A DNA stretch of 40,413 bases. Origin: a virus. A model generated the notes under the pieces. It was not told where the DNA came from. It searched no databases and saw nothing but the letters and a program-made list of their open reading frames with translations. This document shows, in pieces, positions 1 to 40,413 of this stretch. The position numbers were made by a program, and so were the translations under genes. The stretch is from positions 1 through 40,413 of the IMG/VR virus record IMGVR_UViG_3300036832_001078, one strand, 5' to 3'. Every line of letters starts with the position of its first letter. Positions within the stretch are counted from its first letter, which is position 1.

Positions 1-29
1 TTGGTCCATTCCCAACCAATTCACCCGTA

Positions 30-45
30 CCCCCCCCCCCCCCCC
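30..45. repeat. 16-C homopolymer tract
   Basis: An uninterrupted run of 16 C lies 29 bases from the window start. If the two window ends are joined, it falls inside the 5' part of a small rightward ORF that starts at 40405. With 16 C the frame closes at a TAG at 97-99; with one more C it stays open to 356. It is either a homopolymer length error or a slippery, phase-variable tract. Confidence 0.9.
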
Positions 46-83
46 GCGAGGACTCTATCCGCTGGCGCGCGAAACGCGCTCTG

Positions 84-356
84 GTGGAGGAATTGGTAGG
101 GATTGACCCGGATTACTTCGAGGCTTTAACCATCTACAAAAATCTGCCGCGCGAAGATCCCGCGCGAGCCATCAGGCTGCTCGATTATGCGCGCCGATTC
201 GTTTTGCGTGCTGAGGCTGATGCAACATGTGCTTTTAAGGCCGGCTCAGGCTCTGTTATCATAATGAGCAGTTTTCGCAGTGCCAACTTCAGCTCTGGGT
301 CGAGCCCGTCCTCGCGGCCGAGGAAAATCCAATCCAGGGTCAAACCATCGACGTAG
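84..356 (+). CDS. Small ORF, probable remainder of the gene starting at 40405
   Basis: This frame is open from about position 45. Residues encoded at 48-203 have a natural composition (acidic and amphipathic, with EELVGIDPDYFEAL and ARAIRLLDYARRF segments), and the stop is at 356. A GTG at 84 is the only internal start, and it has no good ribosome binding site. The better reading is that the gene starts at 40405, crosses the contig junction and the poly-C tract, and needs one extra C to connect. The last 50 or so residues lie antisense to the repressor gene, so the true C-terminus is uncertain. The function is not recognised. Confidence 0.4.
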   Translation: MEELVGIDPDYFEALTIYKNLPREDPARAIRLLDYARRFVLRAEADATCAFKAGSGSVIIMSSFRSANFSSGSSPSSRPRKIQSRVKPST

Positions 357-607
357 TAAACCAACCGTATCGCCATGTCGCGCGGTAAGGGATGCTCACC
401 CTTTTCGTAGTTGTTCCACCGCGGCGAACTGGTGCCTATCATTTTGGCCCAGCGGACCTGCGATCCGCGTTCTGACCCGGTAACGTGGAGTCTGAGTATA
501 TGCAGACGACGCGCAACGGCGGCGCTATTTAGCATCTTATGAACGTTAAAGCTGTCGCGCGTTTTGGCCGTCATATGGTCTCTTAACCCAACCTTGACCT
601 CCATCAT
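185..607 (-). CDS. XRE-type helix-turn-helix repressor (CI-like)
   Basis: Leftward gene for a 140-residue protein, presumed to be the lysogeny repressor. Residues 47-82 (ERGSQVRWAKMIGTSSPRW, then NNYEKGEHPLPRDMA) match a lambda-repressor-like HTH: a Q-x-x-WAK helix, a recognition turn, and the NYEKG motif typical of XRE domains. No C-terminal LexA-type protease domain is present, so SOS cleavage is unlikely. It starts at a tandem ATG-ATG (607/604) behind AAGGG; a later ATG at 574 is an alternative. It diverges from the Cro-like gene at 707, and the space between holds an 11-bp tandem repeat and an operator copy. The role is inferred from domain plus position; a plain Cro/C2-type regulator is possible. 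Confidence 0.8.
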   Translation of the reverse strand: MMEVKVGLRDHMTAKTRDSFNVHKMLNSAAVARRLHILRLHVTGSERGSQVRWAKMIGTSSPRWNNYEKGEHPLPRDMAIRLVYYVDGLTLDWIFLGREDGLDPELKLALRKLLIMITEPEPALKAHVASASARKTNRRA

Positions 608-649
608 ACCCTTGCGAGCCTCTAGCGCTCAAATTATTTTTAAGCTCAG

Positions 650-671
650 GATATTTTAATGATATTTTGAT
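650..671. repeat. 11-bp tandem repeat in the repressor/Cro intergenic region
   Basis: GATATTTTAAT (650-660) is followed directly by GATATTTTGAT (661-671), a tandem repeat with one mismatch and a period of about one helical turn. It lies between the divergent repressor and Cro-like genes in an AT-rich stretch. It could be a regulator binding site or part of the leftward repressor promoter. Confidence 0.6.
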
Positions 672-672
672 C

Positions 673-701
673 TTGCCTCATTCAGGTTTTGTTATTATGA
701 C
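673..701 (+). promoter_or_regulatory. Putative promoter of the Cro-like gene with overlapping operator
   Basis: TTGCCT (673-678), a 17-base spacer and TATGAC (696-701) form a sigma-70-like promoter. The spacer holds the operator copy ATTCAGGTTTTGTTAT (680-695). The same arrangement (TTGCAT, 17 bases, TACAGT around ATTCAGGGTTTGTTAA) occurs at 40255-40227 on the minus strand. The predicted transcription start falls at about 707-709, on the ATG of the downstream gene, so the mRNA would be nearly leaderless. An alternative pair, TTGATC (667-672) and TGTTAT (690-695), also has 17-base spacing. Confidence 0.6.
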
Positions 702-706
702 AAGCC

Positions 707-928
707 ATGGTCAAACTCCAAACCACCACCGCGATCATCGACGCCCTCGGCGGCAATGCCGCCGTGGCCAAGATGCTGGCCGTAACCTCCGCGGCCATCA
801 GCAATTGGCGCGCGGCTGATCGTTTCCCCTCGAATACCTACCTCATCCTGACCGAGGCCCTGGCCCGTAAGGACTACGTTGCGCCGGATAAGTTGTGGGC
901 GATGCGCCGCAAGGTGGCCAATGGATGA
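707..928 (+). CDS. Cro-like small HTH protein
   Basis: 73 residues. Residues 8-45 (AIIDALGGNAAVAKMLAVTS, then AAISNWRAADRFPSNTYLIL) form a Cro/YdaS-type HTH: the G-G-N-A-A-V-A-K helix, the AISNW recognition helix and a conserved R-F-P. These proteins usually bind the same operators as the phage repressor and favour lytic growth. It is the first gene of the rightward early operon and overlaps the next gene by eight bases. No Shine-Dalgarno precedes the ATG and the predicted promoter would give a leaderless mRNA. The HTH class is well supported; the role is inferred from its position opposite the repressor. Confidence 0.8.
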   Translation: MVKLQTTTAIIDALGGNAAVAKMLAVTSAAISNWRAADRFPSNTYLILTEALARKDYVAPDKLWAMRRKVANG

Positions 929-1400
929 GAACGCCATCCAACAGCACGTCGTGCAGATGCTCCAATCACACGGGCGCCGCGACATTGTCTGGTTTGCCGT
1001 TCCCAATGGCGAGGCACGCAACTCCGCAGTCGGTCTCAAACTCAAACGCCAGGGCGTGCGGGCCGGTGCTGCGGATCTTGTCTTCCTGATCGATGGCACG
1101 TTCCACGCGGTCGAGCTCAAGGTTGAGAACCGCGGGCCACAGCCGAACCAGATTGCGTTCCGCCTCGACGTCGAGCGCGCCGGCGGTTTCTACCATCTCT
1201 GCCAGGGCCTCGAGGCCGCGGTCGCGTGCCTGCGCGACATCGGTGCCTTTCCGCCCGGCATCACATTCTCATTTCCCATCGCCGCCGCAGGCGTGCGTGG
1301 GGTGCGCAACCAACCCCGCAGCCCCCGCGGCGGGGTTGGAAGCACGACATCCATTTTAGTGAGGGAACCGGCGTGCCGGCGTCGGCCCTCTCGTATTTAA
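921..1400 (+). CDS. VRR-NUC domain nuclease
   Basis: 159 residues from the ATG at 921, overlapping the stop of the Cro-like gene (coupled translation). It has the VRR-NUC signature: F-x-V-P-N-G-E near residues 25-31, G-V-R-A-G-A-A-D-L at 45-53, the catalytic A-V-E-L-K at 63-67 (E65, K67), and Q76. This is a PD-(D/E)XK-like fold found in phage holliday-junction resolvases and FAN1-type nucleases. The domain ends near residue 112; the remaining 47 residues are Arg/Pro-rich and contain a DNA inverted repeat, so they may be a non-conserved tail. Its position just before the recombination genes suggests a role in branch resolution or replication. Confidence 0.85.
   Translation: MDENAIQQHVVQMLQSHGRRDIVWFAVPNGEARNSAVGLKLKRQGVRAGAADLVFLIDGTFHAVELKVENRGPQPNQIAFRLDVERAGGFYHLCQGLEAAVACLRDIGAFPPGITFSFPIAAAGVRGVRNQPRSPRGGVGSTTSILVREPACRRRPSRI
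1310..1339. repeat. Perfect 10-bp inverted repeat
   Basis: CCAACCCCGC (1310-1319) and GCGGGGTTGG (1330-1339) form a perfect 10-bp stem with a 10-base C-rich loop. It lies in the low-complexity 3' part of the VRR-NUC gene, about 90 bases before the Sak4-like gene. There is no T-run, so it is not a standard terminator; it may be an mRNA processing or stability element. Confidence 0.6.
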
Positions 1401-1426
1401 CCCGGTAACTCAAAGGAAAACGAACC

Positions 1427-2212
1427 ATGGCTATCGACATCGCATCGTTGAAACGCGTCAAGGCAACCGAACCCCCGCGCACTCTCGTCTACGGCCCGCC
1501 CGGCATCGGCAAGACCACGCTCTCGGCCGAATGGCCCAACCCGGTGTTCTTGCAGGTCGAGGACGGCACGCCCGGCGACCTCGAGCTCACGACCTTCGGC
1601 CGGCTGACGTCCTTCGACGACGTCATGCAGGCGATCAGCGCGCTCTACACCGAGGAGCACGACTTCAAGTCCGTCGTGCTCGACAGCCTGGACAAGCTCG
1701 AGCCGCTGGTGTGGGCGAAGTGCTGCGCCGACAATAACTGGGCCAACATCGAGGTGCCCGGTTACGGCAGGGGCTACATCACAGTCGACGCCTACTGGCG
1801 CGACCTGATCGAGGGCATCAATGCGCTGCGGCGCGACAAGAAGATGTTTGTCGTCTACGTTGCACACTCGACCGTCAACACGCTCGACGACCCGATGACG
1901 CAATCCTACTCACGCTACGACATCCGCCTCCAGAAGCGCGCGATCGGGATCTTTCAGGACGAGGTCGACAACATCTTCCTGCTGAACCAAGACGTGTCAA
2001 TCAAGACCGAGGGCTCCAAGGACAATCCGCGCCACCGCGCCGATGGCGGCGGCAACCGCTGGCTCTACACGGCGCCGCGGCCGTCCTACGTGGCGAAGAA
2101 CCGCTACGGGATCCCCGACCGCGTCATGCTCGACAAGGGCCACGGGTTCGAGGCTTTGCAGGCTTACTTTCCCGGCGCCTCCGTGAGCGCTCCCGCCATG
2201 GCCGCTGAGTAA
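1427..2212 (+). CDS. Sak4-like AAA/RecA-type ATPase
   Basis: 261 residues. Walker A is G23-PPGIGKT-T31, and the probable Walker B is V-V-L-D86-S near residues 83-87. The N-terminal layout (short lead, P-loop, V-E-D-G, DSLDKLE) is that of the AAA_24/Sak4 family of phage single-strand annealing ATPases, which act with an SSB-like partner in homologous recombination. The next gene is a DUF669 protein, the usual neighbour of Sak4, which strengthens the call. It starts at 1427 after an A-rich AAAGGAAAACG ribosome binding site. A generic phage nucleotide-binding protein is the fallback name. Confidence 0.8.
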   Translation: MAIDIASLKRVKATEPPRTLVYGPPGIGKTTLSAEWPNPVFLQVEDGTPGDLELTTFGRLTSFDDVMQAISALYTEEHDFKSVVLDSLDKLEPLVWAKCCADNNWANIEVPGYGRGYITVDAYWRDLIEGINALRRDKKMFVVYVAHSTVNTLDDPMTQSYSRYDIRLQKRAIGIFQDEVDNIFLLNQDVSIKTEGSKDNPRHRADGGGNRWLYTAPRPSYVAKNRYGIPDRVMLDKGHGFEALQAYFPGASVSAPAMAAE

Positions 2213-2225
2213 GGAGCACGTACAC

Positions 2226-2723
2226 ATGGCAAGTTTAAACTTCAACGCCAACGAGATCCCGGAAGACAACCGCTCGTTCGAGCCTCTCCCGGTCGGCGAT
2301 TACAACATGCAGGTGATCGAGAGCGAGGTCCGCGCCACTAAACGCGGCAATGGCGAGCAACTGGTGCTTACTTTGGAAGTGCTGGATGGTCCCTATGCCG
2401 GGCGCCGGGTGTGGGACCGGCTCAACATCCGCAACCCGAACAGCGATGCGCAGCGCATCGCCGAACGTGCACTGGCGGATCTGTGCCTCGCCATCAACGT
2501 GATGCACATCACCGACAGCGCCAACCTGCACTACAAGCCGTTCATCGGCTACCTGACGATCCGGCCGGCGAACGACAAGTATGGCCCGGAGAACAACGTC
2601 CGCTACAAGCCGCGCGTCAAGGCGGCACCGGCGGCGCAACCGGTGACGCAACCGGCCGCGCAGCCTACAGTACAGCCGGCGCCGCGGTCGACCGCCGCTC
2701 GTCCCTGGCAGCGCGCCTCGTAA
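2226..2723 (+). CDS. DUF669 family protein, probable SSB-like partner of Sak4
   Basis: 165 residues. Residues 20-105 carry the DUF669 pattern: F-E-P-L-P-x-G-D-Y at the start, E-x-R-x-T-K-R-G-N-G at about 35-43, then L-x-L-x-L-E-V-L-D-G-P-Y-A-G-R-x-V-W. The conserved tail includes P-F-I-G-Y and N-V-R-Y-K-P. The last 35 residues are Ala/Pro/Gln-rich and probably disordered, as in SSB tails. DUF669 proteins are commonly beside Sak4-type recombinases and are thought to bind single-stranded DNA. An A-G-G-A-G ribosome binding site lies before the ATG, 13 bases after the preceding stop. A strong intrinsic terminator follows directly. Confidence 0.8.
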   Translation: MASLNFNANEIPEDNRSFEPLPVGDYNMQVIESEVRATKRGNGEQLVLTLEVLDGPYAGRRVWDRLNIRNPNSDAQRIAERALADLCLAINVMHITDSANLHYKPFIGYLTIRPANDKYGPENNVRYKPRVKAAPAAQPVTQPAAQPTVQPAPRSTAARPWQRAS

Positions 2724-2734
2724 GCCTCTCTCTC

Positions 2735-2769
2735 GACACGCCCTCTCGCGGGGGCGTGTCTTTTTTTTT
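2735..2769 (+). terminator. Strong intrinsic terminator inside the early operon
   Basis: GACACGCCC (2735-2743) pairs perfectly with GGGCGTGTC (2752-2760) around an 8-base loop and is followed by nine T (2761-2769). It sits between the DUF669 gene and the next early gene with no obvious promoter after it, so downstream replication genes would need read-through or antitermination. Confidence 0.9.
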
Positions 2770-2784
2770 GATTAGGAATATCTC

Positions 2785-3789
2785 ATGCCTCCGATCCCCC
2801 AGCCGATGGCTCTGACGGCCGACGCCATCTATCAGATCTACGAGAGCCACCAGGATCCCGAGCGCGCCTACCTCGGTGCCTCGACCGTCGGCACCGAATG
2901 CGACCGCGCGCTCTGGTATCAGTTCCGCCTCGCCGCTCCTCCTGAACAACTGGAGGGCCGTAAACTGCGCCTCTTCCAGACCGGCCATCGCGAGGAGGAG
3001 CGTGTCATTGCCGAACTCAACGAGGCCGGCATCACCGTCAATGGCCGGCAGTGCAAGTTCAGTGCTTTTGGCGGTCACATGCAGGGCCATCTCGATGGGA
3101 TCCTGACCGACGTGCCCGAGGCGCCGGATGAAGCGCACGTGCTCGAGGTCAAGACCCACAACGACAAATCCTTCAAGGCGCTCGTCAAGGGCGGCGTCGC
3201 GAAGCACAAGCCGGCGCACGTCGTGCAGATGCAACTCTACATGCATCACGCCAAGATCGAGTGGGCGCTTTACGTGGCCGTAAACAAGAACGACGATACG
3301 CTCTACGTCGAGCGCGTGCCCTACGACATGGCCCAGGCCGACGCCATCATGCGCCGCGCCGAGCGCACGATCGCCGCCCACACCGCGCCGGCCAAACTGC
3401 ACGATGATCCCAAGGCCAAGGCGGCGTTCGCGTGCGGCTGGTGCCCCGCCAAGGCGGTCTGCCATGAGGGCCAGTTCGCGCGCCGCAACTGCCGCACATG
3501 CATCAGCGCCACGCCGGTGCTCGCCGGCACCAACGGCACGTGGCGCTGCGAGCTCAAGGACATCAACCTGACCCTGGCCGAGCAACACGCCGGCTGCGCG
3601 CAGCACGTCTACCTGCCATCCCTGGTGCCGGGCAAACAGGTCGACGCCGACGTCGATCGGCGCAGCATTACCTACACCATGGCTGATGGAAGCGAATGGG
3701 TGGATGGATGTTCGACCTCCGAGGCTACCAGCGTGACGCCCTCGATGCTCAATATGGTTATTGGGGAAAGGGTGGCGGCAATAGCCTGA
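2785..3789 (+). CDS. PD-(D/E)XK exonuclease, Cas4/RecB-like with Fe-S type cysteines
   Basis: 334 residues. Nuclease motifs are seen in order: D103 in G-H-L-D-G, E120-V-K122, and Q147-x3-Y151. A cysteine at 39 and a C-terminal trio C216, C219, C225 match the layout that holds a 4Fe-4S cluster in Cas4/AddB-type nucleases. A second cysteine set (C235, C238, C254, C270) could bind zinc. The likely role is DNA end resection for the Sak4/DUF669 recombination system, or nucleotide salvage. It starts at 2785 right after a terminator, with AGGAATATCTC as the ribosome binding site. The last 31 codons overlap the helicase gene in another frame, so the true C-terminus may be shorter. Confidence 0.75.
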   Translation: MPPIPQPMALTADAIYQIYESHQDPERAYLGASTVGTECDRALWYQFRLAAPPEQLEGRKLRLFQTGHREEERVIAELNEAGITVNGRQCKFSAFGGHMQGHLDGILTDVPEAPDEAHVLEVKTHNDKSFKALVKGGVAKHKPAHVVQMQLYMHHAKIEWALYVAVNKNDDTLYVERVPYDMAQADAIMRRAERTIAAHTAPAKLHDDPKAKAAFACGWCPAKAVCHEGQFARRNCRTCISATPVLAGTNGTWRCELKDINLTLAEQHAGCAQHVYLPSLVPGKQVDADVDRRSITYTMADGSEWVDGCSTSEATSVTPSMLNMVIGERVAAIA

Positions 3790-5315
3790 TCGTTCTGCCG
3801 ACCGGATCCGGCAAATCGCTGGTGATGGCGGCGCTCTGTCAGGACGTCCTGCGCGACTATCCTTTGATGCGCATCGCGATCGCGACCCACGTCAAGGAAC
3901 TGATCGCGCAGGACCATGCCGAGCTCGTAGCGCTCTGGCCTGAGGCGCCTGTAGGGATCTATTCCGCGGGGCTCAGACGGCGCGACACGTCCAGCCAGAT
4001 CCTCGTGTGTGGGATCCAGTCCGTTCACAACAAGGTCGAGCAGATCGGCGCCTTTGATCTGTTGCTGATCGACGAAGCGCACCTGATCCCGCGCACGTCG
4101 TCCACGATGTACCAGAAATTCATCATCACCCTGATGCAGAAGACGCCCGACCTGCGCATCGTCGGGCTGACCGCCACGCCTTATAGGCTTGACTCAGGCC
4201 GGCTCGACCAGGGCGAAGACCGCCTGTTCGAAACCGTCGTCTACGAGGCCAAGGTGCGCACCCTCATCGATGAGCACTACCTGTGCCCGCTGATCACCAA
4301 GGCCACCCTCCAGAAAATGGACGTGCTCGGCGTCGGAATGCGCGGCGGCGACTTCATCCCCAACCAATTGGAGATCGCGGTCGATCAGGACTGGATCACG
4401 CGCGGTGCGGTCGACGAGATCATGCAGTATGCCGACGGCCGCCGCGCATGGCTGGTGTTCTGTGCCGGCGTCGATCACGCCACCCACGTCCGCGATGAGA
4501 TCCGAGCGCGCGGCGTTTCATGTGAAACCGTCATCGGCGACATGCCAAAGCGCGAGCGCGATGCGCTGATCGCGTCGTTTCGGTTAGGCCAGATCCGCTG
4601 CCTCGTTTCGGTCATGGTGTTGGGGACGGGGTTCAACGTGCCTGGGGTCGATTTATTATGCCTCTTGAGGCCGACCGCCTCGCCGGGTCTGTTCATGCAG
4701 CAGGTCGGCCGCGGGCTGCGCAAGGCTGAAGGCAAAGCGAATTGTCTGGTTTTGGACTTCGCTGGAAACACCCGCAGACATGGGCCGATCGATCTGATCG
4801 ACGGCATCCGCAAGCGCACGAAGAAGGACGAGGACACTAACGTCGTCCAGGCCAAGGAATGCCCGCAGTGCAAGGCCCTGGTCGCGCTCGCCGCGAAAAT
4901 CTGCCCGACGTGCAGTTACGTGTGGGAAGAAGAGGCGCCGGTGCCGTCCCACGGCGCCGTGGCCGATGCCGACAACGACATTCTGGCCGACTTTGAACCG
5001 CAGTGGGTGTCGGTGACCGGCATCGCCTACGCGCGCCACGAGAAGATCGGCAAGCCGCCGTCTTTGCGCGTCGATTATTTCTGCGGGCTCCTGCGTCACA
5101 GCCGCTGGGTCTGTTTTGAGCACGACGGCTATGCGCGCGACAAGGCACGCCAGTGGTGGATCAGGAACGCTTACACACCACCACCTGCGACCGTCGACGA
5201 AGCGCTGCGACGCCAGGGTGAACTCACCATGCCGCGCGAGATACGGGTGAAACGCCAAGGCAAATATTTCGAGGTCATCGACACCCGCCTGAAGGAGTTC
5301 CAATATGCCGAGTGA
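3696..5315 (+). CDS. SF2 DEAD/DEAH-box helicase with zinc ribbon
   Basis: 539 residues. Motifs in order: a Q-motif-like LRGYQRDALDA (8-18), Walker A LPTGSGKS (34-41), DEAH at about 126-130, motif III L-T-A-T-P near 158, and motif VI QQVGRGLRKAEG near 335. A zinc ribbon (C-P-Q-C, then C-P-T-C) lies at about 389-409, followed by a 120-residue C-terminal region of unknown fold. The helicase core resembles RecQ/SSL2-like phage helicases. ATG 3696 has GGAAG seven bases upstream; ATG 3708 is an alternative. It overlaps the preceding nuclease gene by about 90 bases, which links the two in translation. Probable role: unwinding in replication or recombination. Confidence 0.88.
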   Translation: MGGWMFDLRGYQRDALDAQYGYWGKGGGNSLIVLPTGSGKSLVMAALCQDVLRDYPLMRIAIATHVKELIAQDHAELVALWPEAPVGIYSAGLRRRDTSSQILVCGIQSVHNKVEQIGAFDLLLIDEAHLIPRTSSTMYQKFIITLMQKTPDLRIVGLTATPYRLDSGRLDQGEDRLFETVVYEAKVRTLIDEHYLCPLITKATLQKMDVLGVGMRGGDFIPNQLEIAVDQDWITRGAVDEIMQYADGRRAWLVFCAGVDHATHVRDEIRARGVSCETVIGDMPKRERDALIASFRLGQIRCLVSVMVLGTGFNVPGVDLLCLLRPTASPGLFMQQVGRGLRKAEGKANCLVLDFAGNTRRHGPIDLIDGIRKRTKKDEDTNVVQAKECPQCKALVALAAKICPTCSYVWEEEAPVPSHGAVADADNDILADFEPQWVSVTGIAYARHEKIGKPPSLRVDYFCGLLRHSRWVCFEHDGYARDKARQWWIRNAYTPPPATVDEALRRQGELTMPREIRVKRQGKYFEVIDTRLKEFQYAE

Positions 5316-5463
5316 TGAACGCTGGCGCGTGTGCAAAGAGATTGCGGACAAGATCCTGATCGAAGGCGAGCTCACGCTGGTACCCGCCGAGATCGTCGAC
5401 TTCGTGGTGTGGATCGTGACCGAATACGAGAAGGCAACAGTGAAGGACGAGATCCCATACTGA
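5305..5463 (+). CDS. Hypothetical 52-residue protein
   Basis: This small gene starts at 5305, overlapping the helicase stop by 11 bases, and ends nine bases before the primase gene, so it fills the gap in a tightly packed operon. GGAG (5293-5296) lies eight bases before the ATG. The product is acidic and helical (DERWRVCKEIADKILIEGEL, then IVDFVVWIVTEYEKA). The family is not recognised. Codon use, ribosome binding site and spacing support real coding. Confidence 0.65.
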   Translation: MPSDERWRVCKEIADKILIEGELTLVPAEIVDFVVWIVTEYEKATVKDEIPY

Positions 5464-5472
5464 TGGTCATCA

Positions 5473-7674
5473 ATGAACGAACTCCCCGACCTCCCGGCCA
5501 TTCGGTATCTCAAGACACTCATACAATGGGTGTGCTGGATCAGGGCCACGCGCAACGGCAAGATCACCAAGATCCCGATGTGCCCGCACAATGCGCTCGC
5601 CGCATCGGTCACCAATCCATCGCACTGGGGCACGTATGCCCAGGCGATCGCCTGCGCCAAGAAGCGCGGCTATGACGGCGTCGGCTTCGTCGTCACCGAG
5701 CACGACAACATCACCGGCGTCGATCTCGATCACTGCCGCGACTTGAAGACCGGCGCATTCGCGCCATGGGTGGTGGAAGTGCTTGCGTGCGGCGAGACCT
5801 ACGCCGAGATCTCGCCCTCGGGCACGGGCGTGCGTATGCTCTGCCTCGGCAAGATCGACAAAACCGTCAAGGCCGACAAGGCCGGCGTCGAGCTCTACCG
5901 CTCCGGGCGCTTTCTCACCATCACCGGCAACCACATTCGCGCGACGCCTGCGGAGATCGGCGACGCGCCCAAGACGCTCGCGCTCCTGATGGCGAGGGTG
6001 TGCGCAAATAGGGCGCCTTCAGTTTCCGCACACGTCAACGGTACTGACTATTTCCGGCAGATCAACGATCAGGCCCTGGCGCGCCTCGACGTGTGGGTGC
6101 CAGCCCTCTTCCCCCAGGCCAAGTACCAGCCAGGGACCGGCGCCTACCGGGTGTCCTCGCTGTCCCTTGGGCGCGCGCTCCAGGAGGATCTGTCCCTCGC
6201 CCCGTCCGGGATCCAAGACTTTGGGCTCGGGCAGGGTCAGACGGCGATCGACGTCGTGATGGCGCATGGATCAGCCCCCGACGCCAAGAGCGCGGCGCGC
6301 TGGTTGTGCGCGCAGATGGGCTGGCAACCGATCGAGGATGGCCGCGGCGCCGCCCTGGTCCGTGAAATCCTAGGAATCCCCAAATCAGACCCAGCCAAGC
6401 CTCATTTGGGGCTGGACAAACTCATGCCCGACCTCGATTGGACCCAGCCCGCCGGCCTGATCGGCGATATGGCCGCGTGGATCTTGGCCTCATCCCGGCG
6501 CCCCAACCGGCCGTTAGCCGTGGCCGCGTCCACATCGGTGGTGTCGGCCGTGTGCGGCCGGCACCTTTACGGCCCGACCGGGACCGCCCTCAACCTCTAC
6601 ATCGTCGCCCTGGCCGGCACCGGCGTTGGCAAGGACCGTCCCCTGTCGGCGCCGAGTGAAATCCTACGTGCCGCCGGTCTCGAGCGCCTCCACACCACCG
6701 CCAAAGGATTCAGTGTCTCAGCGGTCGAAAAGATGGTGCACGATTATCCCTGTTGCGTGGCGACGGTCGACGAGATCGGCGGCAACCTGCTTGGCCGCAT
6801 GGCGCACAAACACGCCAACACGCACGAGGCCTCGATGCGCACCACCCTCATGGAGCTCTGGAGCCGGGAGCAGGGCAAGGCGGCGTTCATCGGCACCCGG
6901 CGTGCGACGTCGGATCCGCTGATCGTGCCATCACCCTCGTTGACCCTGTTTGGGGTATCGACCCCGGAGGCGTTCTACAATGCGGTGACCTCGGGGTCCG
7001 TGGCTGATGGGTTCCTCAATCGTTTCCTACTTTGTGCGGCCGCGCCGCGGGCCAAGGCACGCGAGTTTGGCTCCTATGACCGTAAGGCGCCGGCCGAACT
7101 TATTGTCGCCTTACATGCCCTGGTGCCCCGCCTGGAGGGCAACCTGAGCACCCTCGGGATCTATGGCATCGCCCACGAGCCAGCCGGGGTGCGGCTGGCG
7201 TGGGATAACGACGTCGTCAGGCGCGAAGCCGATACATTCGAGGAGCAGATCCTAGCAATTATCGATACGTCCGGTGAGGTCGGTCCACTCCTGAGCCGCG
7301 TGTTCGAGACGACCATCCGGCTGGCGAGCCTACATGCCGTCAGTCGCGGGGGCCTGCGGGCGACCGTCGGCGTCGCGGATTTAGCCTGGGGCAAGGCGTG
7401 GGCCTTGGGGTCCGCACAGAGGATGATCGACGGCACCCAGAACCTCATGGCCAGGAACGAGTATGAGGAGAAATTTAATCTTGTGCGAAACGTAATCCGC
7501 GAGGCTGGGACGATCACGCGCAGCGCATTGCTTCGCACCGTCCGCAGCATAAATGCACGCGAAAGGGACGATATCATCGAGCATCTCGTCGAGGGCGGGT
7601 GGGCTGGAGAGGTCCAAACGGGTGGCAAAGGACGCACCGCCGTGGGCTGGAAATGGTGCGGCGACGAGGGCTGA
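5473..7674 (+). CDS. Primase-polymerase fused to DUF3987-like helicase
   Basis: 733 residues. The N-terminal 170 residues look like an archaeo-eukaryotic-type primase-polymerase: D84-L-D86 in ITGVDLDHC (motif I), SPSGTGVR at 114-121 (motif II), and E140 to RFLTITG at 146-152 (motif III). The C-terminal 400 residues match the DUF3987 type of phage/plasmid helicase, with a P-loop-like ALAGTGVGKD near 377-386 and V-D-E-I-G-G-N-L-L-G about 50 residues later. It would prime and perhaps extend DNA and load at the origin; no separate DNA polymerase gene is visible, so the host enzyme probably does bulk synthesis. An AT-rich candidate origin follows immediately. Confidence 0.85.
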   Translation: MNELPDLPAIRYLKTLIQWVCWIRATRNGKITKIPMCPHNALAASVTNPSHWGTYAQAIACAKKRGYDGVGFVVTEHDNITGVDLDHCRDLKTGAFAPWVVEVLACGETYAEISPSGTGVRMLCLGKIDKTVKADKAGVELYRSGRFLTITGNHIRATPAEIGDAPKTLALLMARVCANRAPSVSAHVNGTDYFRQINDQALARLDVWVPALFPQAKYQPGTGAYRVSSLSLGRALQEDLSLAPSGIQDFGLGQGQTAIDVVMAHGSAPDAKSAARWLCAQMGWQPIEDGRGAALVREILGIPKSDPAKPHLGLDKLMPDLDWTQPAGLIGDMAAWILASSRRPNRPLAVAASTSVVSAVCGRHLYGPTGTALNLYIVALAGTGVGKDRPLSAPSEILRAAGLERLHTTAKGFSVSAVEKMVHDYPCCVATVDEIGGNLLGRMAHKHANTHEASMRTTLMELWSREQGKAAFIGTRRATSDPLIVPSPSLTLFGVSTPEAFYNAVTSGSVADGFLNRFLLCAAAPRAKAREFGSYDRKAPAELIVALHALVPRLEGNLSTLGIYGIAHEPAGVRLAWDNDVVRREADTFEEQILAIIDTSGEVGPLLSRVFETTIRLASLHAVSRGGLRATVGVADLAWGKAWALGSAQRMIDGTQNLMARNEYEEKFNLVRNVIREAGTITRSALLRTVRSINARERDDIIEHLVEGGWAGEVQTGGKGRTAVGWKWCGDEG

Positions 7675-7970
7675 CTTGTTTCCAGGGAAAGAACTCGGAA
7701 AGAGACCACCACAGGGAAAGATCCGGGAAATATTAAAACTTCTTTCCCATTCTTCCGCATTTCGGCCCAAAAATTTTTGATGTGTTTAGTGAATAATATC
7801 AATATATTATATATATAATATATATATTTCCTTCCTTCCCTATACCCTCTCTTTTCTTCTATTTTCCGGGCGCGCACGCGTTTTTGTTCTTACGCGCGGG
7901 AAAGTGGGAAGGTTAGGATTCCACTCGCACCCCCGCCTGACCGCGGTGGCCCCAGCCAGGGGTCGCCACC
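7675..7970. other. AT-rich non-coding region, candidate replication origin
   Basis: A 296-base gap follows the primase gene. It contains CAGGGAAAGA twice (7683-7692 and 7712-7721) plus related GGAAA elements at about 7697 and 7725, an AT-rich core at about 7770-7827 with a 22-bp palindrome (7802-7823), then a polypyrimidine stretch (7826-7867) and GC-rich sequence. Iteron-like repeats, a melting region and the position beside the primase fit an origin. No gene with convincing codon use was seen on either strand. Origin function is inference. Confidence 0.4.
7802..7823. repeat. 22-bp perfect AT palindrome
   Basis: This stretch of A and T only reads identically on both strands over 22 bp. It sits in the middle of the AT-rich region after the primase gene. 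It could be extruded as a cruciform or serve as a DNA unwinding element. Confidence 0.8.
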
Positions 7971-8420
7971 ATGCCGCTCGGCCGCAAGCGCAAGCCTGGA
8001 TCCCGCACCCCGAACGGCAAGCTCAGGCCCGATCGGCCGGCACCGCTGCCAGTCCTCCCCCACCGGCGCGGCTACGGATCCGACCCGCGGGCCACCACCC
8101 AGCATGGCAGGTTTCTGCTGGATGGGGTCATAAACGGGCCACAGTTCGTCGCTGGTGAGATCTACCTCGTGAGCCTCGCCAAGTACCGGGCCGCGATCTT
8201 GGCGCCCCACGGGCTCCGTAGCGCGTCTGAGGGGTCAGCCAAACGCGTGTGTGATGAGGAATTTGAGATAGAAATAGTTGAACGCTTCGAGGTTGTAAGG
8301 CGGGCGCTCGGTCGCCTCATTACCCACGTGGAGCGCGTGCTGTGCCACGAGCAGCGGCCGGCGGATCCCACGGGGTATCGCGCCGGCCTGGACGTGCTCC
8401 GGGGGGTGTACGGGGTGTGA
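7971..8420 (+). CDS. Hypothetical phage protein, basic N-terminus
   Basis: 149 residues from the ATG at 7971, with AGGGG eight bases upstream. The N-terminus is strongly basic (GRKRKPGSRTPNGKLRPDRP), a motif I associate with uncharacterised proteins near the replication-packaging border of alphaproteobacterial phages. The C-terminal half is helical and acidic (DEEFEIEIVERFEVVRRALG, then CHEQRP). It is the last gene of the rightward early operon, ending two bases before a terminator stem. A DNA- or RNA-binding regulator of later transcription is conceivable from charge and position, but no family is recognised. Confidence 0.7.
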   Translation: MPLGRKRKPGSRTPNGKLRPDRPAPLPVLPHRRGYGSDPRATTQHGRFLLDGVINGPQFVAGEIYLVSLAKYRAAILAPHGLRSASEGSAKRVCDEEFEIEIVERFEVVRRALGRLITHVERVLCHEQRPADPTGYRAGLDVLRGVYGV

Positions 8421-8421
8421 G

Positions 8422-8461
8422 GTGTGCGGAAATGCCGGACGGTATTTTCCGCACACTTTTT
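8422..8461 (+). terminator. Intrinsic terminator of the rightward early operon
   Basis: GTGTGCGGAAA (8422-8432) pairs perfectly with TTTCCGCACAC (8446-8456), followed by TTTTT (8457-8461). It begins one base after the stop of the preceding gene and closes the early operon. The stop codon of the leftward gene at 8460 overlaps its T-run. Confidence 0.9.
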
Positions 8462-8717
8462 ACCACTTGAACTTGTGTTTCACGAGGTGGGTGTTGATCC
8501 TGTAGAGGCCATTGGCGTCGATGTCGATCTTGCCGTCATGGACCGTGGCCCGGAAATAGCCGTGACCCGTGAGGTTAATGATCCTGCGGACGCGCTTGGA
8601 GAAGGCCGTCTCGGGCACCAGCAGCAGGATCCGAATATCCTGGCTCGATACAAGCCACGGACCGTCATGGGGACCGTCGGCAGGACGCTGAATCTTGACG
8701 ATGGTGCTGGCGTTCAT
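8460..8717 (-). CDS. Hypothetical small leftward protein
   Basis: 85 residues. The composition looks genuine in its C-terminal half (LTGHGYFRATVHDGKIDIDA, then NGLYRINTHLVKHKFKW), which suggests a small beta-rich domain. It is the last of the leftward small genes driven by the promoter at 9134-9106. The opposite strand is open over the same span but reads as a compositional shadow. No family is recognised and there is no clear ribosome binding site, so it may be translated by coupling or reinitiation. Confidence 0.6.
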   Translation of the reverse strand: MNASTIVKIQRPADGPHDGPWLVSSQDIRILLLVPETAFSKRVRRIINLTGHGYFRATVHDGKIDIDANGLYRINTHLVKHKFKW

Positions 8718-8726
8718 GGGGACGTC

Positions 8727-8939
8727 TCAACAGTAGTAGCGCCAGCGCGGGCACACCACGACGTAGTCATAGTGCGGCTGAGAGGCCGCCGCCCCCATGT
8801 TCGGCCGAGACCTGCGCGCTGGTTTCCGCTCGTGCAAGGGGCAACGCAGCCGGAAATCAGGGCGACAGAGGCAAGTCAAGTTAATTGAATGAACGGTCGT
8901 CGCGGTCTCGGTCGCGCTCGTCGTCGGGGTCGAGGCCAT
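8727..8939 (-). CDS. Possible small cysteine-containing leftward ORF
   Basis: 70 residues if the ATG at 8939 is used, overlapping the upstream gene by 59 bases. A TTG at 8879, one base after the upstream stop, would give 50 residues. The C-terminus (PHYDYVVVCPRWRYYC) looks protein-like; the N-terminal part is Thr/Arg-rich and weak. It fills an otherwise empty gap between two more convincing leftward genes. The start and even the coding status are uncertain. Confidence 0.3.
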   Translation of the reverse strand: MASTPTTSATETATTVHSINLTCLCRPDFRLRCPLHERKPARRSRPNMGAAASQPHYDYVVVCPRWRYYC

Positions 8940-9069
8940 GCACGGCGCAGTAGCGGTCCAGGCGGATCCATTGGTCGGGATCCCCGTTGACGCCCACCAC
9001 CGTGCACGAGCAGTCGCGGTCGAAGGGGTCGTAGAGCTCGGGGTCGACGGTGATGCAGCGGATGATCAT
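8881..9069 (-). CDS. Hypothetical acidic leftward protein
   Basis: 62 residues. AAGG seven bases before the ATG is a good ribosome binding site, and a promoter (TTGACC, 17 bases, TAGATT at 9134-9106) lies about 35 bases upstream. The product is acidic (DPELYDPFDRDCSCTVVG, then HGLDPDDERDRDRDD) with three cysteines. No family is recognised. It is the first gene of a short leftward unit opposite the coiled-coil/HTH operon and shares its control region, which suggests a common accessory function. Confidence 0.6.
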   Translation of the reverse strand: MIIRCITVDPELYDPFDRDCSCTVVGVNGDPDQWIRLDRYCAVHGLDPDDERDRDRDDRSFN

Positions 9070-9105
9070 GTGGTGGCCTTCAGTGTTGTGCGTTTCTGAT
9101 GACCC

Positions 9106-9134
9106 AATCTAGGCCATTCTGTCACCCCGGTCAA
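9106..9134 (-). promoter_or_regulatory. Leftward promoter with AATGGCCTA element
   Basis: On the minus strand TTGACC (9134-9129), a 17-base spacer and TAGATT (9111-9106). The last bases of the spacer plus the start of the -10 read AATGGCCTA, identical to the same position of the opposing rightward promoter. The distance to the leftward ATG at 9069 is suitable. Confidence 0.65.
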
Positions 9135-9169
9135 TATGGCTTATTCAAATAATTTGATGTTCAGTATTG

Positions 9170-9198
9170 TTGACAGGGCGGCCAAAATGGCCTATGAG
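9170..9198 (+). promoter_or_regulatory. Rightward promoter with operator-like inverted repeat
   Basis: TTGACA (9170-9175), 17 bases, TATGAG (9193-9198): a near-consensus sigma-70 promoter. The spacer contains GGCCAAAATGGCC (9180-9192), an inverted repeat abutting the -10. AATGGCCTA at 9186-9194 is the exact inverse of TAGGCCATT at 9110-9118 in the opposing promoter. A GTTCAGTATTGTTGA stretch at 9159-9173 is a weak match to the phage operator motif. It drives the operon starting at 9228. Confidence 0.75.
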
Positions 9199-9227
9199 GG
9201 AGGGGAGGTACAACCTAGGATAAAGAT

Positions 9228-9452
9228 ATGACCGACGCAGACTTTACGCTGATGTTCGAAACGCTAAAGGATATGCAAACTCGCATGAGCCGCATGGAGA
9301 AAGACATTGCGGAAATAAAAACGCACATGTCATCCATCGACGAACACATCACGCTCATTCATAGGGATATGTTCCGTTTCTCTTCGCGCGTAGAAAGCCT
9401 TGAAGAAAGAGTGACGCGCATCGAAGCCCGGCTCGACTTGCGTGATCAGTAA
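9228..9452 (+). CDS. Small coiled-coil protein
   Basis: 74 residues, almost entirely a predicted coiled coil with heptad spacing of hydrophobics (MQTRMSRMEKDIAEIK, then VESLEERVTRIEARLDL). AGGA lies seven bases before the ATG. It is the first gene of a four-gene operon with a near-consensus promoter, and its stop shares one base with the start of the next gene. Small coiled-coil phage proteins of this kind have no assigned function; it may pair with the coiled-coil/TM protein encoded next. It has no DNA-binding motif. Confidence 0.75.
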   Translation: MTDADFTLMFETLKDMQTRMSRMEKDIAEIKTHMSSIDEHITLIHRDMFRFSSRVESLEERVTRIEARLDLRDQ

Positions 9453-9775
9453 TGGACACGATCGCATACCGCGAGGAACTGAAGCGGCTGGGGATGGATA
9501 AAGACCTCGCCGACCTTATTGCACATGCGCCGGAACGGCTCGGTGGTGGGTACGTCACACGCGATTATCTGGATGCCAAGCTGGCAAAACTCGAAAGCAG
9601 GATCGACGGCGTCGAGCATAAAATCAGCGGCGTCGAAATAAAAATAGACGGCCTCAAAATCAGCATCGACGGTCTCAAGGACAGCCTCTTCCTCCGCCTC
9701 GCCAGACTCATGTTCCTGATGGGCGGTGCCTACACCGCGATTCTGTTCTGGGCGCTGAAGTACTACAAGCCATGA
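9452..9775 (+). CDS. Coiled-coil protein with C-terminal membrane segment
   Basis: 107 residues. Residues 1-35 form a small domain (YREELKRLGMDKDLADLI). Residues 40-82 are a coiled coil built of near-identical 7-residue units (KIDGLKI, SIDGLKD). Residues 83-103 are one transmembrane helix (FLMGGAYTAILFWAL) ending KYYKP. It resembles the coiled-coil/TM architecture of DUF1640-type proteins, without claim of homology. It overlaps its neighbours by one and four bases. A membrane-anchored partner of the preceding coiled-coil protein is plausible, for example in superinfection exclusion; this is inference. Confidence 0.75.
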   Translation: MDTIAYREELKRLGMDKDLADLIAHAPERLGGGYVTRDYLDAKLAKLESRIDGVEHKISGVEIKIDGLKISIDGLKDSLFLRLARLMFLMGGAYTAILFWALKYYKP

Positions 9776-10062
9776 CCAATTTCACCCCAACCCCCGCGGA
9801 AGCGTTGGGAGCTCGGGAAATGAACGCCATCGTGACCTGGAAAAACCGCACCATGACCGCCCGGCAACTCAAGGCCGCCATCAAAGGGCTCGGCATGACC
9901 CAGGCCGGCGCCGCTCGCTTCGTGGGCGTGTCCGAGCGTACGATGCGGCGCATGATCGCCGCTGAGGTTGATGTTCATGTGAGCATCGTCCTGCTGCTGC
10001 GCCTGATGATCTACACCAACCAGAAGCCGGTCGTGCCGGAATGGACGCGAGATCAGACATGA
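9772..10062 (+). CDS. Small HTH protein (Aca1-like layout)
   Basis: 96 residues, starting in an ATGA overlap with the preceding gene. Residues 32-65 form an HTH (LKAAIKGLGMTQAGAARFVG, then VSERTMRRMI) followed by a hydrophobic helix (VSIVLLLRLMI). The length and motif order resemble small autoregulators such as anti-CRISPR-associated Aca1. It is encoded third in an operon whose promoter carries a GGCC-AAAAT-GGCC inverted repeat next to the -10, so it is the natural candidate to bind that site and control both divergent promoters. The HTH is clear; the Aca analogy is inference. Confidence 0.75.
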   Translation: MTNFTPTPAEALGAREMNAIVTWKNRTMTARQLKAAIKGLGMTQAGAARFVGVSERTMRRMIAAEVDVHVSIVLLLRLMIYTNQKPVVPEWTRDQT

Positions 10063-10292
10063 CGCGCAAGAAAGCCGCCAAGAAAGCCACCCTCCAAAAG
10101 GACCTCCGGGCCTTTATCAAAGCCTCCGGCGAATTGCTCGACGCCCTCGACACGACGCACCCTCAAGTTCGTGAAGCGCTGGACGCGGCCGGGAGAACCC
10201 TTAAAGATCCGAAGATGTCGGTCGCGGAGGCCATCGCGCGCATCCGCATCGTTCATGCGGCCGCGAAGGCCGCTCTGGCAAAACAAGCTTGA
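10059..10292 (+). CDS. Hypothetical Lys/Ala-rich helical protein
   Basis: 77 residues from the ATG at 10059, which overlaps the preceding stop as ATGA; an in-frame ATG 18 bases earlier is less likely. The N-terminus is basic (TRKKAAKKATLQKD), the rest helical (LRAFIKASGELLDALDT, then AEAIARIRIVHAAAKAAL). No family is recognised. It is the last gene of the four-gene operon before the terminator at 10345-10371. Confidence 0.65.
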   Translation: MTRKKAAKKATLQKDLRAFIKASGELLDALDTTHPQVREALDAAGRTLKDPKMSVAEAIARIRIVHAAAKAALAKQA

Positions 10293-10344
10293 CAATCTCC
10301 TAAAACGGGATTACTGGCGAAATATAGCGGTCGCAAACCGCGCG

Positions 10345-10371
10345 AGGCCCCGTCCCTGGTGGGGCCTTTTT
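10345..10371 (+). terminator. Intrinsic terminator before the late operon
   Basis: AGGCCCC (10345-10351) pairs with GGGGCCT (10361-10367) around a 9-base loop, with a T-run at 10367-10371. It separates the coiled-coil/HTH operon from the packaging genes. Confidence 0.9.
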
Positions 10372-10448
10372 GCGTTTTAGGGACGCGCGCTTTTGCACGG
10401 GGGTCCAAAAGTTTCCAAGTGCCGAGAACACCTTTAGAAATACGCACC

Positions 10449-10679
10449 ATGGCCCGCGGTAAAACCGCCATGGGCATTCGCATCCTTACTGAAATAGCAA
10501 AATCCAGAAAATGTAAATCCGCCGCACGCGTCGCAGCCATACGCGAACTGTTCGACCGCGGCTGGGGCAAAGTGGCGCAGCCCCTCGTCGGCAATGACGA
10601 CGGCGACATCAGAATTACAATTAGAAATATTGTGGAGGCCACAGCGCCACGCCATGATGACGACACCGAGGCCTCATGA
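10449..10679 (+). CDS. Probable small terminase subunit
   Basis: 76 residues from the ATG at 10449; upstream codons in this frame cross the terminator and are unlikely to be translated. Residues 8-45 (GIRILTEIAKSRKCKSAARV, then AAIRELFDRGWGKVAQPL) show the A-A-R-x-A-A-x-R-E-L-x-D-R-x-x-G-K pattern of short phage proteins encoded before the large terminase. It overlaps the large terminase by four bases (ATGA). The presumed role is to recognise the packaging site. It is shorter than classical TerS proteins, so the subunit call rests mainly on position and motif. Confidence 0.6.
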   Translation: MARGKTAMGIRILTEIAKSRKCKSAARVAAIRELFDRGWGKVAQPLVGNDDGDIRITIRNIVEATAPRHDDDTEAS

Positions 10680-12040
10680 TCGACATCGCATTGCCGCACA
10701 ATGGATGGTGCCCCAGGCGCCACCAGATGCGGCTGTGGCGCCATCTTCAGGGCGGCGGTCACCGCGCTATGGCGGTGTGGCATCGCCGCGCCGGCAAGGA
10801 CGAGATCTGCCTGCACCACGCCGCGGTAAGTATGGCCCGGCGCATCGGCAACTACTGGCACTGCCTGCCTGAGTACGAGCAGGGCCGCAAAGCCATCTGG
10901 AACTCGATCAACGCGCACACCGGCAAACGCCGCATCGATGAGGCGTTCCCAATCGAACTCCGCGCCAACACCAACGACAACGAGATGTTCATCCGCTTCA
11001 AGAACGGATCGACATGGCAGGTCGTGGGATCCGATCGCTACAACGCGACCGTCGGCGCGGGTGTGGCCGGCATCACGTACAGTGAGTGGGCGCTGTCTAA
11101 TCCAAGCGCGTGGGCCTATCACCGCCCGATGATCGAGGAGAACAATGGCTGGGCCGCATTCATCACCACGCCGCGCGGCCGCAATCATGCCAAGACGATG
11201 TTCGATCACGCCTCGCAAAGCCGCGAATGGTTCTGCGAACGGCTCACCGCGCTCGATACGGGCCTACTCACCGATGCGCAACTCGAGGAAGCGCTCTCTG
11301 AATACATAGCCCTTTATGGTTTTGATGTCGGCCGCGCGCAGTATGAACAGGAGTATTTGTGTAATTGGAATGCGGCGATCCTCGGTGCGTACTTTGCGCT
11401 CGAGATGCAGCAGGTGCGCGAAGAGGGGCGCATCCTCGAGATCGATGCGCTGCCGGGGGAGCCGGTGCACCGCGCCTGGGATATCGGCACCAAGGACGAT
11501 ACGTCGATCATCTGGTTTCAGGTGGTGGGTGCGCAGATCTTTGTGCTTGACCATTACGCCGCGTCGCAGGTCGGGCTCGATCACTACGTCGACGTGATTG
11601 CCGAGCGCGAGGCCGAGCACGGTTGGATACATGGTCACGACTACGTGCCGCACGACATCAAGGTCATGGAATGGATTGCGGGCAAGACGCGCGTCGAGGC
11701 CATGCGTGAGCTCGGCATGAAACCGATTCTTGTGCCGTTCGCCAAGTTCCAGGACGGGATCAATGCCGCGCGCCGCACGCTGCCGCTGTGCGTGTTTCAT
11801 CCGCGGTGCGAACTCACACTGATCGCCGCGCTCGAGCAATACCGGCGCGAGTGGGACGATGAGAAGAAGGCCTTCAGGCCGACCGACGTGCACGATTGGA
11901 CGTCGCACCCGGCCGCATCGTTTCGCTATCTCGCGCTCGCTTATCAGAAGGCGCCGCGGCGCATCGTGCAGCCGCCCAGGCCGCAAGGCTTCATCATCCC
12001 GCCACCGCTCGACGTGCCGCGGCGAGGGATCCAACTATGA
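10676..12040 (+). CDS. terL: Terminase large subunit
   Basis: 454 residues. The ATPase half has Walker A WHRRAGKD near residues 35-42, a Q-motif-like R-R-H-Q just before it, and Walker B with its glutamate in GITYSEWA near 137-144. The nuclease half has the first acidic motif in R-A-W-D-I-G-T-K-D-D-T, at about residues 265-275. It is the motor that packages DNA into procapsids and cuts the concatemer. The start at 10676 overlaps the small-terminase gene (ATGA) and the end overlaps the next gene (ATGA). Length and motif order are normal for the family. Confidence 0.93.
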   Translation: MIDIALPHNGWCPRRHQMRLWRHLQGGGHRAMAVWHRRAGKDEICLHHAAVSMARRIGNYWHCLPEYEQGRKAIWNSINAHTGKRRIDEAFPIELRANTNDNEMFIRFKNGSTWQVVGSDRYNATVGAGVAGITYSEWALSNPSAWAYHRPMIEENNGWAAFITTPRGRNHAKTMFDHASQSREWFCERLTALDTGLLTDAQLEEALSEYIALYGFDVGRAQYEQEYLCNWNAAILGAYFALEMQQVREEGRILEIDALPGEPVHRAWDIGTKDDTSIIWFQVVGAQIFVLDHYAASQVGLDHYVDVIAEREAEHGWIHGHDYVPHDIKVMEWIAGKTRVEAMRELGMKPILVPFAKFQDGINAARRTLPLCVFHPRCELTLIAALEQYRREWDDEKKAFRPTDVHDWTSHPAASFRYLALAYQKAPRRIVQPPRPQGFIIPPPLDVPRRGIQL

Positions 12041-12624
12041 CCGTCATGAGCCCCCCGCTCGTGACGGTCCGTCACCCGGCTGTCCCTGCCCCCCGCCTAC
12101 TGCCGGGTGGCGCCCCTACGCCAGAGGACATCCTCATCGCGCAGGAAAGGATTACGGCGCTGCGAAAGCAGATGCTGGCGTTGCGCGATCCACGCATGGA
12201 ATACATGATCCGTGCCTATCACGGCATGAACTGCGATCCGATGACGCTGCGCGAGATCGGCGAGAGACTTGACCTTTCAAAGGAACGATGTCGGCAGATC
12301 ATTTCCACGGGCCAGCGCATCCTGGGGGCGCGGCTTGTGAAGACTGATAGCGCGTTGCGTGATAGCGTGAAAACGCGCAAACGCGACTTGTGGGAAGAGG
12401 CGCTTGTTGAAGAGCGCCGCGTGGTCATGGAGCGCGAACGCATCCGCAAAATGGCACAGCAACAGGCAAGCTTCGTTGTTGTTGATAAAAGAGACAGAAG
12501 GCGTGACGGCATAAACCCCAATTCTATCATAAACCCTCTGGTTTTCGGAACGCCCGCAGGCAGTAAAGCACCGCCGTCTTGGTATCTCAACGGACGTTGG
12601 CTATTCGGTCAAGACCATGAGTGA
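12037..12624 (+). CDS. Sigma-70 region-4-like DNA-binding protein
   Basis: 195 residues from the ATG at 12037, overlapping the terL stop as ATGA. Residues 50-97 (RDPRMEYMIRAYHGMNC, then MTLREIGERLDLSKERCRQI, then ISTGQRIL) match the sigma-70 region 4 pattern: a helix, TL-x-E-I-G, then an HTH with S-K-E-R-x-R-Q-I. No region 2 is visible, so it cannot be a complete sigma factor. The C-terminal 95 residues are charged and helical. It could retarget host RNA polymerase to late promoters, or use the HTH only to bind DNA as an accessory packaging protein. Between terminase and portal is an unusual place for a regulator. Confidence 0.7.
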   Translation: MTVMSPPLVTVRHPAVPAPRLLPGGAPTPEDILIAQERITALRKQMLALRDPRMEYMIRAYHGMNCDPMTLREIGERLDLSKERCRQIISTGQRILGARLVKTDSALRDSVKTRKRDLWEEALVEERRVVMERERIRKMAQQQASFVVVDKRDRRRDGINPNSIINPLVFGTPAGSKAPPSWYLNGRWLFGQDHE

Positions 12625-12651
12625 AGCAGACGACATCCGCACCGACGATCA
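12617..12651 (+). repeat. 35-bp direct repeat, first copy
   Basis: The first copy begins at the ATG of the small zinc-finger-like gene. The second copy is at 12814-12848, at the portal start, with one mismatch in 35 (C versus A at base 15). The copies are 197 bases apart and sequence outside them is unrelated. Confidence 0.9.
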
Positions 12652-12817
12652 TGGCGCCCCTCGTCGGCATAGCCCTATGCACGTCAACATGGAGGTGTGC
12701 GCTAAGTGCGGCATGACGCGGTTGGCGCAGGTCTACTGGCCGCGACGCGCATGTCGACCTCGCGTGAGTAAACGGCGTTTAAAGATCAAGTTCTGGCGCT
12801 CTGTGGGGCTGTTATGA
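12617..12817 (+). CDS. Small zinc-finger-like protein in a duplicated-start cassette
   Basis: 66 residues. The start overlaps the preceding stop by eight bases. The first 11 residues (MSEADDIRTDD) are nearly those of the portal protein encoded next (MSEAEDIRTDD), from a 35-bp direct repeat. The middle has a C-x2-C (VCAKCGMTRL) and a later C, which could bind zinc; the C-terminus is very basic. The repeat suggests that a short cassette was inserted at the portal 5' end and duplicated the start site. The function is not recognised. Confidence 0.55.
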   Translation: MSEADDIRTDDHGAPRRHSPMHVNMEVCAKCGMTRLAQVYWPRRACRPRVSKRRLKIKFWRSVGLL

Positions 12818-12848
12818 GTGAAGCAGAAGACATCCGCACCGACGATCA
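12814..12848 (+). repeat. 35-bp direct repeat, second copy
   Basis: The second copy of the repeat at 12617-12651; it encodes the first 11 residues of the portal protein. The pair frames the 66-residue ORF. Confidence 0.9.
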
Positions 12849-15072
12849 AGAATACAACCCGACCATCGAGCCCTCGAGCGCCAAGGCGTGGCTCAACCTC
12901 CTCGAGGAAAGCGAGAAGGTGTTTTCGCAGTGGAACGATCACTGCGATAAGATCGATCGCCAGTTCGCATCCCTCGAACGCCTCTCGCACCGGCCCGACA
13001 AAGAGTTCCAGATGTTCTGGGCCAATTGCGAGGTGATCAAGCCGTCGATCTACGCCAAGCCGCCCGTGCCGGTCGTGGTGCCCAAGTTCAAGGACCGCCG
13101 GCCGGTCTATCAGGCCGCATCCGAGGTCATGGAACGCTGCGCAACGGTGGCCTTCGATCTCACGCGCATCAATGACCTGATGATCTTGGTGCGTGACGAC
13201 GTGGCGCTCATCGGCCGTGGCGTGGCGTGGTGTCGCTACGAGAGCGCCAATAGCCGCGGTTACTACGCTACCGAGCGCGTGTGCATCGACTTCAAGAACC
13301 GCCGCGACTTCTTGCATTCGATCAGCCGCACGTGGCCCGAGGTGACGTGGGTGGCTGCGGCCAGCTATCTCACGCGCCAGGAGGCCAGGAAGCGCTTTAA
13401 GGTCAGCAGCGGCGACGCCTACAAAGACGCGGAGTATCGCGTCGACCGCGACGGCAAACAGGTCGGCGGCGCCGACAACCGCGAGCGCGCCAAGTTCTGG
13501 GAGATCTGGAACAAGGCCGATCAGCGCGTGGTGTGGGTCGCGAAGGGCTGCGAGGACATCCTCGACGAGGATGATCCGCACCTCGAGCTCCAGAATTTCT
13601 TCCCCTGCCCCAAGCCGGCCTACGGCACGGTCCAGCGCGGCTCCCTGGTGCCCGTGCCCGACGTCATGCAGTACAAGGACCAACTTGACGAGATCGATCT
13701 CCTGACGTCGCGTATCCATGCGCTCAGCGATGCGCTCGAGGTGAAGGGGTTCTATCCGGCGGGCGGCTCGGAGATCGCCGATGCCATCGAGACCGCGATC
13801 AAGATCAAGACGCCGGGCCGGCTCTTGGTGCCGATCTCGAATTGGGCGGCCTTCGGCGGCTCGAAAGAGGTCATCCTCTGGCTGCCGATCGACATGATCG
13901 CGCAGACGATCACTGGCTTGGTGGCATTGCGCAAGCAGGTGATCGACGACGTTTATCAGATTATGGGCCTGTCCGATATCATGCGCGGCGCGACCGATCC
14001 CAACGAGACGCTGGGCGCGCAGGAGCTCAAGACGCAGTACGGCTCGGTGCGCATTCGCGACAAGCAGCAGGAGGTCGTGCGCTTGGCGCGGGATCTCGTG
14101 GAGATCACGAGTGAGATCATCACCGAGAAGTTCGATCCGGTGACGATCATCGAGATGAGCCAAACGCAACTCCCGACCAAGCGCATGGTCGAGCAGCAGG
14201 TCACGCAGATCCAGGCGCAGACGCAGCAGATCCAGATGCAATTGCAGCAGGCCCAGCAGATGCTGCAAGCCAATCCCCAAGCCCAGCAGATGGCGCAACA
14301 GAACCCGCAGCAAGTCCAGCAGATCATGGCGCAGGGCCAGCAATTGATGGCGCAGGGCCAGCAGCAGATCCAAGTGCTCCTGGCCAAGCCGACGATCGAT
14401 CAGGTCTTGACATTCCTGAAAGACAACCGCTCCAAGTCGTTTGTGCTCGATATCGAGACCGACTCAACGATCATGGCCGACGAGAACGGCGAGAAGCAGC
14501 GCCGCAGTGAGTTTGTCGGCGTGCTGTCGCAACTTCTCCCCCAACTGGCTCAGATGATCTCGACCCAGCCGCAGACTGCTGAGTTTTGCGGTGAACTCCT
14601 GAAGTTCGCGACCGCGCCGTTCCGCGCCGGCCGCTCGCTCGACGGCGCCGTCGACACGCTGGTTGAGCAGATGAAGAGCCAAGGACCGCAGCAGCAGCCG
14701 CAGAACCCGGCCGTGCAGGTTGCTCAGATGAAACTGGAGTATCAGAAGCAGAAAGACGCACAGGATGCGCAACTGAAGCAGGCCGAGCTCGCCACCAAGA
14801 CCCAGAACACCCAGGCCCAGATCCAGAGCGATCAGACGATCGCCGCAGCCGATCAGCAAAGCAAGGTGGCCGACGCTGCGGAGAAGGCGCAGCGGCTCAA
14901 TCTGCAGGCCATACACGAGCGCGAGCAGCACCAGATGGACATGGTGCAGAGCGCGCAAGAGATGGAGTTGAACCGCCAAAAGGCCATGCTGGCTGAGCAG
15001 GCGCATATCGCCAAGCTCACGCAGATGGCCAAGCAGGCGCAGGCCAAGATCGAGAGCGGGGGCTTCAACTAA
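12814..15072 (+). CDS. Portal protein (P22-like family)
   Basis: 752 residues, the length of P22-type portals. The N-terminal half carries the usual start (a W-x-x-L-L-E-x-S helix, then W-A-N-C-E-V-I-K-P-S-I-Y-A-K-P-P) and the conserved Y-x-A-A-S-E-V-x-E-R-C region. Residues 447-530 are a Gln-rich coiled coil of QQ-rich heptads (such as QQIQMQLQQAQQML), and another Gln/Ala-rich coiled coil spans about 620-745, as expected for the barrel of P22-like portals. It forms the dodecameric vertex through which DNA is packaged and ejected. A stop codon, then frameshifted and TIG genes, follow. The start is at 12814 behind GTGGGG. Confidence 0.88.
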   Translation: MSEAEDIRTDDQEYNPTIEPSSAKAWLNLLEESEKVFSQWNDHCDKIDRQFASLERLSHRPDKEFQMFWANCEVIKPSIYAKPPVPVVVPKFKDRRPVYQAASEVMERCATVAFDLTRINDLMILVRDDVALIGRGVAWCRYESANSRGYYATERVCIDFKNRRDFLHSISRTWPEVTWVAAASYLTRQEARKRFKVSSGDAYKDAEYRVDRDGKQVGGADNRERAKFWEIWNKADQRVVWVAKGCEDILDEDDPHLELQNFFPCPKPAYGTVQRGSLVPVPDVMQYKDQLDEIDLLTSRIHALSDALEVKGFYPAGGSEIADAIETAIKIKTPGRLLVPISNWAAFGGSKEVILWLPIDMIAQTITGLVALRKQVIDDVYQIMGLSDIMRGATDPNETLGAQELKTQYGSVRIRDKQQEVVRLARDLVEITSEIITEKFDPVTIIEMSQTQLPTKRMVEQQVTQIQAQTQQIQMQLQQAQQMLQANPQAQQMAQQNPQQVQQIMAQGQQLMAQGQQQIQVLLAKPTIDQVLTFLKDNRSKSFVLDIETDSTIMADENGEKQRRSEFVGVLSQLLPQLAQMISTQPQTAEFCGELLKFATAPFRAGRSLDGAVDTLVEQMKSQGPQQQPQNPAVQVAQMKLEYQKQKDAQDAQLKQAELATKTQNTQAQIQSDQTIAAADQQSKVADAAEKAQRLNLQAIHEREQHQMDMVQSAQEMELNRQKAMLAEQAHIAKLTQMAKQAQAKIESGGFN

Positions 15073-15108
15073 TGGCGCAGGACCAATACCAAAGGTGAGG
15101 ATGAACCC

Positions 15109-15482
15109 ATGAGCGATACATATTTAACGCATGTAACGCCCGGCACAGAACCACCACTTAACACTGCCAAGGTGGCCCCGCAAAGCGGCGACTATCTCAA
15201 TCAGATATCGGCCTTCCGGGCGGCGCAACCGATGTCCGCACTCCCCGCGCAGGCTGTGCCCGCGAGCTGCAATTGCCGCAACAGGGTCCGCAAATGGGAT
15301 CGCTGTTCGATCCGTCTGCTTATCGCTCCTCTATGGCTCAGGACTTGGGGCAGTCTCTGCTGCAGCGGCAGCCGTGGGCCAATTTGGCCAATGCCAGCAT
15401 AGGCGGTGTGCCGCTCCCAGCCGTTCCGCCCACCAACCTGCCTGCAACGCCCCCGTATCAGCAACGTCCCATTTGGAGGTAA
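15109..15482 (+). pseudogene. Frameshifted small head-region gene
   Basis: Two overlapping frames encode complementary halves: 15109 to about 15258 gives MSDTYLTHVTPGTEPPLNT to PMSALPAQAV, and a second frame from about 15258 gives ARELQLPQQGPQMGSLFDPS to the stop at 15482. The tail of the first frame (to 15402) is Cys/Trp-rich and unlike coding sequence, and the second frame has no good start. One -1 shift near 15256-15262 (GTG-CCC-GCG read as GCC-CGC-GAG) would join them into about 124 residues. No standard slippery site is evident, so a single-base insertion or sequence error is likelier than programmed shifting. Function unknown; it lies between portal and Ig-like genes. Confidence 0.65.
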
Positions 15483-15488
15483 GCCATC

Positions 15489-16055
15489 ATGGCCCAAAGC
15501 ACCACGACCGTCACGGTCGCCAACCCGACGCCCCCGACCAATTTCAGCTTCGTGAGTTATGGCTCACCGCCCTCCACCCCCGGCCTGACGCCGATCGATG
15601 ATGGCACGGCGGGAGCGATCACGGCGATTGCGGCGCCGGTCAGCGGCCCTGCCGCGGAGGCGTCTGGCACGGTCGTGATCTTCACGGCTGCTTCGGCCAA
15701 CCCGAGTCCGAACGGGCAATTGCAGACCTTGAGCGTCTTGGGTAACTACACCAACGTGCCCAATCAGCAGCACGCCTCGTCGCTGTCGCCGGCCACCAAC
15801 CCGACGCTGGTGTCGATCGCACCGACCACGACCGCGTCGGGCACCGGCACGTTCGCCCTGACCGCGACCGGCACGGGCTTCACATCCCAGAGCGTGGTAT
15901 ACGTCAACGGCGTGGCGCAAGTGACCGTCGTGGCATCGCCAACTTCACTGACCGTGGCGGCCGCGCCCAAGAAGGCGACCGCCGGCACGTGGCCAGTGAC
16001 CGTCATCACCGGAGGGGCCGTGACGACGGCGGCTCAGACTTTGACCTTCAGCTAA
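15489..16055 (+). CDS. IPT/TIG Ig-fold protein, possible capsid decoration
   Basis: 188 residues, Thr/Ser/Ala-rich. Residues 104-188 fit an IPT/TIG immunoglobulin-like domain: P-T-L-V-S-I-A-P at the start, L-T-A-T-G-T-G-F-x-x-Q-S-V-V-Y-V-N-G in the middle, then V-T-V-I-T-G-G-A. The first 100 residues are also beta-rich and may be an earlier Ig-like unit. Ig-like domains on phage heads usually decorate the capsid or help bind cell-surface sugars. It lies in the head gene cluster between portal and scaffold, so a decoration or minor head role is the best guess. Confidence 0.6.
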   Translation: MAQSTTTVTVANPTPPTNFSFVSYGSPPSTPGLTPIDDGTAGAITAIAAPVSGPAAEASGTVVIFTAASANPSPNGQLQTLSVLGNYTNVPNQQHASSLSPATNPTLVSIAPTTTASGTGTFALTATGTGFTSQSVVYVNGVAQVTVVASPTSLTVAAAPKKATAGTWPVTVITGGAVTTAAQTLTFS

Positions 16056-16065
16056 GGAGAGACAC

Positions 16066-16308
16066 ATGACCACCGACCCCAAGCACGATAAAGGCGAACA
16101 CAAGCCGTCGCACCTCGTCGAGAACCCGCCCACACCACCCAAGCCCGATCCGGCCAAGGGGGATCCTTCGCGTGCGGGCGACATGAAGAGCATCAACGAA
16201 CCGCCCGGCAGCCAAACGCAGCCGCCCCCGGTGCCCCCCGTGGTGGAAGTGCCGGAACAACACAAGGGCGATGACGCCAAGCACGATAATAAGCACAAAG
16301 ACCGCTGA
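16066..16308 (+). CDS. Proline/lysine-rich disordered small protein
   Basis: 80 residues with an A-A-G-G-A-G ribosome binding site before the ATG. The product is rich in Pro, Lys, Asp and His (PPTPPKPDPAKGDPS, then HKGDDAKHDNKHKDR) and lacks hydrophobic segments, so it is probably disordered. It is in the head cluster and ends two bases before the next gene. No family is recognised. Confidence 0.65.
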   Translation: MTTDPKHDKGEHKPSHLVENPPTPPKPDPAKGDPSRAGDMKSINEPPGSQTQPPPVPPVVEVPEQHKGDDAKHDNKHKDR

Positions 16309-16310
16309 CC

Positions 16311-16556
16311 ATGGTCGGACTAACACTCAAGGACCGTCGTGACGTCGAGCGCGCGGAAGAGCTCGTCTCGATGACCATGGCGTTCCTTGAGCTCGACTAC
16401 GATTTCGATAAGGCCAAAACGCGTGTGATCAAATCACCGACCAGCGCGGATTTTTTCAAGCAGGGCACCATCTTGTTGATGGCCCGCAACGAGGCGCGCG
16501 GCGAATTGCTGGCCTACATCCGCAAATATTATCCGCACGCCAAACTGAAACGCTGA
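16311..16556 (+). CDS. Hypothetical head-region protein
   Basis: 81 residues, helical and charged (DRRDVERAEELVSMTMAFL, then MARNEARGELLAYIRKYYPH). The start is two bases after the preceding stop, so translation is probably coupled. No family is recognised; its place in the portal-scaffold interval suggests a head or packaging accessory role. Confidence 0.65.
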   Translation: MVGLTLKDRRDVERAEELVSMTMAFLELDYDFDKAKTRVIKSPTSADFFKQGTILLMARNEARGELLAYIRKYYPHAKLKR

Positions 16557-16559
16557 CCC

Positions 16560-16841
16560 ATGCTCTACCGTATCGGCCCCAACCGTTGGTCAACGCGACC
16601 ACCGGGGGAAGAGGCGCGTGCACGTGGTCCTTTCATCATCTCCGATACTATGCCGCTCGTCGAGCAAGTTGATGGCCGGTTCTACGACAGTAAGAGCAAG
16701 TTCCGCGCGGTGGGAAAAAGCCTCGGGCTGATCGAGGTCGGCAACGAGAAACCCAAACCCAAAGTGCGCGCGACGGCCAGCCAGAAGGATCAGCGGCGCC
16801 GGGATCTCAAGATTGCGCTCGAGAAATGGAAGGCACGCTGA
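16560..16841 (+). CDS. Conserved hypothetical phage protein
   Basis: 93 residues. The middle part (VDGRFYDSKSKFRAVGKSLG, then LIEVGNE) follows a V-D-G-x-x-Y-D-S-K-S-x-F-R pattern that I associate with small head-region proteins of short-tailed phages. The C-terminus is basic (RDLKIALEKWKAR). It overlaps the next gene by one base (stop TGA, start ATG). Function is unknown. Confidence 0.7.
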   Translation: MLYRIGPNRWSTRPPGEEARARGPFIISDTMPLVEQVDGRFYDSKSKFRAVGKSLGLIEVGNEKPKPKVRATASQKDQRRRDLKIALEKWKAR

Positions 16842-17008
16842 TGCCCAGCACATCGCCCAAACAGAAACGCTTCATGGCCGCGGCGGCGCATGACGCTCAG
16901 TTCGCGAAAGAGGCCGGCATCAGCCAGAAGGTCGCCAAAGAATTCAACCGCGCCGACAAGCGCCGCGCCGTGGTCAAGGGCGCGATCAAAAAGGTCAGGG
17001 GAGGATAA
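16841..17008 (+). CDS. Small conserved basic phage protein
   Basis: 55 residues from the ATG at 16841, one base overlapping the preceding stop; an upstream ATG at 16826 is less likely. The start KQKRFMAAAAHDAQFAKEAG, followed by ISQKVAKEF, matches a widespread short protein in phage head clusters (S-x-K-Q-x-R-F-M at the start, V-A-K-E-F near the end). It is very basic. Its function is unknown; it lies directly before the scaffold gene. Confidence 0.7.
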   Translation: MPSTSPKQKRFMAAAAHDAQFAKEAGISQKVAKEFNRADKRRAVVKGAIKKVRGG

Positions 17009-17010
17009 CC

Positions 17011-18222
17011 ATGTCTGACATCGTCACACCGCAGGCCCCAACCCCCGTCCCCGCGCCGGCCAACGAGGTTGTCGTTAACCAAAACCCCACCAACAGCCCT
17101 ACGCCGGTCGGACAGCAGGCGCCAGACAAACCGGTCGACCAGATCAAGGGCTCCGAGCACCGCCCCCAGAGCCGCAGGGAGGCCATCCAGGCGGCGTTCG
17201 ATAAGGCCACCAAGGAGCAAGCCGCCAAGGCCCCTAAGGCCGAGGCCAAGATCGGGCACAACCAGCCGCCTGAAGAGACGGTGAAGGAAACGCCTAAAGA
17301 GCCGCCTAAAGAACAACCACGCGACCGCGGCCGGTTCGCTTCACCACAACCAAGGGCCGAGGAACAAACCCAGAAACCGCAAGAACCGCAAAAACCGCAG
17401 CCCCTCGCCGAGGCCGCGCCCTACCGGGAGCCGCCGCAGCGCTTGAGCGACAAGGCCAAGGCGGATTGGGCGGCAACGCCGGAAAGCGTCCGCGGCGACA
17501 TGCACCGCATGATTCAGGAGACCGAGGGCGGCATCAAACGCTACCGCGCGGACCATGAGGCCATGAACACGATCCGGCCTTATCACGAGCTCGCCACCAA
17601 GCAGGGCACGACGCTCGATCGCGCGCTCAGCAACTACGTCGGCATGGAGATGAAGCTCCGCGCCGATCCGCTGAGTGGCTTGGACATCATCGTCAACAAT
17701 CTCAACTTGCGCACCCCCGATGGCCGGCAGATCACGCTCCGGGACATTGCGCACCACATCGTCAGCCAGACACCCGAGCAGTTCGCGATGCGCCAGAACA
17801 GCAACGCGCAGATGGCGCAGTCACACCAGATGCAGAACATGCAGCAGCGCATGGAGACGCTTGAACAGCACGCGCAGCGGATGCAATATCAAGAGCACTA
17901 CGCCCAGACCCGCGGTCAGGTCGATCAGTTCGCCGACACACACCCGCGGTTCGATGAACTTGGGGCCTCGATTCAAGGGATACTTGAGGAAAACCCGAAC
18001 CTCGGTCTCAAGAGAGCCTACGTGATCGCTGAATCCGAAACACCGTCACATGCGGCTCAGACCCGCAATCCCACAACGGCTCAGACCCGACCTGCCGATA
18101 AGTCTATTTCTGGCGCACCCGATGCCGGCCCCTCAAACGGGACATCGAAACGCAACCAGAAGCCTGTCGGTCGACGTGAGGCGATCCAGAACGCCATCAA
18201 CCGCGTCAATGGCTCGCTCTGA
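17011..18222 (+). CDS. Scaffolding protein
   Basis: 403 residues with a strong GGGGAGG ribosome binding site. The first 140 residues are Pro/Gln/Lys-rich and disordered. Residues about 145-235 carry a conserved-looking region (RLSDKAKADWAATPESVRG, then HRMIQETEGGIKRY) and residues 260-310 form a Gln/Met-rich coiled coil (MQNMQQRMETLEQHAQRM). The C-terminus repeats the N-terminal theme (GRREAIQNAINRV versus SRREAIQAAFDKA). Such a protein between portal and coat genes is the internal scaffold that templates the procapsid. The call rests on composition and position. Confidence 0.75.
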   Translation: MSDIVTPQAPTPVPAPANEVVVNQNPTNSPTPVGQQAPDKPVDQIKGSEHRPQSRREAIQAAFDKATKEQAAKAPKAEAKIGHNQPPEETVKETPKEPPKEQPRDRGRFASPQPRAEEQTQKPQEPQKPQPLAEAAPYREPPQRLSDKAKADWAATPESVRGDMHRMIQETEGGIKRYRADHEAMNTIRPYHELATKQGTTLDRALSNYVGMEMKLRADPLSGLDIIVNNLNLRTPDGRQITLRDIAHHIVSQTPEQFAMRQNSNAQMAQSHQMQNMQQRMETLEQHAQRMQYQEHYAQTRGQVDQFADTHPRFDELGASIQGILEENPNLGLKRAYVIAESETPSHAAQTRNPTTAQTRPADKSISGAPDAGPSNGTSKRNQKPVGRREAIQNAINRVNGSL

Positions 18223-18247
18223 ACCATGAAACCGTTGTGGAGGCATC

Positions 18248-19270
18248 ATGCCAAACATCAACACCAATTCTGCATATCAGCAGATCCTGTCGATGGCCCT
18301 CGAGCAGCGCTCGAGCGGCTATCAAGATCTTGTCTCGAACAATAACGCTTTGCTCGCCGTCATACGGCGCAAAGGACTCTGGCAGACCTATAGTGGCCCA
18401 CGCATCCGCCAGACGCTGCAAATCAGCAAGAACGTTGCGCAATGGTACTCGGGCTACGACCAACTTCTGAACCCCGCGCTCGATCTGTTCAACGACGCCT
18501 ACTTCGATCCCAAGATGGTGGTCGTGCCGGTGATCCTGTCGATGCAGGAGATCCTGAACAACGAGGGCGAAAACCAGTTGATGGACGTCTACGACAGCTA
18601 CATCGACGCGGCCGAGCGTTCGCTCGAAGACACCATGGACGCCGGCCTCTACTCCGACGGCACGGCCAACGGCGGTAAGCAGATCACCGGCCTCGCCACG
18701 GCTGTGCCGATCGTCACCAACACCGGCACCTACGGCGGCATCGACCGCTCGACCGCCACCATCTGGCAGACCAAGACCTATGACGCCCAGACCATGGCCA
18801 CCACCATCGGGACGCAGGTCACCGGCACCACCATCCGGCCGTTTCTCAACTACATCATGATCAAGCAGTCGCGCGGCCGGCAGTATGCGGATCTCCTGAT
18901 CATGTCGCCCGAGCACTATTCCGCCTACGATGCGGCCACGGTGGCGATCCAGCGTCAGACCAACGACACCTCACTCGGCCAGCTTGGGTTCACCTCGGTC
19001 GAATACATCGGCGGTGGCAAGCGCGCCGAGATCGTGCTCGACGGCGGCATCGGATCCAACATGCCGGCCAACACCACCTTCGGGCTGAACACCGACAGCT
19101 TCCGCCTGCGCTATCACCCCAACCGCAACTTCGACAAATTGTTCGACGGGGACGGCCAGATGCCAATAGATAAAGACGCCATCGCGCAGTTCATCGGCTG
19201 GATGGGTGAACTGACGCAAGTCAATCCGTTATTTAATTGGCGCTTCTTCGACTCAAACCCAGCAACTTAA
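18248..19270 (+). CDS. Major capsid (coat) protein
   Basis: 340 residues, the usual length for P22-like coat proteins, with TGGAGG six bases before the ATG. Features: an N-terminal helix (AYQQILSMALEQRSS), a region typical for coat E-loops (WYSGYDQLLNPALDLFND, then V-V-V-P-V-I-L-S-M-Q-E-I), D-G-T-A-N-G-G, and a C-terminus with Y-H-P-N-R-N-F. It follows the scaffold and precedes a homing endonuclease. It would form the icosahedral shell. Confidence 0.85.
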   Translation: MPNINTNSAYQQILSMALEQRSSGYQDLVSNNNALLAVIRRKGLWQTYSGPRIRQTLQISKNVAQWYSGYDQLLNPALDLFNDAYFDPKMVVVPVILSMQEILNNEGENQLMDVYDSYIDAAERSLEDTMDAGLYSDGTANGGKQITGLATAVPIVTNTGTYGGIDRSTATIWQTKTYDAQTMATTIGTQVTGTTIRPFLNYIMIKQSRGRQYADLLIMSPEHYSAYDAATVAIQRQTNDTSLGQLGFTSVEYIGGGKRAEIVLDGGIGSNMPANTTFGLNTDSFRLRYHPNRNFDKLFDGDGQMPIDKDAIAQFIGWMGELTQVNPLFNWRFFDSNPAT

Positions 19271-19298
19271 TTGAGTTTCTTGACTACGCTGATAGACA

Positions 19299-19333
19299 TC
19301 TCCTAGGCTGGTCTGGCAACCTAGCCTAGGAGA
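19299..19333 (+). promoter_or_regulatory. Stem-loop covering the ribosome binding site of the HNH gene
   Basis: TCTCCTAGGCT (19299-19309) pairs perfectly with AGCCTAGGAGA (19323-19333), an 11-bp stem with a 13-base loop. The right arm contains the AGGAG ribosome binding site, eight bases before the ATG at 19340. When the stem forms, translation of the homing endonuclease should be blocked. Confidence 0.75.
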
Positions 19334-19339
19334 AATCAA

Positions 19340-19897
19340 ATGCGAAAACTGCCGGATCAAGGGCATCTGAGGATGTTATTGGATTACGACCATGCAACAG
19401 GAAGCCTGACTTGGAAGAAGCGAGACATCTCGCTTTTTACAGACGGCGGCCACGGCATTAAGCACAATCGCGATAAATGGAATGCTAGATGGGCCGGGAA
19501 GGAGGCCTTCACCGCAATAAAAGGTGACGGTTACAAGCACGGCGCAATCAACGGAATAAATTTTTCCGCTCACCGTGTTGCGTGGAAATGGATGACTGGT
19601 GTTGACCCTATCGAAATTGATCACATAGACGGTGATCGTAAAAACAACAAATGGTCAAACCTTCGCTCTGTCACGCGAAAAGAAAACGGGCGCAATGCTG
19701 CTCGTCATGTAGATAATTCGAGCGGGACTACCGGCGTTAGATATGTTGCCAAGGGCGACCTTTGGCAGTCCTACATCATACGTGGCAGGACGTTCATTAA
19801 CTTGGGTTCTTATAAAAACATCGAAGACGCAATCACCGCCCGAAAAGACGGTGAAAAGAAGTATGGTTTTCACCCCCACCATGGCCGGAAGAATTAA
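19340..19897 (+). CDS. Freestanding HNH homing endonuclease with AP2-like domain
   Basis: 185 residues. HNH core: S-A-H-R-V-A-W-K-W (about 74-82), then I-E-I-D-H-I-D-G-D-R-x-N-N (about 92-104) and N-L-R-S-V-T-R-K-E-N. The C-terminal 60 residues look like an AP2-type DNA-binding domain (GVRYVAKGDLWQSYIIRGR, then INLGSYKNIEDAITA). It cuts a specific site and copies itself by repair. It sits between the coat gene and its downstream partner, which keeps its own AAGGAG signal. Lower GC than the flanking head genes suggests recent arrival. Confidence 0.88.
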   Translation: MRKLPDQGHLRMLLDYDHATGSLTWKKRDISLFTDGGHGIKHNRDKWNARWAGKEAFTAIKGDGYKHGAINGINFSAHRVAWKWMTGVDPIEIDHIDGDRKNNKWSNLRSVTRKENGRNAARHVDNSSGTTGVRYVAKGDLWQSYIIRGRTFINLGSYKNIEDAITARKDGEKKYGFHPHHGRKN

Positions 19898-19911
19898 CAA
19901 GGAGTTCCAAA

Positions 19912-20616
19912 ATGCCCCCACAAGACCCCGATGCGGCGCTCGTCGTCGTATTCAAGAACCACGCGGTCCTGAACGACGCCAAGACCGCCGAGCACGGCCG
20001 GCCGATCTATGACGACCTCGAGATCGTCGAGGTGCGGTTCCCCGGCTCGCGCAGCGTCAGCGTGTTTCCGGCCATGGCCGTGTCGCACTGGTCCTCGGAT
20101 CAGTACGGCGGCAATCAGGTCAAGGTCACCTATGCCGAGCGTTTTGCGCATCAGTACCGGCAATTCAAGATGCAGACGGCGCAGACGAAGGCGGGAACGC
20201 CGCTCACGCACGCGCCATTCCTCACGGAAGCCAGACGCGCCGAGCTCCGCGCCCAGAACATCTACACGGTCGAGGCGCTCAGCGGCATCGATGGCCAGGA
20301 GCTCAAGAATCTTGGCTACAACGGGCGTGAGCTCAAGAACCAAGCCATGGCCTACATCGAGGAGAGCAAGACCAACGCGGTCAACACCAAGGCCATCGCC
20401 GAGCTCGAACAACTCAAAGCGCGCAACGAGATCCTCGAGGAGGACGTCAAACGCCTGAAGGAGGCGCAGCCGGCGCCCGATGCGACGTTCGACAACATGA
20501 GCCTCGATCAGTTGCGCGAGTTCATCACCACGCAGACCGGTCACGAGCCGCACGGCGCGATGAACCGCAAGACCCTGGTGCGTATGGCCCAGGACTGCCA
20601 GACCAAGGCGGCATGA
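19912..20616 (+). CDS. Conserved head-region protein with coiled coil
   Basis: 234 residues, AAGGAG seven bases before the ATG. Three parts: a beta-rich N-terminus (1-95), a short helical motif at about 103-145 resembling helix-hairpin-helix folds (LTEARRAELRAQNIYTVEAL, then SGIDGQELKNLGYNGRELKN), and a coiled coil at about 160-185 (LEQLKARNEILEEDVKRLKE). The tail is a second small helical domain. Its place after the coat gene fits a head-completion or minor structural role, but no family is named. Confidence 0.65.
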   Translation: MPPQDPDAALVVVFKNHAVLNDAKTAEHGRPIYDDLEIVEVRFPGSRSVSVFPAMAVSHWSSDQYGGNQVKVTYAERFAHQYRQFKMQTAQTKAGTPLTHAPFLTEARRAELRAQNIYTVEALSGIDGQELKNLGYNGRELKNQAMAYIEESKTNAVNTKAIAELEQLKARNEILEEDVKRLKEAQPAPDATFDNMSLDQLREFITTQTGHEPHGAMNRKTLVRMAQDCQTKAA

Positions 20617-20617
20617 C

Positions 20618-22606
20618 ATGACATTGTTGTCCGTGGTTAAGGAGGTTGTGCGGGTTGTTGGTGTTTCCGACACCTCGTCGATCTTTTCCAACATCACGGG
20701 CAACCGCACTATGCAGGAGATGCTGGCGCTCGCCAACGAGATGGCGCAGCGCATTGCCTATGACGACCGCGATTGGACCCAACTTAAACTGAGCGCAACC
20801 CTGGTCGGTGACGGCGTCACGACCGCGTTCGATCTGCCGGCCAACTTCAAGCGCATGTTGCTGACCGCCAACGTGTGGCGCTCGACCTCGACGCAGATCC
20901 CGATGCGCTTTGTTCCCGACACTGACGTCTGGATGCAGCGGCGGGCGGCCAACTACACCGACGGCAATGGCGAGTGGACGATCTACGGCGGGCAGATCCA
21001 CATTTTCCCGGCCATGGGCGTGGGCGTGACGGCCACGTTCGTTTACATCGACAAAAACTGCATCAACGTGGCCGCGGGCGGTGTCGGCACCGAGTTCATG
21101 GCCGATGGCGACACCTTCCGGCTCGACGAGCGCGTGCTCAAGCTTGGTATGATTTGGCAATGGAAGGCGCAAAAGGGCGCGGCTTATGCCGAGGATCTCG
21201 GCACCTTCGGTGATGCGATCGCCAAGGCCATGGGCACCGACAAGCCATCGCCGATCATCATCGGGCGCACCCCGCTGTCGTCGTCGTATGGCCCGCCCGG
21301 CGAGCCGGTGAACTTCAATGTCGCGCTGCAAGGCCCGCAGGGGCCGCCAGGGCCGCAAGGACCAGCGGGGCCGCAAGGGCCGCAGGGTGTTGTGCCGGAA
21401 GCCCCCACGGACGGGACGCTGTATTCACGCCGCGGCTCCGATGCGACGTGGCAGCCTTCGCCGACCGGTGGGGGTGGCGGGATCGCCGAGGCGCCGACGG
21501 ATTCGCAGTATTACACGCGTCGCAACACGACCTGGACGGCGATGACATACACGGCGCTGCCCGGCAAACCGGCGACTTATCCACCGACGCTGCCGATCGC
21601 CGAGAGCGATGTCACCAACCTCGTTACGGATTTGGCGGCGAAGGCGACGACGGCGGCGCTGAGCACGGAGACGACCAACCGGACCAACGCCGACACTACG
21701 CTGCAGACAAACATCAACGCCAAGATTGGCGAAGCCCCGACTGACGGCCAGAGTTATGCCCGGCGCGGGTCGGATGCGTCCTGGCAGGTCGCAGGAACGG
21801 GCGGCGGTTTGGCCGATGCGCCGAGTGACGGCACTGCCTATGGGCGTCTAAGCGCGACATGGGCTCAAGTCCTTCCGCTGGCGGGCGGCACGCTGACGGG
21901 CGCGCTGCTCTCGACCTCGCGCATTTCGGTGACGGCGGCGACCGAGCCGTCGGGGTTGGCGGCGGGCACGGTGCTGGCGAGCGCCAACGTCTCGAGCGGC
22001 AAGGCGTATTATCACAATGCTTATCTCTCTGCCGGTGCGACCAAGGCGTTGACGGCTGGCTATACGGCGATTGCGGATTTCGATCAGGCGGGCGGGTCGT
22101 GGGTTCTCAAGATCGGCACCAGCGTCGGCGCGAACGCCACCAGTACGACGACCAATTACATCTCGGTGGCGGCGACGGGCATCACGCTGGGCGCGAAGCT
22201 CACAGGATCGACCGCCAAGCTGACCACGATCCTGGAGCAAGCCACACCAAGCGCGACGGCGGCGACGGGCACGATCAATCTCGATGCGCTGACCCAGAGC
22301 AACCTGTTTTACACGACCAATGCCACGGCCAACTGGACAATCAATGTGCGCGCCTCCAGCACGGTGACGCTGAACACGTTCATGGCGGTCAACGATAGCG
22401 TGACGGTGGCGTTCATGGCGGCGCAGGGCACAACGGCGTTCTACAACAATGCGTTCACGATCGACGGGACGGCGGTGACGCCCAAGTGGCAGGGCGGCGC
22501 ACCGGCGGCGGGCAATGTGTCGGGGATCGACGCGTACGTGTATACCATTATCAAGACGGCGGCATCGACCTATACGGTGCTGGCGTCGCAGACGCAGTTC
22601 AAGTGA
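20618..22606 (+). CDS. Adaptor-like domain fused to collagen-like and tail fibre domains
   Basis: 662 residues. The first 215 look like a head-tail adaptor (gp4/gp6-type) of podoviruses: L-A-L-A-N-E-M-A-Q-R-I-A-Y-D-D-R-D-W, Y-G-G-Q-I-H-I-F-P-A and W-K-A-Q-K-G-A-A-Y-A. Residues about 238-257 are collagen-like G-P-x triplets (GPQGPPGPQGPAGPQGPQG). The rest is fibre: four A-P-[TS]-D-x-x-x-Y-x-R repeats, an L-A-G-G-T-L-T-G motif, and a beta-rich domain shared with the fibre at 30529. Fusing an adaptor to a fibre could attach fibres directly to the neck. The start is one base after the preceding stop. Confidence 0.7.
   Translation: MTLLSVVKEVVRVVGVSDTSSIFSNITGNRTMQEMLALANEMAQRIAYDDRDWTQLKLSATLVGDGVTTAFDLPANFKRMLLTANVWRSTSTQIPMRFVPDTDVWMQRRAANYTDGNGEWTIYGGQIHIFPAMGVGVTATFVYIDKNCINVAAGGVGTEFMADGDTFRLDERVLKLGMIWQWKAQKGAAYAEDLGTFGDAIAKAMGTDKPSPIIIGRTPLSSSYGPPGEPVNFNVALQGPQGPPGPQGPAGPQGPQGVVPEAPTDGTLYSRRGSDATWQPSPTGGGGGIAEAPTDSQYYTRRNTTWTAMTYTALPGKPATYPPTLPIAESDVTNLVTDLAAKATTAALSTETTNRTNADTTLQTNINAKIGEAPTDGQSYARRGSDASWQVAGTGGGLADAPSDGTAYGRLSATWAQVLPLAGGTLTGALLSTSRISVTAATEPSGLAAGTVLASANVSSGKAYYHNAYLSAGATKALTAGYTAIADFDQAGGSWVLKIGTSVGANATSTTTNYISVAATGITLGAKLTGSTAKLTTILEQATPSATAATGTINLDALTQSNLFYTTNATANWTINVRASSTVTLNTFMAVNDSVTVAFMAAQGTTAFYNNAFTIDGTAVTPKWQGGAPAAGNVSGIDAYVYTIIKTAASTYTVLASQTQFK
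21399..21865 (+). repeat. Four fibre repeats (A-P-T-D-G type)
   Basis: Within the fibre part, four units of about 20 residues start near 21399, 21484, 21728 and 21812. The consensus is E-A-P-[TS]-D-G-x-x-Y-x-R-R-x-S-x-[AT]-W; units one and three are most alike (YSRRGSDATW versus YARRGSDASW). Such units are common where phage fibres repeat a beta-turn. Confidence 0.8.
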
Positions 22607-23343
22607 ACGCCATGCCGGTGGTCGGATCATTCGCGGCGGCATCGAGCAGTGGACTGGGGCAGTTCCATGCTGCGGCGGCTGCAAGCGATCCCAACTTCGC
22701 CAGCGTCTCGCTGTTGTTGCACGGCGATGGCGCAAACAATGGAACGGTGATCACGGACAGTAGCAGCAATGCGTTGACGGCAGTGGTTGCCGGCGCGGTC
22801 ACATCGACAACACAGGTCAAGTACGGCACGGCGTCGATAAAGTTTGTCGCTGCGTCATCGCAATATATTACGATTGCGGACAATGTCGTGTTTGCGCTTG
22901 GCAGCGGTGACTACACCATCGAGATGTGGATTTACCAGCTTTCCGTTCCCGGTGCGACCGCCACGATCATCGCGCAGACATCAAGCGACTTGACCGGTTG
23001 GTATTTGCGCACGAGTGCCGCGCTCATTCAATTCAGTGCGCTAGGATCAGGTATCGGAGCGGTGACCCTTAATGCATGGCAACATATTGCGGCAGTGCGC
23101 GACGGGACTTTAGTCAGGGGCTATTTGAACGGCGTTCAGGGCGCTGCAAGCGCCGCTTCCGCAATCGGCGACTCGGCGGATTTCCTTCGCATCGGAGTCC
23201 TTAACAACGGGTCTAACGCAGCTCCAAGTCTGATTAACTATTTCGACGGCTACATCGACGATCTCCGCATCACCAAGGGTGTGTGTCGGTATCCGGGCGG
23301 GACAACGTTCACGCCGCCGACAGCGGCGTTCCCGAATCATTGA
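22603..23343 (+). CDS. LamG/concanavalin A-like lectin-type protein
   Basis: 246 residues from a GTG at 22603 that overlaps the fibre stop as GTGA; an ATG at 22612 is an alternative. The C-terminal 200 residues match a laminin-G-like jelly roll: S-V-S-L-L-L-H-G-D-G at the start, Y-G-T-A-S-I-K-F, F-A-L-G-S-G-D-Y-T-I-E-M-W-I-Y in the middle, and F-D-G-Y-I-D-D-L-R-I-T-K-G-V-x-R-Y at the end. These folds bind sugars. Placed just after the fibre gene, it probably serves host-surface binding. The domain call is strong. Confidence 0.8.
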   Translation: MNAMPVVGSFAAASSSGLGQFHAAAAASDPNFASVSLLLHGDGANNGTVITDSSSNALTAVVAGAVTSTTQVKYGTASIKFVAASSQYITIADNVVFALGSGDYTIEMWIYQLSVPGATATIIAQTSSDLTGWYLRTSAALIQFSALGSGIGAVTLNAWQHIAAVRDGTLVRGYLNGVQGAASAASAIGDSADFLRIGVLNNGSNAAPSLINYFDGYIDDLRITKGVCRYPGGTTFTPPTAAFPNH

Positions 23344-23389
23344 GGGAAATACACATGGGCGTCGATTTCCCCAATAAAGGAGACAGCAC

Positions 23390-23575
23390 ATGATCCATCT
23401 GATCATCGTCCTCGCGGTCGTCGCGATTGTGATCTCGCTGGTCTACTACATCCTGTCGCAGATCCCGATCCCCGAGCCGGCGCGCAAGTTCATCAACATT
23501 GCCATCGTGGTGATCGCCGCGGTGATCGTCATCATGGTGCTCTTGAGCATCGGCGGCACGGATGTGAGGCTCTGA
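23390..23575 (+). CDS. Small two-transmembrane protein, holin candidate
   Basis: 61 residues with two hydrophobic helices (IHLIIVLAVVAIVISLVYYI and NIAIVVIAAVIVIMVLLSIG) joined by a short PIPEPARKF loop. An AAGGAG signal lies seven bases before the ATG. It resembles the small Thivi_2564-type bacterial membrane proteins in size and layout. As the only small two-TM protein in the late genes, it is the best holin candidate, though no endolysin gene stands next to it. A different membrane role is possible. Confidence 0.6.
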   Translation: MIHLIIVLAVVAIVISLVYYILSQIPIPEPARKFINIAIVVIAAVIVIMVLLSIGGTDVRL

Positions 23576-23578
23576 GAT

Positions 23579-25201
23579 ATGGCCGCTTACCAAGCCTTTC
23601 GCCGCGCGCCAGTCCCGCCGCAGGTCGCGCAGCAGGTCCAGTCCGTCAATTTGCCGGCGCCGACGCTTGGGTTGAACGTGAGCGCCAATCTCACGCAGAT
23701 GGCGCCGGGGAGCGCATCGATTCAAGACAATTGGAAGCCTACGATGCAGGGCGTGGCGCTCCGCGGCGGCTGTGTGCGGTGGTGCGTGCTGCCCGAGAGC
23801 ACGCCGGTGATTTCTGCTTTCGAGTACGCCAGCGGCAATGTGCAGCATATGTTCGCCGGCAATGCGACCAAGCTCTACGACGTCACGGGCGCCGGCACAC
23901 CCACGCTGGTCGCATCCGGCCAGACCTCGGGCAACTACTGCGCTTCCCAGATGGCCAACGCCGCGGGCGACTACCTCATGGCGGTCAACGACGGCGGCGA
24001 TCCACCGCTGCGCTTCGATGGCGCGGCGTGGACCGTGCTCAACAGCGGCCAGATCACCGGGCCACCCGGATCCTCGGTCGTGGCCGGCGAGAACCTGACG
24101 TATGTGTGGAAGTACCGCAATCGATGGTTTTTCATCGAGGGCGGATCCATGAACGCGTGGTATCTGCCGATCGATTCCATCCAGGGCGCGCTCGCGATGA
24201 TCCCGCTCTCAGGGGCGGCATCAAAGGGCGGCAAACTTCTCTTCGGCGCGTCGTGGTCGATGGACGCCGGCAATGGCCTGGACGAGAAGTGCTGCTTTGT
24301 GACCGACCTCGGGGAAGTCCTGATTTTTAGCGGTACAGATCCGTCGAGCGTCGACAATTGGCAGCAAGAAGGCCGCTATACGATCTCGCCGCCCATGGGC
24401 ATGAATGCGCATATGCAGGTCGGCGGCGATCTCCTGATCGCGACGGTTGCCGGCATCATCCCTGTGTCCCAGGCCATCACCAAGGATGTGACCGTGCTCG
24501 ATCTGGCCGCGGTGACGCTGCCGATCCGCAGCATGTGGCGCGACGAGGTGCTGGCCAAACGCGATTGGGCCTGGACGATGAAGAAGTGGGACGAGTACGG
24601 CGGCATATTCGTCACGCTGCCGGGCGGCGTGGTCGGCAGTCAATACTGTCTGGCTGTGAACCCCGGCACGAACGCATGGGCGCGCTTTACCGGCTGGGAT
24701 GCGACCTGCTTTATCCGCCTGCGCGGCGATATGTTCTTCGGTACGCAGGGCGGCATCATCATGCAGGCCGATCAATCCGGCAACGACGATGGGCTGCCCT
24801 ACGTCGCGACCCTTGTCATGGCTTGGGGCGCATTCCCCGGCGGGCCGGCAGAAGTAACGTGGCATCAGGCGCGAGCAACGTTCCGCGCCAACTATGGCGA
24901 GCCGTTCCAGCCGCAACTTGCAACGACGGTCGACTACATCGTGACGCTGCCGCCGCCGCCGCCGGCCGGCGAGGATCCGGCCCTGTTCGATGTCTGGGAC
25001 GAGGGCAAGTGGGACGTCGCCAAGTGGGATCAGCCGGGGCCGAGCAAGCCGACCGTGCACAACACGCAGTGGGTCTCGATCGGCATGACCGGCTACAGCC
25101 ACGCGCCGATCGTGCAGGTGACGGTGTCGCAGCAGACCAAGCCGATCGTGGAGTTGATTGCCATCGGCGCAACCTATGAGCCGCGCGGGGTGACCGTGTG
25201 A
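23579..25201 (+). CDS. Tail or head-closure protein, beta-propeller-like
   Basis: 540 residues. It has repeated short beta segments with aromatic and Gly-rich turns (GNVQHMFAGNATKLYDVTGA, LTYVWKYRNRWFFIEGGSMN, DLLIATVAGIIPVSQAITKD), compatible with a propeller-like protein such as the P22 gp10 DNA-stabilisation protein. The W-D-E-G-K-W-D-V-A-K-W-D segment near residue 475 and a proline run (PPPPPAGEDP) separate a C-terminal beta domain. Position after the adaptor-fibre and before ejection proteins fits a tail-hub or head-closure role. The fold is inferred. Confidence 0.55.
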   Translation: MAAYQAFRRAPVPPQVAQQVQSVNLPAPTLGLNVSANLTQMAPGSASIQDNWKPTMQGVALRGGCVRWCVLPESTPVISAFEYASGNVQHMFAGNATKLYDVTGAGTPTLVASGQTSGNYCASQMANAAGDYLMAVNDGGDPPLRFDGAAWTVLNSGQITGPPGSSVVAGENLTYVWKYRNRWFFIEGGSMNAWYLPIDSIQGALAMIPLSGAASKGGKLLFGASWSMDAGNGLDEKCCFVTDLGEVLIFSGTDPSSVDNWQQEGRYTISPPMGMNAHMQVGGDLLIATVAGIIPVSQAITKDVTVLDLAAVTLPIRSMWRDEVLAKRDWAWTMKKWDEYGGIFVTLPGGVVGSQYCLAVNPGTNAWARFTGWDATCFIRLRGDMFFGTQGGIIMQADQSGNDDGLPYVATLVMAWGAFPGGPAEVTWHQARATFRANYGEPFQPQLATTVDYIVTLPPPPPAGEDPALFDVWDEGKWDVAKWDQPGPSKPTVHNTQWVSIGMTGYSHAPIVQVTVSQQTKPIVELIAIGATYEPRGVTV

Positions 25202-25680
25202 TGTTGTCCTATCTCTACAACAGCCACCACGTCGTCGCCGCCTGGGTCGCGCAGAGGATCCCGCATTGCCGGCGCGGCTGGGAAGCTTGCAGGGCGATCG
25301 GCATCGCCGACGATGACGATCTCATTGCCGGCCTCGTGTATCACAACTGGGAACCCGAGGCGGGGATTATGGAAATTTCGAGCGCTGCTGTGCCGGGGAG
25401 CGGCTGGTACACGCGCGAGACCATGGCGCGGCACTATCAGTATCCGTTTTTGCAGTGTCAGTGCCAGATGGTGGTTGTGCGCGTGAAGGCATCGGACGAG
25501 CGCCTGCTGCGCATGTTCGCGGTGCAGGGCTACGCCTTCGTGAAAATCGCGCGCCTCTTTGGGCGCAACGAGGACGGAGTGGTCGGAACACTTACTTATG
25601 AGGATTGGGCCAACAATAAGTTCAACAAACGGTTTGGGCATCACCATGAAGTATTCTCAGAACGTCTCGCCGCAGCGTGA
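25201..25680 (+). CDS. GNAT-like acyltransferase-type phage protein
   Basis: 159 residues from the ATG at 25201, sharing one base with the previous stop (TGATG). The sequence has a GNAT-like flow: an N-terminal helix, a beta-hairpin with L-I-A-G-L-V-Y-H-N-W, M-E-I-S-S-A-A-V, and a C-terminal R-L-F-G-R-N-E-D-G-V. No catalytic assignment can be made. Short GNAT-like proteins occur in podovirus late clusters. Moderate confidence in the fold, low in the activity. Confidence 0.55.
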   Translation: MLSYLYNSHHVVAAWVAQRIPHCRRGWEACRAIGIADDDDLIAGLVYHNWEPEAGIMEISSAAVPGSGWYTRETMARHYQYPFLQCQCQMVVVRVKASDERLLRMFAVQGYAFVKIARLFGRNEDGVVGTLTYEDWANNKFNKRFGHHHEVFSERLAAA

Positions 25681-25864
25681 CGCGATCGTCCGCGCGATGA
25701 TGGCGGTGTCGAACCCGCCGCCGCAGGTGTACATTCCGCCTGTCCCGCAAATGGGATCCCCACCACCCGTCAACCCACCCGTGGGACAGGCGGTGCCGCC
25801 GGGACGTCGTGTGGCGGCACCGTCGCCGCCCCAACAAATGCCGATGTTGCCGCGGAGGTACTGA
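25646..25864 (+). CDS. Proline-rich small protein
   Basis: 72 residues from the ATG at 25646, overlapping the GNAT-like gene by 35 bases; later ATGs at 25697 and 25700 are alternatives. The product is rich in Pro, Gln and Met (QVYIPPVPQMGSPPPVNPP). It ends two bases before the next gene. It may be a linker or structural protein; the family is not recognised. Confidence 0.5.
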   Translation: MKYSQNVSPQRDAIVRAMMAVSNPPPQVYIPPVPQMGSPPPVNPPVGQAVPPGRRVAAPSPPQQMPMLPRRY

Positions 25865-25866
25865 CC

Positions 25867-26829
25867 ATGGGTAAGCCATCAGCCCCCACGCCGCCCAACC
25901 CCGTCGACACGGCCCGCGCCTCGGAATCGACCAACGTTGGCAGCGGCGTCGCCAATGCGTGGCTGAACAACACCAATCAGGTCACGCCCTACGGCAACCT
26001 GACCTATGGCCAGACCGGCACCTACAAATGGAACGACCCCTACACCGGCGCCCAGTATGACATCCCGCAATTCACGGCCACGCAGACGCTCTCGCCGCAG
26101 CAGCAGGCGATCTTGGATCAGAACCAGGGCGCGCAACTCAATCTCGCGACCCTGGCCCGCACACAGTCGGGACGCATCGGCGACCTGTTGTCGAGCAATC
26201 TCGATCTGAGCTCGGCGCCGGCGGCTGGAACTGCGGCCGACCTGATGCCGGATAGCCCCAACAGTCTCAAGGTCGAGAACGCGCTCTTCGGTCGCCTTAA
26301 TCCGCAACTCGACCGGCAGCGCAGCCAGATCGAGCAGCGACTGGCCGACCAGGGCATCCGCTATGGCTCGCAGGCGTATACCAGCGCGATGGACGACTAT
26401 AACCGGCAGGCCAACGATCTGCGCCTCGGCGTCACGACACAGGGCGCGCAGGAGGCGCAGGCGATCTACAACGCCAAGAATACCACCCGCGCGCAGTGGC
26501 TGGCCGAACAATACGCCAATCGCAATCAACCCATCAACGAGATCACGGCGCTGATGTCGGGCGCGCAGGTGAGCAACCCGAACTTCGTTAACACGCCCAA
26601 CTACTCGATCCCGACCACCGACGTGGGCGGATTGATCAATACGAACTTCAATCAGCAGCAGCAGAACTACCAGACCGGCATGTCGGGCTGGAACTCGATC
26701 ATGGGCGGAATTTTGGGGCTGGGCGGTTCGTTGGGCGGGGCGTCGATCCTTGGGGGAAGTTTGGGGGGTGGTGGCGGCGGTTACAGGATTGGCGGAGCCA
26801 CTCCGTACACCGGCGGCGCTGGATGGTAG
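25867..26829 (+). CDS. Internal virion / ejection-type protein
   Basis: 320 residues. The N-terminus (NVGSGVANAWLNNTNQVTPY, then GNLTYGQTG) is a recurrent start of short-tailed-phage internal proteins. The middle is helical and Gln-rich, and the C-terminus is a Gly-rich stretch of about 60 residues (GGILGLGGSLGGASILGGSL). Gly-rich ends are common in ejection proteins that cross membranes. It is the first of three such genes in a row, after the tail hub gene. Confidence 0.6.
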   Translation: MGKPSAPTPPNPVDTARASESTNVGSGVANAWLNNTNQVTPYGNLTYGQTGTYKWNDPYTGAQYDIPQFTATQTLSPQQQAILDQNQGAQLNLATLARTQSGRIGDLLSSNLDLSSAPAAGTAADLMPDSPNSLKVENALFGRLNPQLDRQRSQIEQRLADQGIRYGSQAYTSAMDDYNRQANDLRLGVTTQGAQEAQAIYNAKNTTRAQWLAEQYANRNQPINEITALMSGAQVSNPNFVNTPNYSIPTTDVGGLINTNFNQQQQNYQTGMSGWNSIMGGILGLGGSLGGASILGGSLGGGGGGYRIGGATPYTGGAGW

Positions 26830-26844
26830 TAAAGGGAATGTGTG

Positions 26845-28824
26845 ATGTCTGATCCAGCCACATCAACGATTTTTGGCGGCAATACCGGCATCAGTTATGA
26901 AGATTTGGTGCGCCGGCAGGCGATTGCCCAAGCGCTTGCTTCGCAAACTTTTGCCGCCCCTAAGACATTCGGCGAGGGTCTGTATTCGCTCGGGAGCAGC
27001 CTTGCGAGTGCCTTGGAGAAGCGCACGGAACGACAACTGGCGCAGGCGCAGGCGGAGCGCAATGCGGAGTATTTACGCCGTATCCCGCCACCGCCCGCAC
27101 AAGGTGCGGTGCCGCCCCCTGCACCGAACGTCGAGCCGGGTCCGGTAGACACGGCTCCGGTCCCCACAACTGACGCCGCTCCGGCCCCCACACCTGACAC
27201 CGCTCCGCCAACGACAAGCTCCGGTGGCTCGCCTTCAGCCGCGATCACGGACGCGATCATGCAGGCGACGCCTGACCCTGATTGGCGGCGCTATCTCACC
27301 GGCGTGGCCATGGGCGAGGGTGGCCCGAGTGGGTCAGGTAATCCGTTCGGGATCAAGGGGCCGACCGCGAAGCAGTACGGCGTCACCGACGTCAGCGATC
27401 CGGTCCAGAGCGCACGCGCGACCATCGCATTGACCGGCGATAATATTAATATGTTCAAACGCGTTATGGGCCGGGATCCTAACCAGCTTGAGGACGCGCT
27501 GATGCACCAGCAGGGCGCCACCGGCGGCACCAATCTCCTCACCGGCAAAGGGACGTCGGCCGCTAACCTCACAGCTAACTACGTCGCCCCAAGTTTGCCG
27601 ATGAACCAACAGGTGGCCAAGATCGAGGGCCACTACCCCGTGTCGGATACCGTGCTGCCGGCTTTGGGACGCGACGGTATTGTCCAAGCCATAACCGGAA
27701 AACCGCCGGTGCCGGTGGTGGCCAGCGCTGCTGCCGGAACGCCGGCGACACCGACCGACATTCAACCGGCACCTCCCGCCGCAACGCCGGTTGTTCCGAT
27801 CTTCCCGAGGGTGGGGCCGCAACCAGCGCGACGTCCGGATCTAAAGGTGACACAGGCGGAAGACGACTATAACGCAGCCGCGATCAATCCCATGTTCAGC
27901 GCTAGCGAGCAGGCGGCGGCGCGGCAGAACGCCGCCATCCTTGCCAACCAGCGCGCCGCCTACAACACGAGTAAGAACCGCGACGACGATGCGGTCCTGG
28001 CCCGATGGCAGCAACTGAAGGATCTAGAGAGGGCGAGTGATATGGGGGTGGGCCAGAAGCGGGCGGAAGCCGTTAAAACCGGCCTAGATATTCAAGCCTC
28101 GCAGCGCGAGGCCGCGACACCGAAGACTCAGGAGGTAGGCGGCGTGCCTGTTATTATATCTCCAGCCCAAGGGGCGGGCGCAGGCGGAGGCGGAGGCGGA
28201 GGCGGAGGTGCCCCGGCTCCCACATCTGGAACGGCAGGCGGATATGGCACTTTCCAAGTTCCGCCCGCGATCACAAAGCTCGATCCACTTGAACAGCAAA
28301 AAGTAACAGGATTGATTTCCATGCTTCAGGCGGAACTGCAAATGAGTGGCGACCACAAAGGAAAGACACTGACGGACCCCGGCCCTTGGGGAAGAAATGT
28401 GATTGGCCTAAAAGGACCAGAGTTTGCACAGCCGTCGCTCATGACGCCCGAGTTCTCACAGGATTACAGCGGCGCAGTGCGATGGGCGAATGCGCTGCGC
28501 GGCATAACGGCTCCCAAATCAGGCGGTGCCATAGGCGATGATTCTCTGGAAAAAACATTGACTGATTTTTTCCCGCGCCCAAACGACACTGAGTCTATCG
28601 ATGCGAAGTTTGCCCGACGCGCCGTGACGGCGCGGTCTAATTTCGATGGGCTCAGCGAACAGGCAAAACAGAAATATCTCTACGACGCAGAACATAATCG
28701 GTTTGCAGTAAATCCAGATGATCCAACGCGGCCGCTGGCAGATGGCGCAACGGCAGTGATCGATGATGTTCCAGTGATCTCGAAAAACGGTCTGTGGGTC
28801 CCACGGCCCAAGGGAGGCCAGTGA
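26845..28824 (+). CDS. Internal virion protein with lysozyme-like domain
   Basis: 659 residues; the ATG at 26845 follows AAAGGGA at a normal distance, and a GTG at 26842 is disfavoured. Residues about 130-245 resemble a lysozyme/transglycosylase fold: W-R-R-Y-L-T-G-V-A-M-G-E-G-G-P, N-P-F-G-I-K-G-P-T-A, and V-Q-S-A-R-A-T-I-A-L-T. A Pro/Ala-rich linker precedes it and a glycine run lies at about 448-458. Such proteins are ejected with DNA and open peptidoglycan. The catalytic call is a fold-level guess; E in MGEGG is a candidate. Confidence 0.6.
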   Translation: MSDPATSTIFGGNTGISYEDLVRRQAIAQALASQTFAAPKTFGEGLYSLGSSLASALEKRTERQLAQAQAERNAEYLRRIPPPPAQGAVPPPAPNVEPGPVDTAPVPTTDAAPAPTPDTAPPTTSSGGSPSAAITDAIMQATPDPDWRRYLTGVAMGEGGPSGSGNPFGIKGPTAKQYGVTDVSDPVQSARATIALTGDNINMFKRVMGRDPNQLEDALMHQQGATGGTNLLTGKGTSAANLTANYVAPSLPMNQQVAKIEGHYPVSDTVLPALGRDGIVQAITGKPPVPVVASAAAGTPATPTDIQPAPPAATPVVPIFPRVGPQPARRPDLKVTQAEDDYNAAAINPMFSASEQAAARQNAAILANQRAAYNTSKNRDDDAVLARWQQLKDLERASDMGVGQKRAEAVKTGLDIQASQREAATPKTQEVGGVPVIISPAQGAGAGGGGGGGGGAPAPTSGTAGGYGTFQVPPAITKLDPLEQQKVTGLISMLQAELQMSGDHKGKTLTDPGPWGRNVIGLKGPEFAQPSLMTPEFSQDYSGAVRWANALRGITAPKSGGAIGDDSLEKTLTDFFPRPNDTESIDAKFARRAVTARSNFDGLSEQAKQKYLYDAEHNRFAVNPDDPTRPLADGATAVIDDVPVISKNGLWVPRPKGGQ

Positions 28825-30545
28825 TGGCAATCACGAATTTCAAAGCCGCGCCGACGAGTGGGACGAGTGATGTTGGGGCAGACCCAGGGCCAATGGTGCC
28901 CGTCGAGGGTGATTATACGCCTCCTTCTCCTCCCGTCTCATGGTCTGATCAGGTTGCTCAGGCGCTGCGCTCTGCGGGACAAACGACGGCCGACGCCGTC
29001 TTGACGGGAGAGAACGCGCTTCTTTTTGGAAATGCGCCGCGGCTTGCAGGGCTTTTTGATTATGCGACGAGCGGACAACCGACAAGCCTCAGTAACGCCA
29101 TTGATCGCCAAGTCAACATATTTGAAGATGCCCGAACGCGGAGCCCCTACGCCTCACAAATGGGAGATTTAGGCGGGAATGCTGCCGCCGCTACGGTCCT
29201 TCCCGAGGTTCTGGGCGGGGAGTATCTGGCCAGCAAAGGCGGACAATATCTGGCCTCGAAACTTCCGGCCCTTGCGTCCAAATATCCGCAGATTGTGGGC
29301 GCTGTTACGCGCGCCTTGGGGTACGGAACCGAGGGGCTGGTGCAAGGTGCCGCGCAGGGAGCGGGAAATACCTATACCGGCAACTGGCAAGATTATTTGA
29401 ACAATGCCGAGACAGGTGCTAAATGGGGATTGGGGTTAGGCGCTGGTGGCGGTACCGCCTTTGGTGTTCGTCCGCCGCGGTCGTCGGCCGTCGCGCCGAT
29501 AGAAGAAGATGTATTGCATGATTCCGCCAGGAACCGTTACACCACGCTGCAGAACCTTCCTGCCGGCTATTACGGCAGCTATTTAGGACAAATCGCTGAT
29601 AACCTTGAACAAGATATTTGGCAAAGCGGTGGCCGGCCCAAGAACAACCCGGCAGTCTTCAATGCTCTTGACGAGATGCGTAACTATCATACCCAGCCTT
29701 ACGGGGCCGGGCCGATCGTTACGCCCAGCCAGATCGAATCTACCCGACAGTCCCTCACAGGGCTCACTGATCCCAACGACATTTTCCACGCCGCGAAAGT
29801 TCGCAACGCTATACAGGATTTTTATGAGAATCCTCCCCCTGGATCTGTTGTCGCCGGCACCGAGCCCGCCGCCGCTGAAGTGGGTGCTCTTGCACAAAAA
29901 GCACGTGGAGATTGGGCGGCATATAAACGAGTACAATATGTCAAAGGCAAGATTAGTGCTGCAGAACTCAAGGCGGAATCTGCAAATTCAGGGCTCAACT
30001 TCGACAACACAGCCAGACAAACTTTCCGGCCCTTCTTCGCCGACACTCCTAAGGCTAACTTACAGAGGTCCGGCTATAACGAAGAATCCATCGACGCCCT
30101 GAAAAATATCATTCAGCCGCACTTCGGCGACGACGCGACGCGCGAGGCCAAGAATTGGCTGGGAGGCGGCGGCGGTTTGGGTTCGTTCCTGACCTCAATG
30201 GCGGGCGGTGGTTTGGGGGCTGGGGGCGCGCATCTGATGGGATGGGGGGCGCCTGGATGGATCAGCGGCCCAGCGGCAGGTGCCGCAACGTGGCTCACAG
30301 GTCGCGGGTTGGCCAAGTACACCAATGCGCAAGCTCGCGGACGCGCCCAAGACGCGTTGGAAGCGGTTGCCCGAGATTCCCCGCTTTATGCGGAACGCTT
30401 CGCTAACGCACCACTGGTGCGAGGGCCTGGAGTAGATCAAATTCCGTTTACCGGTGTCCGCGGCGCAATTACGCAAATATTGACAGATCCCTATCTTTCT
30501 CGATCACAACCAATTTCCACGGAGGACAATGTCTATGCCCCGTGA
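28824..30545 (+). CDS. Large internal virion / ejection protein
   Basis: 573 residues from the ATG at 28824, sharing one base with the previous stop (TGATG). It has Ala/Gly-rich segments (LGGNAAAATVLPEVLGGEYL, WGLGLGAGGGTAFG, GGGLGAGGAHLMGWGAPGW) that could insert in membranes, separated by helical acidic stretches. No enzyme motif is seen. It follows the lysozyme-like virion protein and precedes the S74 fibre, as in podovirus ejection clusters. Family not named. Confidence 0.6.
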   Translation: MAITNFKAAPTSGTSDVGADPGPMVPVEGDYTPPSPPVSWSDQVAQALRSAGQTTADAVLTGENALLFGNAPRLAGLFDYATSGQPTSLSNAIDRQVNIFEDARTRSPYASQMGDLGGNAAAATVLPEVLGGEYLASKGGQYLASKLPALASKYPQIVGAVTRALGYGTEGLVQGAAQGAGNTYTGNWQDYLNNAETGAKWGLGLGAGGGTAFGVRPPRSSAVAPIEEDVLHDSARNRYTTLQNLPAGYYGSYLGQIADNLEQDIWQSGGRPKNNPAVFNALDEMRNYHTQPYGAGPIVTPSQIESTRQSLTGLTDPNDIFHAAKVRNAIQDFYENPPPGSVVAGTEPAAAEVGALAQKARGDWAAYKRVQYVKGKISAAELKAESANSGLNFDNTARQTFRPFFADTPKANLQRSGYNEESIDALKNIIQPHFGDDATREAKNWLGGGGGLGSFLTSMAGGGLGAGGAHLMGWGAPGWISGPAAGAATWLTGRGLAKYTNAQARGRAQDALEAVARDSPLYAERFANAPLVRGPGVDQIPFTGVRGAITQILTDPYLSRSQPISTEDNVYAP

Positions 30546-31887
30546 TGGCTCAAACGTGTACCACCGTCCACCCGGCACCGATGCTGTGTCCAACGCGACC
30601 ATTTCAAGCGCGGCCTATAACGTGTGGGTGGCCGACGTCGAGCAGGATCTGAACTTGCCGCGGCCGATCGTGGCCGGCGGCACGGGCGCGACCAATGCCG
30701 ACGCGGCCCTGATCGCCATGAACGGCGAGAAGGCCAAGCAGGTCGTCACCAACTACGACACCATGACCTTCCTCTCAGGATCCTTCTCCTCGGACACGAC
30801 CGCCACCAACCCCCCCGTGGCCGGCCGCACCTTCAGCGGCATCGCCTACATCTACACGCCGGATTCGACCTACGGATTCATCGAGGCGCGCGACTTCATC
30901 GATGGCACGAAGTACTACCGTAAACTCTATGCCGGCACGTGGGGCGCGTGGGTCTCGGATAGCAGCAGCACTGGTGGCAGCGGCTATGTCCTGAAGGCCG
31001 GCGACACTATGACCGGCCAGTTGAAGAACACGGCCAACATCTTCATCGGGGCCGGAACGGCGCCGTCGCCGATGATGTCGGGGGCGCTGATCGGCGCTAA
31101 CATTAGCTCGAACTCAGGCGCGTATTTCTGGAATGCCCACTACAACGGCTCGAACAACGTCAATCTGGCGAGCGGCTATTCCGCCTATCAATGGCTCGAT
31201 ATCGGGACCGGCAATTGGTACTTCGACATAGGGTCCAGTGTCGCAGCCGGGGCTGCCGGCACGTATAACCACGCCCTGACGATGGACAGCAACGGCAATG
31301 CGACCCTTGCGCGCGGCACCCTGCGCCAGCAGGGCGGGCGGATCGTTTCAACCTCGGCAACACCGGCCGCGATCGCGACCTATACCGGGGGTGCCGTCAA
31401 TACGGCCATGGGGATGTGGGTCGATACCGCCAACCGCCTGTCGTTCGGGGTAACGGATAGTAGCGGCAACCCCGGAGCCCTGGCCGGTTACCTCGATACC
31501 GGCGGTAACTTGACCATCATCGGTGCTACGGCAACGAAAGCCAGCGGCACCGCCTGGGTGAACCCCAGTGACGCCCGGATCAAGCAGGACGTCCAAGCCT
31601 ACGGCGCCGGCCTGGAGCAGGTTTGTGCCCTGGCGCCAGTGACGTTCCGGTTCAAGCCGGGGACGGGGTTCGACGATCGGCAGCACATCGGGCTGATCGC
31701 CCAAGAGGTCGAGCACCTTATGCCGGAGATGGTGACCAAGCAGGAGGCCAAGATCGGCGAGCACCGCTACGATGATTTCAGGATGCTCGACGCATCCGCC
31801 TTGACGTTCGCGCTTATAAACAGTTGTAAGGAACTAGCTGCAAGGGTCATTGCCCTGGAGGAGCAGATTGCCGTGATGGAGAAGTAA
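30529..31887 (+). CDS. Tail fibre with C-terminal S74 intramolecular chaperone
   Basis: 452 residues; GGAGG precedes a tandem start (ATG 30529 and 30535, the second better spaced). The middle has the fibre motif L-K-A-G-D-T-M-T-G-Q-L and a beta domain resembling one in the fusion fibre at 20618. The last 100 residues match the Peptidase_S74/endosialidase chaperone: S-D-A-R-I-K-Q-D-V at its start, then H-I-G-L-I-A-Q-E-V-E-H-L-M-P-E. In this family the chaperone trimerises the fibre and then cuts itself off before the conserved S of S-D-A-R. It meets a leftward homing gene tail to tail, overlapping by 41 bases. Confidence 0.85.
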   Translation: MSMPRDGSNVYHRPPGTDAVSNATISSAAYNVWVADVEQDLNLPRPIVAGGTGATNADAALIAMNGEKAKQVVTNYDTMTFLSGSFSSDTTATNPPVAGRTFSGIAYIYTPDSTYGFIEARDFIDGTKYYRKLYAGTWGAWVSDSSSTGGSGYVLKAGDTMTGQLKNTANIFIGAGTAPSPMMSGALIGANISSNSGAYFWNAHYNGSNNVNLASGYSAYQWLDIGTGNWYFDIGSSVAAGAAGTYNHALTMDSNGNATLARGTLRQQGGRIVSTSATPAAIATYTGGAVNTAMGMWVDTANRLSFGVTDSSGNPGALAGYLDTGGNLTIIGATATKASGTAWVNPSDARIKQDVQAYGAGLEQVCALAPVTFRFKPGTGFDDRQHIGLIAQEVEHLMPEMVTKQEAKIGEHRYDDFRMLDASALTFALINSCKELAARVIALEEQIAVMEK

Positions 31888-32359
31888 GTTTTTTATCCCT
31901 GCGATTATGTCTCTGCTCGAGACGGGTTGCCCAACGGCAGTTTGACTTCTCATATTCCCTATTATTGTCGATGCGGTCGAGTGTTTGTCCGGGCGGTGGA
32001 TTTCCCATATCGGCAAAAAAGTTCTCAAATGTCTGCCAGCGTTTGCAGACGTAGATGCCGCGCCCTCCGTAATTCTTGAACGATTTCACATTTGGGTTAT
32101 TGCAGCGTGCGCGCATGGTGCACCACACGGCGTAGATTTTGCTGTATCTCATGCCGTGTGTACGTCGATGTCCCCAATGTTTATGGCAGCCACATGACTT
32201 GGAATTTCCACCAGTAAGATTGCTAGCTGGTGAGATGATGACTTCGTTGCCACAGTCACATTGACAAGGCCATGCCGTGCGCCCGGAGGGATGTTTCGTC
32301 GGTCGTTGTGCAACAAGGTGGCTAAATCGTTGTCCAGTGAGATCACGTCTGGTAGTCAT
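31847..32359 (-). CDS. AP2/HNH-like homing endonuclease
   Basis: 170 residues, with AGGA six bases before the ATG. The N-terminus has L-T-G-Q-R-F-x-x-L and a C-Q-C-D-C-G-N-E-V zinc-type motif, then S-K-S-C-G-C. The C-terminus has the very common Y-G-G-R-G-I-x-V-C-x-x-W, F-F-A-D-M-G, L-D-R-I-D-N-N-x-x-Y and N-C-R-W-A-T motifs of phage-borne homing-endonuclease-like proteins. Its end overlaps the fibre gene end by 41 bases, so it was probably inserted at the border of fibre gene and attP. The exact nuclease class is not certain. Confidence 0.7.
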   Translation of the reverse strand: MTTRRDLTGQRFSHLVAQRPTKHPSGRTAWPCQCDCGNEVIISPASNLTGGNSKSCGCHKHWGHRRTHGMRYSKIYAVWCTMRARCNNPNVKSFKNYGGRGIYVCKRWQTFENFFADMGNPPPGQTLDRIDNNREYEKSNCRWATRLEQRHNRRDKKLTSPSRQSAPPGQ

Positions 32360-32401
32360 GGTGGTCCTCGTGCAGGTAAGGGAATTGAAGGGCTAAATCG
32401 C

Positions 32402-32591
32402 TTGGCCCCAACTTGGCCCCGCGCCACGTTTTGTTCTTTATCTGTACACATCTGTTCGCATCTATTGGGGCCAAGTAGTGGCAGAAAACAGCCATTGTCA
32501 ACGGTCTATCTACGACGGCCAGGAAGTAGGGGCGGCAAGTTATGCCTGCGGCACAGGGATAACTTTCAACTGCTTGGCCCCACTTGGCCCC
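32402..32591. repeat. TTGGCCCC repeats, candidate attP arm-type sites
   Basis: TTGGCCCC occurs as direct pairs at 32402-32409/32413-32420 and 32574-32581/32584-32591, and inverted (GGGGCCAA) at 32467-32474. A partial copy (TGGCCCC) is at 32703-32709. The pairs are 10-11 bp apart and lie in the non-coding gap by the integrase, as integrase arm sites do. Between them, TCTGTACACA, TCTGTTCGCA and TCTATTGGGG (32441-32470) share a 10-bp period. The core attachment sequence cannot be set without the host site. Confidence 0.55.
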
Positions 32592-32658
32592 GAATGGCCA
32601 TCTTGGCGGTTTTAGCCCGGTTTCGTATACTGACCGCGGTCATCGGAACCCATCCGAG

Positions 32659-32696
32659 CAAATCCCGCCGACGCCCCGTGAGGCCGGCGGGATTTG
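32659..32696 (-). terminator. Strong stem-loop, probable second terminator
   Basis: CAAATCCCGCCG (32659-32670) pairs perfectly with CGGCGGGATTTG (32685-32696), a 12-bp stem with a 14-base loop. T-rich sequence follows rightward (GTGTTTCTGG) and is weak leftward, so direction is unclear. It may insulate the attachment region from the integrase operon. Confidence 0.6.
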
Positions 32697-32712
32697 TGTT
32701 TCTGGCCCCAAA

Positions 32713-32746
32713 GCAAAAGAAGGCCCCCGCCTTGCGACGAGGGCCT
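32713..32746 (-). terminator. Terminator of the leftward integrase operon
   Basis: On the minus strand AGGCCC (32746-32741) pairs with GGGCCT (32726-32721), followed by TCTTTTGCTTT. It begins 22 bases after the integrase stop and closes the long leftward operon. Confidence 0.7.
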
Positions 32747-32768
32747 CCGGGTGACACTCCTGGCTCGA

Positions 32769-33974
32769 TTATGCGGCCATCCTGCGGTGGGCGAGAAGGT
32801 CGATGATTTTCAGGTCGTCGTCGCGCCGCAGCACCTCCTCGAGGAGCTCATTGATCGCCGCGCAGGCGTGCTGGAGATAATCAGGATCGTCATGGCCGTG
32901 CTCGTAGACCGCGGTCATCTTGTTGCGGTTCTCGACCCGCTCGTGGCCGATCTGGATCGAGCGCTCCTTCTCGGGCACCTTCTTCCGGGCCAGCCACGTC
33001 GCGACCGTGTGGCGGATTGATTTCAGGATATAGTGCCCCTCGAGCCCCATCCCCTCTTTCTTATCCTTGACCACCTTCTTCCAGGCATCGCGCAGGGACG
33101 ACAGGTTGATGCCGTGCGGGCCGCTCTTGGGGGCGCGCACGAAGGCATCGTGAGGTCCAAGCTTGTCTTCTTTGATCCAGGCGCGCAGGAGTGGTTTCAG
33201 GACGGGTGGCAATGGCACCACCGGGCGATACTTGCGCGTCTGCTTGCGTCTCTCTGGGTTCAAGTAGACGAGGTCGTTATCGAAATCGATCTGGTGCGGC
33301 GTCAATCCCATGATGGCATCCGGCCGCGCCTCGGTCGCGATACCGATGATGACGAAGCGATAGAGCGCCGGAAATCTATTGGAGAGTCGCACCAGTTGCT
33401 TCAACTGTTGAACCGTGAATGTCTTGGTCACGGTTTTTTCCTCGTCACATTTTTGCTGCGGGACGCCTTTGATGACCGGCGGGCGGTCGAGCAGCTTCTT
33501 TTTTTCGTGCGCGAGATTGAGTGCGGCGCGCAGCACCGAAAGCTCACGGTTGACGGTCGATGGCTTTTTGCCGTCCTTGAGACGCTGCTCCTTGTACTCG
33601 CTCACGATGTCCATGGTGATGAGGTCGCGCACAGTGTAGGAACCAAAACACTCGATCAACAATGGCACGGTGTATTTGGCCGCATCCCAAGACGCAATCT
33701 TGCTGGCGTGCGTGTCGTAGTACCATGAGAGAAACGGCGCGATGCGCGGCTGCTCGGCTGCTTGTTCAGCGGCGTGGTTGTCTAGCTTCCATCGGGCGTG
33801 GACGAGCTCGGCTTCCGCCTCATCCGGCGTGCCTGTAGGAATGCGGAGTTTTCCATTTTTTGTGCCAAGGATCCGCCCGACGATGAAGTAATTGGGCGAG
33901 TGGCCGAACTTGTCGAGCCGGGTCTTTCCGTATTTTGGTTTGAGGGCAGACTCGCCCCTTGGGGTGCTTTGCAT
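32769..33974 (-). CDS. int: Tyrosine recombinase integrase
   Basis: 401 residues. The N-terminal 80 residues are an arm-binding-like basic region, followed by a SAM-like core-binding domain (about 80-170) and a catalytic domain with R217 (TEARPDAIMGL), K247-type beta-hairpin (RKQTRKYRPVV), K318-S-I-R321-H-T, H344 (IGHERV) and the nucleophile Y357 (MTAVYEHG). The usual H of H-x-x-R is K318. It inserts and excises the phage at attP/attB. It starts in a leftward frame overlapped by the excisionase-like gene. Terminators and candidate attP sites follow it. Confidence 0.92.
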   Translation of the reverse strand: MQSTPRGESALKPKYGKTRLDKFGHSPNYFIVGRILGTKNGKLRIPTGTPDEAEAELVHARWKLDNHAAEQAAEQPRIAPFLSWYYDTHASKIASWDAAKYTVPLLIECFGSYTVRDLITMDIVSEYKEQRLKDGKKPSTVNRELSVLRAALNLAHEKKKLLDRPPVIKGVPQQKCDEEKTVTKTFTVQQLKQLVRLSNRFPALYRFVIIGIATEARPDAIMGLTPHQIDFDNDLVYLNPERRKQTRKYRPVVPLPPVLKPLLRAWIKEDKLGPHDAFVRAPKSGPHGINLSSLRDAWKKVVKDKKEGMGLEGHYILKSIRHTVATWLARKKVPEKERSIQIGHERVENRNKMTAVYEHGHDDPDYLQHACAAINELLEEVLRRDDDLKIIDLLAHRRMAA

Positions 33975-34162
33975 GATGATGTTCCCGTGAGAAAGTTCTT
34001 TAAGATCATGTCGGTGTACCGTGGTCGGCGGTTCATCCAGACGGGCGTGATCATACCGGAACGGCGCATTTTTCCAAGGGTAAGGCGATGGATCCCGAGC
34101 CGGCGCGCAGCTTCCGCCTCGCCAAAATTTGGCGGTATTCCGCCATTTTCATCACGGTCCAT
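33782..34162 (-). CDS. Excisionase-like HTH protein
   Basis: 126 residues, GAGG four bases before the ATG. Residues 12-55 are a MerR/Xis-type winged HTH: FGEAEAARRLGIHRLTLGKM, then R-R-S-G-M-I-T-P-V-W and R-P-R-Y-T-D. The last 60 residues are Ser/Thr/Pro-rich and lie over the integrase start in another frame (193 bases of overlap), so the true end may be earlier, for example by frameshift. The position next to int fits a recombination directionality factor. Confidence 0.6.
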   Translation of the reverse strand: MDRDENGGIPPNFGEAEAARRLGIHRLTLGKMRRSGMITPVWMNRRPRYTDMILKNFLTGTSSCKAPQGASLPSNQNTERPGSTSSATRPITSSSGGSLAQKMENSAFLQARRMRRKPSSSTPDGS

Positions 34163-34173
34163 GGGGCCTCACT

Positions 34174-34350
34174 TCATTTTTTTTGAATGGTGACGGTCAC
34201 GTTATAGGGTTGATCGCGCGCCTCGAGCTCGAACACGATGTGCGCCGGCAGCACCGCATCGAGGGCGATCAGGTCGGTGAGGACACGGTCAAGATCGCGG
34301 TGGATCTTGCGGCGCTGCGCTTCGTGCATGGCTTGGGAGAAGGCGGTCAT
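34174..34350 (-). CDS. Hypothetical small helical protein
   Basis: 58 residues from the ATG at 34350, overlapping the previous stop as ATGA. The N-terminal half is helical and basic (MHEAQRRKIHRDLDRVLTDL) and the end is beta-like (FELEARDQPYNVTVTIQKK). The longer in-frame extension upstream lies over the preceding gene and is not needed. No family is recognised. Confidence 0.6.
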   Translation of the reverse strand: MTAFSQAMHEAQRRKIHRDLDRVLTDLIALDAVLPAHIVFELEARDQPYNVTVTIQKK

Positions 34351-34781
34351 GGATCTACCTTGTTGGTAAAGATCACGCACAGCGTCCAGTGCGGGAAGTA
34401 CCAACTCCTTGCATCGATCTGAACATCCATGCCGAACCGGTGACATTGCGCGACCAAATCCTCGAGATCGCGCAGGCTCAATCCATACGGTTGTGAGATA
34501 TAAGTTTTTTTGCCGTCCTTCTTCCGCAGTTCGGAATGATCATCGCGCACGAAATTGAGGTAAGGGTTGACATCGCGCGGATATTTACCGGTGAAACTTT
34601 GCACAGAAATCGGACCGGGCTGTTGCAGTTTGCCGAACCTTTCTCGCGCGAATTCTTCGAGCACATCGGCATAAACATGGGCGATTGCGCTGCCAACGAT
34701 ATTTTTTGGGCAGGCTCTGATTGCCTCAACAACGGCCCAATATTCCGGCGGCTTATCTTTTTCTTTCGGAAGTTTTGCCAT
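34347..34781 (-). CDS. Hypothetical early protein
   Basis: 144 residues. It starts with a basic stretch (AKLPKEKDKPPEYWAVVEA), is helical in the middle, and ends with beta-like R-S-W-Y-F-P-H-W-T-L-C-V-I-F. It lies three bases after the preceding gene's stop and overlaps the next by four bases. No family is recognised. Confidence 0.65.
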   Translation of the reverse strand: MAKLPKEKDKPPEYWAVVEAIRACPKNIVGSAIAHVYADVLEEFARERFGKLQQPGPISVQSFTGKYPRDVNPYLNFVRDDHSELRKKDGKKTYISQPYGLSLRDLEDLVAQCHRFGMDVQIDARSWYFPHWTLCVIFTNKVDP

Positions 34782-34784
34782 CGT

Positions 34785-35606
34785 TCAATCCCCAGGCGCC
34801 ACTAATTCCCGATACTTCTCGACGCGTTCCGTTTGATAAAATTCATCGATATTGAACGGGCCGAGTTCAATGGCTTCCGAAAGGATCTTGACGCACTCAC
34901 GCCGCCATCGTGCGCGGTATTTCTTGGGATCTTTGGAAAGTTCATCACCGTCCCGCGCGGTTGATACAATCTCGGCGGTTGATTTTGGGACGCCCCAGAA
35001 TGCCACAAGAGATTCCAGCGCAGCGTCAAGGATTTGAAACGCAGTTTTAATGGCGTTGGAAAGGGTGCGCGTCTTGATTAGCTCTTGGCGCGAGGCGGCA
35101 ATGTTTTCCGCAGTGTTCGCAAAAGCAAAAACATTCATGTGAGCGGTCGTCGCATCAATACTGGCCCTGACGGCCGCATCACGTTTGGGCTTGAGATATG
35201 TCAAAATCGCCTGGAGTTCGACCAAGATCTCCTGCCGCGGCGTTCCGGGCGGAATCGCGCAGAGCATTTGGCCGATTTCGTTCCATTCCGTTCCCAGAAA
35301 AGCCGAGGCGATGACGCGAACGATGGTTTCGCGCAACAAGTAGGCGGCGCGCATTTCCTCGTGTTTTTTCGATCGTGTGCCGATAATCTTCAAGATCAGC
35401 GGGTTGAGCGCTTTGCGCTCTCGCGTCGTCATCGCGTCATTTAGAATCAACCCATAATTACCAAGCACCGGACAGACGCATTTAGGCCGATCGGAGTGCC
35501 TCTCATTGGCCATCCACGCGACGGCCTCCATAAAGCACATTCCCACCGTAGGATTCTTATGTTTGCCTACCGACAGTTTGAAGGTGAGCAGGTCAATGTT
35601 GATCAT
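34785..35606 (-). CDS. Conserved hypothetical phage protein (G-x-C-F-M-E-A-V-A type)
   Basis: 273 residues. The start carries T-V-G-M-C-F-M-E-A-V-A-W-M-A-N-E-x-H-S-D-x-P-K-C-V-C-P-V-L-G, a pattern I recognise from uncharacterised proteins in phages and actinobacteria, with C, E, H, D and C in fixed places that might bind a metal. The rest is helical with no motif. It sits in the leftward operon between two small genes. Function unknown. Confidence 0.7.
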   Translation of the reverse strand: MINIDLLTFKLSVGKHKNPTVGMCFMEAVAWMANERHSDRPKCVCPVLGNYGLILNDAMTTRERKALNPLILKIIGTRSKKHEEMRAAYLLRETIVRVIASAFLGTEWNEIGQMLCAIPPGTPRQEILVELQAILTYLKPKRDAAVRASIDATTAHMNVFAFANTAENIAASRQELIKTRTLSNAIKTAFQILDAALESLVAFWGVPKSTAEIVSTARDGDELSKDPKKYRARWRRECVKILSEAIELGPFNIDEFYQTERVEKYRELVAPGD

Positions 35607-35609
35607 GGT

Positions 35610-35822
35610 TCAATCCTCTATGCCGTCGTCGTCAGCCCTTGTTGCAAAGTAGGCCGGCCCCATCAGGACGATTTCAAAGCCATGGTGCAGGAGCGCAAGT
35701 TCTATTGCGAGTGCCTGCTTGCGCAGATGGAACACGTGAGGCTCGCCTGATGTAGAGATGCCATCGGGATCGATCTTGAACAGTGAGCAGAGCTCACGCG
35801 CGATCACTTCCTGCGAGTTCAT
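35610..35822 (-). CDS. Hypothetical small protein
   Basis: 70 residues from the ATG at 35822, GGAG eight bases upstream; it overlaps the end of the large leftward gene by 29 bases. The sequence (EVIARELCSLFKIDPDG, then HVFHLRKQALAIELALLHHG) is helical and not recognised. It ends three bases before the next gene. Confidence 0.6.
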   Translation of the reverse strand: MNSQEVIARELCSLFKIDPDGISTSGEPHVFHLRKQALAIELALLHHGFEIVLMGPAYFATRADDDGIED

Positions 35823-37476
35823 TTCCAAGGCTCCATTTGAATGCGGGCAATTGCTGCCGCTGCTCAAATTGCGAGCTGACCCAAATCAGATTATCGCCGA
35901 CATCAAGACCGTGCCGCACCGCATACAGTAGAGCACCGCGCGTGTAGGTGAGATAGGTCATGTCGTCCTGTTCCCACGTGTCCTGGCACTCATAGGACAG
36001 GCCCGCGATCTCCTGATTAATAGCCCACGCTTCCGAGTAGCCGGAGGCCGGTTCCGCGCCTTTGTATTCGCACAGCATCATTTGGTATGGCGTGCAAAGC
36101 GCGCGCGGCCATCCGACGTGCCCGGTGCGATCAATCGTGCCAGCCACGACCCACTCAAACGCCGCACGCCAATCCTCATGCCCCATTGCCACAAGCCAAC
36201 CATAGACGCTGCCGAGGAACTCACTCTGCCAGGGCTGACACCAAGTGCCTTCGGGAAAATCGCCGTCTGCCTTGCGGCCGGTGACGTTGTCAGTGGCGCG
36301 GAATACCGTTTGGAACCGCGACTCTGATTGCATGTACATGCCGGTGAAAAAATCACGATGCACATCGAGGCGGCGCTGCCAATAATCCCGCGGCTGCAAC
36401 CAGCCCGGCACGTCGGCCGGCGTCACGGCCGCGCACTGCCCGAGGGTGCGCATGTCCCAAGCGAACTGCCGTGTCTGGCTCAAGGTCGGGCGATAGCCCA
36501 AGGACAAGGATCCGTAGTTCCACGTGGCCTGGAATTGCAGCGCCTCGAGGAAGTACGGATCGCCGGTGAGCAGGTACGGCAGATAGGCCAGCGCCGGTTG
36601 ATGGGCGGCATCGATAACGACGTCAGGGTGCGGCGGCGTGTAGACGAACGGCTCGCCCTGACCTTGCCCCTGATACCAGCAGGCTTTGGGATAGACCTCG
36701 AAATCTATCGCGTGCCCGATGTGCTCGTCGCGCATGTGCCAGGGAATGGATCCGCTGGCCTCTGCCTGCGCGAACACCACCTCGCACGACGATGCGGTGC
36801 CGGTAACGATATGCTCTGCCTGCGGATCGGTGAGCAGACCGATATCCGGCCGCTCTCCGGCATCTGGCATATGGGGATAAATGCCGGCCAGCCCCATCGG
36901 CTCGTAGGGCACATATTGGGCGATGGGCGCACGGGCCGGATCGTAGATGTACGGCGGCAGCAGGCCCTGCTCGGTCAGCATGGCAAGGCCGGCAATGATG
37001 GGGCGCTGTTCGCTCTGCCATCGCCACCGGCAGAAGGCGTAGTGGTGATCGATGGCGATAGTCTTGACCAGCGTGTCATCGTTGTAGATCCGCACAGCGT
37101 AGGCGCCGATGTCGGCGGCCATGTCATTGCCGGCGAAGCAGCGGCCGCGCTCGAACACGACCTCCATGCGACTGCTATCGACCTCGGGCCGGAAGAACAC
37201 GGTGAGGTCGATATCGCGCACGTAGTGCCCAAGGCAGCGTTGGTGAATGTTGCCATGGTCAGCGTTATAGGTGCCGAGGTCGGCGCCGATCTCTTGGTCA
37301 AGACCAAACACACGACCGCCGTGCTCGACCTCGACGCGCCACGTGTCTGATGGCGGCGGGATCGGTTCCGGCTCCTCGAGCGGCGGGATGACGACAGAGG
37401 CGACCGTCTCCGACAGGATCTCGCTGGTCTGATCGTCGGTGACAGTGGTGGTGACGGTGACAGTGCGGTCGCTCAT
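35794..37476 (-). CDS. Putative polysaccharide-active protein, (alpha/alpha)-barrel-like
   Basis: 560 residues, the largest gene of the leftward operon, with GGGAGGA before the ATG. Residues 1-45 are Thr-rich with a proline linker (PPLEEPEPIPPPSDT). A beta-rich domain (46-170) follows, then a helical region with alternating aromatic segments (AHQPALAYLPYLLTGDPYFL, EALQFQATWNYGSLSLG, FAWDMRTLGQCAAVTPADVP) that recalls toroidal glycan lyases or hydrolases. No catalytic set is certain. A large putative surface or enzyme gene among early leftward genes suggests a cargo (lysogenic conversion) gene or a depolymerase. Function is inferred. Confidence 0.5.
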   Translation of the reverse strand: MSDRTVTVTTTVTDDQTSEILSETVASVVIPPLEEPEPIPPPSDTWRVEVEHGGRVFGLDQEIGADLGTYNADHGNIHQRCLGHYVRDIDLTVFFRPEVDSSRMEVVFERGRCFAGNDMAADIGAYAVRIYNDDTLVKTIAIDHHYAFCRWRWQSEQRPIIAGLAMLTEQGLLPPYIYDPARAPIAQYVPYEPMGLAGIYPHMPDAGERPDIGLLTDPQAEHIVTGTASSCEVVFAQAEASGSIPWHMRDEHIGHAIDFEVYPKACWYQGQGQGEPFVYTPPHPDVVIDAAHQPALAYLPYLLTGDPYFLEALQFQATWNYGSLSLGYRPTLSQTRQFAWDMRTLGQCAAVTPADVPGWLQPRDYWQRRLDVHRDFFTGMYMQSESRFQTVFRATDNVTGRKADGDFPEGTWCQPWQSEFLGSVYGWLVAMGHEDWRAAFEWVVAGTIDRTGHVGWPRALCTPYQMMLCEYKGAEPASGYSEAWAINQEIAGLSYECQDTWEQDDMTYLTYTRGALLYAVRHGLDVGDNLIWVSSQFEQRQQLPAFKWSLGNELAGSDRA

Positions 37477-37509
37477 GACTTTCCTCCCTGCGTCCGGTTT
37501 GGCTGATGG

Positions 37510-37743
37510 TCAATCATAGTTTTTTTTCGGAAGGGACGGCATCGGCATCCAGTGCGTAGGCTTCCACATCCCGTTTAGATGTCCAACGCCTGCGTGATAC
37601 CAAACACCCCCATACATCGGAGTCCAATACGCTTCACAGGAATGCCCGTTTAGCGTTGGAGCCGCTATGATTCGAGTCCCGTCTTTCGGCGCTTCTTTAA
37701 TGGGGCGCCATAGATCGTCTATGGTGATGCTGCGGTCAGTCAT
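37510..37743 (-). CDS. DUF551-like protein
   Basis: 77 residues. It has the DUF551 layout: W-R-P-I-K-E-A-P-K-D-G-T-R-I-I at the start, then W-Y-H-A-G, and P-T-H-W-M-P-M-P near the end. DUF551 proteins are common small phage proteins of unknown function. It overlaps the upstream gene by four bases. Confidence 0.75.
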   Translation of the reverse strand: MTDRSITIDDLWRPIKEAPKDGTRIIAAPTLNGHSCEAYWTPMYGGVWYHAGVGHLNGMWKPTHWMPMPSLPKKNYD

Positions 37744-37985
37744 TGGTTAAACTCCCCTTCGCCGGTCGTGATCTCATCGGCTATGCGATAAAATAGTTTC
37801 GCGCCTTTTTCTCTTAACCCACCCGGCTCATTCGCGGCGCCACCGACAACGCACAAGTCATCGGGCATGACAACGACGATGCAAACAAATGGCGCATTCA
37901 AACGATCACGGATGTCCTCAGCGTGCGCGCACAGTTGCGCCGTAAATTTGATTCGCCACTCGTTATGTGCGCTGTCATCCATCAT
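37740..37985 (-). CDS. Hypothetical small protein
   Basis: 81 residues. The sequence (NAPFVCIVVVMPDDLCVVGG, then A-K-L-F-Y-R-I-A-D-E-I) suggests an alpha/beta domain with a V-V-V-M-P core. The start is six bases after the preceding stop and the end overlaps the DUF551 gene as ATGA. No family is recognised. Confidence 0.6.
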   Translation of the reverse strand: MMDDSAHNEWRIKFTAQLCAHAEDIRDRLNAPFVCIVVVMPDDLCVVGGAANEPGGLREKGAKLFYRIADEITTGEGEFNQ

Positions 37986-37991
37986 TATGTC

Positions 37992-38282
37992 CTATTCGTC
38001 GAACAACTCACCCTGACGCTGTTGCTCGGTGATCTGTCGCTTGATCACCCGGCGGATCGTCTCGCACATGAACTCGGGATAGATCGCAAAGCAGTGCGAC
38101 CCGGCCCCGCACGTCTTGATCCGTAAATCCTTTTCCGGCGATGCGAGATAGCGCCGCTCCCAAATGTATCTGACACGATCGCCCACGGGCCACGTGAGCT
38201 CTTTGGTCGGCTCGACACGCATTTGGCGGCACACATCGATGATCGTGATGCCTGCAACACGACGACGATATGTGCCGGCCAT
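37992..38282 (-). CDS. Hypothetical small protein
   Basis: 96 residues from the ATG at 38282, with AAAGGTG as ribosome binding site; an upstream in-frame ATG at 38336 overlaps the preceding stop (TGATG) and is an alternative. The sequence has W-P-V-G-D-R-V-R-Y-I-W-E-R-R and a basic C-terminus (IRRVIKRQITEQQRQGEL). Not recognised. A minimal ORF with its own ribosome binding site lies just upstream. Confidence 0.6.
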   Translation of the reverse strand: MAGTYRRRVAGITIIDVCRQMRVEPTKELTWPVGDRVRYIWERRYLASPEKDLRIKTCGAGSHCFAIYPEFMCETIRRVIKRQITEQQRQGELFDE

Positions 38283-38286
38283 CGCA

Positions 38287-38322
38287 TCACCTTTTGCGGT
38301 GATAGACCGTACTGACGTCCAT
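38287..38322 (-). CDS. Possible 11-residue leader ORF
   Basis: ATG at 38322 has a strong GAGGAG signal six bases upstream, then 11 codons (MDVSTVYHRKR) and a TGA at 38289-38287, four bases before the ATG of the next gene. Its stop overlaps the ribosome binding site of that gene, so it could couple or attenuate translation. It may also be chance. Confidence 0.3.
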   Translation of the reverse strand: MDVSTVYHRKR

Positions 38323-38335
38323 GGCGTGCTCCTCA

Positions 38336-38677
38336 TCAGCCGCGATTGTTTGCAGATGCCTCGCTGGATTCGCCCCTGAGATAAGCGGCGATTGAATCGT
38401 AGACGGCGACCTCGGGAACGATAACGTTCCCATGCGGCGATACAATTATGAGGTCATCGTTTTGCATACGACCCTCGGCGGTCACAGGGTCCGCAATTAA
38501 AAACAAATTCACCTTCGGTTTTTTTGAGGCGTAGGGGTCGCTCCTATCCAGGTTTTCCGCCTTCATCAACCAACCGACGATGGGCATCAGGAAGTAATCT
38601 TTGTTATTCTCGCCGAGTTGGAGCAGAAACCAATCCGGCGCCGCAGGAATGAACGACAGCAATTCTATTTTACTCAT
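38336..38677 (-). CDS. Hypothetical protein
   Basis: 113 residues from the ATG at 38677, GGAGG eight bases upstream. The product is alpha/beta-like (LLSFIPAAPDWFLLQLGENN, then DPVTAEGRMQNDDLIIVSPH). A longer frame upstream runs over the HNH gene end and is not used. It lies directly after the HNH gene in the leftward operon. No family is recognised. Confidence 0.6.
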   Translation of the reverse strand: MSKIELLSFIPAAPDWFLLQLGENNKDYFLMPIVGWLMKAENLDRSDPYASKKPKVNLFLIADPVTAEGRMQNDDLIIVSPHGNVIVPEVAVYDSIAAYLRGESSEASANNRG

Positions 38678-38726
38678 GTTCGATGCCTCCATATACACCA
38701 TGGCAGCAGTCGATTGCGCAGGCGGG

Positions 38727-39242
38727 TCACAGGTGCTTCCACGTTTGTCGCGAGATAATTTCCCAAACTGCTGAAGTTCCGATATTGAATTTTGGAGCAA
38801 TGGAAGTAATGAATTCTCCAGCCGCATATAAACGGCGAATTTCTAGCGCTTCATTCCCTGTTAATTTTGCCTTCACGGCAGTTTCGCCATAATTCCCATC
38901 AGCTTTAGTATGGCACCTTTGGCATAGCCAGATTACGTCAAGCGGGTAGTCGTATCCGCGGTGGTGGTGTGCCTGAACTGAATGTGATCCTCTGGAATTA
39001 ATTTTGTTTTCCATTCCACACGCAGAGCAGTTGTTTGGGCGGTCAATTTTCCCACTAATAATTTGATAATTGAAAAACTTACGCGCGCGAGATGCTTTTA
39101 ACTGTTCTGGTGTTTTCTTAGAAATTGCCCTAGCGCTTGCCCTGGAGCATGCCTTCGAACAAAATCGCTGCGTTCGATCCCATCCATAGAATGGCGATCC
39201 GCATGATTCACAATTAAAGTCAGGATTCGTGAGACGTGCCAT
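38727..39242 (-). CDS. HNH homing endonuclease with C-terminal HTH
   Basis: 171 residues from the ATG at 39242 (GAGG eight bases upstream); the longer upstream frame lies over non-coding sequence. Features in order: a treble-clef finger (C-E-S-C-G at 9-13, then F-C-S-K-A-C), a second C-S-A-C, the HNH region (Q-A-H-H-H-R-G-Y-D-Y-P-L-D-V-I-W-L-C-Q-R-C-H), and a C-terminal HTH repeat (L-T-G-N-E-A-L-E-I-R-R-L-Y-A-A-G-E). It interrupts the leftward early operon. Lower GC than its neighbours fits recent arrival. Confidence 0.85.
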   Translation of the reverse strand: MARLTNPDFNCESCGSPFYGWDRTQRFCSKACSRASARAISKKTPEQLKASRARKFFNYQIISGKIDRPNNCSACGMENKINSRGSHSVQAHHHRGYDYPLDVIWLCQRCHTKADGNYGETAVKAKLTGNEALEIRRLYAAGEFITSIAPKFNIGTSAVWEIISRQTWKHL

Positions 39243-39309
39243 TATTAACCTCGCAGCCACCAAAAGAACGTGTTTCGAATTCGCCGCCAGAACCTGCGCC
39301 GCCGCAGGG

Positions 39310-39561
39310 TCATGCATGACCTGCAGCGCCATAGATGGATTTGGTTTCGCCGAGGAAACGCAGGAGTTCGTCGGCGAGTTCCTTGATGAACTTCTCATTG
39401 GTGATGAGCTTCTCGTCGGTTTGATTCTGCAGCCCGCCGAACAGCGCGAATGCGCCGGAGTAAAAACAGACGCGCGCTTCCGGCCAGCGCTGGGGGGGAA
39501 TTTCATCCCCCGCCCTAGCCTGGAAAGTCTTCCACCATCCTTCGATGTGATCGGTCATCAT
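39310..39561 (-). CDS. Conserved hypothetical phage protein
   Basis: 83 residues from ATG 39561; a second ATG at 39558 is better spaced from the GGAGG signal. The sequence (ARVCFYSGAFALFGGLQNQT, then F-I-K-E-L-A-D-E-L-L-R-F) resembles common small phage early proteins. Its ribosome binding site and first ATG are in the right arm of a 12-bp stem, so translation probably needs the upstream gene. Function unknown. Confidence 0.7.
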   Translation of the reverse strand: MMTDHIEGWWKTFQARAGDEIPPQRWPEARVCFYSGAFALFGGLQNQTDEKLITNEKFIKELADELLRFLGETKSIYGAAGHA

Positions 39562-39725
39562 GCAGCCTCCTTTTGGGGAGGCTGCATGCTCGCCAGGACG
39601 TTTTCCAAACGTGTAATCACCATGCGCAACGTTTGCTGATCATTGATGGAAAGCCGCTGGCCGGAATAAACCTCATCGGTGATGTCGGTCGCGATCCAGA
39701 GCAGGGTAATGCAGTCCTGTTCCAT
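39558..39725 (-). CDS. Hypothetical 55-residue protein
   Basis: This small leftward gene starts at ATG 39725, sharing one base with the previous stop (TGATG), and its stop overlaps the next start (ATGATG). The product is helical (MEQDCITLLWIATDITDEVY, then LRMVITRLENVLASM). It closes the gap in the operon and its 3' end contains the stem-loop. No family is recognised. Confidence 0.7.
   Translation of the reverse strand: MEQDCITLLWIATDITDEVYSGQRLSINDQQTLRMVITRLENVLASMQPPQKEAA
39559..39588 (-). promoter_or_regulatory. 12-bp stem-loop over a ribosome binding site and start
   Basis: CATGCAGCCTCC (39559-39570) and GGAGGCTGCATG (39577-39588) are perfect complements with a 6-base loop. In the leftward mRNA the 3' arm holds GGAGG and the first ATG of the 83-residue gene. 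It should keep that gene closed until ribosomes read the end of the 55-residue gene. Confidence 0.8.
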
Positions 39726-39907
39726 CACGACTCATCCTCCAACGCGATGAGGTCGGCAATCGCCTCTTGCTCGGTGGCGCCGTAGCCGTAGTTGCCGAGC
39801 TCTTCCTTGCCTTCGCGGAAGGCACACCAGTCGAACTTGCGCGGCGGGATCGGCGGATAGATGTGGCTGGTGATGATGGGGAGGTTTTTAGTGTCGCTCA
39901 TCGCCAT
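39725..39907 (-). CDS. Conserved hypothetical small protein (Y-P-P-I-P type)
   Basis: 60 residues from ATG 39907, one base overlapping the previous stop (TGATG). The sequence Y-P-P-I-P-P-R-K-F-D-W-C-A followed by Y-G-A-T-E-Q-E-A-I-A-D-L follows a pattern common in small phage proteins (P-P-I-P-x-R-x-x-D-W, then A-T-E-x-E-A-x-A-D-L). Function unknown. Confidence 0.75.
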   Translation of the reverse strand: MAMSDTKNLPIITSHIYPPIPPRKFDWCAFREGKEELGNYGYGATEQEAIADLIALEDES

Positions 39908-40197
39908 CACTCCGCCGCCTGGAGATGCTGCTTGCGCGGCTTGTTGTAGGCGGTGGCGAAATCGAGGCCGAGGTCGCACAGATCCGAGCGGAACGTATCT
40001 ACGGCATCGGACATGCGGTCGGAGAGGTGATACCAGCCGAACTCAGTATTGAGATTGGCCACGACCTGCATCGGGTCGGCGACGGTGAGATCCTGCGCGA
40101 TGGTCGCGCATTCCATCATAGCGGCTTGCATGTGTTTTTTGATGACCGCCTCCATCTCGGCGTAGCAGGCGGCGTCGTTATGGGGATCGCGTTTCAT
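39907..40197 (-). CDS. First gene of the leftward early operon, hypothetical
   Basis: 96 residues from ATG 40197; GGAG eight bases upstream. Helical (AEMEAVIKKHMQAAMMECAT, then R-M-S-D-A-V-D-T-F-R-S-D). The operon promoter lies about 30 bases upstream and an inverted repeat around the ribosome binding site separates the two. The upstream in-frame extension lies over the promoter and is rejected. No family is recognised. Confidence 0.7.
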   Translation of the reverse strand: MKRDPHNDAACYAEMEAVIKKHMQAAMMECATIAQDLTVADPMQVVANLNTEFGWYHLSDRMSDAVDTFRSDLCDLGLDFATAYNKPRKQHLQAAE

Positions 40198-40199
40198 AG

Positions 40200-40229
40200 A
40201 GTGTCTCCGTTTGTTTTGATGGAGACACT
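40200..40229. repeat. 9-bp inverted repeat overlapping the leftward -10 and ribosome binding site
   Basis: AGTGTCTCC (40200-40208) and GGAGACACT (40221-40229) with a 12-base spacer. One half overlaps the -10 of the leftward promoter and the other the GGAG signal of the first gene. It could be a repressor site or an mRNA structure. Confidence 0.7.
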
Positions 40230-40255
40230 GTATTAACAAACCCTGAATGATGCAA
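40227..40255 (-). promoter_or_regulatory. Leftward early promoter with operator
   Basis: On the minus strand TTGCAT (40255-40250), 17 bases, TACAGT (40232-40227). The spacer is the operator copy ATTCAGGGTTTGTTAA. The layout is the same as the Cro-gene promoter at 673-701. It drives the operon that starts at 40197. Confidence 0.7.
40233..40248 (-). promoter_or_regulatory. Operator copy 2
   Basis: ATTCAGGGTTTGTTAA on the minus strand. It matches copy 1 (680-695) in 14 of 16 positions and copy 3 (40284-40299) in 14 of 16. It lies inside the leftward promoter. Confidence 0.7.
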
Positions 40256-40278
40256 TGGCTATGATGGGGATAATTCGG

Positions 40279-40306
40279 TTGCAATTCAGATTTTGTTAAC
40301 CATAAA
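40279..40306 (+). promoter_or_regulatory. Candidate rightward promoter with operator copy 3
   Basis: TTGCAA (40279-40284), 16 bases and CATAAA (40301-40306) form a weaker promoter. Operator copy 3, ATTCAGATTTTGTTAA, lies at 40284-40299. It would drive the ORF that begins at 40405 and crosses the contig end. Confidence 0.5.
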
Positions 40307-40404
40307 CGTGACGATGAATGGGTTTATTTCGTCCTTGTATGGCTACCGCACTATGTCCTAGTGTTGCGGATCGGGGGCGTTGGCTGGGATAGGCGGAGTG
40401 GACC

Positions 40405-40413
40405 ATGCCCAAG
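40405..40413 (+). CDS. 5' end of a small ORF that continues at position 1
   Basis: An ATG at 40405 is preceded by GGAG (40395-40398) six bases upstream, a good ribosome binding site, and only three codons (M-P-K) fit before the window ends. If the contig is circular, reading continues in frame at position 1 (LVHSQPIHPY then prolines) into the poly-C tract. A candidate rightward promoter overlapping an operator copy lies about 100 bases upstream. The product would be the first rightward gene of the immunity region. The start and ribosome binding site are seen directly; circularity is inferred. Confidence 0.5.

Follow-up and report, generated by a model that had tools for sequence, protein, structure and literature searches.

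In acr-aca systems, each of the tested Aca families represses a promoter whose core contains an inverted repeat (PMC9410906), and partner exchange between repressors has been reported (PMC9765179, PMC9410906). The locus described here resembles these systems (Aca1, Aca2, Aca10) in several ways: a small helix-turn-helix (HTH) gene lies downstream of small variable genes, an inverted repeat lies inside the core promoter, the HTH protein is closest in fold and sequence to the Aca1/Aca2/Aca10 group, and partners are exchanged in this phage group as well. However, the HTH gene has no known Acr neighbour, is common in its phage group, where it lies next to the terminase, and seems to act on a divergent pair of promoters, each arm with its own cargo. 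The locus is also comparable to phage morons, as it has its own promoter and terminator and its cargo is gained and lost between related phages, but it differs from them in having a conserved repressor, a divergent arm and a fixed place next to the terminase. Considering these comparisons together with the evidence below, we lean toward an Aca-type, self-repressed cassette of accessory genes.

The window, meaning the whole 40,413-bp virus record that was analyzed, contains integrase, portal, virion and tail-fibre genes and is a temperate phage of 40.4 kb. Its terminase has at least 80 relatives among IMG/VR contigs, and the hosts of the nearest named phages are Rhizobium and Bradyrhizobium. 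No RNA families or tRNAs were found in the window. An acyl-CoA N-acyltransferase-like gene (25198-25680, + strand; phrog_4470, E 6e-33) sits amid the late structural genes. The cassette itself is a transcription unit at the boundary of early and late genes (9170-10375), comprising a promoter, genes for two small coiled-coil proteins (cc74 and ccTM107), the HTH gene, a gene for a Lys/Ala-rich protein, and a terminator. The initial annotation had correctly placed these genes between the early and late regions but missed the intrinsic terminator (10344..10375, + strand; an 11-pair stem followed by a T-rich tail) that closes the unit upstream of the terminase genes. The next gene probably encodes the small terminase subunit (TerS; 10449..10679, + strand), as judged by its position and by a related protein that adjoins TerL in most loci. 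Terminators also lie between the HTH gene and TerS in several relatives, and these and the terminator at 10344 suggest that the unit is transcribed apart from the late genes. Within it, the four rightward genes lie close together, stops overlapping starts, and dN/dS values against relatives indicate purifying selection on all four.

The first two genes had been described as encoding small coiled-coil proteins, one of them with a membrane helix, and both are real. The first encodes cc74, a soluble coiled-coil protein of 74 amino acids (9228..9452, + strand), with relatives in loci L003, L004, L007, L008 and L090 and dN/dS of 0.10-0.16. The second, ccTM107 (107 amino acids; 9452..9775, + strand; dN/dS 0.09-0.26), is predicted from an alignment and a low-confidence model (pLDDT 60) to have a small helical head, a long coiled-coil stalk and a C-terminal membrane helix. 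This architecture is like that of the CCDC90/DUF1640 head-neck-stalk-anchor proteins, and residues 2-87 align weakly to CCDC90B (6h9m, E 0.29), but the match to the Pfam CCDC90-like profile is far below the family cut-off (11.5 bits against 33.5). Neither cc74 nor ccTM107 has a clear relative in the phage collection; ccTM107 also has none among plasmids and none in the genome-collection scan.

Between ccTM107 and the HTH gene, the window carries the scar of a lost gene (9772..9819, + strand). As the 48 bases before the HTH gene correspond to the two ends of a gene for a hydrophobic membrane protein of 72-74 amino acids, which is intact in L008 and L004, this gene was evidently deleted here; it is also whole in L002 and L003, L007 has a 70-amino-acid frame, and L002 and L003 have a further gene of 157-162 amino acids ahead of the HTH. 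Downstream of the HTH gene, the Lys/Ala-rich protein (77 amino acids; 10059..10292, + strand) has relatives in L002, L003 and L007 and dN/dS of about 0.65; the gene had been recognized before, with a start that we corrected to 10059, so that it overlaps the HTH stop. A different Lys-rich gene takes its place in L008, and L004 lacks it. In three more distant phages (L009, L014, L046), two small proteins are encoded between the HTH and TerS, one a membrane protein and the other a coiled coil; they resemble the window's proteins in kind but come from different and unrelated families.

Searches of the partners against Pfam, PHROGs, NCBIfam and PADLOC, libraries that are a poor test for Acrs, gave no match to any protein known to act as an Acr, in anti-restriction or in exclusion, and ORF157 of L003, a protein of the accessory family c9 and the leftward protein r85 had no meaningful match among solved structures. 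As at first reading, none of the effectors was recognized. The suggestion of an anti-defence or exclusion layout holds for its small variable genes, its Aca-group HTH and its core-promoter repeat, but finds no counterpart in any match to an Acr, anti-restriction or exclusion protein. None of the partners hit a model of a defence or counter-defence family in these libraries, so that anti-CRISPR action specifically draws no support from them, although it may still occur.

The leftward arm is intact only in part. Its first gene encodes a small acidic protein, r62 (8881..9069, - strand), with an ORF coding score of 15.8 and no relative found, and further along is r85 (8460..8717, - strand), which is 85-87% identical in L003 and L007. 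The facing small acidic leftward genes of the initial annotation are represented by the acidic r62 and the conserved r85; r70 (8727..8939, - strand) is only the remnant of a lipoprotein gene, in which just the last 18-21 residues are conserved. That gene is whole in L003 (4338-4625, - strand) and in L007 (- strand), with the lipobox LAGC. Small prophage lipoproteins act as exclusion factors in some cases.

The HTH gene (9820..10062, + strand) encodes a probable autorepressor of 80 amino acids, a prediction based on the family alignment, the structure model and its structural group. It had been noted as Aca1-like in size, and the gene is indeed real and Aca-sized (dN/dS 0.27-0.49 in pairs with the window), but its start required correction: alignment to the nearest relatives begins only at residue 17 of the 96-amino-acid ORF, which places the start at 9820. 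The structure model (pLDDT 87) most resembles Aca2 (Z 9.9), MqsA (9.3), Aca10 (9.0), HigA2 (8.9) and Aca1 (8.6), with the structural-genomics proteins 2ox6 and 2auw also ranking among the best matches, while the remaining HTH structures, further Aca2 entries and Aca7 among them, reach Z 6.9 or less. Sequence-profile matches are to MqsA (E 0.0013) and Aca1 (E 0.0025, obtained with Aca1 chains and hence a proxy for the Aca HMMs, on which AcaFinder assigns the named families Aca1-12 at E < 1e-10). By its model, the protein thus belongs to the Aca1/Aca2/Aca10-MqsA-HigA2 structural group, a shared fold that in itself shows no function.

Homologs of the HTH were found in 45 other loci, directly upstream of TerS/TerL, and in many of them the rightward unit starts with the HTH. 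In the 20 larger relatives that were searched whole, 13 had one clear HTH copy, 4 had weak matches only and 3 had none; a genome-collection scan returned zero relatives. Because the HTH occurs beside the terminase in much of this phage group, it alone does not mark acr or anti-defence genes. The initial annotation had named HTH homologs that never lie beside small variable genes as evidence that would count against it; across the 45 loci, the partner genes are small, mostly unannotated and changing.

A strong promoter with an inverted repeat had been reported ahead of the cassette, and both elements are present, but a second, divergent promoter with its own repeat had been missed. The rightward promoter (TTGACA-N17-TATGAG; 9170..9198, + strand) contains the perfect dyad GGCCAAAATGGCC (9180..9192; score 15.2), conserved in L003, L007 and L008, and the leftward promoter (TTGACC-N17-TAGATT; 9106..9134, - strand) contains GGCCATTCTGTCA (9112..9124; score 14.9). 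In both, a 13-bp dyad of the class GGMCA-N3-TGKCC falls within the spacer between -35 and -10, and we refer to the pattern of a -35 element, 3-5 bases, an operator and a -10 element as an operator-bearing promoter. Both scores come from a matrix that was built from the promoter regions of HTH-family loci and trained without the window's clade. With this clade-held-out matrix, the only two operator-bearing promoters in the whole window are those at 9170 (+ strand) and 9134 (- strand); their operators are the second and third best sites in 40 kb, the best (15377) lying outside any such promoter.

At least one operator-bearing promoter is present in 17/36 HTH-bearing loci (shuffle expectation 0.10), and both arms carry one in 9/36 (shuffle expectation 0.00, with both arms never obtained in shuffles), compared to 1/27 HTH-less loci with any. 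The strict pattern is absent from several HTH-bearing loci (L029, L046, L053, L069, L074). Site density in a leave-one-out analysis was 22-fold higher inside promoter regions than elsewhere (37 sites in 16.3 kb vs 35 in 346 kb). HTH presence also goes with strong sites (23/28 vs 5/24, Fisher p 1.6e-5), a value uncorrected for relatedness, and since the HTH-less loci are also from more distant phages, this association is not free of shared ancestry. Because visual inspection of these same data first brought up the operator motif, it is tested fairly by the held-out clade and by the loci that lack the HTH. Covariation between the recognition helix and operator bases is weak (p 0.02-0.06), and as this comparison was devised after seeing the data, we do not use it as proof. 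Overall, we consider the regulatory model, in which the HTH acts through the predicted operators on two promoters, to be likely; another conserved regulator could use these sites.

Gene content around the HTH changes between relatives, and the sequences show signs of exchange gene by gene. Synonymous distances between the window and L007 are 0.23 for cc74, 0.88 for ccTM107, 0.75 for the HTH, 0.17 for the Lys/Ala-rich gene and 0.67 for TerS, and those between the window and L003 are 1.40, 0.36, 0.68, 0.30 and 0.87 in the same order; it is these jumps between adjacent genes that point to such exchange. Two accessory families, c9 and c15, have members whose arm differs between phages, leftward in some and rightward in others. 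Loci with c15 or c9 on either arm of the divergent unit are L013, L029, L036, L047, L061, L082 and L084; c15 proteins have 190-260 amino acids and a CxxC-like motif and are related to phrog_11549. Between phage pairs, the mean alignable fraction is 0.99 for TerL itself, 0.23 in the kb just before it and 0.08 at 1-2 kb before it; downstream of TerL it is 0.33 and 0.65. The low values near the HTH are supportive only, since early regions vary in general.

One relative of cc74 lies in an unrelated phage. The 44.9-kb phage contig that includes L090 has no detectable match to the window's TerL, and its cc74 (4001-4210) has 90% DNA identity to that of the window. The 80 bp upstream are unrelated (21% identity), and there GGACACTTTGTCC lies directly 5' of TATAAT, which makes it a different promoter with an operator of the same class. 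The contig ends inside cc74, and its opposite end (L097, 591-821) encodes an HTH that falls just short of the cut-off for the Pfam Aca2_YdiL model (23.3 of 23.8 bits). Circular permutation of the contig, if it applies, would give cc74 a different Aca-like repressor as its partner there.

Alternatively, the HTH may be a developmental switch, either Cro-like or an early-to-late regulator, with neighbors that are ordinary phage genes and not anti-defence or exclusion cargo. Its prevalence in the phage group, always just upstream of TerS/TerL, its place at the head of the rightward unit in so many relatives and its predicted control of two divergent promoters, as in Cro/CI-type switches, would all fit. 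We nevertheless regard this as unlikely, as both the window and several relatives have terminators between the HTH unit and TerS, a separate repressor-like gene, distinct from the cassette HTH, is present at 185-607, and the neighbors are exchanged singly and switch arms, with cc74 even turning up in an unrelated phage.

Two further readings were each judged far less probable. If ccTM107 were XhlA-like and the hydrophobic protein deleted here were its holin, the unit would be a lysis or holin-type module; ccTM107 does match XhlA and a PHROG named hemolysin weakly, and no endolysin, holin or spanin was recognized among the late and leftward genes scanned (12814-40413, except for some small ORFs at 15-17 kb). 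Unlike in XhlA/XhlB, however, ccTM107 scores below the XhlA cut-off (12.3 bits against 34.7) and the adjacent hydrophobic gene is deleted; in addition, no endolysin lies beside ccTM107 and the unit precedes the late genes, and this reading appears very improbable. The least probable is a toxin-antitoxin module in which the HTH would be an MqsA- or HigA-like antitoxin repressing its own operon. Toxin-antitoxin operons, too, can have a gene ahead of an HTH that represses its own expression (PMC9410906), and the HTH here does resemble the DNA-binding domains of MqsA and HigA2 in both sequence and structure. Unlike MqsRA and HigBA, though, it has no conserved toxin partner beside it: the HTH is retained where the gene ahead of it varies or is missing, and no partner matched a toxin family in profile searches.

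Returning to the Aca-type cassette, the HTH protein probably represses both divergent promoters and with them a variable set of small membrane and coiled-coil genes. On cell entry, both divergent promoters would fire, with rightward transcription producing cc74, ccTM107, the HTH and the Lys/Ala-rich protein and leftward transcription producing the small leftward genes. As the HTH protein built up, it would, presumably as a dimer, bind the 13-bp dyads in the spacers and shut both arms, and the terminator at 10344 would keep expression of the cassette out of the late genes. We infer that the cargo, swapped gene by gene between phages, most likely targets the host or competing phages instead of serving virion building, and it may act in anti-defence or in superinfection exclusion at the membrane. 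This anti-defence or exclusion role is proposed tentatively, with less confidence than the regulation. More speculative still, and rather doubtful at present, is the idea that the HTH and the 13-bp operator together mark an uncatalogued two-armed anti-defence locus of phages related to those of Bradyrhizobium and Rhizobium, whose small proteins, such as cc74 and ccTM107, would inhibit defences or exclude phages; if this were true, a search with nothing but the operator motif could turn up new counter-defence genes.

If the cassette reading is right, its arrangement, with one repressor, two divergent operator-bearing promoters and cargo to either side, would be an extension of the simple acr-aca layout, and the HTH and its operator would together serve as bait for the uncharacterized small genes of this group of soil phages, for which we found no described marker.
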